Assembly (NCBI RefSeq): GCF_030296695.1
Contig: NZ_AP027737.1
Location: forward strand, 682,001-746,000
Length of the DNA stretch: 64,000 nucleotides
Direction of reading: 5' to 3'
Origin: Agromyces mangrovi
GTDB lineage: Bacteria; Actinomycetota; Actinomycetes; Actinomycetales; Microbacteriaceae
Below, in pieces: positions 1 through 64,000 of the stretch. The notes beneath the pieces are model-generated. The model was not told the origin of the DNA. It saw nothing but the letters and a program-made list of their open reading frames with translations, and searched no databases. The translations under genes and the position numbers were made by a program. Position 1 is the first letter of the stretch. Every line of letters starts with the position of its first letter.

Positions 1-1
1 C

Positions 2-1410
2 GCTGCACTGCAGGCCGCGGGCCTCGCCCCCACGGGCAGCGGCGCCGACCTCGTCGTCCAGGTCGTGCTCGTCGCGGCGTTCGCCGCCGTCCCGGTCGCC
101 GTCGCCTCGGCCGTGCTGCGCCGCGGGCTCTGGGGCTCGGCCGCCCCCGTCGCTCGCGTCGTCGCGGCGACCGCGGTCGCGCTCGCCGCGGTCGCCGCGT
201 TCGTCCTCGGCGCCGCACTGCTGGGGGCCGCCGGCGCAGAACCGGCGGTCGCTCTCACCGTACCGGCGGCACTTCTCGCGGTCGTGCTGCCCGCGCTCGA
301 CCGCATCGCGCTGCGCGCGGCCCGGCGCATGCTGACCGGGAGCGACTCCGATCGTCGTCGGGCGCTCGCGCAGCTGAGCTCGGGGCTCGCACTCGCGGCG
401 TCGACCTCGCTCGCCCCCGACGCCGTCTCCTCCGCCCTGCGCGACGCGACGGGCGCCGACCGGGCCGAGATCCTGGTCGGCGAGGACTCGGGCGAGGACT
501 CGGGCGGCGCCCTCGGCGCGGGCACCACGCTGCCGCTCGTGCACGACGGCCGCCGCGAGGGACTGCTGGTGCTGTACACGGCCGACCGCGGGGACCCGCT
601 CGACCCGCCGCTGCTCGCCGCCCTCGAGCCGGTGCGCGCCCACCTCGCTGCGGCGCTGCACGGTCACCGTCTCGCCCGCGAGCTCGAGGCGTCACGACGG
701 GCACTGCTCACCGCGCGCGAGGACGAGCGCCGCAGGGTGCGCGACGACCTGCACGACGAGCTCGGCCCGACGTTGGCCGCCGCGTCCATGACGCTGGGCG
801 CGGCCGCGAGGAGGCCGTGCGCGATCCGGGCGCCGCGTCCCGACTCGTCGGCGATGCGCAGGCGCAGCTCGCGGCGGCGACCGACGACGTCCGGAGGATC
901 GTGCGCGGGCTCCGCCCGCCCGCGCTCGACGACGTCGGGCTCGCCGGTGCCATCCGCGCATACGCCGAAGCGGCGACCGGCACGATGCGGGTCGCGATCG
1001 CGTCGGACGCACTCGACGGGCTCCCGGCGGCGACCGAGGCGGCCGCCTACGCGATCGCGATGGAGGCGATCACGAACGCGGTGCGCCACTCGGGAGCGAC
1101 ACGATGCGATGTCGCGCTCCGGCGCGGAAGCGACGACCTGGTGCTCCGGATCGAGGACGACGGGCGCGGCACCGACGAGCGCGGCGCCGACCGGCGCGGC
1201 ACCGACGGGCGCGGCACCGACGAGCGCGGCACCGACGATACGACGGCCGGACTCGGCATCGCGTCCATGCAGCGCAGGGCGCGAGAGCTCGGCGGCGTCG
1301 TCCTCGTCGAGCACGCACCGACCGGCACCACGGTCGTGGCCCGGCTCCCGATCGCAGCCGGAGTCGCGGCGCCGGAGCCGGCGTCGTCGACCGAGACGGC
1401 CCGCACATGA
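2..1410 (+). CDS. NarL-family sensor histidine kinase, 5-prime partial, one frameshift
   Basis: The frame is open to the window edge, so the N-terminus is missing. Visible order: hydrophobic membrane segments (about 65-300), a GAF-like region, a HisKA_3 dimerisation helix with the phospho-acceptor context RDDLHDELGP (about 745-777), then an HATPase_c domain with the N box (AITNAVRHS), a G1 box (DDGRG) and a G2 box (GLGI). One base is missing near 806-808: the first frame ends in junk after TLGAAA and the conserved sequence resumes as EEAVRDPGAA in the next frame. Five 15-bp tandem repeats lengthen the ATP lid. The stop overlaps the following response regulator by 4 bp, so the two form a two-component pair. 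The stimulus is unknown. Confidence 0.85.
   Translation, partial: CTAGRGPRPHGQRRRPRRPGRARRGVRRRPGRRRLGRAAPRALGLGRPRRSRRRGDRGRARRGRRVRPRRRTAGGRRRRTGGRSHRTGGTSRGRAARARPHRAARGPAHADRERLRSSSGARAAELGARTRGVDLARPRRRLLRPARRDGRRPGRDPGRRGLGRGLGRRPRRGHHAAARARRPPRGTAGAVHGRPRGPARPAAARRPRAGARPPRCGAARSPSRPRARGVTTGTAHRARGRAPQGARRPARRARPDVGRRVHDAGRGREEAVRDPGAASRLVGDAQAQLAAATDDVRRIVRGLRPPALDDVGLAGAIRAYAEAATGTMRVAIASDALDGLPAATEAAAYAIAMEAITNAVRHSGATRCDVALRRGSDDLVLRIEDDGRGTDERGADRRGTDGRGTDERGTDDTTAGLGIASMQRRARELGGVVLVEHAPTGTTVVARLPIAAGVAAPEPASSTETART
1164..1238 (+). repeat. Five tandem 15-bp repeats inside the kinase ATP lid
   Basis: Units at 1164, 1179, 1194, 1209 and 1224 follow GCGCGGCACCGACGA with one to three changes. 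They are in frame and encode an RGTDE-like pentapeptide five times, between the G1 and G2 boxes of the histidine kinase ATPase domain. Slippage expansion is the likely origin. Confidence 0.9.
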
Positions 1411-2057
1411 GCGAGACGATCCGCGTCGCCATCGCCGACGACCACGCGCTGTTCCGCCGCGGTGTGCGGGCGATGCTCACCTCGGTGGACGGCATCGAGG
1501 TGGTCGCGGAGGCCGCAGACGGCGACGACGCCGTCCGCATCGCGGTCGTGGACGCACCCGACGTGCTGCTCCTGGACATCCGGATGCCCCGCCGCGGCGG
1601 CATCGACGCGATCCGCGACATCCGCTCGCGGGCGCCCGGTGTTCGCATCGTGATGCTCACGATGCTCGATGCCGACGAGGCCGTCGCCGCAGCCCTCCGG
1701 GATGGGGCGACCGGGTTCGTGTTGAAGGGCGCCGACCCCGATGAACTCGTGCGGGTCGTGCGTGCCGCCGCGCGCGGCGAACTCCTGTTCGGGGCGAGTA
1801 TCGCCGAGCGCGCGGCGAGCCTGCTGCGACCGGCGTCCGGTCCGTGGCGTCCGCCCCTGCCGCAACTGCGGGAGCGCGAGCGCGAGGTGCTCGACCTCGT
1901 CGCCGCGGGCCTGCCGCCGTCGGAGGTCGCCCGCCGCCTGCACGTGAGCGTGAAGACGGTCAGGAACGTGCTCGCCGCCGTTCCCGCGCGCCTCGGCGTG
2001 GAGACGCGCGACCAAGCGGTCGCGATGGCACGCGACGCAGGGCTCGGCCGCGGCTGA
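1407..2057 (+). CDS. NarL/LuxR-family response regulator
   Basis: 216-aa regulator. The receiver domain (about 1-120) has the acidic pair in IADDH, the phospho-accepting Asp in LLLDIRMP and the conserved Lys in FVLKG. A C-terminal LuxR-type helix-turn-helix (about 150-205; LREREREVLDLVAAG, then SEVARRLHVSVKTVRN) binds DNA. The ATG overlaps the kinase stop (ATGA), so it is translationally coupled to its partner. The target genes cannot be told from the sequence. Confidence 0.93.
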   Translation: MSETIRVAIADDHALFRRGVRAMLTSVDGIEVVAEAADGDDAVRIAVVDAPDVLLLDIRMPRRGGIDAIRDIRSRAPGVRIVMLTMLDADEAVAAALRDGATGFVLKGADPDELVRVVRAAARGELLFGASIAERAASLLRPASGPWRPPLPQLREREREVLDLVAAGLPPSEVARRLHVSVKTVRNVLAAVPARLGVETRDQAVAMARDAGLGRG

Positions 2058-2105
2058 CGACGGCCCGCATGCGCGGACCGGCATCCCGCCGGAGCAGCGC
2101 CGCAG

Positions 2106-2588
2106 CTAGGAGGCGAGGACCTCGTCGAGCACGGTCGAGGCCTGCTCCTCGTCGGTCTTCTCCGCGAGGGCGAGCTCCGAGATGAGGATCTGGCGTGCCT
2201 TGGCGAGCATGCGCTTCTCACCGGCGGACAGGCCGCGGTCCTGGTCGCGGCGCCACAGGTCGCGCACGACCTCGGAGACCTTGATCACGTCACCCGAGGC
2301 GAGCTTCTCCAGGTTCGCCTTGTAGCGGCGGGACCAGTTCGTGGGCTCCTCGGTGAACGGGGCGCGCAGCACCTCGAAGACCTTGTCGAGGCCTTCCTTG
2401 CCGATGACGTCGCGCACGCCGACCAGGTCGACGTTCTCTGCGGGGACCTCGATGACCAGGTCGCCCTGCGTGACGTTCAGCTTGAGGTAGAGCTTCTCTT
2501 CACCCTTGATGATCCTCTTCTTCACCTCGGTGATCGTTGCGGCTCCGTGGTGGGGATAGACGACAGTCTCGCCGACCTCAAAAAGCAT
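2106..2588 (-). CDS. carD: CarD-family RNA polymerase-binding regulator
   Basis: 160-aa CarD. The N-terminal Tudor-like RNA-polymerase interaction domain begins [17 protein letters not shown] and the C-terminal helical domain contacts promoter DNA ([13 protein letters not shown]). In mycobacteria CarD binds the RNAP beta subunit and stabilises open complexes at rRNA and housekeeping promoters. I chose the ATG at 2588 over an upstream TTG (2609) because family members start at MLFEVGE and a GAAAGGA ribosome site lies about 10 nt upstream. Length matches the family. Confidence 0.96.
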
Positions 2589-2708
2589 GAATATATGTCC
2601 TTTCGGCAACGTTCAGGATACCACAGCACCTCCGTGCTAGGGTTCGCTCCCCCACCTTCGCGCCCGCGCGCGCGAGGCCCGGGGCGGGGTCGCGCGGGCC
2701 TCATCGGC

Positions 2709-2714
2709 TAGACT
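2709..2714 (+). promoter_or_regulatory. Putative -10 element (TAGACT) for the lipoprotein gene
   Basis: TAGACT matches the actinobacterial TANNNT -10 pattern and lies 58 nt before the GTG start at 2773. No convincing -35 was seen. Confidence 0.4.
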
Positions 2715-2772
2715 CTGACGCGACTCAACCGCGCGCGCACTCGTGCGCGCGCACCCCGGACTTGGAGGTTCA

Positions 2773-3252
2773 GTGAAGGCGCGTCTCGCGGCATCCGTCG
2801 CCCTTGCCCTCGGCATCGCACTCGCGGGCACGGGATGCTCGATGATCACCTATCAGGCCACCACCGAGCAGTACGACGCGAGCGACGGCGTGAGCGCCGA
2901 CGTGGGCGAGCTCGACCTCCGCAACGTCCTCGTGATCTCCGAGGACGGCGAGTCGGGCAACCTGCTCATGACCGTGGTGAACAACGGCGCGGACGACGTC
3001 GAGCTCTCGGTGCAGTACGCCGGCGGCGGCACCACCGAGATCGTCCCGATCGATGCCGGCTCGATCGTCGTGTTCGGCACCGGCGACGCCGAGACCGAGG
3101 AGCAGGTCGAGCCGACGCTGCTCACCGGCATCGACACCGAGCCCGGTGCGATGATGCCGATCTACTTCCAGTACGGCGGCGAGCCTGGCGTCGAGGTGCA
3201 GGTGCCGGTGCTCGACGGCGGCCTGCCGGAGTACGCCGCGTACGTGCCCTGA
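2773..3252 (+). CDS. Putative secreted lipoprotein of unknown function
   Basis: 159 aa. A short basic start (VKARLAAS) is followed by a hydrophobic segment and a lipobox-like LAGTGC with Cys at about residue 22, so it is probably lipid-anchored outside the membrane. The mature part is acidic and beta-rich (LRNVLVISEDG, VVNNGADDVELSVQ), with a DUF4352-like feel, but I do not recognise the family firmly. GTG at 2773 is preferred to the in-frame upstream ATG because GGAGG lies at 2764-2768 and the signal peptide starts there. It stands between CarD (divergent) and regX3 (convergent). Confidence 0.8.
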   Translation: MKARLAASVALALGIALAGTGCSMITYQATTEQYDASDGVSADVGELDLRNVLVISEDGESGNLLMTVVNNGADDVELSVQYAGGGTTEIVPIDAGSIVVFGTGDAETEEQVEPTLLTGIDTEPGAMMPIYFQYGGEPGVEVQVPVLDGGLPEYAAYVP

Positions 3253-3271
3253 CGCGCGGCGCCCTCCGCCA

Positions 3272-3287
3272 CGGGCCTGAAGGCCCG
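3272..3287. terminator. Short hairpin between convergent genes
   Basis: CGGGCCT and AGGCCCG form a compact GC-rich inverted repeat between the lipoprotein and regX3 stops. It may act as a bidirectional terminator; there is no clear U tract. Confidence 0.35.
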
Positions 3288-3295
3288 CCCCTCGG

Positions 3296-3976
3296 CTACG
3301 CCTCGAAGCGGTAGCCGAGCCCGCGCACCGTCACGAGCATGACCGGGTCCGACGGCGTGTGCTCGATCTTCGACCGGATGCGCTTGATGTGCACGTCGAG
3401 CGTCTTCGTGTCGCCGAAGTAGTCCGACCCCCACACGCGGTCGATCAGCTGCCCGCGCGTGAGCACCCGGCCGGCGTTGCGCATGAGCAGCTCGAGCAGC
3501 TCGAATTCCTTCAGCGGCATGGAGATCTCGTCGCCGTCGACCGCGACGGTGTGGCGCTCGACGTCCATGCGCACTCGCCCGGCCTCGAGGATGCGGTCGT
3601 CGAGGTCCTCGTCGTCGACGCGGCGGCGCAGCACGGCGCGGATGCGCGCGAGCAGCTCGCGCGTCGAGTAGGGCTTCGTGACGTAGTCGTCGGCGCCGAG
3701 CTCCAGCCCGACGACGATGTCCACCTCGGAGTCCTTCGCGGTGAGCATGATGATGGGCACGCTCGACCGGGCGCGCAGCTCGCGGCACACCTCGGTGCCG
3801 GGCAGGCCCGGCAGCATGAGGTCGAGCAGCACCAGGTCGGCGCCGGCGCGATCGAACGCGGTCACGGCGCCGGCGCCGTCGCCGGCGACCTCCACCTCGT
3901 AGCCCTCGCGCTCGAGCAGGTAGCTGAGCGGTTCGCTCAGCGCGACCTCGTCCTCGACGAGCAGGATGCGTGTCAC
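3296..3976 (-). CDS. regX3: OmpR/PhoB-family response regulator, RegX3-type
   Basis: 226 aa. The receiver domain has LVEDE, phospho-Asp in LVLLDLMLPG, and Lys in DDYVTKPYS. The winged-helix DNA-binding domain (about 130-226) contains MPLKEFELLELLMRNAGRVLTR and the C-terminal VRGLGYRFEA. Its GTG start overlaps the stop of the upstream kinase by 4 bp. In actinobacteria the SenX3-RegX3 (PhoR-PhoP) pair turns on the phosphate-starvation regulon; here divergent phoU, nearby pstSCAB and PHO boxes support that role. Confidence 0.93.
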   Translation of the reverse strand: MTRILLVEDEVALSEPLSYLLEREGYEVEVAGDGAGAVTAFDRAGADLVLLDLMLPGLPGTEVCRELRARSSVPIIMLTAKDSEVDIVVGLELGADDYVTKPYSTRELLARIRAVLRRRVDDEDLDDRILEAGRVRMDVERHTVAVDGDEISMPLKEFELLELLMRNAGRVLTRGQLIDRVWGSDYFGDTKTLDVHIKRIRSKIEHTPSDPVMLVTVRGLGYRFEA

Positions 3977-5172
3977 GTGCGTGTCTCCTCGGGTGATGCG
4001 GACACGGCGTCCGCGGCAGTGGATGGGTTCGACGGCGGCGCCGGGACGGCCGCAGCCTCGGGCAGGCGGATGGTGAACGTCGAGCCGCGCCCCGGCCGTG
4101 ACCAGACGCGCACGTCCCCACCGTGGTTCTGCACCGTGTGCTTGACGATCGCGAGGCCGAGCCCGGAACCGCCCGTGTCGCGTGCGCGTGCCTGGTCGAC
4201 GCGGTAGAAGCGCTCGAACACGCGGTCGAGGTCGGCCTCGGCGATGCCGATGCCCTGGTCGGTCACGGCGATCTCGACCACCCCGTCGGCGGACCGGTAC
4301 ACGCCGACCCCGACCCGCGACCCCTCGTGCGAGTAGGTGAGCGCGTTCGCGACCAGGTTGTGCACCGCCACGCGGAGCAGGGCCTCGTCGCCGTAGACGG
4401 CGGCCTTCGACTTGGCCTTGATGGCGATGTCGACGCGCTTCGACGCCGCGATCACCCGGTTCTGGTCGACCGCCTGGCGCACGAGCGCGTCCACCTCGAT
4501 GCGCTGGGCGGACTCCACCGCCTCATGCGCCTGCAGGCGGGAGAGCTCGATGATCTCGTTGGTGATGCGGCCGAGTCGCGCCGACTCCTCGGTGAGCCGC
4601 TGCGCGAACCGCCGCACCTGGCCCGGGTCGTCGGCGGCGTGGTCGAGCGCCTCGGCGAGCAGGGTGACCGAGGCGATCGGGGTCTTCAGCTCGTGGCTGA
4701 TGTTCGCCACGAAGTCGCGCCGCACGTCGTCGAGCCGGTTCGCCTCGGTGCGGTCCTCGGCGAGCAGCATGACGTACCGCGTGCCGAGGCGCGCGGCGCG
4801 CACCCGCAGCTGCAGGGTCGTGTCGCCGATCGGCCCGCGCACGACGCGCAGCTCCTCGGTCGTCGCCTCGCCAGAGCGGCGGACCCGGTCGACGAGCGAG
4901 ACGAGCTCCGCGTGCACGAGCGCGCGGTCCCAGACGAGGCCCATGGCGAGGGCACCGGGCGACGCCTTCAGCACGTTGTTCGACGGGTCGAGCACCACGC
5001 CCGCGGTCTCGAGCGCGTCGAGCATCTGGTCGATCCCGTCGGGGATCGTCGGATTGACCACACGTGCCGCGCGCGAACCGCGTCGCTCGGCGACCAGGAA
5101 GACGACCACGAACGCCGCCCCGATCACGATGCCCACCGCGAGCGCGGCGAGCACCAGCCAGGTGGACTCCAT
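3973..5172 (-). CDS. senX3: Phosphate-sensing histidine kinase, SenX3-type
   Basis: 399 aa. One N-terminal membrane helix (LAALAVGIVIGAAFVVVFLV) is followed by a PAS-like region, a HisKA domain with phospho-His in ANISHELKTPIAS, and an HATPase_c domain with N (HNLVANALTYS), G1 (DQGIGI), F (FERFYRVD) and G2 (GSGLGLAIVK) boxes. The start is uncertain: ATG 5172 gives MESTWLV, while ATG 5181 adds three residues. It is cotranscribed with regX3 and divergent from phoU, the arrangement in which PhoU and Pst repress the kinase when phosphate is plentiful. Confidence 0.93.
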   Translation of the reverse strand: MESTWLVLAALAVGIVIGAAFVVVFLVAERRGSRAARVVNPTIPDGIDQMLDALETAGVVLDPSNNVLKASPGALAMGLVWDRALVHAELVSLVDRVRRSGEATTEELRVVRGPIGDTTLQLRVRAARLGTRYVMLLAEDRTEANRLDDVRRDFVANISHELKTPIASVTLLAEALDHAADDPGQVRRFAQRLTEESARLGRITNEIIELSRLQAHEAVESAQRIEVDALVRQAVDQNRVIAASKRVDIAIKAKSKAAVYGDEALLRVAVHNLVANALTYSHEGSRVGVGVYRSADGVVEIAVTDQGIGIAEADLDRVFERFYRVDQARARDTGGSGLGLAIVKHTVQNHGGDVRVWSRPGRGSTFTIRLPEAAAVPAPPSNPSTAADAVSASPEETRT

Positions 5173-5243
5173 GACCCTCATCGTACGTACTCGGTGGGGG
5201 GCGGCTTGCACGCGGGCCCCCGGACGGCGCTACTTTAGAGTCT

Positions 5244-5276
5244 GTTCAGGGTCCCGGCACGTTCCGTTCACCTTCG
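5244..5276 (+). promoter_or_regulatory. Degenerate PHO box in the senX3/phoU intergenic region
   Basis: GTTCAGG at 5244 and GTTCACC at 5266 are exactly 22 bp (two 11-bp units) apart; the middle unit at 5255 is degenerate. Eleven-bp direct repeats of GTTCACC are the known PhoP/RegX3 operator. It fits autoregulation of senX3-regX3 and phoU. A TAGAGT/TAAAGT -10-like stretch lies at 5232-5241. Confidence 0.55.
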
Positions 5277-5351
5277 GCGGCGACCATGTCGTGGGCGAGC
5301 GAGGTTCGCCCGTGCCCGAGTCACGAAACCCGAGAAGAGGGATGTCGAAGC

Positions 5352-6014
5352 ATGCGCGAAGTCTTCCAGCAGGAGATGCGTGACGTCCAGGACCGCCTGG
5401 TGGAGATCGCGGAACGCGTCGCCGAATCGATCGAGAAGGCCACCCGCGCGTTCAACGAGTCGAACGTCGCACTCGCCGAGGAGGTCATCGCCGGCGACCC
5501 GCTCATCGACGAGGCCGCGCTGCAGCTCGACGAGCTCACGATCACGATCCTGGCCCGCCAGCAGCCGGTCGCCCGCGACCTGCGCATCACGGTGAGCGCG
5601 CTGCGCGTCAGCGCGTCGCTCGAGCGCATGGGCGACATCGCACGGCACATCGCGCAGCTCGCCCGCTACCGGTTCCCCGACAAGGTGGTGCCGAAGTCGC
5701 TGCGCCCCACCTTCTCGGAGATGGGCCGCATCGACGTCGAGCTCGCCACCAAGCTGGTCGAGCTGCTCCGCACGCAGGACGTCGAGATCGCCGAGGCCAT
5801 CCGCGAGCAGGACGACGAGCTCGACGACCTGCACCTCAGCGTCTTCGAGAAGGTGCTCAGCGAGACCTGGAGCGGCGAGGCCGCGTCGACCGTCGACGCG
5901 ACGCTCGCGAGCCGGTACCACGAGCGGTTCGGCGACCACGCGGTGTCGATCGCGAAGAAGGTGCAGTACCTGGCGACCGGCGACTGGGACGTCGACCGCA
6001 CGCCGGAGGCGTAG
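5352..6014 (+). CDS. phoU: Phosphate signalling protein PhoU
   Basis: 220 aa, two PhoU four-helix repeats. The start MREVFQQEMRDVQDRL and the paired acidic/asparagine metal-binding helices (ALERMGDIARHIAQLA and RYHERFGDHAVSIA) are typical. PhoU links the Pst transporter to the sensor kinase and damps the Pho response when phosphate is abundant. ATG 5352 is chosen because an AGAGGGA ribosome site precedes it and homologs begin here. It is divergent from senX3-regX3. Confidence 0.95.
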   Translation: MREVFQQEMRDVQDRLVEIAERVAESIEKATRAFNESNVALAEEVIAGDPLIDEAALQLDELTITILARQQPVARDLRITVSALRVSASLERMGDIARHIAQLARYRFPDKVVPKSLRPTFSEMGRIDVELATKLVELLRTQDVEIAEAIREQDDELDDLHLSVFEKVLSETWSGEAASTVDATLASRYHERFGDHAVSIAKKVQYLATGDWDVDRTPEA

Positions 6015-6047
6015 GCGCTGCGCGGAGGGGAATTCCGCAGGGGAAGG

Positions 6048-6085
6048 CGAAGGGCGACGGATGCAGCAGCATCCGTCGCCCTTCG
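6048..6085. terminator. Strong bidirectional hairpin between phoU and gpmA
   Basis: A perfect 17-bp stem (arms 6048-6064 and 6069-6085) closes a 4-nt AGCA loop between two convergent genes. The arms contain the GGATGC/GCATCC motif common in this window. No long T run, as is usual in GC-rich actinobacteria. Confidence 0.85.
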
Positions 6086-6102
6086 TCGTGTCGTGGGTGG
6101 CG

Positions 6103-6855
6103 TTACTTCTTGCCCTGCGCGGCGACCGCGGCAGCGCCCGCGGCGGCGGCCTCGGGGTCGAGGTACTCGGCCGGCTTCAGCGGCATCAGGTCCTCGCCGA
6201 GGGTGTAGACCAGCGGGATGCCGGTGGGGATGTTGAGGCCGGCGATGTCGTCGTCGGAGATGCCGTCGAGGTGCTTCACGAGGGCGCGGAGCGAGTTGCC
6301 GTGGGCGGCGACCAGCACCGTCTTGCCGGCACGGAGGTCGTCGGCGAGCGGGCCCTCCCAGTACGGCATCATGCGCGCGATGACGTCCTTCAGGCACTCG
6401 GTGCGGGGCAGCTCGTCGTCGGCGAGCCCGGCGTAGCGCGCGTCGCCGACCTGCGACCACTCGGCGTCGTCGTCGATCGGGGGCGGCGGCACGTCGAACG
6501 AGCGACGCCACTGCATGAACTGCTCCTCGCCGTACTTCTCGAGGGTCTCGGCCTTGTCGAGGCCCTGGAGTGCGCCGTAGTGGCGCTCGTTGAGGCGCCA
6601 CGAGCGCTGCACGTCGATCCACAGGCGGTCGGCCTGCTCGAGCGCGATGTTCGCGGTGACGATCGCACGCTTCAGCACGGAGGTGTGCACCACGTCGGGG
6701 AGCACGCCCTGCTCGGCGAGCAGCTCGCCGGCACGCTGGGACTCGGCCTTGCCGATGTCGGTCAGGCCGACGTCGACCCACCCCGTGAAGAGGTTCTTCT
6801 GGTTCCATTCGCTGTTGCCGTGCCGCAGCAGCACGAGCGTGTAGGGAGCTGGCAT
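6103..6855 (-). CDS. gpmA: 2,3-bisphosphoglycerate-dependent phosphoglycerate mutase
   Basis: 250 aa. Interconverts 3- and 2-phosphoglycerate in glycolysis and gluconeogenesis through a phospho-histidine. The active-site signature [10 protein letters not shown], the ERHYGALQG loop and the second catalytic His in [11 protein letters not shown] are all present. Length matches the dPGM family. Convergent with phoU and divergent from the next methyltransferase gene. Confidence 0.96.
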
Positions 6856-6908
6856 GCCCCCAGACTAGCGCCGCGGGCATGCGGCGCGAGCGCTGGCAGA
6901 CTGGGCCC

Positions 6909-7718
6909 ATGCCGGTGGGTTCGATCACGCGCGGGACGACGAACGCGAACCGGCTGCGCCGCTTCGATCGCTGGATCGCGGCCCAGCCGGCGCTGCGGCG
7001 CGCGGCCGACCCGTTGGTCGTCGACCTCGGCTACGGGGCGAGCGCGGTGACCCCGCTCGAGCTGCACCGGCGGCTCGCCGCGGTGCGCCCGGAGGTCGAG
7101 GTGCTGGGGCTCGAGATCGACCCCGCCCGCGTGCGGCGCGCCCGTGAGCAGCTCGCGGAGGTGCTGGCCGGGGGCACGGCGTTCGACCCCGAGGCATCCG
7201 TCTCGTTCGCCCTCGGCGGGTTCGAGGTGCCGGTTCCGGGCGACCGGGCGCCGTGCGTGATCCGCGCCTGCAACGTGCTGCGGCAGTACGACGAGTCCGA
7301 GGTCGCCGACGCCTGGGCCATGCTGACCGGGCGCCTCGCGCCGGGCGGGCTGGTCGTCGAGGGCACGTGCGACGAGCTCGGGCGCATCGCCGCGTGGGTG
7401 GGTCTCGACACCGGCGGGCCGCGCACGTTCACGATCTCGCTGCGGCTCGCCGGGCTGGAGGCGCCGTCGATCGTCGCCGAGCGCCTGCCCAAGGCGCTCA
7501 TCCACCGCAACGTGCCGGGCGAGCGCGTGCACGAGCTGCTGCGCGCCCTCGATCGGGCGTGGACGGTGCATGTGCCGCTGTCGGTGTACGGTCCGTCGCA
7601 GCGGTGGATCCGCACGGTGCAGTCGCTCCGCGACGCGGGCTGGCCGGTCGCGGACGGCGTGCGGCGGTGGCGGCTCGGCGAGGTCACGGTCGACTGGTCG
7701 GCGGTCGCGCCGACGTAG
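6909..7718 (+). CDS. Predicted class I SAM-dependent methyltransferase
   Basis: 269 aa. The N-terminal part has a Rossmann-type SAM-binding stretch (VVDLGYGAS, then VLGLEIDPARVRRAR) and a later motif (LAPGGLVVEGTCDE). The substrate is unknown; this is a conserved actinobacterial type often annotated only by fold. ATG 6909 starts MPVGSITRGTTNANRLRR; a CAGACT -10-like element sits 6 nt upstream, so the mRNA may be leaderless. Confidence 0.75.
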   Translation: MPVGSITRGTTNANRLRRFDRWIAAQPALRRAADPLVVDLGYGASAVTPLELHRRLAAVRPEVEVLGLEIDPARVRRAREQLAEVLAGGTAFDPEASVSFALGGFEVPVPGDRAPCVIRACNVLRQYDESEVADAWAMLTGRLAPGGLVVEGTCDELGRIAAWVGLDTGGPRTFTISLRLAGLEAPSIVAERLPKALIHRNVPGERVHELLRALDRAWTVHVPLSVYGPSQRWIRTVQSLRDAGWPVADGVRRWRLGEVTVDWSAVAPT

Positions 7719-7759
7719 GCGGGTCGCGACGACCCGAGCGGATGCCGCGGGGCCGGCGC

Positions 7760-8833
7760 TCAGAGGCGGGCGAGCGCGTCCCGCGCGTCGGCCACGTCGA
7801 GGCCCGTGGCCATGAGCACGTCCACGAGGTACGGGCGCAGCGCGTGCACGACGTTCCGGTCGGAGACCGGGCCCGCCGCGGGGACGATGCGCTCGGGGTC
7901 GAGGTGCTTGGCGATCTCGATCGCGGCCTGGCGTGCCACGGGCAGCTGCTCGACATCGCCCATCGCGTCGGCGAGCAGCCCGACGGCGACCGACGTGCGG
8001 GTGAACAGTTCGGCGAGCTCGGGGCGGGCGGCGCCGTCGCGCAGCGCGAAGGCCGTGCGACGCGAGACGACGCGCAGGTTGCGGGTGGCGAGCTCGAGCC
8101 CCGTGAGCATGGTGCGCTGGCGGTCGAGGTCGTACCGGCTGCGACGGCCGAACGGCGAGATGCGGGCGATCGCGACGCCCGAGTCGACGGCTGCGGTCCA
8201 GGCGTCGACCACGGGCTGGGTCGAGCGCGCGCGGGAGAGCGCCCGGTCCGCGGCATCCGCATCGCCCGCCCGCATCGCCTCGGCGAACGCCTCGAGCACC
8301 GCGACGTGCTCGTGCACGAGCCGGCGCCCCTCGCGGGCGGCCGTGCGGCGCGGGTCGCGCGGGATGATCGCGGTCGCGACCAGCGCGAACGCGCCCGCGA
8401 CGAGGCCGTCGATCGTGCGCGTGAACGGTCCGCCCTCCGGGAGCGGCATGAGCATGACCAGCGTGCACTGCAGCGCCGCCGCGACCGCGAACGCGGCCGA
8501 CGGGGAGACGAGGCGGGCGACGAGCATGGTGACCGCGAGCGCGAGGGCGTACTGCGGGATGCCCTGTCCTGCGACGAGCAGCAGCACCTCGGCGAGCGCG
8601 ATGCCGAGCGTCATGCCCACCACGGTCTCGAGCACGCGGATCGGCCGGGCGTCGCGCACGAAGCCGAGCGACGAGATCACCACGATCGCCGCGATGAGCG
8701 GACGCTCGTGGCCGAGCACGAACGACGCGAACGCGTAGGCGGCGACGGCGGTCACCGTGATCTGCAGCACCGCCGGCGCCGCGTCGACCATGCGGCGCAC
8801 GTCGACCGTGCGCGCGAGGCCGCGGAGGTTCAC
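7760..8833 (-). CDS. FUSC-family inner-membrane protein
   Basis: 357 aa. N-terminal block of six or so membrane helices (ITVTAVAAYAFASFVLG, PLIAAIVVISSLGFV, GMTLGIALAEVLLLVAG) followed by a long soluble helical domain, as in fusaric-acid-resistance/aromatic-acid exporter-like proteins. Its GTG start overlaps the ygfZ stop by 4 bp (GTGA). It is the last gene of a five-gene minus-strand operon. The substrate is unknown. Confidence 0.82.
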   Translation of the reverse strand: MNLRGLARTVDVRRMVDAAPAVLQITVTAVAAYAFASFVLGHERPLIAAIVVISSLGFVRDARPIRVLETVVGMTLGIALAEVLLLVAGQGIPQYALALAVTMLVARLVSPSAAFAVAAALQCTLVMLMPLPEGGPFTRTIDGLVAGAFALVATAIIPRDPRRTAAREGRRLVHEHVAVLEAFAEAMRAGDADAADRALSRARSTQPVVDAWTAAVDSGVAIARISPFGRRSRYDLDRQRTMLTGLELATRNLRVVSRRTAFALRDGAARPELAELFTRTSVAVGLLADAMGDVEQLPVARQAAIEIAKHLDPERIVPAAGPVSDRNVVHALRPYLVDVLMATGLDVADARDALARL

Positions 8834-9984
8834 CGCCGGGCGCCGAGCCTCGGCAGTCGGGGCACCTCGACCGCGGCGCCCGCGCCCGACGGCACGACCG
8901 CGACCTGGGAGGCGGCCACGTCGATGTCGTGCGACTCGACGATCAGCTCGATGTCGTCGGGCACCGCGCGCTTGACGACCGCGAGGGCGATCGGGCCGAG
9001 CTCGTGGTGCAGCGCGCTGGAGGTGATCGTGCCCACCGCGCGGCGTTCGGCCTCGGCCTCGGGGCGCTGCTTGATCGCGGAGACGACCTCGCCGTGCGCG
9101 GGCAGCACGGTGTCGGAGCCGTCGAGGTGCAGCATCACGAGTCGCCGGGGCGGCCGGCCGAGGTTGTGCACCTTGGCGACCGTCTCCTGCCCGCGGTAGC
9201 AGCCCTTCGACAGGTGCACGGCCGTGCGCAGCCAGTCGAGCTCGTGCGGCAGCGAGCGGTCGTCGACCTCGGTCGCGAAGCGGGGGCGCCAGGCCGCGAT
9301 GCGCAGTGCCTCGGCGGCGAGCGAGCCGGCCATCCGCACGGTGCCGGCACGGGCGGCGGCGGCGAGCGCCGGGAGCGCGTCGCGCGGCACGAGCAGCTCG
9401 CTCCATTGCCAGTCGGCGGCGGGGTGCTCGGGGTCGGTCGCGTACTGGAACCCGCCGGCGACCACGTGCGCCCACGGGTCGCGCCAGACGAGCGCAACGT
9501 CGTTCGGCGCGGCGACCGCGACGCCGTCGGGCAGGAGCGCCGCGGGGTCGTCGGCCGCGGTGGCGAGCACGGCGAACTCGTCGGTGGCCACCGAGACCTC
9601 GACGCGGAGCATGAATCGCATGCGGTCGAGCCAGGAGCCGAGCGCGTCGGCGTCGCCGCCCTCGGCGACCAGCCAGGTGGCGACGCCGTCGTCGAGCACG
9701 TGCACGGCGTGCTCGACGTGGCCGCCGGCGTCGAGGAACAGCGCCTCCGCCGGCTCCCCCGGTGCGAGGCGCGCGAGCGACTGGCTCGCCATCGAGTCGA
9801 GCCAGCTCAACCGGTCGGGGCCCTCGACGCGCACGACGCCGCGGCCCGAGCAGTCGACGATCGCGAGCCCGCGCTCGAGGTCGCGCTGCTCGACGATCGG
9901 GTTGCCGTAGTGCGCGGGCACGCCCTGGTCGACGCCCTCCGCGGGGACGGCGCCGGGCACGGCGAGGAGCGGGGAATCGGCCAT
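8830..9984 (-). CDS. ygfZ: YgfZ/GcvT-domain folate-binding protein
   Basis: 384 aa. A GcvT-like folate-binding fold with the diagnostic YgfZ signature KGCYRGQET at about residue 240. YgfZ supports repair or assembly of certain iron-sulfur enzymes in a tetrahydrofolate-dependent way. ATG 9984 overlaps the stop of the upstream nitrobindin gene, and its own stop overlaps the FUSC start, so the three are translationally coupled. Confidence 0.92.
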   Translation of the reverse strand: MADSPLLAVPGAVPAEGVDQGVPAHYGNPIVEQRDLERGLAIVDCSGRGVVRVEGPDRLSWLDSMASQSLARLAPGEPAEALFLDAGGHVEHAVHVLDDGVATWLVAEGGDADALGSWLDRMRFMLRVEVSVATDEFAVLATAADDPAALLPDGVAVAAPNDVALVWRDPWAHVVAGGFQYATDPEHPAADWQWSELLVPRDALPALAAAARAGTVRMAGSLAAEALRIAAWRPRFATEVDDRSLPHELDWLRTAVHLSKGCYRGQETVAKVHNLGRPPRRLVMLHLDGSDTVLPAHGEVVSAIKQRPEAEAERRAVGTITSSALHHELGPIALAVVKRAVPDDIELIVESHDIDVAASQVAVVPSGAGAAVEVPRLPRLGARR

Positions 9985-10589
9985 CAGCCGACCTTCGCCA
10001 GTCGGGCCGAGGCGTGGGTGCGGAGGTCCTGCCCGAGCGCCGCGATGTCCCACGCCCAGAGCAGGTGGCTCTCGACGAGCCCGTAGAGGCGGGTTGCTGC
10101 GGCGTAGGGCTTCGCACCCTCGGCGCGCACGACCGCGTCGGTCGCGAGGTCGATGCGCGGGCCCGCGACCCGGCCGAGGTAGAGCTCGCCGACGCCGTCG
10201 GGGTGCACGAGCTGCACCTGGAGGTCGAAGCCGTCGGCGTCGTTGCGCAGCGTCTCGACCGACTCGGCGTCGGCGTACGCGGTCGGCGCGCTCGCAGGCA
10301 GCATCCCCGGCCCGGCATCGCCGTCGCCGAGCTGCCGGGCGAGCCGCCAGTAGCCGATCTCGGAGGGCAGCTCGCGGGCCGAGCCCTCGGGCGCGTCGAG
10401 CAGCCACGCGACCGAGGAGTACTGCAGCACCGGCTGGCCGTCGTGCGCGAACTGCACGCGCTGGCCGAACTCGTACGTCACGGTCTCGTCGCCGACGCGG
10501 TAGTCGATGACGCCCGTGCCCTCCCAGGTGCCGACGAGCCAGGACAGCGGGACGAGTTCCGCCGGCAGGTCGACGGGGATCTCGAGCAT
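9984..10589 (-). CDS. FABP-like nitrobindin (heme-binding beta barrel)
   Basis: 201 aa. The GTWEGTG motif near the N-terminus (consensus GxWxGxG) and a C-terminal region with [12 protein letters not shown] match the bacterial nitrobindin/THAP4-like family, which binds ferric heme and detoxifies peroxynitrite in characterised members. It is preceded by a 39-aa membrane-protein ORF (4-nt gap) and overlaps ygfZ. Confidence 0.88.
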
Positions 10590-10593
10590 CGTG

Positions 10594-10713
10594 CTAGCGC
10601 TGCCCCGTGAACAGCTTGTAGACGACGACGCCGCTGACCCACGCGATCGCCACGCTCGCGAGGCCGAGCAGTCCGAGGAACACGAGTTCGAGGGCGAAGA
10701 GGGAGGACTCCAT
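10594..10713 (-). CDS. Small single-span membrane protein, 39 aa
   Basis: ATG at 10713 to TAG at 10594. It starts [17 protein letters not shown] and ends with the basic tail [10 protein letters not shown], with one clear membrane helix between. The 9-nt gap to the upstream 94-aa gene, the 4-nt gap to nitrobindin and the intact frame support a real operon member. No strong ribosome site was seen, so coupling to the upstream gene is likely. Function unknown. Confidence 0.65.
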
Positions 10714-10722
10714 GCGCCGAGT

Positions 10723-11007
10723 CTAGCCGCTCAGCGCCACCTGGAGGACGCGCACGAGCACGGCGGCGGCCACGATCAGCACGGCACCGCCGAGGCTGTC
10801 GCGCACGCGCGCCAGGTAGCCGGCGGGCGTGCGCGTCGCGAGCTGGAGCGCGAGCGCGAGCACCACGCACCCGCCCAGGCTCACCGACAGCCAGGCGATC
10901 GGCTGCTCGGGCGCGAGCACCAGCACGAGGGCGGATGCCACGAGCGCGACCGCCCACACGGGCACCACGCTCGACCACCACAGCCGGTCCGCGGCACGCT
11001 CGTCCAT
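10723..11007 (-). CDS. Small membrane protein, 94 aa, about three helices
   Basis: Begins [20 protein letters not shown] and has three hydrophobic spans. ATG 11007 is preceded by GGGGAG with good spacing. It is the first gene of the minus-strand operon with the 39-aa protein, nitrobindin, YgfZ and FUSC, and is divergent from glnR. I do not recognise the family. Confidence 0.7.
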
Positions 11008-11077
11008 GTCGTCCACTCCCCGGGCCCCGCGTCGAGCGACCCCGGAGGTCAGGATAGTATGGCCGGACCTTACTACT

Positions 11078-11083
11078 GGAGGG
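11078..11083 (+). promoter_or_regulatory. Ribosome site fixing the GlnR start
   Basis: GGAGGG lies 5 nt before GTG 11089 and so favours that start over ATG 11059, which would add ten residues absent from GlnR homologs. A TAGTAT -10-like element lies at 11055-11060. Confidence 0.6.
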
Positions 11084-11088
11084 TCTGC

Positions 11089-11778
11089 GTGGCGCAGCTG
11101 TTGATCTTGACGTCGGCCGCCGACAACGACGTGCTCCCCGCCCTCGCCCTCCTCACGCATCGCGTTCGCGTCATCCCGGCGTCGCCGGACCAGCTCGTGC
11201 GCGCACCCGACTCCGACCTCGTCTTCGTCGACGCGCGGTCGAACCTCGCGGGTGCGAAGGCGCTCTGCCAGATCCTGCGCACGACCGGGCTGAGCGTGCC
11301 CCTCATCCTCGTCGTGACCGAGGGCGGCCTGACGGCGGTGAGCCCGGACTGGGGCGTCGACGACGTGGTCCTCGAGTCGGCGGGCCCGGCGGAGGTCGAC
11401 GCGCGCGTGCGCCTCACGATCGGCCGCGCCGCCACCGCGCCGGCGTCCGAGCGCATCCAGACCTCCGGCGTGGTGATCGACGAGGCGAGCTACTCGGCGA
11501 AGGTGCACGGCAAGCCGCTCGACCTCACCTACAAGGAGTTCGAGCTGCTGCGTTTCCTCGCCGCGCATCCGTCCCGCGTGTTCACCCGCGAGCAGCTGCT
11601 CAGCGAGGTGTGGGGCTACGACTACTTCGGCGGCACGCGCACGGTCGACGTGCACGTGCGGCGCCTGCGCGCGAAGCTCGGCGACCTCGAGGGGCTCATC
11701 GGCACCGTGCGCAACGTCGGCTACCGGTTCAACGTCCACGAGGAGGACGAGCGCGACCTGCCCGTCTCGGCGAGCTGA
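11089..11778 (+). CDS. glnR: GlnR-type orphan OmpR-family regulator
   Basis: 229 aa. The N-terminal atypical receiver ([12 protein letters not shown], then [21 protein letters not shown]) closely follows streptomycete GlnR. The winged-helix domain contains [22 protein letters not shown] and a C-terminal [15 protein letters not shown] and VRNVGYRF. GlnR controls nitrogen assimilation (glnA, amt and others) without a cognate kinase, and no kinase is adjacent here. GTG 11089 is chosen on its ribosome site. Confidence 0.88.
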
Positions 11779-11795
11779 CGGCGCCCCGGCGAACG

Positions 11796-11817
11796 TGTAA
11801 CCGGGCGTTCACGCCGG
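11796..11817 (+). promoter_or_regulatory. Weak PHO-box-like repeat before ppk
   Basis: TGTAACCGGGC followed immediately by GTTCACGCCGG, two 11-bp units that partly match GTTCACCCGGC, about 40 nt before the ppk start. ppk is Pho-regulated in streptomycetes, so this is plausible but the first unit is poor. Confidence 0.35.
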
Positions 11818-11855
11818 CGGCCACACCCCGGCGACGCCGGTGGCATGATGAGGGG

Positions 11856-14039
11856 ATGAACGCCGACGCCACCCTCACCGAGAGCGAAGAGCGGACCAGC
11901 AGCGACTTCGACGACGACTTCGAGCCGCTCGACACCGCGGGCGCACCCGAACTCCCCGACGCCCGCTACCTCGACCGCGAGCTGAGCTGGCTGGCGTTCA
12001 ACCAGCGGGTGCTCGAACTCGCCGAGGACCCGACGCTGCCGGTGCTCGAGCGCGCGAACTTCCTCGCGATCTTCGCGTCGAACCTCGATGAGTTCTTCAT
12101 GGTGCGGGTCGCCGGCCTGAAGCGCCGCATCACGACCGGCCTCGCGGTGCCGACCAACGTCGGGCGCGCGCCGGCCGACGTGCTGAGCGACATCTCCCAG
12201 GCGGCGCACGAGCTGCAGGAGCGGCATGCGCGCGCCTACCAGGAGCTGGTCCGCCCGGCACTCGCCGATGCCGGCGTGCGCATCGTCGCCTGGCACGACC
12301 TCGGCGAGGCCGAGCAGGAGCGGCTCGACGACTACTTCGCGGCGCAGATCTTCCCGGTGCTCATGCCATTGGCGGTCGACCCGGCGCATCCGTTCCCCTA
12401 CATCTCGGGTCTCTCGCTGAACCTGTCGGTGCGCGTGCGCAACAGCCGTACCGGCAGGCAGGAGTTCGCGCGCGTGAAGGTGCCGCAGATGCTGCCGCGC
12501 TACATCAAGGTGAGCGACGAGGAGACCGTCGACGACGCCCGCTACATCTCGCTCGAGTCGCTCATCGCGAACCATCTCTCCGACCTCTTCCCGGGCATGG
12601 ACGTGCTCGACCACCACGTCTTCCGCGTCACCCGCAACGAGGACGTGGAGATCGAGGAGGACGAGACCGAGAACCTGATCAAGGCGCTCGAGAAGGAGCT
12701 CCTCCGACGCCGGTTCGGGCCGCCCATCCGCCTCGAGATCACCGACGACATGGACGACGTGACGCTGGGCCTGCTGGTGCGCGAGCTCGACGTGACCGAG
12801 CAGGAGGTCTACCGCCTGCCCGCACCGCTCGACCTCGGCGGCCTGTTCGACATCGCGAAGATCGACCGCCCCGACCTGCACTACCCGCCGCACGTGCCCA
12901 CGACCGCGCTGCAGCTGCGGCCGTCGGAGTCGAACCTCGACGCCGACGTGTTCGCCGCGATCGACCGGCGCGACGTGCTCGTGCACCACCCGTACGAGTC
13001 GTTCGCGACGAGCGTCCAGGCGTTCCTCGAGCAGGCGGCCGCCGACCCCGACGTGCTGGCGATCAAGCAGACGCTCTACCGCACCTCGGGCGACAGCCCC
13101 ATCATCGAGGCGCTCATCGACGCCGCCGAGGCGGGCAAGCAGGTGCTCGCACTCGTGGAGATCAAGGCCCGGTTCGACGAGGCCGCGAACATCACCTGGG
13201 CGCGCAAGCTCGAGAAGGCCGGCGTGCACGTCGTGTACGGACTCGTCGGGCTGAAGACGCACTGCAAGCTCGCGCTCGTCATCCGCCAGGAGAAGGGCGA
13301 GCTGCGCCACTACAGCCACATCGGCACGGGCAACTACAACCCGAAGACGAGCCGGCTGTACGAGGACATGGGGCTGTTCACCGCCGACGGGCAGGTCGGC
13401 AAGGACCTCACGCGCCTGTTCAACGAGCTGTCGGGCTACGCGATCGAGAAGAAGTTCAAGCGTCTGCTGGTCGCGCCGCTGCACCTGCGGAAGGGGCTGC
13501 TGAAGCGCATCGCGCAGGAGGCGCGCAACGCCGAGGAGGGCAAGCCCAGCGGCATCCGCATCAAGGTCAACTCGATGGTCGACGAGGCGATCATCGACGC
13601 GCTCTACCGCGCGTCGAACGCGGGCGTGCCGGTCGAGGTGTGGGTGCGCGGCATCTGCAGCCTGAAGCCGGGCGTGCCGGGCATGAGCGAGCACATCCGG
13701 GTGCGGTCGGTGCTCGGCCGCTACCTCGAGCACTCGCGCATCTTCTCGTTCCACAACGACGGCGAGCCGGAGGTGTTCATCGGCAGCGCCGACATGATGC
13801 ACCGCAACCTCGACCGCAGGGTCGAGGCGCTCGTGCGCCTCACCGACCGCGGCCACATCGCCGAGGTCGGGGCGAATTTCGACAAGGCCATGGACGACGG
13901 CACGTCGTCGTGGTGGCTCGGCGCGGACGGCGTCTGGGAGCGGCACTCGACGGACGCGGAGGGACGCCCGCTGGACGACCTGCAGAACTGGCTCATGCAG
14001 CAGATCGGCCAGCGCACCCGCACGGGAACCCGACGGTGA
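11856..14039 (+). CDS. ppk: Polyphosphate kinase 1
   Basis: 727 aa. Reversibly transfers the ATP gamma-phosphate to inorganic polyphosphate through a phospho-histidine. The N domain starts [20 protein letters not shown]; the PLD-like catalytic domains contain [26 protein letters not shown], and the catalytic His in [17 protein letters not shown] 11856 directly abuts AGGGG, too close for a normal ribosome site, so the start or mode of initiation is uncertain. The stop overlaps the MutT1-like gene by 4 bp. Confidence 0.96.
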
Positions 14040-14977
14040 GCGCGGCCGCCGTCTACGCGGCCGGGGCCGTCTGCTGGCGGTGGATCGACGGGCGCATCCA
14101 CGTGCTCGTCGTGCACCGCACGCAGCAGGGCGACGTCACCATCCCCAAGGGCAAGGTCGACCCCGGCGAGAGCCTCCCGCAGACCGCGGTGCGCGAGATC
14201 AAGGAGGAGACCGGCCTCTCGATCGCGCTCGGGGTGCCGCTCGGCGAGATCCGCTACCTCATGCCGAACGGTCGCGAGAAGGTCGTGCACTACTGGGCGG
14301 GCGAGGTCACCGACGACGCCATCCGGAGGTCGACCTTCGTGCCGAACGGCGAGATCGCGGCACTCGAATGGGTCACGCTCAAGCGCGCCCGGAGCTACCT
14401 GAGCTACGAGTCCGACGTCGTGCTGCTCGAGCGGTTCGCGGCGCTGGTCGACGACGGGGTGACGAGCACGGTGCCGCTGATCGTGCTGCGGCACGGCAAG
14501 GCCAGGTCGCGCAGCGGTTGGGGCAAGAAGGACGACTCGGCGCGGCCGCTGGTCGCGCGCGGCGTCGCGCAGGCCGCCGCGCTGGCGCCGACGCTCGCAG
14601 CCTGGTCGCCGACCCGCATCGTGTCGAGTCCGGCCGTGCGCTGCGTGACGACGGTCGCGCCCCTGGCGGCCGACGCGCACATCGAGATCAAGCGCAGCGA
14701 CGACCTCTCGCAGGCGTCGTGGGAGGCGGGCACCGCGAACGTCCGGCGGGTCGTCGGCAAGCGGGTGCGCGCCCGCAAGCCGGCCGTCATCTGCAGCCAC
14801 CGGCCCGTGCTGCCGGACATCATGCGCGAGATCGCGCTCGCGACCGGCACGCCGATCGGCACCTACGCCGAGGATGCGGCCGAGATGGATGCCGGCGGGT
14901 TCAGCGTCGTGCACCTCTCGACCGAGAACCCGGCGTCCGGGATCGTCGCGCTCGAGACGCATCCCGCGCGCCCCTGA
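14036..14977 (+). CDS. mutT1: MutT1-like Nudix hydrolase / histidine phosphatase fusion
   Basis: 313 aa. The N-terminal Nudix domain has a complete Nudix box spanning about residues 42-64 (G-x5-E-x7-REIKEETGL). The C-terminal domain is a histidine phosphatase with [10 protein letters not shown] and a second His in ICSHRP. Mycobacterial MutT1 has the same two-domain build, sanitises 8-oxo-dGTP and cleaves diadenosine polyphosphates, and also sits next to ppk. GTG 14036 overlaps the ppk stop (GTGA). Confidence 0.93.
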
Positions 14978-15009
14978 CTCCGGGTCGGACCACCCGCTGG
15001 TTCCGTGCC

Positions 15010-15031
15010 GTTCACCTCCCGTTCACCGATG
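15010..15031 (+). promoter_or_regulatory. PHO box upstream of pstS
   Basis: Two direct repeats, GTTCACCTCCC at 15010 and GTTCACCGATG at 15021, exactly 11 bp apart, about 90 nt before the pstS GTG. This is the textbook PhoP/RegX3 operator and predicts phosphate-starvation induction of the pst operon. Confidence 0.85.
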
Positions 15032-15122
15032 GGGAGACGACGCGTCACTCGTGCTGCGTACCGTCGCTCGCGTGCCGGAGATCTCCGGCCGTCACCTGCA
15101 TCCGAACCCGGAAGGGAATCAC

Positions 15123-16217
15123 GTGAATCTCAAGCGTTTCGGCGCCCCCGCCGCAATCGCCGCCGCCGCAGCACTCGCGCTCAGCTCCTGCGCGGCCAAC
15201 GAGGGAGGCTCCTCGTCCGACGACACCACCGACTCGTCGCTCTCCGGCACCCTCGTGGGTGCAGGCGCCTCGTCGCAGGGCTCCGCTCAGGAGGCCTGGA
15301 TCGCCGCGTTCCAGACCGCGAACCCCGACGTGACCGTCAACTACGACCCGTCGGGCTCGGGCGCCGGTCGCGAGACGTTCCAGGAGGGCGCCAGCGACTT
15401 CGCCGGTTCCGACCGTGCGTTCAACGACGAGGAGATCGCCGAGGGCAACTTCCAGGCCTGCGCTCCCGACACGAACATCATCGAGCTGCCGCTGTACATC
15501 TCGCCGATCGCCGTGATCTTCAACCTCGAGGGCGTCGAGACGCTGAACCTCGACGCCGACACCCTCGCCGGCATCTTCGGCGGCGAGATCACCAACTGGA
15601 ACGACGACGCGATCGTCGAGCAGAACGACGGCGTCGAGCTGCCCGACCTGGCCATCACCGCCGTGCACCGTGCCGACGACTCGGGCACCACCGAGAACTT
15701 CACCGAGTACCTCGGTGCGGCTGCTCCCGACTTGTGGACCTACGAGGCCGACGGCGTCTGGCCGTTCGAGGGCGGCGAGGCCGCCCAGGGCACCTCGGGC
15801 GTCGTCGACGCCGTGACCAACGGCACCGGCACCATCGGCTACGCCGACGCGTCGCGCGCCGGCGACCTCGGCACCGTCGCGGTCAAGGTCGGCGAGGAGT
15901 ACGTGCCGTACTCGCCCGAGGCCGCTGCCGCGATCGTCGACGCGTCGCCGTTCGTCGAGGGCCGCTCGGAGTTCGACCTCGCGATCGAGCTCCAGCGCGA
16001 CACGACCGAGTCGGGCACCTACCCGATCGTGCTGGTCAGCTACCTCGTCGCCTGCGAGCAGTACGCCGACTCGGCCAACGTCGAGCTCGTGAAGGCGTAC
16101 CTCGGCTACATCGCCAGCCCCGAGGGCCAGGACGCGTCGGCCGAGTCCGCCGGTTCGGCTCCGATCTCGGAGAACCTGCGCGAGCTCGCCACCGCTGCGA
16201 TCGACTCGATCCAGTAA
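15123..16217 (+). CDS. pstS: Phosphate-binding lipoprotein PstS
   Basis: 364 aa. Signal peptide and lipobox LSSC near residue 22 anchor it outside the membrane. Phosphate-binding motifs: GAGASSQGSAQEAW, DPSGSGAGRETF, DFAGSDRAF, and HRADDSGTTENFTEYL. It delivers phosphate to PstCA. GTG 15123 is preceded by GGAAGGGA. First gene of pstSCAB; a strong hairpin follows, which should allow a higher pstS level than its transporter partners. Confidence 0.97.
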   Translation: MNLKRFGAPAAIAAAAALALSSCAANEGGSSSDDTTDSSLSGTLVGAGASSQGSAQEAWIAAFQTANPDVTVNYDPSGSGAGRETFQEGASDFAGSDRAFNDEEIAEGNFQACAPDTNIIELPLYISPIAVIFNLEGVETLNLDADTLAGIFGGEITNWNDDAIVEQNDGVELPDLAITAVHRADDSGTTENFTEYLGAAAPDLWTYEADGVWPFEGGEAAQGTSGVVDAVTNGTGTIGYADASRAGDLGTVAVKVGEEYVPYSPEAAAAIVDASPFVEGRSEFDLAIELQRDTTESGTYPIVLVSYLVACEQYADSANVELVKAYLGYIASPEGQDASAESAGSAPISENLRELATAAIDSIQ

Positions 16218-16230
16218 TTCGGCATAGGTT

Positions 16231-16274
16231 GGAGCCCGACCCCGTGAGAGGCGTTTCGCACGGGGTCGGGCTCC
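16231..16274 (+). terminator. Intercistronic hairpin between pstS and pstC
   Basis: A perfect 16-bp stem (16231-16246 with 16259-16274) and 12-nt loop start 13 nt after the pstS stop. No T run. It probably attenuates read-through or protects the pstS mRNA end, giving excess binding protein. Confidence 0.75.
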
Positions 16275-16323
16275 ACCGGCCCGGCCTCCAGCCCGCACCA
16301 TTGACGACGAGGATCCGAACCCG

Positions 16324-17268
16324 ATGACGACGACCACCCAGGCCCCTCCCATCCGGGGCAAGCAACGAGCAGGCGACCGCGTCTTCTCGGGATCGGCCGT
16401 CTTCGCCGGCGCGATGATCCTGGTGACGCTCGGCGCCGTCGCGATCTTCCTGATCGTCCAGTCGGTCCCGGCACTGTTCGCCACCTCCGAGAACGCGTCG
16501 ATCCTCACCACCAACTTCTGGGACTACGTCTGGCCGCTGCTGTTCGGCACGGTCTGGGCCGCCGCCCTCGCGCTCATCATCGCGACGCCGCTCTCCATCG
16601 GCATCGCGCTCTTCATCTCGCACTACGCTCCGCGCCGCCTCGCCTCGGCGCTCGGCTACATCGTCGACCTGCTCGCCGCCGTGCCGTCGGTCGTCTTCGG
16701 CCTCTGGGGCATCGGCGTGCTGGCCCCGGCGGTCCAGCCGCTGTACAGCTGGCTCGTCGACAACATGGGCTGGTTCCCGCTCTTCGCCGGCCCGGTCTCC
16801 GGCACCGGCCGCACCATCCTCACCGCCGCCGTCGTGCTCGCCGTGATGGTGCTGCCGATCATGACCGCCATCAACCGCGAGGTCTTCCTGCAGACGCCGG
16901 TGCTGCACGAGGAGGCCGCGCTCGCCCTCGGCGCGACACGCTGGGAGATGATCCGCACCGCGGTCCTCCCGTTCGGCGCCCCGGGCATGCTCTCCGCCGG
17001 CGTGCTGGGCCTCGGCCGTGCGCTCGGCGAGACCATGGCGGTCGCCATGGTGCTGTCGGCCACCGGCGCCGTCACCTTCCAGCTGCTCACCTCGGTGAAC
17101 CCCTCCACCATCGCGGCGAACATCGCCCTGAGCTTCCCCGAGGCGTACGGCATCAACATCAACGTGCTGATCGCGACCGGCCTCATCCTCTTCATCGTCA
17201 CGTTCGGCGTCAACGCGCTCGCCCGCTGGGTCGTGAGCCGCCGCAAGGAATTCTCGGGAGCGAACTGA
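16324..17268 (+). CDS. pstC: Phosphate ABC transporter permease PstC
   Basis: 314 aa, about six membrane helices, with the PstC-type EAA loop (LHEEAALALGATRWEMIRTAVLPFGAPGM). Forms the membrane channel with PstA. ATG 16324 follows a GAGGAT ribosome-like site. The last base of its stop is shared with the pstA start (TGATG). Confidence 0.96.
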   Translation: MTTTTQAPPIRGKQRAGDRVFSGSAVFAGAMILVTLGAVAIFLIVQSVPALFATSENASILTTNFWDYVWPLLFGTVWAAALALIIATPLSIGIALFISHYAPRRLASALGYIVDLLAAVPSVVFGLWGIGVLAPAVQPLYSWLVDNMGWFPLFAGPVSGTGRTILTAAVVLAVMVLPIMTAINREVFLQTPVLHEEAALALGATRWEMIRTAVLPFGAPGMLSAGVLGLGRALGETMAVAMVLSATGAVTFQLLTSVNPSTIAANIALSFPEAYGININVLIATGLILFIVTFGVNALARWVVSRRKEFSGAN

Positions 17269-18362
17269 TGGCCACCACGACCACCCGACCCGCTGCCTCC
17301 TCGACCTCGGTCGAGAACTCGCTCGCAGCGGCGAAGCTCCCCACCTACGCCCTCTGGATCGTCTTCGGCGTCTCGTTCGCCGTGGTCGGCGCCGTGCTGC
17401 TGCTGATCGCGATCGCCTCCGAGTCCGAGTTCAACTACGCCGGCTGGCTCATCATCGGCGGGCTCCTCTACGCGCTCAGCACCTGGCTGTTCTCCTCGCT
17501 CGTCGAGGGACGCCGCCGCGGCATGGACCGCTTCATCACGGCGCTCGTGATCGGGGCGTTCGTCATCGCGATGATCCCGCTGATCTCGGTCACCTGGACC
17601 GTGGTCAGCCTCGGCGCGGCCCGATTCGACATCGAGTTCTTCTCCTACTCGATGCGCAACGTCACCGGCGAGGGCGGTGGCGCCCTGCACGCCATCATCG
17701 GCACGCTCGAGATGACCGGCATGGCCGCGCTCATCTCGATCCCGATCGGCCTCATGACCTCGATCTACCTGGTCGAGTACGGCCGCGGCGCCGTCGCGCG
17801 CGGCATCACCTTCCTCGTGGACGTCATGACGGGCATCCCCTCGATCGTCGCGGGCCTGTTCGCCTACTCGCTGTTCTCGATCTTCCTCGGACCCGGCACC
17901 CGTACCGGCTTCGCCGGATCGATCGCCCTCGCGGTGCTGATGATCCCGGTCGTCGTGCGCTCGAGCGAGGAGATGCTGCGGCTCGTGCCGAACGAGCTCC
18001 GCGAGGCCTCCTACGCGCTCGGCGTGCCGAAGTGGCTCACGATCGTGAAGGTCGTGCTGCCCACCTCGATCGCCGGCATCACGACCGGCATCATGCTCTC
18101 GATCGCGCGCGTCATCGGCGAGACCGCCCCGCTGCTCATCGCCGCGGGCTTCACCGCGAGCATGAACTACAACCTGTTCGAGGGCCGCATGAGTTCACTC
18201 CCCGTGTTCGTGTACACGCAGTACGCGAACCAGGGCAACCCGCCCGAGGCCTACCTCGATCGGGCGTGGGCCGGTGCGCTCACCCTGATCATCATCGTCA
18301 TGGCCCTCAACCTCGTCGCGCGCCTCGTCGCCCGCACCTTCGCCCCGAAGACCGGCCGTTAG
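17268..18362 (+). CDS. pstA: Phosphate ABC transporter permease PstA
   Basis: 364 aa. Longer N-terminus than typical PstA, with extra helices before the core. EAA-loop sequence ELREASYALGVPKWLTIVKVVLPTSIAGI and the conserved MTGIPSIVAGLFAYSLF identify it. Pairs with PstC and PstB. Translation is coupled to pstC by a 1-nt overlap. Confidence 0.95.
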   Translation: MATTTTRPAASSTSVENSLAAAKLPTYALWIVFGVSFAVVGAVLLLIAIASESEFNYAGWLIIGGLLYALSTWLFSSLVEGRRRGMDRFITALVIGAFVIAMIPLISVTWTVVSLGAARFDIEFFSYSMRNVTGEGGGALHAIIGTLEMTGMAALISIPIGLMTSIYLVEYGRGAVARGITFLVDVMTGIPSIVAGLFAYSLFSIFLGPGTRTGFAGSIALAVLMIPVVVRSSEEMLRLVPNELREASYALGVPKWLTIVKVVLPTSIAGITTGIMLSIARVIGETAPLLIAAGFTASMNYNLFEGRMSSLPVFVYTQYANQGNPPEAYLDRAWAGALTLIIIVMALNLVARLVARTFAPKTGR

Positions 18363-18380
18363 GGCCAGCAAAGGAAACCC

Positions 18381-19160
18381 GTGTCCAAGCGCATCGAAGT
18401 CAACGACCTCAACGTCTACTACGGCAAGTTCCGCGCCGTGGAGGGCGTGAGCCTCGAGATCGAACCCCGCTCCGTCACGGCCTTCATCGGGCCGTCCGGC
18501 TGCGGCAAGACCACCTTTCTCCGCACGCTCAACCGCATGCACGAGGTCACCCCCGGGGCATCCGTCGAGGGCGAGGTGCTCATCGACGGCAACAACCTGT
18601 ACGGCCAGGGCGTCGACCCGGTGCTCGTGCGTCGCCAGGTGGGCATGGTCTTCCAGCGCCCGAACCCGTTCCCGACCATGTCGATCCGCGAGAACGTGCT
18701 GGCGGGCGTGAAGCTCAACAACCGCCGCATCTCGAAGAAGGACGCCGACGACCTCGTCGAGCAGTCGCTGCAGGGCGCCAACCTCTGGAACGAGGTCAAG
18801 GACCGCCTCGACCGCCCCGGCTCGGGCCTCTCGGGCGGCCAGCAGCAGCGCCTCTGCATCGCGCGCACCATCGCGGTCTCCCCCGAGGTCATCCTCATGG
18901 ACGAGCCGTGCTCGGCCCTCGACCCGATCTCGACGCTCGCGATCGAGGACCTCATCGAGGAGCTGAAGAAGGAGTACACGATCGTGATCGTGACCCACAA
19001 CATGCAGCAGGCCTCGCGCGTGTCCGACAAGACCGCGTTCTTCAACATCGCCGGCACCGGCAAGCCCGGCAAGCTCATCGAGTACGACGACACCACGACG
19101 ATCTTCTCCAACCCGACCCAGAAGTCGACCGAGGACTACGTCTCGGGCCGCTTCGGGTAG
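18381..19160 (+). CDS. pstB: Phosphate ABC transporter ATP-binding protein PstB
   Basis: 259 aa. Walker [11 protein letters not shown], signature [14 protein letters not shown], Walker [14 protein letters not shown] and the H-loop THNMQQ are intact. Powers phosphate import and, with PhoU, signals to SenX3. GTG 18381 is preceded by AAAGGAAA. Last gene of the pst operon. Confidence 0.97.
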
Positions 19161-19181
19161 GCAGGGCCCGGCAGAAACAGT

Positions 19182-19216
19182 CGGATGCCTCGGGGACGCG
19201 CTCCCCGGGGCATCCG
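19182..19216 (+). terminator. Terminator hairpin after pstB
   Basis: Outer stem 19182-19189 with 19209-19216, a T-G pair, then inner stem 19191-19196 with 19202-19207 around a CGCGC loop, followed by TCGTTT. Lies 21 nt after the pstB stop. Confidence 0.8.
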
Positions 19217-19491
19217 TCGTTTCCCCATCCGTGCAGAAAAGCGTGCAGATTTCTCCACCTCCACCCCCTGCCGGGCCGCCGCGCGCGCTGCTAGCGTGGG
19301 GGCCACCCGGTGCCGGACCCACCCCTTCGGCACCGCCCGCGATCGCACACCAGCGGTGAGCAGATGGATGCGCGGCGCACCGCGCCGCCCCACACGGCAG
19401 ACCGCTCGGCGAGACGACTCCCGGCTGGTCGCCGACCCGCACCCGGCGATGGCGCACGCGTGCGCCCGCGACCCCCACGGAGGACCCGACG
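19217..19491 (+). other. Intergenic leader before malic enzyme
   Basis: About 275 nt without a supportable gene. A TAGCGT -10-like element lies near 19292-19297, which would leave a long untranslated leader. I could not fold it into a known RNA family. A GGAGG ribosome site lies just before 19492. Confidence 0.4.
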
Positions 19492-20703
19492 ATGAGCATC
19501 GACGACATCACCAGCACGACGCACACCCGCACCCCGATCACCCTCACCGACGCCGAGATCTTCGCCGCGCACGACGGCGGCAAGCTCGAGATCGCCCTCA
19601 GCTCGCCGCTCGAGACGAAGCGCGACCTGTCGATCGCCTATACGCCGGGCGTCGCGCAGGTGAGCCGCACCATCCGCGACGCCCCCGAGGCGGCGCGCCA
19701 GTACACCTGGGCGAGCCGGCTCGTCGCCGTCGTGAGCGACGGCACGGCGGTGCTCGGGCTGGGCGACATCGGCGCGTCGGCGTCGCTGCCGGTCATGGAG
19801 GGCAAGTCGGCGCTGTTCCGCAGGTTCGGCGGGCTGAACTCCATTCCGCTCGTGCTCGAGACCACCGACGTCGACGAGATCGTCGAGACGCTCGTGCGGC
19901 TGCGGTCGAGCTTCGGCGCGGTGAACCTGGAGGACATCGCGGCGCCCCGCTGCTTCGAGCTCGAGGCGAAGCTCATCGAGGCGCTCGACATGCCGGTCAT
20001 GCACGACGACCAGCACGGCACCGCCGTGGTGGCGCTCGCGGCGCTGCTGAACGCGGCGCGCATCGTGGAGCGCGAGCTGCCGTCGCTGCGCGTCGTCATC
20101 TCCGGTGCGGGGGCGGCGGGCATCGCAGTCGCCGAGATCCTGCTGCGCTCGGGCGTGGAGGACGTGGTGCTGCTCGATTCGCGCGGCATCCTGCATGCGG
20201 AGCGGCCCGGGCTCGAGGGCGTCAAGGCCGACTACGCGGTGCGCACGAACCCGCGCGGCCTCACCGGCGGCATCGACGAGGCGCTCGAGGGCGCGGACGT
20301 GTTCATCGGCGTCTCGTCGGGCACGGTGCCCGAGGAGACGATCGCCCGCATGTCGGCTGACGCGATCGTGTTCGCGCTGTCGAACCCCGACCCCGAGGTG
20401 CACCCCGACGTCGCGTCCCGGCACGCCCGCGTGGTCGCGACCGGGCGGAGCGACTTCCCGAACCAGATCAACAACGTGCTGGCGTTCCCGGGCATCTTCC
20501 GCGGTGCGCTCGACGCGGGCGCCCGCCGCATCACGCCCGAGATGAAGCTCGCGGCCGCGCACGCGATCGCCGGCATCGTGGGCGACGACCTCGCCGCCGA
20601 TCGCATCGTGCCGAGCCCGCTCGACGACCGGGTCGCGCCCGCCGTGGCCGCGGCCGTCATGGCGGCCGCGGAGGCCGGGTCCGCGCTCAGTCGCGAGGAC
20701 TGA
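19492..20703 (+). CDS. NAD(P)-dependent malic enzyme
   Basis: 403 aa. Oxidative decarboxylation of malate to pyruvate. The N-terminal malic domain has SIAYTPGVAQVSR and VSDGTAVLGLGDIG, with the metal-binding EDIAAPRCFELE and HDDQHGTAVV; the C-terminal NAD-binding domain has ISGAGAAGIAVAEI. Short, bacterial MaeB-core type without the phosphotransacetylase-like extension. ATG 19492 has a GGAGG site. It overlaps the convergent pabC stop by 17 bp. Confidence 0.95.
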   Translation: MSIDDITSTTHTRTPITLTDAEIFAAHDGGKLEIALSSPLETKRDLSIAYTPGVAQVSRTIRDAPEAARQYTWASRLVAVVSDGTAVLGLGDIGASASLPVMEGKSALFRRFGGLNSIPLVLETTDVDEIVETLVRLRSSFGAVNLEDIAAPRCFELEAKLIEALDMPVMHDDQHGTAVVALAALLNAARIVERELPSLRVVISGAGAAGIAVAEILLRSGVEDVVLLDSRGILHAERPGLEGVKADYAVRTNPRGLTGGIDEALEGADVFIGVSSGTVPEETIARMSADAIVFALSNPDPEVHPDVASRHARVVATGRSDFPNQINNVLAFPGIFRGALDAGARRITPEMKLAAAHAIAGIVGDDLAADRIVPSPLDDRVAPAVAAAVMAAAEAGSALSRED

Positions 20704-21576
20704 GCAGGTACGCGTTGAACGCCGCGGTGCGCGGGTCGACGGGCAGGTCGCGTCCGTCGATCCGTCGCACCGGGGCGGCCATGCGGATGCTGGAGACCAG
20801 CCACGCGGCATCCGCCGTCTCCAGCTCGTCGACCGTGATGTCGCGGACCTCGGTGCGCTCGCCCGTGGCCGCGAGGTGCTCGAAGAGCGAGACCTGGGTG
20901 GTGCCTCGCAGGATCGCGCCGCTCGGTGCGGGCGTCGAGAAGACGTCGCCGTGGCGGAGGATGACCGACGAGGTCGGCCCCTCCATCACGTAGCCGTCGC
21001 TCGTCACGAACAGCGCGTCGTCGGCGCCGCGCCGGCGCGCCTCGCGGATGGCCGCCATGTTCACGGCGTACGAGAGCGTCTTCGCGCCCAGCAGCAGCCA
21101 CGGGGCCCGGTCGGGCGTGCCGAGGTCGAAGCCGCGGTCGAGGGTCACGACGGCGAGTCCCTCGGTGCGTGCGCGGGTCTGGTCGGCGGCCGGGAAGGCG
21201 TGCAACCAGGCGGTGGGCGCGGGCCCGTGCTCGACGCCGCGGCTCAGCACGAGCTTCAGGGCGTGCTCCCCCTCGACGGCAGCGCGGCCACCGCACGGGC
21301 CGCGGCCGCCTCCCACTGCCCGAGGTGCGGTGCGGGCAGGTCGCAGATGCGCGCGGAGTTCTGCAGGCGCGCGAGGTGCGGGCGCAACTCTTGCGCGTGC
21401 CCGTCCACCACGCCGAGGGTCTCGAAGATGCCGTCGCCGCGCTGCGTGCTGAGCTCGCCCACGCGGAGCGCCGGCTCGGCCTGGTCGACCTCGCGGAAGG
21501 TGGCCTGGATCGCCCGGTCGTCGACCTCGGCGTCGTGCGGCAGCGGGTCGATCAGCAGCGTGAACGTGTCGGGCAT
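20687..21576 (-). CDS. pabC: Aminodeoxychorismate lyase-type class IV aminotransferase, one frameshift
   Basis: About 295 aa once repaired. PLP fold-type IV enzyme that releases pyruvate from aminodeoxychorismate to give p-aminobenzoate for folate. The first frame (from 21576) starts MPDTFTLLIDPLPHDAEVDD and holds QRGDGIFETLGV; the second resumes at GEHALKLVLSRG and contains the catalytic-Lys context LGAKTLSYAVNMAA, then DGYVMEGPTSSVIL. One base is missing near 21274-21277. A D-amino-acid or branched-chain aminotransferase is the alternative. Confidence 0.85.
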
Positions 21577-21754
21577 GGCACGATGCTACGCGCTCGGTGC
21601 GGGCGGGCGGATGCCTCGTGGAGACGATGGCGGCCGGCCGCAGAACGCCTCTCGGCGCGAGGCCGCTCGTAGCGGCGAGAATTGGAGCCCGGGGTTACTG
21701 CGACCGGCCACGACCAGTGTAAACAGTCGGCCGGGTCGGTTTCATTCCCGTTCG
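21577..21754. other. Intergenic region between pabC and the conserved unknown gene
   Basis: No ORF supported. On the minus strand TTTACA and a GTAAC stretch about 17 nt apart (about 21695-21723) could be a promoter for pabC, but the match is weak. Confidence 0.3.
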
Positions 21755-21780
21755 CCGGGCGCGATATCGCTCGCGCCCGG
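21755..21780 (-). terminator. Hairpin downstream of the conserved unknown gene
   Basis: Perfect 10-bp stem (21755-21764 with 21771-21780) with a 6-nt loop, starting 5 nt after the stop of the minus-strand gene at 21786. Confidence 0.65.
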
Positions 21781-21785
21781 GCGCG

Positions 21786-22418
21786 TCAGTCGAGCCGCTC
21801 GCGCCGCCACAGTCGAGCGCACGCCGAGAGCTCGACCGACAGCTGGCTGAGCCGCAGCGCACGGGTCGTCAGCGAGGCGCCCCGGTCGGAGTCGGCGAGG
21901 TCGGCCGCGTCGGCCAGGCTCGCGGAGCCGAGGGCGGTGATGCGGCAGAACGAGGCGGCGCGCTCGAGTGCGATCGCGAAGTCGCCTGCGAACGCGCCGC
22001 GGAGGATCTGGTCGGCGAGCGCGAGCACCTCGTCGGGGCCGGTCGGCGAAGCCGCGCCGGCGACCACGCGGTCGCCCGTGGTGGCGAGCGCGGCACCCTG
22101 TTCGAAGACGTAGCCCATGCCGGTGGGGTCCTGCCGGATGAGCGCGCGCAGCAGGTAGATGCGCCACAGCGCGCCGGGCAGGCTGCGCGCGCCGGCGCGA
22201 GACCAGAGCTCGGCCACCGTGTCGATGCCGTGCTCGTCGGTGAACGACACGAGCCGCTCGACCACCTCGGGGTCGGGGTCGTCGCGCACGCGCGCGAGCA
22301 GCGCGGTCGCGCTGTCGTGCGCCGCGCGGTTCAGCTGCGCCGGGTCCTCGGCGCCCTCGTACCCCTCGAACGCCCCGGAGGGCATCCGCACTGGTCGGTG
22401 GTGGTCGGCTCCGCTCAT
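21786..22418 (-). CDS. Conserved actinobacterial protein of unknown function
   Basis: 210 aa, soluble and helical. Distinct stretches: DDPDPEVVERLVSFTDEHGID, TVAELWSRAGARSLPGALWR, and IRQDPTGMGYVFEQG. No catalytic motif or membrane segment was seen. ATG 22418 (MSGADHH) is preferred to one nine codons upstream. Sits between pabC and tRNA-Lys, divergent from the tRNA. Confidence 0.7.
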   Translation of the reverse strand: MSGADHHRPVRMPSGAFEGYEGAEDPAQLNRAAHDSATALLARVRDDPDPEVVERLVSFTDEHGIDTVAELWSRAGARSLPGALWRIYLLRALIRQDPTGMGYVFEQGAALATTGDRVVAGAASPTGPDEVLALADQILRGAFAGDFAIALERAASFCRITALGSASLADAADLADSDRGASLTTRALRLSQLSVELSACARLWRRERLD

Positions 22419-22498
22419 ACCCCGGCCACGATACCCCGCCTGCATCGGAGGACGGCCGGGCCTGTGGCATCCGCCCGACCCCGGTAGATTGGGTGCCC

Positions 22499-22571
22499 GG
22501 GCCTGTAGCTCAGTTGGCAGAGCAGTGGACTTTTAATCCATGGGTCGTGGGTTCGAGCCCCACCGGGCCCA
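22499..22571 (+). tRNA. tRNA-Lys (anticodon UUU)
   Basis: Seven-bp acceptor stem GGGCCTG/CGGGCCC, D-arm with AGCTCAGTTGG, anticodon loop CTTTTAA with TTT at 22532-22534, and T-arm GTTCGAGCC. The CCA is only partly encoded (ACC). Confidence 0.97.
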
Positions 22572-22574
22572 CCG

Positions 22575-22970
22575 TCACCGATCGGCGCTCACCAGCTGCT
22601 GAGCGCGTTGGTGCGAGATGCCGAGGGCAGCGCCCACTTCGCGGATGGTGAGTCCGTGCGCTCGGAGCGCCCGGGCCGCAGCCCGCGATTCCTCGGCCGC
22701 ACGTGACCTGGCGTGCGCCTCTTCTGCACGCAGCGCGGAGGCCGCCGCGAGGTGCGCCTCCACCTCGATCGGCAGCTCGATCTCCACAGAGAGATCGACA
22801 GCAGCCGCATCCTGCCCAGTCACGCCTTCGATGTAGTCCGCGGCCATCTCCTCGACCTCGGCAAGATTGCGTGCCTGGGTCGCGCCGTCGAGGGACGGGA
22901 TCTCCACGAACCAGAACTTTCCGTCCCTGCGGACAATCACCTCATACGTCGTTCGCGTCGCGGCCGTCAT
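22575..22970 (-). CDS. hicB: HicB-like antitoxin with C-terminal HTH
   Basis: 131 aa. N-terminal HicB fold (YEVIVRRDGKFWFVEIPSLDG, then EVEEMAADYIEGVTG), a charged Ala/Glu/Arg helix that may be a coiled coil, and a C-terminal helix-turn-helix (LTIREVGAALGISHQRAQQL). HicB neutralises the HicA RNase and represses the operon. It follows hicA by 1 nt, on the same strand. Confidence 0.82.
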   Translation of the reverse strand: MTAATRTTYEVIVRRDGKFWFVEIPSLDGATQARNLAEVEEMAADYIEGVTGQDAAAVDLSVEIELPIEVEAHLAAASALRAEEAHARSRAAEESRAAARALRAHGLTIREVGAALGISHQRAQQLVSADR

Positions 22971-22971
22971 G

Positions 22972-23175
22972 TCATTCCCCGTCCTGATCGAGCGCTCGGT
23001 AGCAGTCGCGGAGGATCTTCGCGGCGAGCGCCTCACCGATCTCGCGGTGACGAGGGATCATGATGACCGTTCCGTTCAACCGGTACTTGTCGTGCTTGGT
23101 TCCCCCACGAACACCCACTCGACGCCGTGCGTCCGGGCGAGCGCGAATGCGCCTTTGCAGTGCCACCTTCTTCAT
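22972..23175 (-). CDS. hicA: HicA-like mRNA interferase, middle out of frame
   Basis: 67 aa as read. The start (MKKVALQRRI) and the C-terminal half (GGTKHDKYRLNG, IPRHREIGEALAAKILRD), which carries the dsRBD-like fold and catalytic His region, are in one frame. In the +1 frame between them the family motif THGVEWVFV is visible. An extra base near 23146-23147 and a missing base in the C run 23102-23106 would restore a continuous HicA. Sequencing error or a really altered, possibly inactive toxin are both possible. Confidence 0.7.
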   Translation of the reverse strand: MKKVALQRRIRARPDARRRVGVRGGTKHDKYRLNGTVIMIPRHREIGEALAAKILRDCYRALDQDGE

Positions 23176-23180
23176 CGCCA

Positions 23181-23222
23181 GTCTATCTCTCACTAGACAT
23201 GGACGGCAATGGCGATCTAGAC
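23181..23222 (-). promoter_or_regulatory. Repeated GTCTA/TAGAC motif upstream of hicA
   Basis: GTCTA at 23181, TAGAC at 23194 and CTAGAC at 23217 lie just upstream of the hicA start. The first two form an inverted repeat with an 8-nt spacer. Likely operator for HicB autorepression; inference from position and symmetry. Confidence 0.45.
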
Positions 23223-23362
23223 ACTCAACGACCGCTCGGAACCGTCCCTTATGCGCCCGATCGTCGCGGTCCCGCGCGCGCGGACGCGAAGCTCGCGCCA
23301 AAGTCAGTTCAGTCGCGCAGCCGCACGCGGGTGTCGAGGAGAGGATGCGAGAGTGCCGCGAA

Positions 23363-25683
23363 TCACTCCGCCGTCGCAGCCTCCAGGCGCACGAGCACCG
23401 ACTTCGAGGCGGGCGTGTTGCTCACGTCGGCGACCGAGTCGAGCGGCACGAGCACGTTCGTCTCGGGGTAGTACGCGGCGGCGTTGCCGCGCGGGGTCGA
23501 GTACGAGACGATGCGGAACCGGGGCGCACGGCGCTCGACGCGGTCGGGCGCGACCGAGACCAGGTCGACGAGGTCGCCGTCGGTGAAGCCGGCCGCGGCG
23601 ATGTCGTCGGGGTGCAGCATGACCACACGACGGCCGCCGGCGATGCCGCGGTAGCGGTCGTCCTTGCCGTAGATCGTGGTGTTGTACTGGTCGTGCGATC
23701 GGAGCGTCTGCAGCAGGAGGCATCCGCTCGGGATCTCGGGGTACTCGAGCGCGTTCGCCGTGAACCTGGCCGTGCCCGTCGCGGTCGCGAAGCGCCGGTC
23801 GTCGCGCGGCGCGTTCGGCAGGCGCAGGCTCTCGCCCTCGGCGATCGCCTCCTCGAGGCCCTCGAAGCCCGGCACGACGGCCGAGATGGCCGCCCGGACC
23901 TGCGCGTAGTCGCCGCGCCACGCGGCCCAGTCGACGGCGGGTGCGCCGCCGGGGGCGAGGGTCGGATGCTCCGAGGCGAACACCTCCTCGGCGATGCGGG
24001 TCACGATGGCGACCTCCGACAGCAGGTCGTCGCTCGCGGGCCGGAGCCGGCCGCGGGAGGCGTGCACCATGCCCATCGAGTCCTCGACGGTGACGCGCTG
24101 GTCGCCGGTCGCCTGCGCGTCGCGCTCGGTGCGCCCGAGCGTCGGCAGGATGAGCGCGCGGCGCCCGCCTATGAGGTGCGAGCGGTTGAGCTTCGTCGAC
24201 ACCTGCACGGTCAGCTCGAGGTTCGAGAGCGCCTTCTCGGTGACCTCGGTGTCGGGCGTCGCCCGCACGAAGTTGCCGCCCATGCCGATGAACACGCGCG
24301 CCTTCCCGTCGCGCATCGCGCGGATCGCGTCGACCGTGTCGTAGCCGTGCGCGCGCGGCGACGCGAACGCGAACTCGCGATCGATGGCGTCGTGGAACCA
24401 CTCGGGCATCCGCTCGAAGATGCCCATGGTGCGGTCGCCCTGCACGTTCGAGTGCCCGCGCACGGGGCAGACGCCCGCGCCCGGGCGGCCGACGTTGCCC
24501 TGCAGCAGCAGCACGTTCACCACGTCGCGGAGGGTCGCGACGGCGTGCTTGTGCTGGGTGAGCCCCATGGCCCAGCAGACGATGGCGGAGGGGGCATCCG
24601 CCAGCATCGTGCCGACCTCGCGGATGCCGGCCTCGGGGAGCCCGGTGGCCCGCTCGACCTCGGCCCAGTCGAGCGCGCCCGCGGCCGCCGCGTAGTCGTC
24701 GAACCCGCTCGTGTGCTCGGCGATGAAGGCCTCGTCGAGCACGTCGCCGCGCTCGGCGTGCAGGTCGAGCAGCACGCGACCGAGGGCCTGGAAGAGCGCC
24801 TGGTCGCCGCCGAGGCGCACCTGCAGGTAGCGGTCGGCGATCTTCGTGCCGCGACCGACGATGCCGCGGGGCGACTGCGGGTCGTCGAAGCGGATGAGCC
24901 CGGCCTCGGGCAGCGGGTTGACCGCGACGATCGTCGCGCCGGCGAGCTTCGCCTTCTCGAGCGCGCTCAGCATGCGCGGGTGGTTCGTGCCGGGGTTCTG
25001 GCCGGCGACGATGATGAGCGACGCCGAGTGGATGTCCTCGAGGCTCACGGTGCCCTTGCCGATGCCGAGCGTCTCGGTGAGCGCCGACCCGCTCGACTCG
25101 TGGCACATGTTCGAGCAGTCGGGCAGGTTGTTCGTGCCGATGCCGCGCACGAGCAGCTGGTAGGCGAACGCGGCCTCGTTCGACGTGCGGCCGGACGTGT
25201 AGAAGATCGACTGGTCGGGGTGGTCCATGGCGCGCAGCTCGTCGCCGATGAGGCGGAACGCGTCGTCCCACGAGACGGGCGCGTAGTGGGTCGCGCCCTC
25301 CTCGAGCAGCATCGGCTCGGTGAGCCGCCCCTGCTGGCCGAGCCAGTAGTCGTCGTGCCCGCGCAGGTCGTCGACCGAGTGCTCGGCGAAGAAGGCGCGG
25401 CCCACCCGGCGCAGCGTCGCCTCCTCGGCCACGGCCTTCGCGCCGTTCTCGCAGAACTCGGCCGTGTGGCGCGAGTCCCCTCGGGCCAGGCGCAGCCCAT
25501 GCAGTCGAAGCCGTCCTTCTGGTTGACCTTCAGCAGGGTCTGCGCGCTGCGCACGACGCCCATCTGCGCAATCGATGCCTGCACGGCGTGCAGCACCCCG
25601 GGTACGCCGACGGCGCGGGTCTTGGGCTCCGAGACCCGCAGTTCCGCCTCGTCGATGTCGGATTCGGGGGCGTTCCGCGCCAT
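23363..25683 (-). CDS. FdhF/YdeP-family molybdopterin oxidoreductase, one frameshift
   Basis: About 773 aa once repaired. Molybdenum bis-MGD enzyme of the formate-dehydrogenase-H-like YdeP family. The N-terminal frame has DGFDCMGCAWPEG; after one missing base in CCCC 25477-25480 the family sequence resumes as RHTAEFCENGAK. The body has GRTSNEAAFAYQLL, NNLPDCSNMCHESSG, GQNPGTNHPRM and the C-terminal MGD-binding SHDQYNTTIYG. Electron acceptor and true substrate are unknown. Divergent from fdhD, whose product supplies sulfur to such cofactors. Confidence 0.9.
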
Positions 25684-25790
25684 GGACGTGCTCCTTCGCC
25701 GGGTCGTGACGCGGTCACTCTACGCCAGCGGCGGCCGCCCGAGCCCGCACGGGATTTCCGCAACGCGTGCACACGGTGGAAGCTTGATGC

Positions 25791-26624
25791 ATGTCACGGA
25801 TGACAATGCGCCGCCGCATCGAGCGGGTGCGGGTCGGCGCGGGCGACGAGATCGCCACGAGCCGGCGCGAGGATCGCCTCGCGGTCGAGGAGCCCCTCGA
25901 GATCCGCGTGGGCGGCGAGCAGTTCGCCGTGACGATGCGCACGCCCGGCGACGACTTCGACCTGGTCGCCGGGTTCCTCCTCTCGGAGGGCGTGCTCGGC
26001 ATCGGCGCGCCGGCGGCCATGCGGTTCTGCGCGGGCGAGCCCGGCCAGGAGAACACGTACAACGTGATCGACGCCACCTTGGGCCCGGATGCCGCGGCCG
26101 ACGCGCTCCGCGACACCCGGCGCGTGCTCGCGACGAGCGCGTGCGGCCTCTGCGGCATCCCCTCGCTCGATGCCGTGACCAAGGCGTCGCGGTTCGACGT
26201 GGCCGACGACCCGCTGCGCATCGACCTCGGCGTGCTGCTGTCGCTGCCCGACCGCCTGCGCGACCGGCAGCGCCTGTTCGACGACACCGGCGGCGTGCAC
26301 GCCGCCGGCCTGTTCACGGCCGACGGCGAGCTGCTCTGCCTCCGGGAGGACGTCGGGCGCCACAACGCGGTCGACAAGGTCGTCGGCTGGGCGGTGCGCG
26401 AGGGCCGGCTGCCGCTGTCGGGCACCGTGCTGCAGGTCTCGGGGCGGGCGTCGTTCGAACTGGTGCAGAAGGCGCGCCTCGCGGGCATCCCGATGCTCGC
26501 GGCGGTGAGCGCCCCGTCGACGGCCGCGGTCGAGCAGGCGGATGCCGCGGGGCTGACCCTCGCGGGCTTCAGCCGCGGCACGGGCATCAACCTCTACACG
26601 CGGCCCGACCGGGTCGTGCGATGA
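25791..26624 (+). CDS. fdhD: Formate dehydrogenase accessory sulfurtransferase FdhD
   Basis: 277 aa. Transfers sulfur from IscS-type desulfurase to the Mo-bis-MGD cofactor. The essential CxxC motif is in SACGLCG (about residue 120), with EEPLEIRVGG at the N-terminus and GGVHAAGLF and REDVGRHNAVDKVVG later. Faces the oxidoreductase gene across about 107 nt, a typical functional pairing. Confidence 0.95.
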   Translation: MSRMTMRRRIERVRVGAGDEIATSRREDRLAVEEPLEIRVGGEQFAVTMRTPGDDFDLVAGFLLSEGVLGIGAPAAMRFCAGEPGQENTYNVIDATLGPDAAADALRDTRRVLATSACGLCGIPSLDAVTKASRFDVADDPLRIDLGVLLSLPDRLRDRQRLFDDTGGVHAAGLFTADGELLCLREDVGRHNAVDKVVGWAVREGRLPLSGTVLQVSGRASFELVQKARLAGIPMLAAVSAPSTAAVEQADAAGLTLAGFSRGTGINLYTRPDRVVR

Positions 26625-26634
26625 CGGCGGCGCG

Positions 26635-27816
26635 ATGAACTGGACCCTCGTGCTCGACCTGCTGCTGATCGCGGCGCTGGCCGGCGCGTTCGTGCGCGGC
26701 TGGCGGAGCGGACTGTTGCACACCGCGGGTGCGCTCGCCGGGCTGGTCGCGGGCGGCGTGGCGGCGTTCCTGCTGCTGCCGACGATCGTCGCGTGGATCC
26801 CGTGGCCGCAGTGGCGCGTGGTCGGCGCGTTCGCGGCCGCACTGCTGCTGCTCATCGCGGGCGCCTCGATCGGCGACGCGCTCGGGCGCCTCCTCCGGCG
26901 CGGAGCGGAGACCGTGAAGCTCGCCCCGGTCGACCGGCTGCTCGGCGGTGCCGCCACCACGGTCGTGGCGGCGCTCGTGATCGCGCTGCTCGGCGGCGGC
27001 ATCGCCGCGATGGGCGTGCCGTGGCTGTCGCCGGTGGTCGCCTCCTCGGCGATCGTGCGCGGCATCGACGCGATCACGCCCGCACCGGCGCGCGCCGCGA
27101 TCGCGCAGGTGCGACAGGCGGCGTTCGACGACGCCATCCCGTGGCTGTTCGACGCGCTCGGCCAGCCCACCGAGGCGCCAGACATCCCGGAGGTCGACAC
27201 CGCCGGGCCGGAACTGCGCGAGGCCACGCAGTCGGTCGTGCGCATCTCGGGTGCCGCCTTCGAGTGCGGCATCTCGGTGACGGGCAGCGGATTCGTCGTG
27301 GCATCCGATCGGGTCGTGACCAACGCGCACGTCGTCGCGGGCGTCGACCAGCCGGTCGTCGAGGCACCGGGCCGCACGCCGGTGCCCGGCCGGGTCGTGT
27401 ACTACGACGAGGACGCCGACCTCGCCGTGATCGCGACCGACGGGCTCGCCGCGTCGCCCCTCGCGCTCGGCGACACGCTGCCGTCGGGTGCCGAGGCCGT
27501 GGTGGCGGGGTACCCGTACGGCGGGCCGCTCGAGCTGGCGCCCGCACAGGTGCTGTCGGCGGGGCCGCTCGTGTTCAACGGCACGCTCGCCGACCGCCCG
27601 CGGGACGCCTACACGCTCGCCGCCGCCGTCTACCAGGGCGACTCGGGCGGCCCCGTGCTCACGACCGACGGCGTCGTCGCGGGCGTCGTGTTCGGCAAGG
27701 CGGAGTCGGTGGCCGACGTCGGCTACGCGGTGACCATGGTCGAGCTCGATCCCGTGGCCGAGGCCGCCGCCGGGCTGACGCAGCCCGTCGGCACGGGCGC
27801 CTGCCACGTGGGCTGA
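26635..27816 (+). CDS. marP: MarP-like membrane serine protease (CvpA + trypsin domains)
   Basis: 393 aa. Four N-terminal membrane helices of the CvpA/colicin-V type, then a chymotrypsin-like domain outside the membrane. Catalytic triad visible: His in TNAHVV, Asp in DEDADLAVI, Ser in QGDSGGPV. Mycobacterial MarP confers acid and oxidative stress resistance by activating a peptidoglycan hydrolase. It follows fdhD by 10 nt, but the link to it is unclear. Confidence 0.92.
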   Translation: MNWTLVLDLLLIAALAGAFVRGWRSGLLHTAGALAGLVAGGVAAFLLLPTIVAWIPWPQWRVVGAFAAALLLLIAGASIGDALGRLLRRGAETVKLAPVDRLLGGAATTVVAALVIALLGGGIAAMGVPWLSPVVASSAIVRGIDAITPAPARAAIAQVRQAAFDDAIPWLFDALGQPTEAPDIPEVDTAGPELREATQSVVRISGAAFECGISVTGSGFVVASDRVVTNAHVVAGVDQPVVEAPGRTPVPGRVVYYDEDADLAVIATDGLAASPLALGDTLPSGAEAVVAGYPYGGPLELAPAQVLSAGPLVFNGTLADRPRDAYTLAAAVYQGDSGGPVLTTDGVVAGVVFGKAESVADVGYAVTMVELDPVAEAAAGLTQPVGTGACHVG

Positions 27817-27842
27817 GGGCGGGCCGGGCTCCGTTCGCCGGC

Positions 27843-28883
27843 TCAGCCGACGATGGCGCGCAGCCCGCGCATGAGCGCGAGCCGCTCGTCGGCGGTGCGG
27901 CCGAGCGGCGCGGCCGCCAGCACGCCGACGCCCGCAGCGTCGAACGCGGCGACCCGCTCGGCGACCTGCGCGGGCGTGCCGACGAGGTTCATCGCGAGCG
28001 CGAGCTCATCGGGCACGGCGGCGACGGCCTCCTCCTTGCGGCCGGCGAGGAACAGCTCCTGGATGGTCGCCGCGACGTCGCCGTACCCGTAGCCCGTGAC
28101 GAGCGTGTTGTAGAAGTTCTTGCCGCGCGCGCCCATGCCACCGACGTAGAGCGCGATCTGCTGCTTCACGGTCGGCAGCACGGCCGCGACGTCGTCGCCG
28201 ATGTAGAGCGCGGTGGTCGCGAAGATCTCGAGCGGCGCGAGCGCCGGGTCGCGCCTCGCGGTGCCGGCGTCGAGCGCCTCGCCCCAGACGTCGCGGGCGC
28301 GCTCCGGGTGGAACAGCGTCGGCAGCCAGGCGTCGGCGATCTCGGCGGTCTGCTCGACCGACTTCGGGCCGAGCGACGCGATGAGGATCGGGATGTCGGC
28401 GCGCACGGGCTCGTTGATGAGCTTGAGCGGCTTGCCGAGCCCCGTGCCCTGGTCGGCCGGCAGCGGGATCGTGTAGTGCTTCCCGGCGTGCTCGAGGCGC
28501 TCGCGCCGCCAGACCGCCCGGCAGATCTCGACGACCTCGCGGGTGCGGCCGAGCGGGGCGTCGTACGGCACGCCGTGGAAGCCCTCGATCGCCTGCGGGC
28601 CCGATGCGCCGATGCCCAGCGTGAACCGGCCGTCGGAGACGAAGTCGAGGCCCGCCGCGGTCATCGCGGTGAGCGTCGGCGTGCGCGTGTAGAGCTGCAG
28701 GATGCCGCTGACCAGCCGCATCCGCTCGGTGCGCGCCGCGAGGAACCCCAGCTGGCTGACGGCGTCGAACGAGTACGCCTCGGGCACCACGACCAGCTCG
28801 ACCCCGGCCTGCTCGAGCGCCTCGACCTCGGCGGCGGCCTCGCGGAAGCCGCCGGCATAGCTCAGCATCATGCCGATCTGCAT
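27843..28883 (-). CDS. LLM-class flavin/F420-dependent oxidoreductase
   Basis: 346 aa luciferase-like TIM barrel. Starts MQIGMMLSYAGG; family stretches SDGRFTLGIGASGPQAIEGFHG and PILIASLGPKSVEQTAEIADAW. Probably uses coenzyme F420, by similarity to actinobacterial members; the substrate is unknown. It lies 7 nt after galM on the same strand, so it is carried in the DeoR-galM operon without an obvious galactose role. Confidence 0.88.
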   Translation of the reverse strand: MQIGMMLSYAGGFREAAAEVEALEQAGVELVVVPEAYSFDAVSQLGFLAARTERMRLVSGILQLYTRTPTLTAMTAAGLDFVSDGRFTLGIGASGPQAIEGFHGVPYDAPLGRTREVVEICRAVWRRERLEHAGKHYTIPLPADQGTGLGKPLKLINEPVRADIPILIASLGPKSVEQTAEIADAWLPTLFHPERARDVWGEALDAGTARRDPALAPLEIFATTALYIGDDVAAVLPTVKQQIALYVGGMGARGKNFYNTLVTGYGYGDVAATIQELFLAGRKEEAVAAVPDELALAMNLVGTPAQVAERVAAFDAAGVGVLAAAPLGRTADERLALMRGLRAIVG

Positions 28884-28890
28884 GACGCCC

Positions 28891-29822
28891 CTACTCGGCC
28901 GAGAACCCGGCGAAGCGGATGCCCCAGCGGACCTCCCACTGCTCGCCGGGGTGCAGCCAGCGCACGCCCTTGCCCGAGTTGAACGCCTCGGCGGGCGCCG
29001 TCATCGGCTCGATCGCGATCGCGGCATCGCCGTCCTCGCCCGGGTAGGTGCGGGTCGTGTACACCTGCACGTAGCCGAACTCGTCGTCGGCCCACATCGC
29101 CACGCTGCGGCCGTCGGGCGCGGTGAGCGAGTGCACCGACTCGCCCTCCTCGACCTCGACCTCGCCGAACGCGTCGTCGAGCGACAGGTCGCCCACGCGC
29201 GCGCCGCCGCGCAGGTCGAACGGCGTGCCCTCGACCGGCACCTCGCCGGTCGGCAGCAGGCGCTCGTCGACCTCGATGTGGCTGGCGGCCGCGAGCCGCA
29301 GTTCGAGCTCCTCCGTGCGCACGCCGCCGATCTTCAGGAACGGGTGGGTGCCGACCGCGACCGGGGCGGGCTCGGAGCCGAGGTTCTCGATGAAGTGCGT
29401 GACGTCGAGGCCGTCGGAGACGAGCTCGTAGCGCACCGCGGTGCGCAGCAGGAACGGGTAACCGAGCTGCGGGTAGATGTCGGCGCCGAGCGTGACCGAG
29501 TCGCGGTCGCGGTCGAGCTCGTGGTACGCGGTGTAGCGCAGCAGGCCGTGGATGGCGTTGTTGCGAGCGGGCTCGGTGATGGCGAGCTGGTGCACCACCT
29601 CGTCGTGGGTCCAGCGCCCGTCGCGCACGCGGTTCGGCCAGGGCACGAGCACGATGCCGGAGCCGCTCGGGGGCTCTGGTCCTCGGGGAAGCCCGGCACG
29701 AGGTCGATGCCGTCGATGCTGAGTGCGCGGATGCCCGCGGCGACCGCCGTGATCGTGGCGCGGAGTTCGCCGCTCGAGGTGGTGGTGCTGAGCTCGAACT
29801 GCTCGCCCGTGGGAAGCGTCAT
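28891..29822 (-). CDS. galM: Aldose 1-epimerase (galactose mutarotase), one frameshift
   Basis: About 310 aa once repaired. Interconverts alpha and beta anomers of galactose and glucose, feeding the Leloir pathway. The first frame runs MTLPTGEQFELS to LVPGFPEDQ; the second resumes LVPWPNRVRDG. One base is missing at the G run 29669-29673. Active-site His contexts are NNAIHGLLR and GTHPFLKI, with the C-terminal catalytic Glu probably in TYPGED. It starts 2 nt after the DeoR gene. Confidence 0.88.
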
Positions 29823-29824
29823 CC

Positions 29825-30664
29825 CTACAGCCTATGGTCTGCCACCGCGACCGCCAGACCCGCCTCCTGCAATTCCGCGATCAGGGCGGCGGGCGCGGCG
29901 CGGTCGGTCACGAGGCGGTCGAACGCGTCGACGGGCGCGATGCGCCCGAGGTGCACCTCGCCGAGCTTCGACGCGTCGGCGACGACGATCGCGCGCGACG
30001 CGGCGTGCAGCATCTGCCGCTTCACCGCGGCCTCGGGCAGGTTGGCGTTGGTGACGCCGCGGGCGGCGTCGACCCCGTTGCATCCGATCACCGCGAGGTC
30101 GGCGTGCACCTCGTCGAGCACGGTGCCGGCGAGCGGATGCACCAGGGAGTGCTGTCTCGGACGCAGGGTGCCGCCCGTGAGGACGACGGTGAACCGCGGG
30201 ATCTCGGGCTCGAGCTCGAGCGCGATGCTGAGCCCGTTGGTGAGCACGGTCACGTCGGCGAGGTCGTCGCGGGCGCGCAGCGCGCGGGCGACCGCGAGGG
30301 TCGTGGTGCCGACGTCGAGGATGATGCTCTGGCCGCTCTGCACCTCGGCGGCGACGGCGCGGCCGATCTCCTCCTTGGGCACGACGGATGCGGCGAGCGC
30401 CTCCTCGAAGCTCGGCTCGCGGTCGGGCCGGGCGGAGACCGCCCCGGCGTCGGCCGGCACGGCGCCGCCGTGCACGCGGCGGATGTCGCCGGAGCGCTCG
30501 AGCGCATCGAGGTCGGCGCGCGCGGTCACGTCGGTCACGCCGAACGCGCGGCCGAGCTCGCTCACGCGCACGAACCCGCGCTCGGCGACGAGCGCGAGCG
30601 CGCGTTCGCGGCGCACCGGCGCGGGCAGTGCCACGCGGGCGTCGTCGCTGCGGTCGTCGGTCAT
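29825..30664 (-). CDS. DeoR/GlpR-family repressor of the galactose locus
   Basis: 279 aa. N-terminal helix-turn-helix (FVRVSELGRAFGVTDVTARADLDALERSG, then RRVHGGAV) and a sugar-phosphate-sensing DeoRC domain (GTTTLAVARAL, VLTGGTLRPRQHSLVHPLAG, IGCNGVDAARGVTNANLPEAAVKR). Start at ATG 30664 (MTDDRSDD). Divergent from galTK, with two palindromes between. Likely controls both directions in response to a galactose or related phosphate. Confidence 0.92.
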   Translation of the reverse strand: MTDDRSDDARVALPAPVRRERALALVAERGFVRVSELGRAFGVTDVTARADLDALERSGDIRRVHGGAVPADAGAVSARPDREPSFEEALAASVVPKEEIGRAVAAEVQSGQSIILDVGTTTLAVARALRARDDLADVTVLTNGLSIALELEPEIPRFTVVLTGGTLRPRQHSLVHPLAGTVLDEVHADLAVIGCNGVDAARGVTNANLPEAAVKRQMLHAASRAIVVADASKLGEVHLGRIAPVDAFDRLVTDRAAPAALIAELQEAGLAVAVADHRL

Positions 30665-30692
30665 GAGAGGCATCCTGCCCTGCTTCGGGTTT

Positions 30693-30728
30693 CTTTGCAA
30701 TGCAAAGCACCTTGTTTGCGAAAGCAAA
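30693..30728. promoter_or_regulatory. Paired TTTGC-GCAAA operators between deoR and galT
   Basis: Operator 1: CTTTGC-AAT-GCAAAG at 30693-30707. Operator 2: TTTGC-GAAA-GCAAA at 30715-30728. Centres are about 21 bp apart, two helical turns, so bound repressors would lie on one face. The AT-rich patch stands out from the GC-rich surroundings. Confidence 0.75.
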
Positions 30729-30734
30729 GCAGCG

Positions 30735-30740
30735 TAGGCT
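30735..30740 (+). promoter_or_regulatory. Putative galT -10 element (TAGGCT)
   Basis: TAGGCT lies 10 nt before ATG 30751 and next to operator 2, so repressor binding would block polymerase. The transcript would have almost no leader. Confidence 0.5.
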
Positions 30741-30750
30741 GACCCCGCTA

Positions 30751-31896
30751 TGAGCCACACGAACTCCCCCGCGCCGATCGTCGACGACCGCATCGCGGTG
30801 CGACGCACCTCGCTCGCCGACGGCCGCGACCTCATCTACTTCGACGACGCCGACACGACGCTGCCGCCCGAGCGCGCCGTCGACGAGCGCGAGCTCGCCC
30901 CGAGGCCCCCACCGCCGTGATGCGCCAGGACGCGCTGACCGGGGAGTGGATCTCCGTCGCCGCTGCTCGCCAGAACCGCGCGTTCCTGCCGCCGGCCCAC
31001 CTCGACCCGCTCGCACCCCAGGCACCGGGAAATCCCTCGGAGATCCCCAGCAGCTACGACGTGGCCGTGTTCGAGAACAAGTCGCCGTCGTTCGGCCCCG
31101 AGCTCGGCCTGCCCGACGGGGAGGACGACGCGGCCGCCCTCGCGGCGTACCGCTCGGTCGGCATCGAGCGCACCCGCACGTCGGTCGGCCGCTGCGAGGT
31201 CGTGTGCTTCAGCCCCGACCACGAGGGCTCGTTCGGCACGCAGACGCCGTCGCGCGCACGCACGGTGATCGAGGCGTGGGCGCAGCGCACCGCCGAGCTG
31301 TCGTCGCTGCCGGGCGTGCAGCAGGTGTTCCCGTTCGAGAACCGCGGCGAGGCGATCGGCGTCACCCTGCAGCATCCGCACGGCCAGATCTACTCGTACC
31401 CGTACGTGACCCCGCGCACCCAGCGCCTGATCGACTCCGTCGACGCGTACGGCCCCACCCTGTTCGCCGACATCCTGGAGCGCGAGCGCACCGGCGAGCG
31501 CCTCCTCATCGCGGGCGAGCACTGGACGGCGTTCGTGCCGTTCGCCGCGCGCTGGCCGATCGAGGCGCACATCCTGCCGAACCGGCACGTGCCCGACCTC
31601 GCCGCCACCACGCTCGAGGAGCGCGAGGAGCTCTCGACGCTCTACCTGCGGCTGCTGCGAGGTGTCGACGCGCTCTACGACACGCCGACGCCGTACATCG
31701 CTGCCTGGCACCAGGCGCCCGTGCACGAGCACCGCGACGACGTGCGCCTCATGCTGCAGCTCACGAGCCCGCGCCGCGCGGCCGACAAGCTGAAGTTCCT
31801 CGCCGGCTCCGAGGCCGCGATGGGCGCCTGGATCGGCGACGTGCCGCCGGAGACGCAGGCGACCGCGCTGCGCGAGGCGATCGAGGGGGTGTCGCT

Positions 31897-31900
<4 letters not shown>
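30751..31900 (+). CDS. galT: Galactose-1-phosphate uridylyltransferase, one frameshift
   Basis: About 383 aa once repaired. Swaps UMP between UDP-glucose and galactose-1-phosphate. The N-terminal segment (MSHTNSPAPIVDDRIAVRRT) is read from 30751; after one missing base in the C run 30906-30910 the sequence continues MRQDALTGEWISVAAARQNR. Active-site motif LQHPHGQIYSYPY (His-x-His) and the later AAWHQAPVHEHRDD are intact. A truncated start at 30917 would lose conserved N-terminal strands. Overlaps galK by 4 bp. Confidence 0.92.
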
Positions 31901-33046
<1,146 letters not shown>

Positions 33047-33063
<17 letters not shown>

Positions 33064-33541
33064 CGGCGCTGGGCGTGCCGCCCGTGACCCGCACGAGCTC
33101 GTCGAAGCTGGTCGGGAACACCGTCCGGGCGTGCCCGGCTGCGGCCCACACCACGTCGTAGCGCGCGAGGTGCGTGTCGACCACGGTGCGCACGGGTGAC
33201 GGATGCCCCACCGGGGCCACTCCGCCGATCACCTGCCCCGTGGCATCCTTCACCCGCTCCTTGGACGCGCGGCCGATGGTGCCACCGAGCTCGGCGCCCA
33301 GCCACTCGGTGTCGACCCGGTGCGCACCCGAGGTGAGCACGAGCAGCGGCTCGTCGTCGAGCAGGAAGACGAGCGAGTTGGCGATCTGGCCGACCTCGAT
33401 GCCGAGCGCGTCGGCCGCGAGCTGCGCGGTCGTCACGGCGCCGTCGAACCAGCGGATCTCGGGGGTCAGCCCCTGCTCGGCGAGCGCCGCCTGCACGCGG
33501 TCGACGGCGGGGTGGGCGGGCGTGGGCTGCGGCGAAGTCAC
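33047..33541 (-). CDS. YbaK/EbsC-family aminoacyl-tRNA deacylase-like protein
   Basis: 164 aa single-domain protein. Family stretches: TTAQLAADALGIEVGQIANSL, LVLTSGAHRVDTEWLG and GGVAPVGHPSPVRTVVD. Members hydrolyse mischarged Cys-tRNA(Pro) or similar. Usual length. Starts with GTG 33541. Confidence 0.9.
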
Positions 33542-33562
33542 GCGGTGATCCTACGCGGCACC

Positions 33563-33613
33563 GAGTACGCGAACTGCGGGAACTCACGCAGCGTTTCCGC
33601 AGTTTGCGTACTC
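33563..33613. repeat. Long inverted repeat (hairpin) upstream of the permease gene
   Basis: Arms 33563-33579 and 33597-33613 pair over 17 positions with one G-T, around a 17-nt loop. It lies between divergent ybaK and the permease, ahead of the permease -10, so it is not a normal terminator position. Could be an operator, an RNA element or a small repeat. Confidence 0.7.
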
Positions 33614-33647
33614 CGTCGCGGGGAACCGACGCGACACCCGCAGGCGA

Positions 33648-33653
33648 TAGGGT
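33648..33653 (+). promoter_or_regulatory. -10 element (TAGGGT) for a leaderless permease mRNA
   Basis: TAGGGT is followed by 6 nt and GTG 33660, putting the expected transcription start at the start codon. Confidence 0.5.
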
Positions 33654-33659
33654 GCGGCC

Positions 33660-34927
33660 GTGACCGCACCCTCCCCGAACTCTCTCGCGCGCTCGGACTG
33701 CGCGACGCCACCGTGATCGGCGTCGCGTCGATGGTGGGCGCCGGCGTGTTCGCGGCGTTCGCGCCGGCCGCGCGCGCCGCGGGCGACGGACTGCTGATCG
33801 GCCTGGCGATCGCCGCGGTGATCGCGTTCGCCAACGCGACCTCGTCGGCGCAGCTCGCCGCGCAGTACCCGCGCTCGGGCGGCACCTACCTGTACGGCCG
33901 GGAGCAGCTCGGCGCGTGGTGGGGGTTCCTCGCCGGGTGGGGGTTCGTGATCGGCAAGACCGCGAGCTGCGCGGCCATGGCGCTGACGTTCGCCGCGTAC
34001 GTGGCGCCCGAGGGCTGGGAGCGTGCCGTCGCGGCGCTCGCGGTCGCTGCGCTCGCGGGCGTGAACCTGTTCGGCGTGACCCGCACGGCGGGGCTCGCGT
34101 CGATCATCGTGACGGTCGTGCTGCTGGTGCTCGCGATCGTCGTGGCCTCCGGCATCGCGGGCGCACACCCGGGCGGTGGCCTGCTCGACCCGTCGGGGCT
34201 CGTCGCCGAGGGATGGTACGGCATCCTGCAGTCGGGCGGGCTGCTCTTCTTCGCGTTCGCGGGCTATGCGCGCATGGCGACCCTGGGCGAAGAGGTGCGC
34301 GAGCCGTCGCGGACGATCCCCCGCGCCATCGTGCTCGCGCTCGGCGTGGCCGTGGTCGTCTACGCTGCCGTGGGCGTGATCGCACTGGCGTCGCTCGGAG
34401 CGGAGGCGCTCGGTGCGTCGACTGCACCGCTCGTCGACGTGGTGCGGGCGAACGACTGGGGCTGGGCGGCGCCGCTCGTGCGGGTCGGCGGGGCCGCCGC
34501 GTCGCTCGGCGCGCTGCTCGCGCTCATCGCGGGCATCGGGCGCACCAGCCTCGCGATGGCGCGCGAGGGCGACCTGCCGGCGCCGCTGGCGCGGGTGGGG
34601 TCGCGGTTCCGGGTGCCGTGGGTCTCTGAAGGCTCCGTCGCCGTCGTCGTGGTCGTGCTGGTGCTGACCGTCGACCTGCGCGGGGCGATCGGGTTCTCGT
34701 CGTTCGGCGTGCTGCTGTACTACTTCGTCGCGAACGCGGCCGCATTCACGCAGGGGCGCGGCGACCGGCGGTATCCGCGCTGGCTGCAGGTGCTGGGGGC
34801 GATCGGATGCCTCCTGCTGGTCGCCGCGCTGCCGTGGACGTCGGTCGTGGCGGGCGTCGCCGTGTTCGCCGTCGGGATCGTCGGGCGGCTCGTGGTGCTC
34901 GCGCTCAGAAGAGGCAATCGGGGTTGA
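33660..34927 (+). CDS. APC-family amino acid permease, one frameshift near the start
   Basis: About 422 aa once repaired, with around 12 membrane helices. From GTG 33660 the frame reads VTAPSP; one base is missing in CCCC 33673-33676, after which ELSRALGLRDATVIGVASMVGAGVF continues. The first-helix GxGIF-like motif (VGAGVFAAFAP) is the APC substrate-binding break. The substrate is not predictable. Its 3-prime end overlaps a convergent secreted-protein gene by 23 bp. Confidence 0.87.
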
Positions 34928-35321
34928 TCACCGCCGAGAGGTCGACCCAGATGGCCTGCTGGTCGCCGCCGGACTGCGGGCGCCACAGCACCCAACCGGT
35001 GGGGGCGTCGCAGTCGGATGCGCCGGGGAACGAGACGCTCGCACGCGTGTTCGGCGCCAGCAATCGTGGGCTGATCGGTGCCCAGACCACCGCGGACGCA
35101 TCGCGCCAGCCTTCGACGATGATCGCTCCCGCCGCGGTCGTAGGGTTCGTCACGGACACCTCCAGGTAGCCGGGATCGCAGCAGAGCACGATCGGAGCCG
35201 CCTGGGGCGCGGTCGGGTCCGGTACCGAGGCGGCCGCCTGCGGAACGGTCGCCGCGAGGGCGATGGCGGGTGCCGTCCAGGCGATCGCCTTGGCAGCGGT
35301 GCGTCTCGAGATCTCGTCCAT
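34905..35321 (-). CDS. Small Tat-exported protein of unknown function
   Basis: 138 aa. N-terminus MDEISRRTAAKAIAWTAP has an SRR-type Tat motif followed by a hydrophobic segment and an AxA cleavage site (PQAAAS). The mature part has four Cys (CC near the middle, one in DCDAP and one in PDCLF) and beta-like stretches (YLEVSVTNPTTAAGAIIVEGW), suggesting a disulfide-bonded Ig-like extracellular domain. Family not recognised. Confidence 0.72.
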   Translation of the reverse strand: MDEISRRTAAKAIAWTAPAIALAATVPQAAASVPDPTAPQAAPIVLCCDPGYLEVSVTNPTTAAGAIIVEGWRDASAVVWAPISPRLLAPNTRASVSFPGASDCDAPTGWVLWRPQSGGDQQAIWVDLSAVINPDCLF

Positions 35322-35374
35322 GTTCGCCTCGGTTCCGTATGCAAGCGTCCGTTTCTTCCAACGTAGCGGAGGTC

Positions 35375-35380
35375 TAGTGT
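35375..35380 (+). promoter_or_regulatory. -10 element (TAGTGT) for leaderless gamma-carbonic-anhydrase mRNA
   Basis: TAGTGT, 7 nt, then ATG 35388. No ribosome site is visible before the ATG. Confidence 0.5.
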
Positions 35381-35387
35381 GGGCGCC

Positions 35388-35924
35388 ATGACCGTCGACG
35401 CCGCCGCACATGTCCGCTCGCTGCCCGGAATCGCCGACCCGTCGGTCGACGAGTCCGCGTTCGTCGCCGCGGGTGCCGTGCTGGTCGGCAGCGTGCGACT
35501 GGAGGCGCGGTCGAGCGTCTGGTACAACGCGGTGCTGCGTGCGGAAGCCGAGCCGATCGTGCTCGGCGAGGGGTCGAACCTGCAGGACACCGTGGTGTGC
35601 CACGTCGACCGCGGGTCTCCGCTCACGGTCGGTCGCGGGGTGTCGGTGGGGCACGGCGCGGTGCTGCACGGCTGCACGATCGAAGACGACTGCCTGGTCG
35701 GCATGTCGGCGACGGTGCTGAACGGCGCGGTCATCGGTGCGGGTTCGCTCGTCGCGGCGGGCGCCGTCGTGCTCGAGGGCACGGTCGTGCCGCCGGGGTC
35801 GCTCGTGGCGGGCGTGCCGGCGAAGGTGCGGCGCGAGCTGAGCGACGAGGAGCGCGCGGGCATCCGCCGCAACGGGGAGGCGTACCTGCGGCACGTCGAG
35901 GTGCACCGCGGCAGCGCAGGCTAG
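35388..35924 (+). CDS. Gamma-carbonic-anhydrase-like hexapeptide-repeat protein
   Basis: 178 aa left-handed beta helix (LbetaH) with hexapeptide repeats. Metal-ligand-type His residues are visible in VVCHVDRG and VGHGAVLHGC. Related to YrdA/PaaY/CaiE; true carbonic anhydrase activity is not certain. ATG 35388 is chosen. The stop overlaps the convergent HNH gene by 4 bp. Confidence 0.9.
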   Translation: MTVDAAAHVRSLPGIADPSVDESAFVAAGAVLVGSVRLEARSSVWYNAVLRAEAEPIVLGEGSNLQDTVVCHVDRGSPLTVGRGVSVGHGAVLHGCTIEDDCLVGMSATVLNGAVIGAGSLVAAGAVVLEGTVVPPGSLVAGVPAKVRRELSDEERAGIRRNGEAYLRHVEVHRGSAG

Positions 35925-37399
35925 AACGGCGGTTCGGGCTCGCGCTCGGTGTCGCACTCGCGCTCGGACCCCGGTTCGCGCGCCGGCGACATCGGCTCGG
36001 CCGGCTCGGTCGTGTACTCCCGCCCGAGCGGACTCCGCCACTCGAGCACCCTGCCACCCCGTTGGACGACCCGCCATCCGGCCTCGTGTATCAGGTGGTG
36101 GTGCCGGGCGCAGAGGTGAGCGAGGTTGTCGTGCGCGGTCTCGCCGCCGGCGGCCCAGTCGCGGGTGTGGTCGATCTCGGAGGCATCCGCTCGCCGATCG
36201 CAACCCGGGAATCGGCAGGTGCCATCACGCACGCGCAACCGGGCGCGCAGGTCGGGCGGCACGGTGTAGCGCTCGCGTCCGACGGACAGCACCGCCCCGG
36301 TCTCCGGCTCGGTGAGCAGGCGCCGCAGCGAGCCGGACGCACCGACGAGTTCGAGTGCGTCGTCGATCGGGATCGGTCCGTACCCGTCGAGCACCGCAGG
36401 CTCGTCGCCGTGGCCGAGCAGGCGGGCGGCGGGCACCGTGACCGAGACGACAGGGCGGATGCCCCGCCGCGCGGCGGGCAGGGGCGAGGACGTCTGCTCC
36501 GGCGACGTCGACACCTGCGCTTCCCCCAGCAGCAGGCCGGCGAGCACGTCGGCCCGCAGTTGCGCAGTTGTGCGCTCCTCGCCGTCGAGCGCACGCAGGT
36601 GCCCGGCGGTGTCGGTGAGCCGCGCGTCGATGCGCGCCGCCGTCGCGGCGGTCAGGTGGGCGGTCAGCCAGGCCATGCCGTCGCGGTCGGGCTCGATGCG
36701 CACGTGGCGCGCGGAGGAGGCGTCGGCGGCCCGGGCCTCGATCGAGTCCGGATGCATGCGCTCGCGCAGCAGCCGTGCGCGTCGCCGGAAGCGCCCGGGC
36801 GTCGTGGTCGCCGCGACGCGCAGCGCCTCCGCTTCGAAGTCGGCGCGGTGCGACGCCGGCAGCGAGCCGACCTCGTCGGCGATGGTGCGGGCGTGCAGGT
36901 ACGAGATGCGGCCGTCGAGTGCGGCCGCCAACGTCGCGCCGAGCCCGTCGGCGAGCGCCTCGGCATCGCCGATCCAGCGCGCGACCGTCGCCTCGGTCGT
37001 GCGGGTCGCGCACGCGATCTCGGCCGTGAGCGAGCGGCGCACGAGTTCGGCCCGCCGGCGCGGCGGCTCGACGCGCAGACCCTCGCGCTCGCGCACCGCA
37101 GCACGCTCCTCCTCGATCGCCGCGGACTCGCGATGGGCGGCCGCGATGAGCGACGCGCGCCGCGCGGCGACCCGCTCGAGCTGCGCCGTGAGCGCGGCGA
37201 TCTCGGTCACGTGCAGGTCGAGCAGCGCCTCGCGCCGTGCGTCGACGGGCATCCCCGCGGCATCCGCCGTCTCGCCCCGCCGCCACTCGTCGACGACGTC
37301 GTCGAGCAGCTGCCACTCGATGTCGATCTCGTCGGGCGCGGGCAGGCGCGGCGGCAGCGCCTCCTGCGCCGGAACCGCATCGAGCCCTGCTTCCTCCAT
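35921..37399 (-). CDS. DUF222 / HNH endonuclease-domain protein
   Basis: 492 aa. N-terminal helical DUF222 region (LDGRISYLHARTIADEVGSLP is typical) and a C-terminal HNH domain: CRFPGCDRRADASEIDHTRDWAAGG then NLAHLCARHHHLIH, with the zinc Cys pairs and catalytic His present. This REP13E12-like family is multi-copy in actinobacteria and may be mobile, but no flanking repeats were seen. Start at ATG 37399 (MEEAGLDAVP). Confidence 0.9.
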   Translation of the reverse strand: MEEAGLDAVPAQEALPPRLPAPDEIDIEWQLLDDVVDEWRRGETADAAGMPVDARREALLDLHVTEIAALTAQLERVAARRASLIAAAHRESAAIEEERAAVREREGLRVEPPRRRAELVRRSLTAEIACATRTTEATVARWIGDAEALADGLGATLAAALDGRISYLHARTIADEVGSLPASHRADFEAEALRVAATTTPGRFRRRARLLRERMHPDSIEARAADASSARHVRIEPDRDGMAWLTAHLTAATAARIDARLTDTAGHLRALDGEERTTAQLRADVLAGLLLGEAQVSTSPEQTSSPLPAARRGIRPVVSVTVPAARLLGHGDEPAVLDGYGPIPIDDALELVGASGSLRRLLTEPETGAVLSVGRERYTVPPDLRARLRVRDGTCRFPGCDRRADASEIDHTRDWAAGGETAHDNLAHLCARHHHLIHEAGWRVVQRGGRVLEWRSPLGREYTTEPAEPMSPAREPGSERECDTEREPEPPF

Positions 37400-37469
37400 A
37401 CCCTCATCGAAGCAGTGACCACTGACATTCCCCGATCGGAATGCGCGGCTGTCGAACGGCCGCGAGACC

Positions 37470-38921
37470 TCAGCCGAGCCGACTCGGCACAGGTGCCTCA
37501 ACGCCCGTGTCGACCGGCGCATACCCGAGCGGGGCGGATGCTCCGGGCTGCAGCGCGGCCTTCACGCGACGCGCGCGCCGGAGCACCCATCGCGCGGGCA
37601 ACGCGACCGCGGTCGCCGCGGCGCCCGCCACTGCAGCGGGTCCGGCGTCGTGCTGGCCGAGCATCCGTCGCCGCTCGTAGGCACGGCGCACCGCGCCGCC
37701 GGTGAGGTTGTGGCGACGCACCCGCTGCGGCAGCACGCCGCGGTCGCGGGCGGCGACCAGGGCGCCGAGCTGCACGATCCAGTCGTCGTCGGCAGCGGGG
37801 TGGAAGTAGTTGTCCTCGAGCCATGCCGGGTCGGGGTCGCGGTAGTCGCCCGCGACCAGCGCCTCGTGGCCGGCGAGCAACCCGCTGCCGACGAACACGG
37901 TGTTGATCATGGCCTTCTCGACCCCGAAGTCGTCGAGCAGCAGCGCCGGCACGCCGGCTGCCACGGCCTCGAGCACCGCGGTCGAGCTCACGGTCACGAG
38001 CGCGGCGGCGCGCTCGAGATGCGCCGACATGGGGCCGTCCTCGATCACGAGGTTGGTCGGCAGCCCGACCGACGCGGACCGCGCGGCGAGGAGGTCCTGC
38101 AGGTCGTGCGCCTCGGCGTGCGTCTGCGCCTCGCCCGACCGGGCGCGCACCTTCACGACCACGCGCCGCCCGGGCTGCGCTCGGGCCGCATCGACGAGCC
38201 AGCCGACGAGGCGCTCGCGGTCCTCGAGGGCGCGCGGCACCTTCGCCTGCACGGCGAACACGACGTCGTCGCGCGGTGCGTCGGCGGAGCGGGCCCGCGC
38301 CGGCTCAGCGGCATCCGACCCCCTGCCCCTGACGGACCCGCCCAGGAACGGCAGGCGCGCGAGCCCGAAGCTCACGTCGACCGGCATTCCGGCGGCGTTG
38401 CGCGCGAACTCGCGCACCTCGCGCCGGCTGTGCAGCACGATGAGGTCGGTCTGCTCGCGGTAGACGATCGCCTTGGGCTCGGCCGGGATCGTGATGCCGG
38501 GGAAGCCGCTCAGCAGCACCGGGCGGTCGGGGCGAGCGGCGATCCGCGGCGCGACCACCCGCACGAGCGGGCCGCGCAGCGCGAGGAGCACCACGTCGGG
38601 CTGCCGCACGTCGAGGATCGTGTCGAGGCCATCGAGGTCGACCACGCGCAGCGCGTCGAGCGAGCACGCCGTGCCGTCGAGCGCGACGCGCACCTGGCGG
38701 GCGCTCGGCAGCACAGGCGAGTCGAGCAGCACGACCTGCACGCGCCACGAGCCCGGCACGCCCGATCCCGGGCGCAGCGGCCCCGGCAGCGTCCACGCCA
38801 GCGACGCACCCCACTTCAGGTAGGAATCGCTGTCGGCCACGACCAGCATGCGGCGCGAACGCCCCGCACCGGCATCCGACGACCCGCTCACCGGGCCGGC
38901 CCCATCCGAGCCCTCGCTCAC
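37470..38921 (-). CDS. Putative glycosyltransferase, DUF6716-like
   Basis: 483 aa. A GT-B-like two-half protein: LVVADSDSYLKWGASLAW near the N-terminus, and in the C-terminal half LVTVSSTAVLEAVAAGVPALLLDDFGV, which resembles the donor-site loop of capsule/polysialyl-type transferases. GTG 38921 overlaps the neuB stop (GTGA). As third gene after CMP-nonulosonate genes it is the best candidate to transfer that sugar. DUF6716 is my recognition of the family, not proven. Confidence 0.72.
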   Translation of the reverse strand: MSEGSDGAGPVSGSSDAGAGRSRRMLVVADSDSYLKWGASLAWTLPGPLRPGSGVPGSWRVQVVLLDSPVLPSARQVRVALDGTACSLDALRVVDLDGLDTILDVRQPDVVLLALRGPLVRVVAPRIAARPDRPVLLSGFPGITIPAEPKAIVYREQTDLIVLHSRREVREFARNAAGMPVDVSFGLARLPFLGGSVRGRGSDAAEPARARSADAPRDDVVFAVQAKVPRALEDRERLVGWLVDAARAQPGRRVVVKVRARSGEAQTHAEAHDLQDLLAARSASVGLPTNLVIEDGPMSAHLERAAALVTVSSTAVLEAVAAGVPALLLDDFGVEKAMINTVFVGSGLLAGHEALVAGDYRDPDPAWLEDNYFHPAADDDWIVQLGALVAARDRGVLPQRVRRHNLTGGAVRRAYERRRMLGQHDAGPAAVAGAAATAVALPARWVLRRARRVKAALQPGASAPLGYAPVDTGVEAPVPSRLG

Positions 38922-39808
38922 GAGACCAGCACGCGCCGCAGCTTGGCGCGCGGCGCCTCCTCGCCCGGGAAGACGCGCTTGATGCCGTCGCCCATGGCCT
39001 CGCCGATGATGCGGATGTCGCGGACGAGATGCTGCAGCCCCTGCGGCTCGAGCGAGGCGGCGTGGTCGCTGCCCCACATCGTGCGGTCGAGCGTGATGTG
39101 CCGTTCGACGGCCACCGCGCCGAGCGCGACCGCGGCGAGCGAGATCTGCAGCCCGGGCTCGTGGCCCGAGTACCCGACCGGCACGCCCGGGTAGCGCAGC
39201 TGCAGCGTGTCGATCATGCGCAGGTTCGCTTCCTCGGCGGGCATCGGGTAGCTCGACGTGGCGTGCAGGAGCACGAGTCGCTCGGTACCCAGCACCTCGA
39301 CCGCGCGGTCGATCTCCTCGATCGTCGACATGCCGGTCGAGCAGATGACGGGACGACCGGTGGCGGCGATGGCGCGCAGCAGCTCGAGGTCGGTGACCGA
39401 GGCGGATGCCACCTTGTACGCCACCGGCTCGTGACCGAATGCGCCCAGCGCCTCGAGGAACTCCACCGAGGGCACGTCCCACGGCGAGGCGAACCAGTCG
39501 AGGCCGACGGATGCCGCGTGCTCGGCCACCGCACGGTACTCCGCCACGCCGAACTCCACGCGACGCCGGTAGTCGAGGTAGCTCATGGTGCCCCACGGCG
39601 TCTCGCGGGGCATGTCGCGCATGTGCTCGGGCGTCGCGATCTCGGGCGTGCGCTTCTGGAACTTCACCGCCTGCGCGCCCGCGTCGGCGGCCACGTCGAT
39701 GAGCCGGCGCGCGAGCTCGACGTCGCCGTTGTGGTTGAGCCCGATCTCGCCGATGACGTAGACCGGCTCGCCGTAGCCGACCGCGTTGCGGCCGATGCGA
39801 ATCGCCAT
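38918..39808 (-). CDS. neuB: NeuB/SpsE-family nonulosonic acid synthase
   Basis: 296 aa. Condenses a hexose(amine) or its phosphate with phosphoenolpyruvate to make a nine-carbon nonulosonic acid. TIM-barrel motifs: YVIGEIGLNHNGD, AQAVKFQKRTPE, YKVASASVTDLELLRAI, HATSSYPMPAEEANL, and GYSGHEPGLQISLAAVALGAV. It ends soon after the barrel and appears to lack the C-terminal SAF (antifreeze-like) domain of most NeuB proteins. GGAGGAAG ribosome site before ATG 39808. The exact sugar (Kdn, Neu5Ac or other) is not settled. Confidence 0.88.
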   Translation of the reverse strand: MAIRIGRNAVGYGEPVYVIGEIGLNHNGDVELARRLIDVAADAGAQAVKFQKRTPEIATPEHMRDMPRETPWGTMSYLDYRRRVEFGVAEYRAVAEHAASVGLDWFASPWDVPSVEFLEALGAFGHEPVAYKVASASVTDLELLRAIAATGRPVICSTGMSTIEEIDRAVEVLGTERLVLLHATSSYPMPAEEANLRMIDTLQLRYPGVPVGYSGHEPGLQISLAAVALGAVAVERHITLDRTMWGSDHAASLEPQGLQHLVRDIRIIGEAMGDGIKRVFPGEEAPRAKLRRVLVS

Positions 39809-39821
39809 GGGGCTTCCTCCT

Positions 39822-41048
39822 CTAGTACCAGATGGCACCGGCGAGCGCCGGCTGGTCGGTCGACCGCACCTCTGCGGCGGCGCGGGCGCCGAGCACGAGG
39901 TCGGACAGCTCGCGCACGGCGCCGTCGCCGCCCGCCTTCGTCAGCACGTGGCGTGCGAGCGCGAGCGCCTCCGGCGCGGCATCCGCCACCACCACCGGCC
40001 AGCCCACGAGCCGCAGGCAGCCGAGGTCGCCCACGTCGTTGCCGACGTACGCGATGCGCTCGAGCGGGATGCCCAGCCGCTCGGCCCAGGCCCGCAGCTC
40101 GGGGGCCTTGTCGCGCACGCCGTGCACGACGTCGACACCGAGCTTCGCCGCGCGCGCCGCGACCACCGGGTTCTGCTCGACCGAGAGGATCAGCATCGGC
40201 ACGCCCGCCTCGCGCAGCATCTTCACGCCGTGCCCGTCGCTGCGGCTCACCCGCACCCGCTCGGTGCCGTCGCTGCCCACGTACGCGGTGTCGTCGGTGT
40301 GCACGCCGTCGAAGTCGGTGACCACGGCGTCGACGTCGATGCACGGCACCGCGGGCACGAGCGCCGAGGGCGAGACGACCGCGGCGAGCGCGTCGGCGAG
40401 CGCCAGGTCGGCGGGAGTGTCGATCTCGAGAACGTGCGCGTCGGGCACGAGGCGGAAGCCGATGCGGCCGAAGAACCGGTGCTCGGCCGTGCGGAACCGG
40501 TCGGCGCGCATGACGTAGAAGGCGCCGGTCTCGCGGTACTCGGCCTCGCGGTCCTGCCGACGCAGGCGCGCGCCCGAGCTGTGGTTCACGCCGGCGGCGC
40601 CGCGCGAGGTGTGCCGCCAGAGGAACGCGTGGCTCTCGACGGCGGAGAAGACGACGTCGGCGTCGCCGTGGCGCACCTCGGCGACCGCGGCGTCGATGTC
40701 GGACGGGTCGATGAACGGCGAGGTCGCCTGCACGAACACCAGCACCTCGGGCATCCGCTCCTCGGCCTCGAGCGCGTCGAGTGCGTGCAGCAGCGCCGAC
40801 TCCGAACTCGCGGTGTCGCCCGAGAGGTCGGCGGGCCGGTCGACGACCTCGGCGCCCGCGGCCTCGGCGGTGGCCGCGATCTCGGCATCGTCGGTGGAGA
40901 CGACCACGAGGTCGACGGATGCCGCGGCGAGCGCCGCACGCACCGCGCGCGCGACGAGCGGCACGCCCGCGACCTCGCGCAGGTTCTTGCCGGGCACGCC
41001 CTTCGAGCCTCCGCGTGCGGGGATGACGACGATCACCTCGTGGGGCAT
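39822..41048 (-). CDS. neuA: CMP-nonulosonate cytidylyltransferase fused to KdsC-like phosphatase
   Basis: 408 aa. N-terminal NeuA domain: IPARGGSKGVPGKNLREVAG, then VQATSPF. C-terminal HAD domain of KdsC type: DFDGVHTDD with both catalytic Asp, and YVGNDVGDLGCL. The fusion could dephosphorylate a 9-phosphate and activate the product with CTP, as needed for a Kdn-9-phosphate route. ATG 41048 lies 6 nt after a TAGCCT -10, so the operon mRNA seems leaderless. First gene of the three-gene operon; PHO box upstream. Confidence 0.9.
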   Translation of the reverse strand: MPHEVIVVIPARGGSKGVPGKNLREVAGVPLVARAVRAALAAASVDLVVVSTDDAEIAATAEAAGAEVVDRPADLSGDTASSESALLHALDALEAEERMPEVLVFVQATSPFIDPSDIDAAVAEVRHGDADVVFSAVESHAFLWRHTSRGAAGVNHSSGARLRRQDREAEYRETGAFYVMRADRFRTAEHRFFGRIGFRLVPDAHVLEIDTPADLALADALAAVVSPSALVPAVPCIDVDAVVTDFDGVHTDDTAYVGSDGTERVRVSRSDGHGVKMLREAGVPMLILSVEQNPVVAARAAKLGVDVVHGVRDKAPELRAWAERLGIPLERIAYVGNDVGDLGCLRLVGWPVVVADAAPEALALARHVLTKAGGDGAVRELSDLVLGARAAAEVRSTDQPALAGAIWY

Positions 41049-41054
41049 GTCGCG

Positions 41055-41060
41055 AGGCTA
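41055..41060 (-). promoter_or_regulatory. -10 element (TAGCCT) of the neuA operon
   Basis: On the minus strand TAGCCT, 6 nt, ATG 41048; the last PHO-box unit ends 16 nt upstream of it, the spacing expected where an activator replaces the -35. Confidence 0.6.
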
Positions 41061-41076
41061 GGTTCGCGAACTTGCG

Positions 41077-41120
41077 CACGGGTGAGCGCCGGGTGAACGG
41101 CGCGGGCGCGCCCGGTGAAC
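41077..41120 (-). promoter_or_regulatory. PHO box controlling the nonulosonic-acid operon
   Basis: On the minus strand: GTTCACCGGGC (41110-41120), a degenerate unit, GTTCACCCGGC (41088-41098) and GCTCACCCGTG (41077-41087), all on an 11-bp period. Same sequence and spacing as the pstS box in this window. It could also act on the divergent TauE gene. Confidence 0.75.
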
Positions 41121-41153
41121 GGCTCAGCGCGAGACCCGACGTTGCCGCACGGC

Positions 41154-41159
41154 TACGGT
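41154..41159 (+). promoter_or_regulatory. -10 element (TACGGT) for leaderless TauE mRNA
   Basis: TACGGT, 7 nt, then GTG 41167; supports that start over GTG 41158, which overlaps the element. Confidence 0.4.
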
Positions 41160-41166
41160 GGAACCC

Positions 41167-41907
41167 GTGCCCGACCTGACCGCCCTCGCGTGGGTGCTGC
41201 TCGCATTCTCGGCGTTCATGGTCGGGGTGTCCAAGACCGCGCTGCCGGGCGCGAACACCATCTCGATCGCGCTGTTCGCCGCGGTGCTGCCGGCGCGGGC
41301 CTCGACCGGCGCCCTGCTGCTGCTCCTCATCGTCGGCGACCTGCTCGCGCTCTGGCTCTACCGCCGCCACGCCGACTGGGGCGCGCTGCTGGGCCTCGCC
41401 CCCGCGGTGGCCGTCGGCATCGCGCTCGGCGTGCTCTTCCTGGCGGTCGCGGACGACGCCTGGGTGCGCCGCGTGATCGCCGTGATCCTGCTGCTCGTGA
41501 TCGCGTTCACGCTGTGGCGCCGCCGGCGCGCGTCGGCCGACACCCCCACCGGCGGCCGCGTGGCGGCGTGGAGCTACGGCTCGCTCGGCGGGTTCACGAC
41601 CATGGTCGCGAACGCGGGCGGCCCCGTGATGACGATGTACTTCCTCGCGTCGCGGTTCCCCGTGCAGGCGTTCCTCGGCACGGCCGCGTGGTTCTTCGCG
41701 ATCGTGAACCTCGTGAAGGTGCCGTTCTCGGTCGGCCTCGGCATCATCACGCCCGCGACGCTGTTGCTCGACGTCGTGCTCGTGCCCGCGGTGCTCGTCG
41801 GCGGGTTCGTCGGCTGGAACCTCATGAAGCGGATGCCGCAGCGGGTGTTCGAGCGGATCGTGATCGTGCTGACCGTGGTCGGCGCGCTCTACCTGCTGCT
41901 CATGTAG
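41167..41907 (+). CDS. TauE/SafE-family anion exporter
   Basis: 246 aa, about eight membrane helices. Family features GVSKTALPGANTISI and FTTMVANAGGPVMTMYF are the two halves of the duplicated TauE motif. Members move sulfite, sulfoacetate or related anions. GTG 41167 is chosen on the -10 spacing. Confidence 0.88.
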   Translation: MPDLTALAWVLLAFSAFMVGVSKTALPGANTISIALFAAVLPARASTGALLLLLIVGDLLALWLYRRHADWGALLGLAPAVAVGIALGVLFLAVADDAWVRRVIAVILLLVIAFTLWRRRRASADTPTGGRVAAWSYGSLGGFTTMVANAGGPVMTMYFLASRFPVQAFLGTAAWFFAIVNLVKVPFSVGLGIITPATLLLDVVLVPAVLVGGFVGWNLMKRMPQRVFERIVIVLTVVGALYLLLM

Positions 41908-41947
41908 CTGCGCATCCGCCGAGTCCGGCGCATTCGCCCGATCCGGC

Positions 41948-42829
41948 TCACTGCAACCGGAGCTCGGCCGCCTTCACCACGTTCGCCAGCAGCATCGCGC
42001 GGGTCATCGGGCCCACGCCGCCGGGGTTCGGCGACAGGTGCCCGGCGACCTCCGCGACCGCGGGGTCGACGTCGCCCGTGAGCCGGCCCTTGCCGGTCTC
42101 CTCGTCCTGCACGCGCGTGATGCCCACGTCGAGCACCGCGGCGCCGGGCCGGATCCAGTCGGGCTGCACGAGGTGCGGCACGCCGACGGCGGCCACGACG
42201 ATGTCGGCCCGACGCACCTCGGCGGCCAGGTCGGCCGTGCGCGAGTGCGTCAGGGTCACCGTGGCATCCAGCCCCTTGCGGGTGAAGAGCAGCCCGAGCG
42301 GGCGCCCGACGGTGAGGCCGCGACCGATCACGACCACGTTGCGGCCGCGGATCGGCACGTCGTAGCGCTGCAGCATCTCGACGATGCCCGCGGGCGTGCA
42401 CGGCAGCGGCGAGTGCAGCTCGCCCTCGATGCCGAGCACGAGCCGACCGAGGTTGGTCGGATGCAGCCCGTCGGCGTCCTTGTCGGGGTCGATGAGCTCG
42501 AGCATGGCGTTCTCGTCGTGCCCCGGCGGCAGCGGCAGCTGCACGATGTAGCCGGTGACCTCGCGCGCCGAGTTGAGGTCGGCGATCGCGGCGCGCACGT
42601 CGGCCGACGTGGCCGCGGCGGGCAGGTCGATGCGGATCGACTCGATGCCCACCTCGGCGCAGTCGCGGTGCTTGCCGGCGACGTACGAGCGCGAGCCCGG
42701 GTCGTCGCCGACGAGCAGCGTGCCGAGGCCGGGCACGACGCCGTTGGCCCGCAGGTCGTCGATGCGCGTGCGCAGCTCGTTCTTGATCGCGGTCGCCGTT
42801 GCGACCCCGTCCAGCTTGACCGCCGTCAT
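41948..42829 (-). CDS. folD: Methylenetetrahydrofolate dehydrogenase/cyclohydrolase FolD
   Basis: 293 aa. Converts 5,10-methylene-THF to 10-formyl-THF. Catalytic Lys in [24 protein letters not shown] and [13 protein letters not shown], and the NADP-binding [13 protein letters not shown] are all present. ATG 42829 lies 4 nt after the glyA stop, so the two are cotranscribed under the ZTP riboswitch. Confidence 0.97.
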
Positions 42830-42833
42830 GCGA

Positions 42834-44108
42834 CTACTGCTCGAGGCCGGGGTACAGCGGGAACCGCGCGGTGAGCGCCTCGACGCGTGCGCGCAGGGGC
42901 GCGACATCGGCACCCGGCTTCAGCGCCTCGGCGATCACGTCGGCGACCTCGGTGAACTCGGCGTCGCCGAAGCCGCGGGTCGCGAGCGCGGGCGTGCCGA
43001 TGCGCAGGCCCGAGGTGATCATCGGCGGGCGCGGGTCGAACGGCACCGCGTTGCGGTTCACGGTGATGAGCGCCGAGTGCAGGATGTCCTCGGCCTGCTG
43101 GCCGTCGAGCTCGGAGGTGCGGAGGTCGGCGAGCACGAGGTGCACGTCGGTGCCGCCGGTGAGCACGTCGACGCCCGCCGCGCGCGAGTCGTCGGCGGTG
43201 AGACGCTCGGCCAGGATCTGCGCGCCGCGGATGGTGCGCGCCTGGCGGTCGACGAACTCCTCGGACGCGGCGATCTTGAACGCGGTCGCCTTCGCGGCGA
43301 TGGCGTGCATGAGCGGGCCGCCCTGCTGGCCGGGGAAGACGTTCGAGTTGAGCTTGCGCGCGAGCTCGGTGTCGCGGCTCACGATGAAGCCCGAGCGCGG
43401 GCCGCCGATGGTCTTGTGCACGGTCGACGAGACGACGTCGGCGTGCGGCACGGGCGACGGGTGGAGCCCTGCGGCCACGAGGCCCGCGAAGTGCGCCATG
43501 TCGACCCAGAGCTTCGCGCCGACCTCGTCGGCGATGGCGCGGAACGCGGCGAAGTCGAGCTGGCGCGGGTAGGCCGACCAGCCGGCGATGATGACCTGCG
43601 GCTTGTGCTCGAGCGCCTTGTCGCGCACGACGTCCATGTCGACGAGGAAGGTCTCGGGGTCGACGCCGTACGAGACGGCGTTGTAGAGCTTGCCCGAGAA
43701 GTTCAGCTTCATGCCGTGGGTGAGGTGGCCGCCGTGGGCGAGCTCGAGGCCGAGGATGGTGTCGCCGGGCGTGGCGATGGCCGACAGCACGGCCGCGTTG
43801 GCGCTCGCGCCCGAGTGCGGCTGCACGTTGGCGTACTCGGCGCCGAACAGCGACTTGGCGCGGTCGATGGCGAGCTGCTCGGCGACGTCGACGTACTCGC
43901 AGCCGCCGTAGTAGCGGCGGCCCGGGTAGCCCTCGGCGTACTTGTTCGTGAGCACCGAGCCCTGCGACTGCAGCACCGAGACGGGCACGAAGTTCTCGCT
44001 CGCGATCATCTCGAGGTACTCGCGCTGGCGGCCCAGCTCCTGCTCGAGGACGGCGGCGATCTCGGGGTCGACGACCTCGAGCGGCTGGTTGAAGACGGAC
44101 TCTGCCAA
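42834..44108 (-). CDS. glyA: Serine hydroxymethyltransferase
   Basis: 424 aa PLP enzyme; serine plus THF gives glycine plus methylene-THF. Motifs: [28 protein letters not shown], and the PLP-Lys in [15 protein letters not shown] choose TTG 44108 (then [15 protein letters not shown]) because AAGGAG lies 6 nt upstream at 44115-44120. ATG 44123 would place that site inside the gene and has none of its own. Product feeds FolD directly. Confidence 0.96.
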
Positions 44109-44114
44109 GGCTGG

Positions 44115-44120
44115 CTCCTT
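44115..44120 (-). promoter_or_regulatory. Ribosome site deciding a TTG start for glyA
   Basis: AAGGAG on the minus strand, 6 nt before TTG 44108. It lies at codons 2-4 of the longer ATG reading frame. Confidence 0.65.
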
Positions 44121-44170
44121 CATGACACGCGGACCTGGTGGTGGGTGCTGCCGCGGCGACTCGCGCCGAG

Positions 44171-44252
44171 GCATCCGCTCCGGCCCAGGCGAACGGTCGG
44201 ATGCGTGCCAGTCGCTCCCCGGTGGTCACCCACCTCAACGCCAGTCGCGACG
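44171..44252 (-). ncRNA. ZTP (pfl) riboswitch upstream of glyA-folD
   Basis: Minus-strand leader. P1 GTCGC/GCGAC encloses GACTGGCG and the P2 hairpin GGTGG-gtga-CCACC followed by the invariant CGGGGAGCGAC. P3 GCATCCG/CGGATGC encloses the conserved loop CCGTTCGCCTGGGC. This is the pfl-motif consensus; it senses ZMP/ZTP, the purine intermediate that builds up when 10-formyl-THF is short, and switches on folate one-carbon genes such as glyA and folD. It ends about 63 nt before the TTG start; the expression platform is not obvious. Confidence 0.95.
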
Positions 44253-44330
44253 CCAGTCAGCATAGCAACGGATGCCTCGAGCGAGCCGACTGCGGGCCCT
44301 CCCGTTCCGCGCCGTGACGTGGAACAATCG

Positions 44331-44350
44331 TAAGGAGTCCTGACTAATTC
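44331..44350 (+). promoter_or_regulatory. Possible operator upstream of the hexosaminidase gene
   Basis: An AT-richer patch with GTAAGGAGTCCTGACTAAT, containing AGTC-CT-GACT symmetry, 17 nt before ATG 44367. It resembles operators of sugar-responsive ROK-type repressors only loosely. Confidence 0.35.
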
Positions 44351-44366
44351 GAACGGATGCCCCGCC

Positions 44367-45879
44367 ATGCCACACCCCGCGATCATTCCCGCACCGGTCT
44401 CGCTCGAGACGCCCGACGGCCGGGAGCCGTTCGTGCTGCGGCCCGACGCGCGGATCGTCGCCGCCGGGGACGGCGCGCGCCAGGTCGCGGAGGTCCTCGC
44501 CGAGCTGCTGCGACCGGCGACCTGGACGGCGCCCGGGGTCGCGGACGGCGGCGACCCGCGGGGCGGCGACGTCGTGCTCGCGATCGAGGACGACGGCGCG
44601 GGCGACGAGTCGTACCGGCTCGACGTCGACTCCCGTGGCATCCGGCTCTCCTCCCCGGCGCGGCGGGACTGTTCTTCGGCGTGCAGACGCTGCGCCAGCT
44701 GCTGCCGGTCGCGCTCGAGGCATCCGATGGCCCCTTCGCCGTCGCCGTGCCGGCCGTGCGCATCGCCGACGCGCCGCGGTTCGCGTACCGCGGGGTCATG
44801 CTCGACGTCGCCCGCCGGTTCTTCCCGGTCGAGGAGGTGCTGCGCCTCATCGACGAGATCGCACTCGTCAAGGCCAACCACCTGCACCTGCACCTCACCG
44901 ACGACCAGGGCTGGCGCATCGCCGTCGACGCGTACCCCGCGCTCACCGGCATCGGCGCGTCGACCTCGGTCGACGGGCGCGGCGGCGGCCACTACTCGAA
45001 GGCCGACTACGCGCGCATCGTCGCCCACGCGGCATCCCGCCACCTCACGGTCGTGCCCGAGATCGACCTTCCCGGGCACACCCACGCGGCCCTCACCGCG
45101 GTGCCCGAGCTGAACCCCGACGGCGTCGCACCCGCCCCCTACGAGGGCGTCGAGGTCGGGTTCTCGGGCCTCGACCCGCACGCGCCCGCCACCTGGACCT
45201 TCGTCGAGCGCGTGCTCGGCGAGGTCGCGGCGATGACGCCCGGGCCCTACCTGCACATCGGCGGCGACGAGACCCTCTCGACGAGCGAGGCCGACTACCT
45301 CGCCTTCGTCGCGCGCGCGACCGCGATCGCCGCGGGCACCGGCAAGACCGTGATCGGCTGGCACGAGCTGGGGAAGTCGCGCGAGCTGCCCGCGGGCACG
45401 ATCGGTCAGTACTGGAGCTGGACCACCCCGCAGGACGACTCGGCCGAGCGCACGCGGTCGTTCGTCGCACAGGGCGGACGGGTCATCCTCTCCCCTCCGA
45501 CGTGGCGTACCTCGACATCTCCTATCCCAGCGGCGGCGACGGCCCCGACGGGCGACCGCTCGGGCAGGACTGGGCCGACGGCCCGACCTCGCTCGCCGAC
45601 TCGTACGGGTGGGACCCCGAGCGCATCGTGCCGGGCGTCGACGAGTCCGACATCCTCGGCGTCGAGGCACCGCTCTGGACCGAGACCGTCACGAGCCTCG
45701 CCGAGGCGGAGTGGCTGCTCTTCCCGCGCCTCGCGGCCGTCGCCGAGATCGCCTGGTCGCCCGCGTCGACCGAGCGCGACCTGGCCGAGTTCGAAGGCCG
45801 ACTGACGGCGTTCCGTGCACGCCTCGCCGCCCTCGGCGTCGCGTGCGGCGGGGCGGCGCCCGCGCCGGCCACCGCATAG
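44367..45879 (+). CDS. GH20 beta-N-acetylhexosaminidase, two frameshifts
   Basis: About 504 aa once repaired. Removes terminal GlcNAc/GalNAc from chitooligosaccharides or glycans. N-terminal GH20b domain starts MPHPAIIPAPVSLETPDG; the catalytic barrel has FAYRGVMLDVARRFF, HLHLTDDQGWRI and the catalytic Asp-Glu in HIGGDE. Single bases are missing near 44656-44662 and in CCCC 45492-45495. No signal peptide was seen, so it may act in the cytoplasm on imported sugars. nagA follows 10 nt later. Confidence 0.9.
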
Positions 45880-45882
45880 GGT
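45877..45882 (+). promoter_or_regulatory. -10 element (TAGGGT) just before nagA
   Basis: TAGGGT, 7 nt, GTG 45890. It overlaps the hexosaminidase stop codon and could give nagA its own leaderless transcript. Confidence 0.4.
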
Positions 45883-45889
45883 GGGCCGC

Positions 45890-47038
45890 GTGAGCACCGT
45901 CATCCACTCCGCCCGCCGCGCCGGATCGGGCGACGTCGTCGTCGACGCCTGGGTGCGCTTCGACGACGGCCTCGTCACCGCAACGGGCCGCGGCGACGGC
46001 TGGCGCGAGGCCGCCGACGAGCAGACCTCGGTGACGGATGCCGCGGGGCACTGGCTCGTACCCGGCTTCGTCGACATCCACTGCCACGGCGCCGGCGGCG
46101 CTTCCGTCGACGACGGCCCCGAGGGCATCCGGGCCGCGTTCGCCGTGCACCGGCGCCACGGCGCGACCCGCAGCGTGGCCTCGCTCGTCACCGCGCCCCT
46201 CGACGACCTCGTCGCGCGCGTGGGCGTCGTCCGCGACGCCGCGCGCACCGACCCGCGCGTGCTCGGCAGCCACCTCGAGGGCCCGTTCCTGGCACCCGAG
46301 TACCGCGGCGCGCACGACCCGGCCTCGCTCGTCGCTCCGGATGCCGCCGCCGTCGAGCGCCTGCTCGATGCCGGCGACGGCACCCTCCGCATGGTCACGC
46401 TCGCCCCCGAGCTGCCGGGCGCGTTCGACGCCGTGCGGCGCTTCGTCGAGGCCGACGTGACCGTCGCCGTCGGGCACACCGCGGCCACCTTCGACGAGGC
46501 GCTCGCCGCGTTCGACGCGGGCGCGAGCGTGCTCACGCACGCGTTCAACGCCATGCCCGGCGTGCACCACCGGGCACCGGGCCCCATCGCGGCCGCCATG
46601 CGCGAGTCGCACGTGACCCTCGAGATCGTCAACGACGGCGTGCACGTGCACCCCGAGGTCGTGCGGCTGGCGTTCCTCGGCGCGCCCGGCAGGGTCGCGC
46701 TCGTGACCGACGCGATGTCGGCCACGGGCATCGGCGACGGCGAGACGACGCTCGGCGGCCTCGAGGTCGACGTGACCGACGGCGTCGCGCGCCTGCGCTC
46801 CAACGGCTCGATCGCCGGCTCCACCCTCACGCTCGACGAGGCCGTCCGCCGCACCGTGCTCGACTGCCGGATCGACCCCGTGCAGGCGATCGACGCGGCG
46901 ACCGTCGCCCCCGCGGCGGCGATCGGCCGGGCGGTCGACCTGGGGCGCTTGGAACCGGGCTGCGCGGCCGACGCCGTGCTGCTCGATGACGCGCTGCGCG
47001 TCGTGCAGGTGGTCAGCGCGGGGCATCCGCTCGACTGA
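45890..47038 (+). CDS. nagA: N-acetylglucosamine-6-phosphate deacetylase
   Basis: 382 aa amidohydrolase. Metal site FVDIHCHGAGG, then HLEGPF, AVGHTAATFDEA and THAFNAM; catalytic Asp in LVTDAMSATG. Makes glucosamine-6-phosphate, the substrate of NagB encoded at 57.7 kb. GTG 45890 is chosen. Confidence 0.95.
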   Translation: MSTVIHSARRAGSGDVVVDAWVRFDDGLVTATGRGDGWREAADEQTSVTDAAGHWLVPGFVDIHCHGAGGASVDDGPEGIRAAFAVHRRHGATRSVASLVTAPLDDLVARVGVVRDAARTDPRVLGSHLEGPFLAPEYRGAHDPASLVAPDAAAVERLLDAGDGTLRMVTLAPELPGAFDAVRRFVEADVTVAVGHTAATFDEALAAFDAGASVLTHAFNAMPGVHHRAPGPIAAAMRESHVTLEIVNDGVHVHPEVVRLAFLGAPGRVALVTDAMSATGIGDGETTLGGLEVDVTDGVARLRSNGSIAGSTLTLDEAVRRTVLDCRIDPVQAIDAATVAPAAAIGRAVDLGRLEPGCAADAVLLDDALRVVQVVSAGHPLD

Positions 47039-47234
47039 CCCCGCGAGCGGTGACGGGAGGGGCCCGGAGGCGTGTTCCCCATCGCCCCCGGACCCGGCCC
47101 GTCGGATCCGCTCCCCACAGCGGAAACACGCGCTCCCCCCGAGCGGGCCGCGTGCGCCCCTCACCCGAAGAGATGCGCTGGCGCGCGTTTCATGACGCGA
47201 CTGTCGCAAGCGGATTCGACGAATCTCTGGTGGA
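47039..47234 (+). other. Intergenic region before the sigma-factor gene
   Basis: No gene supported. A small palindrome GATTC-GAC-GAATC at 47213-47225 lies 10 nt before ATG 47235 and could be an operator. Confidence 0.3.
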
Positions 47235-48833
47235 ATGGCTGGTACCCGACCCCGCCCGATTCCCCGACCCCGATACCCGAGAGCGCCGCGTGAGCCCCTG
47301 ATCCCCGCACGCTCGCCGCAGAAGCAGAGCGACGCACGGCTGGTCGAGCGCGCCCGCGAGGGCGACACGGACGCGTTCGGGGAGCTCTTCCGCCGCCACG
47401 CCGCGGCCGGGGTGACGGTCGCGCGCTCGTTCAGCTCGCTCGACGCCGAGGACCTCGTCGCCGAGTCGTTCGCCCGCATCTACGACGCCGTGGTCGCGGG
47501 CGGCGGGCCGCGCGGCGCGTTCCGCCCCTACCTGTTCACCACGATCCGCAACACCGCCGCGAGCTGGGGCCGGCGCGACCACGAGCTGCCCGTCGACGAC
47601 CTCGACCAGCAGCCCGACCCCGCCACCGACGAGCACGCGGCGCTCAGCGCCCTCGACCGCGGGCTCACCGCGCGCGCGTTCCGCTCGCTGCCCACGCGCT
47701 GGCAGGAGGTGCTCTGGTACTGCGAGGTCGAGCAGATGGCGCCGCGCGAGGTCGCACCGCTGCTCGGCATGTCGGCGAACGCGACCGCGGCACTCGCCTA
47801 CCGGGCTCGCGAGGGCCTGCGCCAGGCGTGGATCCGCGTGCACCTGCAGGACACCGACCCCGACACCGACTGCGGCTGGACCATCGAGCGGCTCGGCAGC
47901 TATGCGCGCGGCAAGCTCGGCTCGCGCGAGGTCGACCGGGTCGACGACCACCTCGAGGAGTGCGCGCGCTGCACGATCGTCGCGGTCGAGGCGCACGAGG
48001 TCGGCTCGCGGCTCGCGATGGTGCTGCTGCCGCTCAGCGCGGGCGTCACGGGCGCCACGGCGTACGCCGGCTGGCTGCACGCCGGCGCGCCCGCGACGGT
48101 CGTCGCGATGGGGGCCGGCGGCGCAGCCGTGGGCGGCGCGAACGGCGGCGGTGCGTCGGGCGGCTCGGGCATGTCGGCCGGGGCCATCACGGGTGCCGCC
48201 ATCGGCACGGCGGCGGTCGCGGCGACCGTGGTCGCGGCGGTCGCGCTGGGCCCTGCGCTGGTGGGCGAGACGGATGCCTCCGAAGCGGCGCCCGCCGCAG
48301 CCGTGGCGGCCGCCGGGGTCGGCGCGGACGACGACGCGAGCGACGGCGACTCCGCGCCGGGACCGGGACCGATCGAGGAGCTGGTCGAGGCGACGCCGGA
48401 CGCGAGCGACCCGCGCGCGACCGAGGAGCCCGAGGCGACTGAGGAACCCGTGTCGGAGCGGCGGTCGGAAGCCCCGCCCGCCGCAGGCGCCCCGTCGCCC
48501 GAAGCACCCGCCGAGGAGACGCCCGACGCGATCGCGCCGCCACCGCCGCCACCGCCGGTCGAGGCCGACGACCCGGCCGAGGACGTGCCCGCGTCGGACG
48601 TGCCCACCGTCTCGGTGCAGCTCGCGGGCGGCGTCGTGCACGACCTCGTGCTGAGCGGAACGCCCGGCGCGACCGTCGCGGTGCTGGTCGACGGCCGCAT
48701 CGCACGCCTGCTCGTGCTCGACGCCGACGGCACGAGCGAGGTCATCCCGCACTGGATCGTCGGGCCCCGTGCCGAGCTGTCGGTCGCCTACCTGGTCGAC
48801 GGGGTGCTCGGCACCGTGCTGCCGCTCGGCTGA
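47235..48833 (+). CDS. Sigma-70 (ECF-type) factor fused to zinc-finger and membrane extension
   Basis: 532 aa. Region 2 (RLVERAREGDTDAFGELFRRH, then DAEDLVAESFARIYDAV) and region 4 (LPTRWQEVLWYCEVEQM, then APLLGMSANATAALAYRAREGL). After about residue 200 comes an anti-sigma-like zinc-finger HLEECARC, hydrophobic Ala-rich segments (about 255-345, including AAIGTAAVAATVVAAVALGPAL), an acidic Pro/Glu-rich linker, and a C-terminal beta-rich domain that should lie outside the cell. It resembles a sigma factor carrying its own tethered anti-sigma. The start is uncertain. Confidence 0.82.
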   Translation: MAGTRPRPIPRPRYPRAPREPLIPARSPQKQSDARLVERAREGDTDAFGELFRRHAAAGVTVARSFSSLDAEDLVAESFARIYDAVVAGGGPRGAFRPYLFTTIRNTAASWGRRDHELPVDDLDQQPDPATDEHAALSALDRGLTARAFRSLPTRWQEVLWYCEVEQMAPREVAPLLGMSANATAALAYRAREGLRQAWIRVHLQDTDPDTDCGWTIERLGSYARGKLGSREVDRVDDHLEECARCTIVAVEAHEVGSRLAMVLLPLSAGVTGATAYAGWLHAGAPATVVAMGAGGAAVGGANGGGASGGSGMSAGAITGAAIGTAAVAATVVAAVALGPALVGETDASEAAPAAAVAAAGVGADDDASDGDSAPGPGPIEELVEATPDASDPRATEEPEATEEPVSERRSEAPPAAGAPSPEAPAEETPDAIAPPPPPPPVEADDPAEDVPASDVPTVSVQLAGGVVHDLVLSGTPGATVAVLVDGRIARLLVLDADGTSEVIPHWIVGPRAELSVAYLVDGVLGTVLPLG

Positions 48834-50073
48834 GCCCCGACGGGTCGGTCGTCGCCGCCGCGACGCGCCCGCAGCACCGGCGCGAGCACCGCGCCGATCG
48901 CGCCGACCAGCACGATCGCGAACGCGAACGGCAGCGCCGCCACGCCCAAGCCGCCGTAGAGCAGCGCGCCCACCATGGCGCCGCCGCCGATGCCGACGTT
49001 GAACGCGGTCGTGTAGAACGCGCTCGCGACGTCGCGGATGCGCGGCGACGCACTCTGCAGCAACCGGGTCTGCAGCAGCGGCGGGATCGCCCCGAACGCG
49101 ATGCCCCAGAGCGCGAACGCGGCCAGCGAGAGCACGATCGAGCCCTGCGCCAGCACGATGCCCACGACCGCCACGGCGGCGACCGCCATGGCGCCGACGA
49201 GCCCCGACGTGGGGCGGCGGCCGAGCACCGAGCCGGCCAGCACGAGCCCCACGGCGCCGGCGATGCCGTACACGAACAGCAGCGGACCGACGGCGGCCGA
49301 GCGCACGCCGACGACGTCGGTCAGCAGCGGCGCGACGTAGGTGTAGACCGCGTACTGGCCGGTCATGGTCAGCGCGGTCACGATGCACACCGCGACGATG
49401 GCCGGCACGGTCGCGTCACGCAGGGCCGGGCGCCGCTCGGCGGCATCCGGCGCCTCGGGCGCAGCCTCGGCGGCCGGGCCGTCCGCCGCTGGCAGCACCG
49501 CCCGCACGAGCAGGGCGCCCACGGCCGTCAGCAGGCCGAGCAGCAGGAACGCGGTGCGCCAGCCGGCCGCCTGGCCAAGCGTGGTCGCGAGCGGCACGCC
49601 GAACACCAGCGCGAGCGTGCCGCCGCCGAGCACGACCGCGACGGCGCGACCGACGAGTTCGCGCGGCACGAGCCGGGCGGCGTACGCGGCGACGAGCGCC
49701 CAGAACACGCCGTGCGCGAGGCCGCCCACGACGCGCGAGGCGACGACCCACGCGTAGTCGGGCGAGATCGCGGTCAGGAACTGGGCCGTCGCGAGCACGG
49801 CGAGCGCGATCACGAGCAGGCGCCGGCGGCCCATGCGCTGGGTGAGCGCGGTCAGCGGCGCGCTGGTCGCGACGACCGTGAAGGCGAACACGGTGACGAG
49901 CAGCCCGATGGCGGGCTCGCCGACGCGCAGGTCGGCGCTCATCTCGGGCAGGAGGCCGGCCGGCAGCATCTCGCCGGTGACGGAGAGGAAGACCGCGGCG
50001 CCGAGCACGGCGAGCGGGGTCCAGGGAAGGCGCGCGAACGCGCGCGCACGGATACGGATTCGGTGGCAGTCAT
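48788..50073 (-). CDS. MFS transporter (drug/sugar efflux type), one frameshift near the start
   Basis: About 428 aa, twelve membrane helices, AraJ/Cmr-like DHA1 family: GEMLPAGLLPEMSADLRVG, RMGRRRLLVIALAVL, RVVGGLAHGVFWALVAAYAARLVP. ATG 50073 reads MTATESVSVRAR; one base is missing in the CG-repeat near 50040-50047, after which AFARLPWTPLAVLG follows. The 3-prime end overlaps the sigma-factor gene by 46 bp. Substrate unknown. Confidence 0.87.
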
Positions 50074-50198
50074 GGTGCAGCTGTCCCGACGGCGTTCCCC
50101 GCCTGCGGCATGTCCACGCGGGCGGGTCGACTACGCGCTGTTGTGCGCGCCCAGGGCCGACGGAGACCGACGACCGCAGACGAGTGTACCCGATGTCA

Positions 50199-50204
50199 TA
50201 TCCT
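50199..50204 (+). promoter_or_regulatory. -10 element (TATCCT) for leaderless purU mRNA
   Basis: TATCCT, 6 nt, GTG 50211; conflicts with the alternative in-frame ATG 50193, which lies upstream of the element. Confidence 0.45.
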
Positions 50205-50210
50205 TGCCGG

Positions 50211-51086
50211 GTGAACAGCGCTCCCGAGGCATCCGAACACCTGCACCACTGGATCCTCTCCTTCGTGTGCACCGACGGTCCGGGCATCGTGCACGCGGTG
50301 AGCGGGGCGATCGTCGCCGCGCGCGGCAACATCACCGAGAGCCAGCAGTTCGCGAGCCTCGACACCGGCCGCTTCTTCATGCGGCTGCAGGTCGAGTCGC
50401 CCGCGGGTCGCGAGGAGTTCGCCGACGCACTCGCGCCGGTCGTCGAGCGGTTCGACATGGAGTGGCGCCTCGACCGGGTCGGCCGCCCCTCGCGCACGCT
50501 CGTGCTCGCCTCGACCGCGGGCCACTGCGTGAACGACCTGCTGTTCCGCCAGCGGGCAGGCCAGCTGCCCGTCGAGATCCCGCTCGTGCTGTCGAACCAC
50601 GGCACCCTGCGCGACCTCGTCGACTTCTACGGCGTGCCGTTCGAGGCGCTCCCGGTGACGGATGCCGCGTCGAAGGCCGCGTTCGAGCAGCGCGTGCTCG
50701 ACGCGGTCGATGAGCACGACATCGAGCTCGTCGTGCTCGCGCGGTACATGCAGATCCTCTCCCCCGAGCTGTGCGCCGCGCTCGAGGGCCGCTGCATCAA
50801 CATCCACCACTCGTTCCTGCCCGGCTTCAAGGGCGCGAACCCCTACCGCCAGGCGCACGCCCGCGGCGTGAAGCTCATCGGCGCGACGGCGCACTTCGTC
50901 ACGAGCGACCTCGACGAGGGCCCGATCATCGAGCAGAACGTCGTGCGCGTCGACCACAGCCGCACGCCCGCCGAGCTCGTCGCGATCGGCCAGGACGAGG
51001 AGAGCCGCACGCTCACGCAGGCCGTGAAGTGGTTCGCCGAGCACCGCGTGCTGCTCGACGGCGCCCGCACGATCATCTTCCGCTGA
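50211..51086 (+). CDS. purU: Formyltetrahydrofolate deformylase PurU
   Basis: 291 aa. Hydrolyses 10-formyl-THF to THF and formate. N-terminal ACT domain (ILSFVCTDGPGIVHAVSGAI) and C-terminal formyltransferase fold with the catalytic Asn-His-Asp: NIHHSFLPGFKGANPY, then GATAHFVTSDLDEGPI. Balances the one-carbon pool with glyA-folD at 42-44 kb. Confidence 0.95.
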   Translation: MNSAPEASEHLHHWILSFVCTDGPGIVHAVSGAIVAARGNITESQQFASLDTGRFFMRLQVESPAGREEFADALAPVVERFDMEWRLDRVGRPSRTLVLASTAGHCVNDLLFRQRAGQLPVEIPLVLSNHGTLRDLVDFYGVPFEALPVTDAASKAAFEQRVLDAVDEHDIELVVLARYMQILSPELCAALEGRCINIHHSFLPGFKGANPYRQAHARGVKLIGATAHFVTSDLDEGPIIEQNVVRVDHSRTPAELVAIGQDEESRTLTQAVKWFAEHRVLLDGARTIIFR

Positions 51087-51091
51087 GCACG

Positions 51092-51097
51092 TAGAAT
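51092..51097 (+). promoter_or_regulatory. -10 element (TAGAAT) before the YrdB gene
   Basis: TAGAAT, 6 nt, GTG 51104. Confidence 0.5.
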
Positions 51098-51103
51098 CGT
51101 GCG

Positions 51104-51462
51104 GTGAGCGAGACCCCGACACCCCCGCGATCGGCCCGAACGACATCCTCCGCTTCTTCCTCGAGCTGTTCGCGTTCGTGTCGCTCGGCATCTGGGGGTT
51201 CCTCGCCTGGCCGTTGCCGTGGCCGGGCGTGCTCATCGGCATCGGTGCCCCTGCGCTCGCGATCCTGGCCTGGGCGCTGTTCGTCTCGCCCAAGGCCGTG
51301 ATCCGCGTCGACGCGTTCGGGCGCGCGCTGGTCGAGCTCGCCGTCATGCTCTCGGCCGCCTTCGCGTGGTGGGGCCTCGGGCAGCCGATCGTCGCGGTCG
51401 TGTTCACGGTCGTGGCGACGGTCAGCGGCATCCTGCACGGGCGCAGCCAGCTGCCGCGCTGA
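51104..51462 (+). CDS. YrdB-like (DUF2568) small membrane protein, one frameshift
   Basis: About 119 aa once repaired, four membrane helices: ELFAFVSLGIWGFLAW, GIGAPALAILAWALFVSP, LVELAVMLSAAFAWWGLG and VVFTVVATVSGIL. From GTG 51104 the frame starts VSETPTP; one base is missing in the C run 51122-51126, then AIGPNDILRFFLELF. Function unknown. Confidence 0.82.
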
Positions 51463-51525
51463 GCGGGCCGGCCCGTCGGCGCCGGACGCATGGTCCGGGG
51501 TAACCCGCGCGAAACGGCTGCGGCG

Positions 51526-51531
51526 TAGCAT
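51526..51531 (+). promoter_or_regulatory. -10 element (TAGCAT) before the oxygenase gene
   Basis: TAGCAT, 7 nt, ATG 51539. A GGAG ribosome-like stretch lies in the 7 nt, so either mode of initiation is possible. Confidence 0.4.
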
Positions 51532-51538
51532 CCGGAGC

Positions 51539-52588
51539 ATGTCCTTCTCCGTTCCGGTCGTCGACATCACTCCCTACGTCGTCGGCGGCGACGACGAGGC
51601 CCGCGCCGAGGTGGCCCGCGCGGTGGACCGGGCCTGCAGCGAGGTCGGGTTCATCCAGGTGCTCGGCCATGGCGTCCCCGAGCCGGTCACCGACGGCCTC
51701 GCGGGTGCGATGGACGAGTTCTTCGCGCTCGCCATGGACGCCAAGCGCGCCTACCGCACGCCCGCCGGCATCAACCGCGGCTACGCGCCGCCCAAGACCG
51801 AGTCGCTGAGCCTCAGCCTCGGCGTCGAGAGCGCGAATCGCATGAACGACTTCTTCGAGGCGTTCAACGTGGGGCTCGCAGCGAGCGACTTCCCCGGCGT
51901 CGAGGTCGACCCGGTGCACTACGCCGAGAACACCTGGCCCGACGCGGATGCCCCGGGGTTCCGTGCCCCGGTCGAGGCGTACTTCGCCGAGGCGGGCCGC
52001 GTCGCGCGCACCATGACCCGCATCTTCGCCGACGCGCTCGGCGTCGACCACGCGGTGTTCGCCACGCGCACCGACCACTCGCTCGACGTGCTGCGCATGA
52101 ACAACTACGCGCTGCCTGCCGGCACCGACGTGCGCCTCGACGGCGACCTCACCGGCATGGGCGAGCACACCGACTACGGCATCGTGACCGTGCTCTGGGC
52201 CGACCGCGTGCGCGGCCTGCAGGTGCTCGGCACCGACGGCGGCTGGCACGACGTCTCCCCCGACCCCGGGGCGCTGCTCATCAACCTCGGCGACCTCACG
52301 GCGCGCTGGACCAACGAGCGCTGGATGTCGACGCTGCACCGCGTGAAGCCGCCGATCGTCGGCGGCACGATCGAGCGCCGGCGCAGCGCCGCGTACTTCC
52401 ACGACGGCAACGCCGACGCGCTGATCGAGGCGATCCCGACGACCGTGCCCGCGGGCGAGGAGCCGCTGTACCCGCCGATCACGGTCGGCGACCACATCGC
52501 GGCGAAGCTCGCGGGCTCGCGCGAGGGGCGACGCAACGCACCCGGGCGGGAGACCGCCCGGGTGCTCGCGGCGCGCGACGACGGCTGA
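51539..52588 (+). CDS. 2-oxoglutarate/Fe(II) oxygenase, isopenicillin N synthase-like
   Basis: 349 aa. N-terminal DIOX_N part (VPVVDITPYV, GFIQVLGHGVPE) and 2OG-FeII domain with iron ligands His and Asp in MGEHTDYGIVTVLW and the second His in MSTLHRVKPP; the RRSAAYFHDGN segment carries the 2-oxoglutarate-binding Arg. The substrate is not predictable; no biosynthetic cluster surrounds it. Confidence 0.92.
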   Translation: MSFSVPVVDITPYVVGGDDEARAEVARAVDRACSEVGFIQVLGHGVPEPVTDGLAGAMDEFFALAMDAKRAYRTPAGINRGYAPPKTESLSLSLGVESANRMNDFFEAFNVGLAASDFPGVEVDPVHYAENTWPDADAPGFRAPVEAYFAEAGRVARTMTRIFADALGVDHAVFATRTDHSLDVLRMNNYALPAGTDVRLDGDLTGMGEHTDYGIVTVLWADRVRGLQVLGTDGGWHDVSPDPGALLINLGDLTARWTNERWMSTLHRVKPPIVGGTIERRRSAAYFHDGNADALIEAIPTTVPAGEEPLYPPITVGDHIAAKLAGSREGRRNAPGRETARVLAARDDG

Positions 52589-52592
52589 GGCG

Positions 52593-53678
52593 CTACGCCC
52601 GGGCCGGCTCCGGTGCCGGCTCGGTCGCCGGGTCGTCCTCGTGTGCGGCCTCGGCGTCGGGCTCGGCGCCGCCCGCGGTGCGGAAGTGGCCGATCACCGA
52701 GAGCACCAGGCCGACGACCGCCCAGCCGGTGAGCACGAGCAGCGGGAAGGCCCAGTCGGCGCTCGGGAAGTAGTTCACGTCGCGCAGCAGCGTCGCGCCG
52801 GCGCCCGGCGGGAACCACTGGCCGACGTCGCCCCACGGCGCGGGGAGGAACTCCTTCGGCACCGCCGCAGACGAGATCGGATTCGCGACCAGGACCATCG
52901 TCAATGCGCCGAGGCCGAGTCCCGCCCGGCCGAGCAGCGCGGCCATGCCCGTGATGAAGGCCGAGATCGCGAGCAGCGTGAGGGCGATCGCACCGGCGTT
53001 CAGCCAGTAGTCACCCGGCAGCGAGCCGAACCATCCGCCGAGGATGCCCGCGAGCGCGAGGCCCGCACCCGCCGAGTACACGACGGCGGCGAGGATGCGA
53101 CGCATGGCGCCGATCACGACGAAGGCGATGGCGATGCCGCCGGCCATGCCGCCGAGCACGAGCGGGAACATCGCCGCCGCGAGCCCAGTACCGCGCGGGT
53201 CGGTGTCGGCGAGCGGCACCACGTCGGTGACGGCCACCTCGATCGTCGGCACGGTGTCGAGGCCCTGTGCCTGCGCCGCCGCGGCGGCTTGGGCGTTCGC
53301 CGCCTGCTGGAGCTGGGCGGCCGCGGCGCCGAGCAGCTGGGCGACCGCCGCGCTGGCCGCGGACGAGGTGAGCACCTCGGGCTGCTGGCCCAGAATGATC
53401 GCGCCGTAGACCTCGCGGGTCTCGATGGCCTCGACGGCTTCGTCCCGGCCGGCGACCTCGGTGAATGCGATCGCCCCGGGCTGCGCCTCGTCGAGCCCCT
53501 GCTCGATCTGGGCGACGGCCTCGGCGGGGCCGGCGATGGCGACCGGCAGGTCGCGCGGCTCGGACGTGATCGACGGCCACGAGAACGCGAGCACGATCAC
53601 CCCCACGACCGCGACGAGCGCCACCGAGAGCGCGAGCACGCGCGCGATCGGCGTGTGCGGGGTTCGGGTGTCGGACAT
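52593..53678 (-). CDS. YhgE/Pip-like membrane protein
   Basis: 361 aa. One N-terminal helix (LALSVALVAVVGVIVLAF), an extracellular segment of about 150 residues with an Ala/Gln-rich helix, then five or six helices resembling ABC-2 permeases. DUF3533/YhgE-type proteins look like this. ATG 53678 has a GGAG site upstream. Divergent from a TetR gene with palindromic operators between, so probably repressed by it. Transport substrate unknown. Confidence 0.8.
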   Translation of the reverse strand: MSDTRTPHTPIARVLALSVALVAVVGVIVLAFSWPSITSEPRDLPVAIAGPAEAVAQIEQGLDEAQPGAIAFTEVAGRDEAVEAIETREVYGAIILGQQPEVLTSSAASAAVAQLLGAAAAQLQQAANAQAAAAAQAQGLDTVPTIEVAVTDVVPLADTDPRGTGLAAAMFPLVLGGMAGGIAIAFVVIGAMRRILAAVVYSAGAGLALAGILGGWFGSLPGDYWLNAGAIALTLLAISAFITGMAALLGRAGLGLGALTMVLVANPISSAAVPKEFLPAPWGDVGQWFPPGAGATLLRDVNYFPSADWAFPLLVLTGWAVVGLVLSVIGHFRTAGGAEPDAEAAHEDDPATEPAPEPARA

Positions 53679-53738
53679 GACTCCTCCAGTGCTGGTGCGC
53701 ACGTCTCCGCCGATGCGGCGGCTGTGCGTGTGCTGTAA

Positions 53739-53752
53739 AACGAACATTCGTT
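53739..53752. promoter_or_regulatory. TetR-type operator 1 (AACGAA-CA-TTCGTT)
   Basis: A perfect inverted repeat in an AT-rich patch upstream of the YhgE-like gene. Confidence 0.65.
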
Positions 53753-53788
53753 CTTTATCATCGTGCGCCACTCGCCTACGCTTGTCAA

Positions 53789-53800
53789 GAACGGGCGTTC
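53789..53800. promoter_or_regulatory. TetR-type operator 2 (GAACG-GG-CGTTC)
   Basis: A second inverted repeat about 50 bp from operator 1 and nearer the tetR start. It shares the GAACG/CGTTC half-sites. Confidence 0.55.
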
Positions 53801-53836
53801 GGTTTCAGCGTCCGTTCCATTCACGCAGGGGGAACG

Positions 53837-54429
53837 ATGCCCAAGGTCACCGAGGCGTACCGCGAGGCCCGGCGCGACGAGATCGCCGCCGCGGCGCTCC
53901 GCTGCTTCGCCCGCAAGGGGTACGGCGGCACCTCGATGGCCGACATCATCGCCGAGTCCGGCCTCTCCGCCGGCGCGATCTACGGGCACTACGCGGGCAA
54001 GCGCGAGCTGTTCGTGGCGGTCACCGAACGCGTGCTCTCGGCGCGCCGCGACGACCTGGCCCGCGCCGAGGCCGGCGGGCACGTCCTCTCCCCGGCGAAA
54101 CCATCGCCACGCTCCTGCGCGGCATGATCTCCGAGCCGTTCGCGCCGCAGGTGATGATCCAGATGTGGTCGGAGGCCGCGATCGACGACGAACTGCGCTC
54201 CGTCGTCGAGGGCATCCTCGCGCTCGTGCGCATGACCGTGCGCGAGCACATCGCCGCGTGGGTGGCCGCCGAACCGGGTCGCGGCGGCGACGACCCCGAG
54301 CGCTACATCGACGGGCTCACGCCCATCGCGATGGGCCTCGCGCCCGGGTTCATGATCCAGCGCGCGCTGAGCGACGGGTTCGACGAGGAGGCGTACCTCG
54401 AGATGCTGCCCGAGGTGCTGCCCCACTGA
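53837..54429 (+). CDS. TetR-family repressor, one frameshift
   Basis: About 197 aa once repaired. N-terminal HTH: RRDEIAAAALRCFARKGYGGTSMADIIAE, GAIYGHYAGKRELF. One base is missing in CCCC 54090-54093; the ligand-binding domain resumes as GETIATLLRGMISEP. Divergent from the YhgE-like gene across two palindromes, so likely its repressor and its own. Confidence 0.88.
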
Positions 54430-54465
54430 ATCCGGCGGCCCCGGAGCATCCGCTCGCCCGCCCTG

Positions 54466-56061
54466 CTACTGACGGGCGAGGTCGCGACGCCGGAACCCCG
54501 CGAAGCCGACCGCGAGGAAGAACAGCGTCACGAGGCTGATCCAGACGAGCCCCCACCAGTCCGCGTCCGCGCTGGTGACGTTGGGCACGTGCCAGTACGG
54601 GCTGATCGCGAGCACCCAGTCCCACAGGTTGAACGTGGGCCCGAGGATCGTGAGCGCGAACGAGACGAGCACGCCGGCCCACGCCGCCAGGGAGACGTGC
54701 GGCCTCGCGCCGACCACGGCGACCGAGAGCGCGACGACGGTCCACACCGCGGGCACCGTCGCGGCCGCCTGCACGAACACGTCGCCGAAGGTCACGCCGA
54801 TGTCGGCGGCACCCGCAAGCGCCGCCATGAGCGTGCCGGCGACCAGCATGTACACGGCCGGGGCGCCCAGTGCGATGAGCACGTTGCTCGCGTAGTACCG
54901 GGGGCGGGCGGTCGCGGTGGCGATGATCGGCTCGAGCCGGTCGCCCAGCTCCTCCGCGCGCACCTTGAGCATCGTCTGCACGCCGGGGATCGACGCGATG
55001 ATGCCGACGAGACTGAGGATCGTGACGAGGAACGCGCTGACGAGCTCGGCGTCCGTGACGGCGCCGGCGGCGAGCATCTGCTGGAGCGCCGCATCGCCGC
55101 CGAGGATGTCGGTCACCGAAGTGGCGAGGTACCCGAACACGAGCCCGAGCGCGACGAACGCGATCGTCCAGCTCAGCATCGGGCCGCGGTTGAGCCGCAG
55201 CGCGAGCCGCCAGGTCGAGCGGTCGCGCCCACGCGCGGGACCGGGCCGCGGCGCGATGGCACCCGCACCGAACTCGCGTCGGGCCTGCAGCACGAAGGCG
55301 ACGACCAGCAGCACGACGGTCAGCGCCACTGCCGCCAGCAACGGCCACCAGTTGTCGTCCACGGCCGGCTTCGTCTCGGTCATCCACCCGAGCGGGTTGA
55401 TCCAGATCACCCAGTCCGGTGCATCGAGGGCGTAGGTCACGCCACGGGCGATGAAGAGCACGCCGAGGGTCGCGACCGCGAGCGAGTTCGCGGTGCGCGC
55501 GTCGGAGCCCAGCTGCGCGGTGACCGAAGCGACGCCGGTGAACGTCCAGGCCGTCGCCGTCATCGTGGCCGCGAGCAGCATGGTCGCGTTCCACCCGCCG
55601 CCGAACGCGACGGTGACCAGCCCGGTCACGAGGCCCAGCACGATCGCGAAGACGAGGCACATCCACACCGCGGCCATCAGTCGGGCCGCGCGGCCCATCA
55701 CGCCCGACGCGAGCAGTTCCGCCTGCCCCGAGTCCTCCTGGGCACGGGTCGCGCGGGTGACGGCGAAGATGACGCCGAGCGCCGCGATGAGCCCGCCGAG
55801 GGCGAGCGAGCGCCAGGCGGCGAAGCCGTCCGTGGTCGACAGGTCGAACGCCGGCCCGAAGATGATCGCCATGGCCGGGTTCGCGCCGACCGCCGCGGCG
55901 AACGCGTTGCGGTCGTCCTCGGTGGGGAAGATGAGCGGGTACAGCATCGACGACGACGCGAGCAGCGTCGTCAGCAGCATCCAGGGGGCGAGCAGGCGCC
56001 CGTCGTGCCGGACCTCCGCGCGCAGAAGGGGCGGCGTCCCGGTGATCGCGGTCGCGGCCAT
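54466..56061 (-). CDS. ABC exporter permease, twelve-helix type
   Basis: 531 aa, two sets of about six helices, as in actinobacterial polyketide/antibiotic-resistance permeases. Typical stretches: EDSGQAELLASGVMGRAARLM and LGDRLEPIIATATARPRYYASN. ATG 56061 follows the ATPase stop by 1 nt, so the two form one exporter. Substrate unknown. Confidence 0.87.
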   Translation of the reverse strand: MAATAITGTPPLLRAEVRHDGRLLAPWMLLTTLLASSSMLYPLIFPTEDDRNAFAAAVGANPAMAIIFGPAFDLSTTDGFAAWRSLALGGLIAALGVIFAVTRATRAQEDSGQAELLASGVMGRAARLMAAVWMCLVFAIVLGLVTGLVTVAFGGGWNATMLLAATMTATAWTFTGVASVTAQLGSDARTANSLAVATLGVLFIARGVTYALDAPDWVIWINPLGWMTETKPAVDDNWWPLLAAVALTVVLLVVAFVLQARREFGAGAIAPRPGPARGRDRSTWRLALRLNRGPMLSWTIAFVALGLVFGYLATSVTDILGGDAALQQMLAAGAVTDAELVSAFLVTILSLVGIIASIPGVQTMLKVRAEELGDRLEPIIATATARPRYYASNVLIALGAPAVYMLVAGTLMAALAGAADIGVTFGDVFVQAAATVPAVWTVVALSVAVVGARPHVSLAAWAGVLVSFALTILGPTFNLWDWVLAISPYWHVPNVTSADADWWGLVWISLVTLFFLAVGFAGFRRRDLARQ

Positions 56062-56062
56062 C

Positions 56063-56971
56063 TCAGGACGCCTGCTCGTCGGCGTCGGGCTCGTAGAGGC
56101 GCAGGAACAGCGACTCGAGCGACGGGGGCTCGACCGTGAGGGCGGTGATGCCGAACGGCGTGAGCTGCGCCATCGCGTCGCCCACCCGGGAGGCATCCAC
56201 CGTCGCCGTCATGCGCAGGCCGTCGACGTGGATGTCGGACAGGTCCGCCAGCGCCGCGTCCGGCACCGGCCGGGCGAAGGTGGCGTGGATCGTGGTGCGG
56301 GAGCCCTGCTGCAGGTCGGCGAGCGTGCCGGTCTGCACGATCTCGCCCTGGCGGATGATCGACAGCCGGTCGGCGAGCGTCTCGACCTCGCTCATGATGT
56401 GGCTGGAGAGCAGTACCGACGCGCCGCGTTCCTTGGCCTCCCCGACGACCTCCTGGAAGACGTTCTCCATGAGCGGGTCCAGGCCGCTCGTCGGCTCGTC
56501 GAGGATCAGCAGCTCGACGTCGGACGCGAGCGCCGCGACGATCGCGACCTTCTGCCGGTTGCCCTTCGAGTACTGCCGGCCGCGCTTGGTGGGGTCGAGC
56601 TCGAACCGCTCGATCAGCTCCGCCCGGCGCGACTCGTCGAGGCCCCCTCGCAGGGATCCGAGCAGGTCGATCGCCTCGCCGCCGGTCATGCCGGGCCAGA
56701 GCGACACGTCGCCGGGCACGTAGGCGATGCGCCGGTGGAGTTCGACCACGTCGTGCCACGGGTCCTTGCCGAGCACGCTCGCCGTGCCGCCGTCTCCGCG
56801 CAGCAGGCCGAGCAGCACGCGGATCGTGGTCGACTTGCCCGCGCCGTTCGGCCCGAGGAACCCGTGCACCTGTCCGCGCTCGACCGTGAGGTCCACGCCC
56901 TTCAGCGCCTGGAAGCGCCCGTACGACTTCGTCAGACCCTCGACCCGGATCACTGCATCGGTCTCGCCCAT
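56063..56971 (-). CDS. ABC exporter ATP-binding protein
   Basis: 302 aa. Walker A GPNGAGKSTTI, signature YSKGNRQKV (variant of LSGGQ, usual in this exporter class), Walker B LLILDEPTSGLDPL and the H-loop LLSSHIMSE. Partner of the permease directly downstream. The divergent TetR gene at 57066 probably controls the pair. Confidence 0.93.
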   Translation of the reverse strand: MGETDAVIRVEGLTKSYGRFQALKGVDLTVERGQVHGFLGPNGAGKSTTIRVLLGLLRGDGGTASVLGKDPWHDVVELHRRIAYVPGDVSLWPGMTGGEAIDLLGSLRGGLDESRRAELIERFELDPTKRGRQYSKGNRQKVAIVAALASDVELLILDEPTSGLDPLMENVFQEVVGEAKERGASVLLSSHIMSEVETLADRLSIIRQGEIVQTGTLADLQQGSRTTIHATFARPVPDAALADLSDIHVDGLRMTATVDASRVGDAMAQLTPFGITALTVEPPSLESLFLRLYEPDADEQAS

Positions 56972-57053
56972 GGACGTCTCCTCATCGGATGGTGACGGAA
57001 CATCGCCAGCATAGGGCGAACTCCACGACCGGGGAAATACCCCCGACGCGCGC

Positions 57054-57059
57054 TATCCT
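57054..57059 (+). promoter_or_regulatory. -10 element (TATCCT) for a leaderless tetR mRNA
   Basis: TATCCT, 6 nt, ATG 57066. Confidence 0.5.
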
Positions 57060-57065
57060 GTGCGA

Positions 57066-57680
57066 ATGGCCGAGACGGAAGCGGCCGCAGCGCGGCGCCG
57101 CGTCGGGCGTCGCAGCGGCGACAGCGGCACGCGCGACGCGATCCTCGACGCCGCGCGCGACCTGTTCGCCGAGCTCGGTTACGACGGGGCCTCCGTGCGT
57201 GCCATCGCCGCCCGCGCCGGCGTCGACCCGGCGCTCATCCGGCACTACTTCGGCGACAAGCAGGCGCTGTTCGCGACCGCGATGGCCGAGCGATCAGCGA
57301 TCGGTCCACGACTCGGCGAGGCGTTCGCGGGCCCGCCCGACCAGCTCGCGTCGAGGCTCGCGGACGCGTACCTGCGCCTCTGGGAGGACGCCGACACCCG
57401 CCCGATCCTCATGGCGCTCGCACGTTCGGCGATGACCTCGCCGGAGGCGAGCCGACTGCTGCGCGACACCTTGACCGCCCGCATCCGCGACATCGGCCCG
57501 ATCCCCCAGATCGGCGAACCGGCCGCGCGGGGGATCGTCGCCGCGGGCGCCCAGCTCTTCGGCATCGCCGTCGCCCGGCACGTGCTCGAGATGCCCGGCC
57601 TCGCAGAGCTCACCCACGACGAGCTCGTCGAGCTGGTGACCCCGACCGTTCGGCACCACCTCGGCGCCGCAGCGCCCTGA
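57066..57680 (+). CDS. TetR-family regulator beside the ABC exporter
   Basis: 204 aa. HTH: TRDAILDAARDLFAELGYDGASVRAIAARAGVDPALIRHYFGDK, and a TetR C-terminal domain with MALARSAMTSPEASRLLRD. Divergent from the exporter ATPase gene by 94 nt. Likely represses the exporter; the ligand is unknown. Confidence 0.9.
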   Translation: MAETEAAAARRRVGRRSGDSGTRDAILDAARDLFAELGYDGASVRAIAARAGVDPALIRHYFGDKQALFATAMAERSAIGPRLGEAFAGPPDQLASRLADAYLRLWEDADTRPILMALARSAMTSPEASRLLRDTLTARIRDIGPIPQIGEPAARGIVAAGAQLFGIAVARHVLEMPGLAELTHDELVELVTPTVRHHLGAAAP

Positions 57681-57687
57681 CGTCGCG

Positions 57688-58472
57688 TCAGATGCCCTGC
57701 CAGGCGGGCTTGTTCGCCCAGGCGTGCCGGTAGTACGACAGGTTCGCGAGCTTCGACGCGGCGGCCTCGTCGACGATCACGGTCGTGTGCGGATGCAGCT
57801 GGATGGCCGAGCCCGGCTGGCTCGACGTCACCGGCCCCTCGACCGCCGCGGCGATCGCGTCGGCCTTGGCCTCGCCGAACGCCAGCAGCAGCAGGTGGCG
57901 GGCACGCAGGATCGTGCCGAGGCCCTGCGTGATGCAGTGCATGGGCACGTCGTCGGGCGAGTCGAAGAAGCGCGCGTTGTCGGCGCGCGTCGGCTCGGTC
58001 AGCGTCTTCACGCGCGTGAGCGACGCGAACGACGACCCCGGCTCGTTGAAGCCGATGTGCCCGGTGCGGCCGATGCCGAGGATCTGCACGTCGACGCCTC
58101 CCGCGGCCTCGATGGCCGCCTCGTAGTCGTCGCCCGCGGTCTCGATGCCGTCGGCCGACCCGTTCGGCACGTGGATGAGCTCGGGCGTGAGGCCGAGCGG
58201 CTCCACGACCTCGCGCGTGATGACCGCGCGGTAGCTCTCGGGATGCCCTCGGGCAGGCCGACGTACTCGTCGAGCGCGAAGCCGCGCACGCGCGACACGT
58301 CGACGCCGTCCGTCGCGATGCGCGCCGCCAGCGCGCGGTAGCCCGCCAGCGGCGTCGAGCCGGTCGCGAGCCCGAGCACCGCGTCGGCCTTCCGGGCGAC
58401 GGTGCCGAGGATGGCGTCGGCGACGAGCGCACCCGCCTCCTCCTCGCTGCGGACGATGACGATCTCAGCCAT
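57688..58472 (-). CDS. nagB: Glucosamine-6-phosphate deaminase, one frameshift
   Basis: About 261 aa once repaired. Converts GlcN-6-P to fructose-6-P and ammonia. First frame: MAEIVIVRSEEEAGALVADA, LGLATGSTPLAGYRALA, FALDEYVGLPEG. One base is missing near 58245-58247, after which HPESYRAVITREVVEPLGL would follow. Then GIGRTGHIGFNEPGSSF holds the active-site His and Glu. The start overlaps the ROK stop by 8 nt. Confidence 0.92.
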
Positions 58473-59385
58473 GTGCTGCCTCTCCGACGAGTGCGGCGCC
58501 GACGGCGGCCGCGGGGAATCCGAACGGGATGACCTGCACGCGGTCCTGCAGGTCCAGGGATGCGAGGAACGGCGAGGACGCCGCCCAGTGCGAGAGTATT
58601 CCGCGCACGCCGACCAGCAGGCGGTCGCCGAGGGCGCTCAGCCCGCCGCCGATCACGACCGTGTCCATGTCGGACGTGAGCACGAGGATGCGCACCGCCG
58701 ACGCGACGCCGGCGAGGAACGTGTCGCGCGCGGCGATCGCCCGCGCGTCGCCGCGCTCGGCCGCGTCGAACAGGTCGGGTGCGGGGTGCGGCGAGTCGGT
58801 CGGCCACAGGCGGGCGACCGCCGAGCCCGACGCGACCGTCTCGAGGCATCCGCGCTGCCCGCAGGCGCACGGCTCCCCCGCCGGGTCGACCGGGATGTGC
58901 CCGATCTCGCCCGCGACGCCGTGGCCGCCGCGCAGCAGCCGGCCGTCGAGCACGAGGCCCGCCGCGAGCCCGGTGCCGAGGTTCAGGTAGGCCATCGACC
59001 GGGCGCGCAGCCCGTCGGCCACGCCGAGCAGGTGGTGCGCACCGAGCGCCGCGGCCTTCACGTCGTTCTCGACCCGCACCCGCACGCGGAACTCGTCGGC
59101 GAGCCGCGGGCCGAGGTCGAGCCCCTCGAGGCCGAGGTTCACCGCGTGCGCCACCCGTCCGCTGCCGTTGTCGACCGCACCGGGGATGCCGATGCCGATC
59201 GACTCGAACCCGCCGATGCCGGCGCCCGTGAGCTCCCCCATGCGCCGCACCGTGCGCACCGCGGTCTCCACGACCGCGTCCGCGCCGAAGCCCGTGGGCA
59301 TGCGCACCTGGTCGCTCAACTCGCCGTCCGCGCCGATCGCGACGGCGGCGGTCTTCGTGCCGCCGATGTCGATGCCGAGCCTCAT
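58465..59385 (-). CDS. ROK-family sugar kinase, probably N-acetylglucosamine kinase
   Basis: 306 aa. ATP-binding GIDIGGTKTAAVAI, ROK zinc site HIPVDPAGEPCACGQRGCLE, and sugar-site VENDVKAAALGAHHL. No N-terminal HTH, so an enzyme and not a repressor. Placed between nagB and a NagZ-like hydrolase, it would phosphorylate the GlcNAc that the hydrolase releases. Glucokinase is the alternative. Confidence 0.9.
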   Translation of the reverse strand: MRLGIDIGGTKTAAVAIGADGELSDQVRMPTGFGADAVVETAVRTVRRMGELTGAGIGGFESIGIGIPGAVDNGSGRVAHAVNLGLEGLDLGPRLADEFRVRVRVENDVKAAALGAHHLLGVADGLRARSMAYLNLGTGLAAGLVLDGRLLRGGHGVAGEIGHIPVDPAGEPCACGQRGCLETVASGSAVARLWPTDSPHPAPDLFDAAERGDARAIAARDTFLAGVASAVRILVLTSDMDTVVIGGGLSALGDRLLVGVRGILSHWAASSPFLASLDLQDRVQVIPFGFPAAAVGAALVGEAAHG

Positions 59386-60848
59386 GCGGCCGCCACCGGG
59401 TCGGGAGCCAGGTCGTCGAGCGCCACGAGCAGCGCGTCACCCACGAGGCGCGAGGCGCCGAAGGTCGCGAGGTCGGCGTAGGCGCGGTCGGCGCCCGGCC
59501 AGCCCATCTCGACCACGATCACGTCGGGCCGGGCCGCGCGCAGGGCGTCGACGGCGGCGCGGGCGAAGTCGTGGCGGTGCACGTCGCGGCCGATGACCAG
59601 CACGGGGCCGGTCAGGGCGGATGCCTCGAGTGACGCATCCCCCGGGCGCACCACGATCGCATCGGGCGAGTCGATGCCCCACGGGGCGACGCCGATCGCG
59701 ATGTTCGCCTCGGACTCGAGGCGGACCAGGGTCGCGGGCGCGCCCTGCGCGAGGCGCTCGCGCGCGGCATCCGTCACCTCGAAGGAGGCGGCGATGCGGC
59801 GCAGTTCGGCGTCGCGGTCGAGGGGCGCGGCGGGCGCCTCGCTCGGACGCGCGGCGTCCGCGAGTGCGCGCACGCGCCCCGCGGCATCCGTCACCCGCTC
59901 CTCGGGGAGGCGACCGTCGGCCACCGCGGCCAGCACCGCCTGGACGATCTCGTCGAGCAGCGCCTCCGTCGTGTCGGTGCCGATGCAGAGCAGGTCGCAG
60001 CCGGCGACGAGGGCGCGCACGGCCGCCTCGGGGATGCCGTGCACGCCGCTCGCCCCGTGCATGTCGAGCGCGTCGCTCACGACGACGCCCTCGAACCCCA
60101 GCTCCGCGCGGAGCAGGCGAAGCACACGCGGAGACAGGGTGGCGGGGTGGTCCGCATCGAGCTGCGGCAGCAGGATGTGGCTGGTCATGACGGTGCGCGC
60201 TCCGGCCGCGATCGCGGCGCGGAACGGCACGAGCTCGCGGGTCGCCAGCTCGTCGGCCGAGCGATCGACGACCGGCAGCGACACGTGCGAGTCGGCGTCC
60301 GTGTCGCCGTGGCCCGGGAAGTGCTTCGCGCTCGCGGCCACGCCCGTCGACTGGAGGCCGCGGGTCCACGCGACCGAGTGGCGCGCGACCAGCTCGGGGT
60401 CGGTGCCGAAGCTGCGCGTGCCGATGACCGGGTTGTCGGGGTTGGAGTTCACGTCGACGTCGGGCGCGAACGCGAGGGTGCATCCGCTCGCCCGCAGGGC
60501 TTCGCCGACGCGGCGACCGATCTCCTCGGTGTAGGCCACGTCGTCGATGCGACCCAGGACCGCGTTGCCCGGGTAGGGCGCACCGACGTCGTAGAACAGG
60601 CGCGTGACGTCGCCGCCCTCCTCGTCGATCGCGATCACGGCGTGCGGGTTGGCGTCCGTGATCCGGTCGTTCAGCGCCGCGAGCTGCTCGGGCGAGGCGA
60701 TGTTCGGGCCGAACACGCAGACCCCGCCGAGGCCGGCCGCGAGCCGATCGCGCACCCACCCGGGCAGCTCAGTGCCGGCGAATCCGGGCAGGAGCGTCGT
60801 GAGGGCGTCGCGCGACAGGTCGGCGGCACCCGGGTTCGCGACGGTCAT
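59382..60848 (-). CDS. nagZ: GH3 beta-N-acetylhexosaminidase, NagZ-like
   Basis: 488 aa. GH3 barrel with the NagZ signature KHFPGHGDTDADSHVSLP and nucleophile Asp in VVVSDALDMHGASG. A further 150-residue C-terminal domain follows, longer than the 340-aa enterobacterial NagZ. No signal peptide was seen, so it acts on imported chitobiose or muropeptide sugars in the cytoplasm. Stop and start overlaps couple it to the permease and the ROK kinase. Confidence 0.92.
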   Translation of the reverse strand: MTVANPGAADLSRDALTTLLPGFAGTELPGWVRDRLAAGLGGVCVFGPNIASPEQLAALNDRITDANPHAVIAIDEEGGDVTRLFYDVGAPYPGNAVLGRIDDVAYTEEIGRRVGEALRASGCTLAFAPDVDVNSNPDNPVIGTRSFGTDPELVARHSVAWTRGLQSTGVAASAKHFPGHGDTDADSHVSLPVVDRSADELATRELVPFRAAIAAGARTVMTSHILLPQLDADHPATLSPRVLRLLRAELGFEGVVVSDALDMHGASGVHGIPEAAVRALVAGCDLLCIGTDTTEALLDEIVQAVLAAVADGRLPEERVTDAAGRVRALADAARPSEAPAAPLDRDAELRRIAASFEVTDAARERLAQGAPATLVRLESEANIAIGVAPWGIDSPDAIVVRPGDASLEASALTGPVLVIGRDVHRHDFARAAVDALRAARPDVIVVEMGWPGADRAYADLATFGASRLVGDALLVALDDLAPDPVAAA

Positions 60849-61789
60849 CCCTTGACCGCCCCCGAGACCATGCCGCTCGTCATGCGGTTCTGCACGATGA
60901 GGAAGAAGATCACGACGGGAATGGCGATGAGCGTCGAGCCGGCCATGAGCTGGGCCCAGTCGGTGCCGCCGTTCGGGTCGAGGAAGGTGCGCAGCCACAC
61001 CGGCAGCGTCATGGCCTCGGGCCGCGGGTTGATGACCAGGGCGAACACGAACTCGTTCCACGCCTGGATGAACCCGAACACGCCCGTGGCGACGAGGCCC
61101 GGCGCGAGCAGCGGGAACGTGATGCGCCAGAACGCCTGCGTGCGGCTCAGGCCGTCGATCATCGCGGCCTCCTCGAGGTCGGCGGGCACGCCGTCGACGA
61201 ACCCGCGCAGGGTCCAGATCGTGAACGGCAGCACCGTGGCGACGTACACGAGCGTCAGGCCCGCGATCGAGTTGAGCAGGTGCCACGAGTCCATGACCCG
61301 GAACATCGAGATGATCATGGCCTCCGCCGGGATCATCTGGATGATGAGGATCGCGATGATGAACGACACCCGGCTGCGGAACCGGAAGCGGGTGACCGCG
61401 ACCGCCGCGAGGAACGCGAACACCAGCGCGATCAGCACGGTGAGGAGCGTGATCTGCAGCGAGTTCGCGAGCGCCGGCAGGAACGGTGCGCGCTCGTAGT
61501 TGAAGATGACGTCGACGTAGTTCTGCAGGCTGCCGTTCTCCGGCCAGAAGTGCACCTCGCTGCCGCGCACCTGGGAGTTCGGCTGCAGCGACGTGTTCAC
61601 CATCCAGTAGACGGGGAACACGCTCATGGCGAAGATCACCAGGGCGGATGCCGCGAGGAGCACCTTCCCGACGACCGAGCGCGCGCTCCGGCGGCGTGTG
61701 GGGGCGGCGGACGGCGTCGCGGGGAGGGCCGTCGTGCCGTGCGCGTGGGCGCCTGCCGTGACGGCGGCGCGCGTGTCGGCGGCGGTCAT
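60845..61789 (-). CDS. Sugar ABC transporter permease, MalG-type
   Basis: 314 aa, six helices, with the EAA loop DLEEAAMIDGLSRTQAFWRITFPLLAPG. Partner of the MalF-type permease (4-bp overlap) and the substrate-binding protein. No ATPase gene is in the window, so it probably shares an MsiK-like ATPase encoded elsewhere. Confidence 0.94.
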   Translation of the reverse strand: MTAADTRAAVTAGAHAHGTTALPATPSAAPTRRRSARSVVGKVLLAASALVIFAMSVFPVYWMVNTSLQPNSQVRGSEVHFWPENGSLQNYVDVIFNYERAPFLPALANSLQITLLTVLIALVFAFLAAVAVTRFRFRSRVSFIIAILIIQMIPAEAMIISMFRVMDSWHLLNSIAGLTLVYVATVLPFTIWTLRGFVDGVPADLEEAAMIDGLSRTQAFWRITFPLLAPGLVATGVFGFIQAWNEFVFALVINPRPEAMTLPVWLRTFLDPNGGTDWAQLMAGSTLIAIPVVIFFLIVQNRMTSGMVSGAVKG

Positions 61790-62766
61790 CGGTCCTCCTT
61801 GAGGCTCTGGCGGACGTAGTAGAGGGAGATGGCGACGAGGAACAGCACCACGATCACCGAGATCGCGCCGCCGACGCCGAAGTCGCCCGTGCCGAGCGAC
61901 ACGCGGTAGATGTACACGCCGAGCGTGTTGGTCTGCTCGGCGAGGCCGCCGAGCGCCTGCAGCGCATAGATCTGGGTGAACACGCGCAGGTCCCAGATGA
62001 TCTGCAGGATCGTCACGACGATGAGGATCGGCCGCAGGAACGGCACGATCACCAGGAAGAACCGCTTGAACGGGCCGGCGCCGTCGAGCTGCGCCGCCTC
62101 GAGCACCTCGTCGGGGACCTGGGTGAGGCCCGCGAACACGGTGAACGCGACGAACGGGATGGCGCCCCAGACGATCACGATGCCGGCGACGAAGAAGAAG
62201 CTGAGGGGCTCGAGCAGCCACGAGTGGCCGCGGAAGTCGAGGCCGAACCACTCGGAGAGCGCGTAGTTCAGCACGCCGTACTGCGAGTCGAAGATCCAGC
62301 CCCAGACGATGGTGGCCGACAGGGGCGGCATCGCCCAGGCGAGCAGCAGGCCGACCGAGACGAGCAGGCGCCAGCCGGCGGCCAGCTTGCGCATGAGCAG
62401 GGCGACCAGCACGCCGACGACCATGGTGATGACGACGCACGCGGCGGCGAAGAGCACCGAGCGGCCGAGCACCTGCCAGAACTCGGGGTCGCTCAGCACG
62501 CCGAGGTAGTTGCCGAGCCCGACGAACTCGGGCGGTGCGCCGAAGACCTGCGCGCGTCCGAACTCCTGGAACGACATGATGACCAGCTGCAGCAGCGGCC
62601 AGCCGATCACCGCGACGAGGATGATGAGCGCGGGAACGAGCAGCGCGTAGGGCGTGAGGCGTGCGCGGGTGCCGCCGCGGCGCTTCGGGCGGGGCGGGCG
62701 GCCGTCGGGCAGGGCGGCCCCGGCGTCGTCCCGGGCGGGCGCCTCGGGTCGAGTGACGGTGCTCAT
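61786..62766 (-). CDS. Sugar ABC transporter permease, MalF-type
   Basis: 326 aa, six helices after a cytoplasmic N-terminus of about 40 residues. EAA loop QVPDEVLEAAQLDGAGPFKRFFLVIVPFLRPIL. With the following gene it forms the channel for an amino-sugar oligosaccharide, judged from the operon. Confidence 0.94.
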   Translation of the reverse strand: MSTVTRPEAPARDDAGAALPDGRPPRPKRRGGTRARLTPYALLVPALIILVAVIGWPLLQLVIMSFQEFGRAQVFGAPPEFVGLGNYLGVLSDPEFWQVLGRSVLFAAACVVITMVVGVLVALLMRKLAAGWRLLVSVGLLLAWAMPPLSATIVWGWIFDSQYGVLNYALSEWFGLDFRGHSWLLEPLSFFFVAGIVIVWGAIPFVAFTVFAGLTQVPDEVLEAAQLDGAGPFKRFFLVIVPFLRPILIVVTILQIIWDLRVFTQIYALQALGGLAEQTNTLGVYIYRVSLGTGDFGVGGAISVIVVLFLVAISLYYVRQSLKEDR

Positions 62767-62832
62767 GGGGGTGACTCCTGGTTCGAGCGGGTGGTGCTGC
62801 CATGATGCGCGCGGCGGCACGAAAAGAACAGG

Positions 62833-62873
62833 GATGCCCGGCACGACGTGTGGTGCCGGTCGTGCCGGGCATC
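62833..62873 (-). terminator. Intercistronic hairpin between binding protein and permeases
   Basis: Perfect 15-bp stem (62833-62847 with 62859-62873), 11-nt loop, in the 195-nt gap. Confidence 0.75.
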
Positions 62874-62920
62874 GGCGGGCCCTGGGGCCCGAGGGTGGCC
62901 GCGGTGCGGCCGGTTCCGGA

Positions 62921-62946
62921 TCGGCGGCGTGTGTGGGCGCCGCCGA
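62921..62946 (-). terminator. Second hairpin just after the binding-protein gene
   Basis: Perfect 9-bp stem TCGGCGGCG/CGCCGCCGA with an 8-nt loop, 15 nt past the stop of the binding-protein gene. Together with the next hairpin it should lower permease expression relative to the binding protein. Confidence 0.65.
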
Positions 62947-62961
62947 CCCGGAGTGCGGGGA

Positions 62962-64000
62962 CTAGCCGTTGAGGATGTCCTCGATCTTCTCGTCGACCTC
63001 GGCCGCGAGCTCGGCGACGTCGCCGCCCTGGGCGATCTTCACGAAGAAGTCCTCCAGGACGCGCGAGGCCTCGACCTCGGCCCAGTTCGGCGATGCCGGG
63101 GTGAGCTTCGCGCTGCCCGCGGCGGCGGTGAAGGCCTGGGCCTCCGGGCTGTCGCCGAGGGTGGTCGCGAGCGACTGCTTGGCCGGGATGAGGCCGTTCT
63201 CGCCGTAGATCGTCTGGAACTCGTCGCTCAGGATGATCGCGAGGGCGCTCTTGGCGAGCTCGGGGTGCTCGGAGTTGGCCGAGACGCCGATGTTCGAACC
63301 GCCGGCGAAGGCCTGCGCAGCGCCGCCGTCGGCACCCGGAAGCGCGTAGACGAGCGGAGCGGCCGGGGCGTTCTCGGTCTCGCAGCCGCTGGCCAGGCCG
63401 AGGGCCCAGTTCGGGGCCGAGAACTGGATCGCGTCACCCTCGCAGTACGGGGTCCACGGCTCGGCGTTGTCGCCGTCCTTCGGGGCGACCGAGGCGTTGA
63501 GCATGAGGTCCTGCACCTGCTCGAGGCCGACGATCGACTCGGGCGAGCTCAGCTGCGCGTCCCAGCCGTCACCCTCGGGAACGGCGATCTCGCCGCCGGC
63601 CTCCCAGATGAAGGGCAGGGCGTTGTACCAGTCCTGGCCGGCGAAGTAGATGCCCGACTTGCCGTCGTTGGCGGCGGCGAGCTCCTTGGCCTGCGCGATG
63701 TAGTCGTCGAGCGTGGCCGGGGCCTCCGACACGAAGGCCGGGTCGGCGAACACGACGCGCGCACCCGCGTAGAGCGGAGCAGCGTAGAAGGCGCCGTCGT
63801 ACGAGCCCGCCTCGACGAAGCCGGGGAGCAGGTCGTCGCCGCCGAGCGCCTCGTAGTCGTCCGAGATGTCGAGCAGCGCGCCGACCGAGGTGAACGCCGG
63901 GGCCTGCGTGTTGCCGAACTCGACCAGGTCGGGGCTGTCGGAGGAGGAGAGGCTGGTGGTCAGCTTGTCGACCAGGCCGTCCCACGACTGCTCCTCGATG
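62962..64000 (-). CDS. Sugar ABC transporter substrate-binding protein, N-terminus beyond window
   Basis: 346 residues visible to the window edge; start codon and lipobox are outside. Family 1 solute-binding fold: PDLVEFGNTQAPAFTSVGAL, then PLYAGARVVFADPAF, GQDWYNALPFIWEAGG, and AFAGGSNIGVSANSEHPELAKS near the hinge. Gene order with two permeases, NagZ, ROK and NagB suggests binding of GlcNAc-containing oligosaccharides (inference). Confidence 0.94.
   Translation of the reverse strand, partial: IEEQSWDGLVDKLTTSLSSSDSPDLVEFGNTQAPAFTSVGALLDISDDYEALGGDDLLPGFVEAGSYDGAFYAAPLYAGARVVFADPAFVSEAPATLDDYIAQAKELAAANDGKSGIYFAGQDWYNALPFIWEAGGEIAVPEGDGWDAQLSSPESIVGLEQVQDLMLNASVAPKDGDNAEPWTPYCEGDAIQFSAPNWALGLASGCETENAPAAPLVYALPGADGGAAQAFAGGSNIGVSANSEHPELAKSALAIILSDEFQTIYGENGLIPAKQSLATTLGDSPEAQAFTAAAGSAKLTPASPNWAEVEASRVLEDFFVKIAQGGDVAELAAEVDEKIEDILNG

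Follow-up and report, generated by a model that had tools for sequence, protein, structure and literature searches.

The neuA operon of Agromyces mangrovi is best explained overall as a Kdn operon under Pho-type induction, in which a DUF6716 protein would attach Kdn to a glycan of the surface or wall (probability about 0.7). This explanation is based on observations of promoter anatomy, its conservation and sharing with pstS, the enzyme families encoded, and two epimerase families without a match. Pho control of Kdn genes has already been published for Streptomyces, so the present case takes an established concept into another family. What is new here is the lineage, the geometry of the promoter and a minimal form of the operon that lacks a polysialyltransferase. 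Positions refer to the window, the whole 64-kb stretch of DNA analysed.

Promoter of neuA and likeness to pstS

The neuA promoter was read on the minus strand, with the following elements.
41114–41120, minus strand: PHO-box unit 1, GTTCACC, 60 nt from the -10
41103–41109, minus strand: degenerate in-phase unit, GCGCCCG, 11 nt after unit 1
41092–41098, minus strand: PHO-box unit 3, GTTCACC, 38 nt to the -10, with related promoters spaced alike
41081–41087, minus strand: PHO-box unit 4, GCTCACC, 27 nt to the -10
41055–41060, minus strand: -10 hexamer TAGCCT, its end 6 nt upstream of the neuA ATG (41048)

Three clear GTTCACC-type units in 11-bp phase start at 41120, 41098 and 41087, and since the slot at 41109–41103 is degenerate their offsets are 0, 22 and 33 nt. 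The final 11-nt unit ends 16 nt upstream of TAGCCT, confirming the first-pass annotation, which had placed 11-bp GTTCACC-type repeats 16 nt before this hexamer and the ATG 6 nt on. A PHO box was taken, according to PMC6988585, as at least two direct 11-nt repeat units with a GTTCACC core; such units are present at 41098 and 41087, with a further one at 41120. The corresponding pstS elements were as follows.
15010–15027, plus strand: pstS PHO box, GTTCACC-tccc-GTTCACC, sole other exact pair in the genome
15059–15064, plus strand: pstS -10, TACCGT, 49 nt downstream of the first unit and 38 nt downstream of the second
15123–16217, plus strand: pstS, PBP_like_2; best NCBIfam model PstS TIGR00975, 194 bits, cut-off 205

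The exact pattern GTTCACC-N6-TCACC occurs twice in the 3.61 Mb genome, in the pstS and neuA promoters, and the match between these repeats that had been claimed earlier is thereby upheld. Allowing up to one mismatch gave 26 sites genome-wide versus 3 for the reversed pattern. Crude gene calls placed 25 of the 26, with 10 inside a called ORF and 15 outside, so that the list is not pure noise; just a few of the sites look like promoters. Within the window, exact GTTCACC was counted 26 times on both strands, and four of these copies lie 20–71 nt before TA[GC][GC]NT, every one with a 38+11n spacing and within the neuA or the pstS promoter.

Conservation in related genomes

A scan for the repeats upstream of orthologous neuA genes had been suggested as a check, and GTTCACC was found 38+11n nt upstream of the -10 in all 31 same-genus neuA promoters read, with a -10-like hexamer 5–7 nt ahead of the ATG in each. 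When 399 alternative letter orderings of GTTCACC were scored, a mean of 0.23 promoters out of 31 was phased. Origin of the box by chance was rejected on these phased promoters and the genome-wide pair counts. The gene neuA was missing from 2 of 36 same-genus genomes.

The box lies in an intergenic region common to neuA and a divergent TauE/SafE permease gene (41158–41907), to which it might belong instead. This is very improbable: repeats, -10 and spacing are all oriented to neuA, and a TauE homologue stands directly upstream in 3 of 31 same-genus loci, against 31 of 31 for the box, on which counts permease control was rejected as the main role.

The exact arrangement was present in 39 Microbacteriaceae promoters from a set of 71 loci, the other 32 lacking it through an internal neuA, variant units, or heads set by hand for named loci. 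Spacing was 38+11n in 37 of the 39 (L056 and L131 being out of phase), and the -10 lay six nt upstream of the start in 37 of 39. Of 10 loci in which neuA follows other sugar genes, 9 carry the box upstream of the first such gene.

A pair score of at least 12 near neuA failed to pick up Microbacterium loci, which were scored at the operon head instead, where a box was seen (10–12). Near neuA no box was found in five of six Streptosporangiales-type loci (L133, L134, L137, L140 and L141, 8–9), and L148, also of this type, scored 11. Scores in Micrococcaceae were 13 (L154), 12 (L149), 11 (L160), 10 (L164), 9 (L150) and 8 (L165), and in Aeromicrobium 13 (L152), 12 (L174) and 9 (L161). Elsewhere L146 scored 10, L136, L143, L145, L151, L163, L166 and L167 scored 7–9, and L157 scored 8 on the coding and 13 on the opposite strand. 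Streptomyces operon heads gave 8–11, and up to 12 on the opposite strand, which is near control values.

Probable phosphate control and candidate regulator

Genes for phoU, a likely regulator and a likely sensor all lie within the window.
3296–3976, minus strand: OmpR-family response regulator, probable PhoP/RegX3, Response_reg and Trans_reg_C, beside phoU
3973–5211, minus strand: probable PhoR/SenX3 sensor histidine kinase, scoring highest against the NCBIfam models PnpS and PhoR, though under cut-off
5286–6014, plus strand: phoU, TIGR02135, 165 bits, above cut-off

All 30 pstS promoters read had the 38+11n spacing, and the neuA box has the same geometry to its -10, as taken to mark members of the actinobacterial Pho regulon. 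Because this conserved geometry is held in common with pstS, PhoP/RegX3-type control of the neuA operon is well supported at the level of sequence, as is the phosphate-starvation control first suggested for it. Another OmpR-family regulator reading similar 11-bp repeats, for example of MtrA type, could control neuA with no phosphate response: the protein beside phoU scored alike against the NCBIfam models MtrA, YycF and PhoB (all under cut-off, PhoB not singled out), and AfsR has overlapping recognition of PHO boxes (PMC6988585). The identical geometry in 30 of 30 pstS promoters and the confinement of the exact pair to pstS and neuA make this improbable.

Operon genes and predicted product

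39822–41048, minus strand: neuA-type CMP-nonulosonate cytidylyltransferase with fused KdsC-like HAD phosphatase, 408 aa, Pfam CTP_transf_3
38918–39808, minus strand: NeuB-family nonulosonate synthase, 296 aa, Pfam NeuB 260 bits, with PDB relatives
37470–38921, minus strand: DUF6716 protein, probable transferase, Pfam 417 bits; GT-B fold predicted from model and fold search

Family matches agree with the gene content first described (a NeuA/KdsC fusion, a NeuB-family synthase and a putative glycosyltransferase, the last being the annotation of the DUF6716 family). The GTG start of the DUF6716 gene overlaps the neuB stop. No SAF domain was matched in the 296-aa NeuB-family protein.

The most likely product, judged from gene content, is Kdn, since the operon provides NeuB together with a KdsC-like phosphatase and a CMP-transferase, and neither NanE nor UDP-GlcNAc 2-epimerase (Epimerase_2) was matched. 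These two ManNAc-forming families were searched in a genome rated 95% complete, and the assignment leans partly on those absences. The earlier proposal of a nonulosonate is thus supported by the enzyme families and narrowed. Synthase, phosphatase and cytidylyltransferase of the Kdn pathway from mannose-6-phosphate are all encoded, as families rather than activities. Compared with the known Kdn-9-phosphate pathway (Kdn-9-P synthase, Kdn-9-P phosphatase, CMP-Kdn synthetase), all three kinds of activity are represented by family; here the phosphatase is fused to the cytidylyltransferase, its HAD domain reaches 96 bits against the Kdn-9-phosphatase model NF058599 (cut-off 180), and the substrates are predicted.

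It is unlikely that Neu5Ac or another acetamido nonulosonate is made instead, with ManNAc supplied by DUF6716 or an unrecognised enzyme. The NeuB-family protein also matches the NeuB_NnaB and PseI models, below cut-off, and UDP-GlcNAc 2-epimerases, NeuC included, are the nearest folds to the DUF6716 model among the matches listed; against this, the two epimerase families are unmatched, by which Neu5Ac via ManNAc(-6-P) is disfavoured, the fusion with a phosphatase implies an intermediate that carries phosphate, and Kdn is the sugar linked to the homologous clusters of Streptomyces.

Under the Kdn reading, scarce phosphate would lead a PhoP/RegX3-type regulator, probably that at 3296–3976, to bind the 11-bp repeats, which would span the -35 region with the helical phasing relative to the -10 that pstS also shows, and the bound regulator would help RNA polymerase to initiate at the neuA ATG or immediately beside it. 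NeuB would form Kdn-9-phosphate from mannose-6-phosphate and phosphoenolpyruvate, the HAD domain would dephosphorylate it to Kdn, and the cytidylyltransferase domain would give CMP-Kdn. DUF6716 would then place Kdn on a surface or wall glycan, providing negative charge without phosphate and so possibly saving it.

Proposed transfer step and possible wall polymers

The GT-B fold of DUF6716 is predicted from a structural model, the best matches of which, among those listed, were 2-epimerases and not CMP-sugar transferases. CMP-sialic acid transferases were not among the 50 fold matches listed, an absence that is uninformative, and a sequence search of the PDB gave no match at E≤1. The retrieved loci contained no epimerase sequence with whose catalytic residues DUF6716 might be compared. 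A polysialyltransferase elsewhere in the genome was considered and rejected, as the protein of Microbacterium operons had no match in any of the 19 same-genus genomes searched, including this one. DUF6716 could therefore polymerise Kdn or merely add single residues, and the phosphate-free polymer on demand envisaged by the first-pass annotation is hypothetical.

There is a substantial, if less than even, chance that Kdn is an unpolymerised cap or side branch on an existing glycan, under the same regulation and with no separate nonulosonate polymer or swap. The operon of three genes and the unmatched polysialyltransferase fit this; polymerisation by DUF6716 or a gene elsewhere, and the Kdn-containing polymer reported from homologous Streptomyces clusters, speak against it. 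More tentatively, DUF6716 alone may be a new kind of CMP-Kdn transferase that polymerises Kdn or grafts it onto existing wall glycan, in a minimal three-gene route of this genus, induced by phosphate starvation and free of a polysialyltransferase; the wall would be recharged without phosphate by decoration, unlike the replacement polymer of Bacillus.

Candidate phosphate-polymer genes in the genome were a Stealth protein and a weak TagF-like protein, with no PHO-like pair in the 3.3–3.5 kb around each; a switch replacing a phosphate-rich polymer is hypothetical. Wider stretches around these matches showed a pair upstream of a metallophosphoesterase gene, besides isolated weak pairs. The teichoic to teichuronic acid swap of Bacillus subtilis would be alike in that starvation leads to a Pho-controlled, phosphate-free acidic sugar, but here the sugar and gene set differ and the stretches read give no sign of a phosphate-rich polymer turned down.

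Relation to known systems

PhoP control of genes for phosphate-free Kdn 'teichulosonic acid' has been published for Streptomyces (PMC8003754, PMC13011467; related, PMC2267785, PMC6988585) and Pho control inferred for Planobispora (PMC8269224), so the earlier view that a Pho-controlled nonulosonate was undescribed is wrong in concept. The available part of a Pontimonas report mentions sialic acid addition and not its regulation (PMC6106888). For Microbacteriaceae, no description of Pho control of nonulosonate genes was found in the literature searched, where coverage of wall chemistry was incomplete. Comparative genomics indicates that the Streptomyces control reaches this family, with a cleaner, measurable promoter.

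Homologues of NeuB, the CMP-transferase/phosphatase and DUF6716 occur together here, a set chosen by us, from loci and partly from literature, to mark a teichulosonic-type cluster. For the PhoP-controlled Streptomyces cluster (SCO4873-SCO4882; SLI_5146-SLI_5156) phosphate-starvation control is reported, and in Streptomyces loci NeuB, a neuA-KdsC-type fusion and a DUF6716 homologue are likewise neighbours; the comparison was drawn from named Streptomyces other than the S. coelicolor record. Here there are just three genes, in the order neuA-neuB-DUF6716 versus DUF6716-neuA-neuB, and no polysialyltransferase match. The Streptomyces loci also hold a cluster-mate similar in size to the Microbacterium polysialyltransferase, its type not assigned.

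The three-gene operon offers a small system for studying how wall charge is kept without phosphate, and highlights DUF6716 as an uncharacterised enzyme and candidate user of CMP-Kdn. Microbacterium-type operons (GT2 - polysialyltransferase - neuA - neuB - DUF6716) contain the same core genes, likewise headed by a PHO-like box, but have two additional transferase genes, the polysialyltransferase-type partner being found in 0 of 19 same-genus genomes here, and a weaker two-unit score (11–12). Comparison across loci indicates that the box stays at the operon head despite altered gene order.

Promoter of the neuA operon

PHO-box units (11-nt units with GTTCACC, as defined in an extract of PMC6988585) were located upstream of neuA, the first gene of the neuA-neuB-DUF6716 operon, as follows.

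41120–41114, minus strand: unit GTTCACC
41109–41103, minus strand: degenerate in-phase slot between the first two clear units
41098–41092, minus strand: unit GTTCACC
41087–41081, minus strand: unit GCTCACC
41060–41055, minus strand: TAGCCT (−10), ending 6 nt ahead of the neuA ATG
41048, minus strand: neuA start ATG

The final 11-nt unit ended 16 nt ahead of TAGCCT. The repeats, −10 hexamer and ATG had been described accurately in the first-pass annotation, to which it was added that 22 nt separate the first two clear units, with a weak unit in between.

Conservation of the box

neuA was matched in 34 of 36 same-genus genomes, the own genome not counted, and promoters were read at 31 loci (28 of the 34 matched genomes, the own genome and two further same-genus genomes; the matched genomes G013, G017, G020, G021, G026 and G033 had no locus in this set). 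In all 31, which are related within one genus and are therefore not independent events, an exact GTTCACC lay up to 90 nt ahead of TA(G/C)NNT, itself ending 5–7 nt before the ATG. The unit-to-−10 distance was 38 + 11n nt in 31/31. The 399 other orderings of the GTTCACC letters gave a mean of 0.23 of 31; the top orderings (23, 18 and 11 of 31) overlapped this very site in shifted register, which TCGACCT (10) did not. The neighbouring gene varied, with TauE directly upstream at 3 of 31 loci versus the box at all 31. In a wider set of 103 rows, nine of them duplicate loci, the score for two adjacent units (maximum 14) reached at least 12 in 40; counted by hand, 37 among 94 distinct loci did so. 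Random windows drawn from these loci reached it in 2 of 3582 cases, and the reversed motif in none of the 103 rows.

The exact GTTCACC-TANNNT-start arrangement was present at 39 of 71 Microbacteriaceae loci examined; at 37 of these 39 the distance was 27, 38, 49 or 60 nt, and at 37 the −10 ended 6 nt ahead of the start codon. Because the −10 sits this close, transcription would begin at or beside the ATG, giving a leaderless neuA mRNA. Agromyces fucosus neuA (L147) had the same promoter layout as the window's genus, and scored higher against each of the 31 window-genus loci than against each of 11 others compared, which makes Agromyces the probable genus; the family, from comparison with named loci, is Microbacteriaceae.

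Shared geometry with pstS

pstS loci were obtained from 30 of 36 searched genomes (23 same-genus and seven from other families of the order). All 30 promoters carried a GTTCACC-type pair scoring at least 12 (reversed-motif maximum, 10) and a TANNNT at 38 + 11n nt from a unit of the form GTTCAYC/GTTCACN. For pstS of the window, the −10 lay 49 and 38 nt downstream of the two units. Of all the evidence, this common layout points most strongly to a single regulator for pstS and neuA. Candidates were present in the window, together with phoU:

3296–3976: likely regulator, with near-equal scores against MtrA, YycF and PhoB models and hence named from its neighbours
3973–5211: likely sensor, for which the PnpS and PhoR models scored highest, though under their cut-offs

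Judged from sequence, the phosphate control proposed for the operon at first pass is well supported by the conserved box and the geometry common to pstS. By coordinate comparison, pstS with its box (15010–16217) and the neuA operon with its own (37470–41120) kept a spacing of about 18–34 kb (18.1–33.6 kb) in 19/19 same-genus genomes, which may reflect selection or plain synteny.

Occurrence in the genome

Exact GTTCACC-N6-TCACC occurred twice in the 3,613,806-base own genome, at pstS (697010) and neuA (723081). Tolerating one mismatch raised the number to 26, more than chance would give, the reversed pattern having three sites; on crude gene calls, 10 lay within a called ORF and 15 outside (25 of 26 loci examined). 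Among the 15, besides the neuA site, three consecutive 11-bp GTTCAC-type units (2896350–2896378) directly preceded a GntR/UTRA-family regulator gene, whose TACCGT −10 ended 6 nt ahead of a GTG (L246:7308–7379, own genome approximately 2896308–2896379, outside the window) at a unit-to-−10 spacing of 48/59 nt, one base less than 38 + 11n. Further sites of this set lay upstream of a purF-like gene, named by eye from its N-terminus (1273932), and of a small ORF (627564). At the former, GTTCACC, GCCCACC and CTTCACC stood at 11-bp spacing about 100 nt upstream (L095:1501–1529), and no TANNNT was found 20–65 nt from them.

Enzymes and probable sugar

The neuA product comprised CTP_transf_3 (residues 6–184) and a KdsC-like HAD domain scoring 96 bits against both the Kdn-9-phosphatase model (cut-off 180) and the KdsC model (cut-off 208); its nearest solved chain was 3mmz_A, a putative HAD hydrolase. 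Fusion of a phosphatase to a cytidylyltransferase implies a phosphorylated intermediate. The second protein (NeuB family, 296 aa) matched NeuB_NnaB and PseI models below cut-off, and profile search gave no SAF domain match; the third matched DUF6716 at 417 bits. Neither NanE (PF04131; 8 of 14 control genomes positive) nor UDP-GlcNAc 2-epimerase (PF02350; 11 of 14) was matched in the own genome, whose rated completeness of 95% means that this absence is not proof. Without ManNAc or ManNAc-6-phosphate, the likeliest product would be Kdn made from mannose-6-phosphate.

Box position in other lineages

At ten loci another sugar gene preceded neuA (L131, L132, L138, L139, L142, L144, L153, L155, L156 and L162). 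There the box kept to the operon head: ahead of the leading gene, top pair scores were 10–12 in nine loci and 9 in L132 (reversed motif 8–9, opposite strand 7–9). Five (L138, L142, L144, L155 and L162; four titled Microbacterium species or strains and one Microbacterium MAG) had the order GT2, polysialyltransferase-like gene, neuA, with the box ahead of GT2; PF07388 matched at 63 bits in L138, the one locus of the five given that test. Streptosporangiales-type loci had pair scores of only 8–9 in five of six (L148, 11). Streptomyces operon heads scored 8–11, with the other strand equally high; a CTGTT(C/A)ACC...GTTGG block recurrent upstream of DUF6716 there is no more than compatible with degenerate repeats. 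Locus L157, from a Microbacteriaceae MAG, had strong minus-strand pairs at 4637 and 6960 (score 13) that pointed away from neuA and faced other-strand genes, one with a weak DUF6716 match.

Published background

No description of the idea was known at first pass; in general form it is already in print for Streptomyces. According to extracts of these sources, a phosphate-free teichulosonic acid (SLI_5146–5156) replaces teichoic acid when phosphate is limiting (PMC8003754), galactose and Kdn make up this polymer (PMC7831098), PhoP targets include SCO4873–4882 (PMC13011467), a phosphate-starvation table contains SCO4873 and 4877–4881 (PMC2267785), and Planobispora has PhoP-like expression of teichulosonic acid genes, SCO4880 being a sialic acid synthase (PMC8269224). 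A caution comes from an extract of PMC13274773, on a different teichuronic-like glycan of Streptomyces, for which it questions whether the role is simply to save phosphate. The lineage here differs, and literature search found no Microbacteriaceae report of nonulosonate genes under Pho control. The box observation is correct and well conserved; novelty lies in the lineage, in the promoter geometry as measured and in the minimal operon variant, which poses the question of the role of DUF6716 on its own.

Candidate polymer genes

The phosphate-free polymer envisaged at first pass, and its substitution for a phosphate-containing one, are hypothetical on the gene evidence. The Microbacterium polysialyltransferase was matched in 0 of 19 same-genus genomes, own included, and in two other genomes of the order. 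In the own genome, a single Stealth protein was matched at 134.9 bits and a single TagF-like protein weakly, at 25.4 bits, with no pair scoring at least 11 within the 3.3–3.5 kb surrounding each; wider stretches held one weak pair each (score 11). The TagF-like gene was clustered with ABC-2 permease, CDP-alcohol transferase and GT2 genes (L247:6746–13511, own genome approximately 315–322 kb), which may be the locus of a further wall polymer. A calcineurin-like metallophosphoesterase gene (6586–7524), some 2.5 kb away from that for the Stealth protein, was preceded by a three-unit site (CTCCACG, GTTCACC, GTTCGGC; L248:6487–6515, own genome, outside the window).
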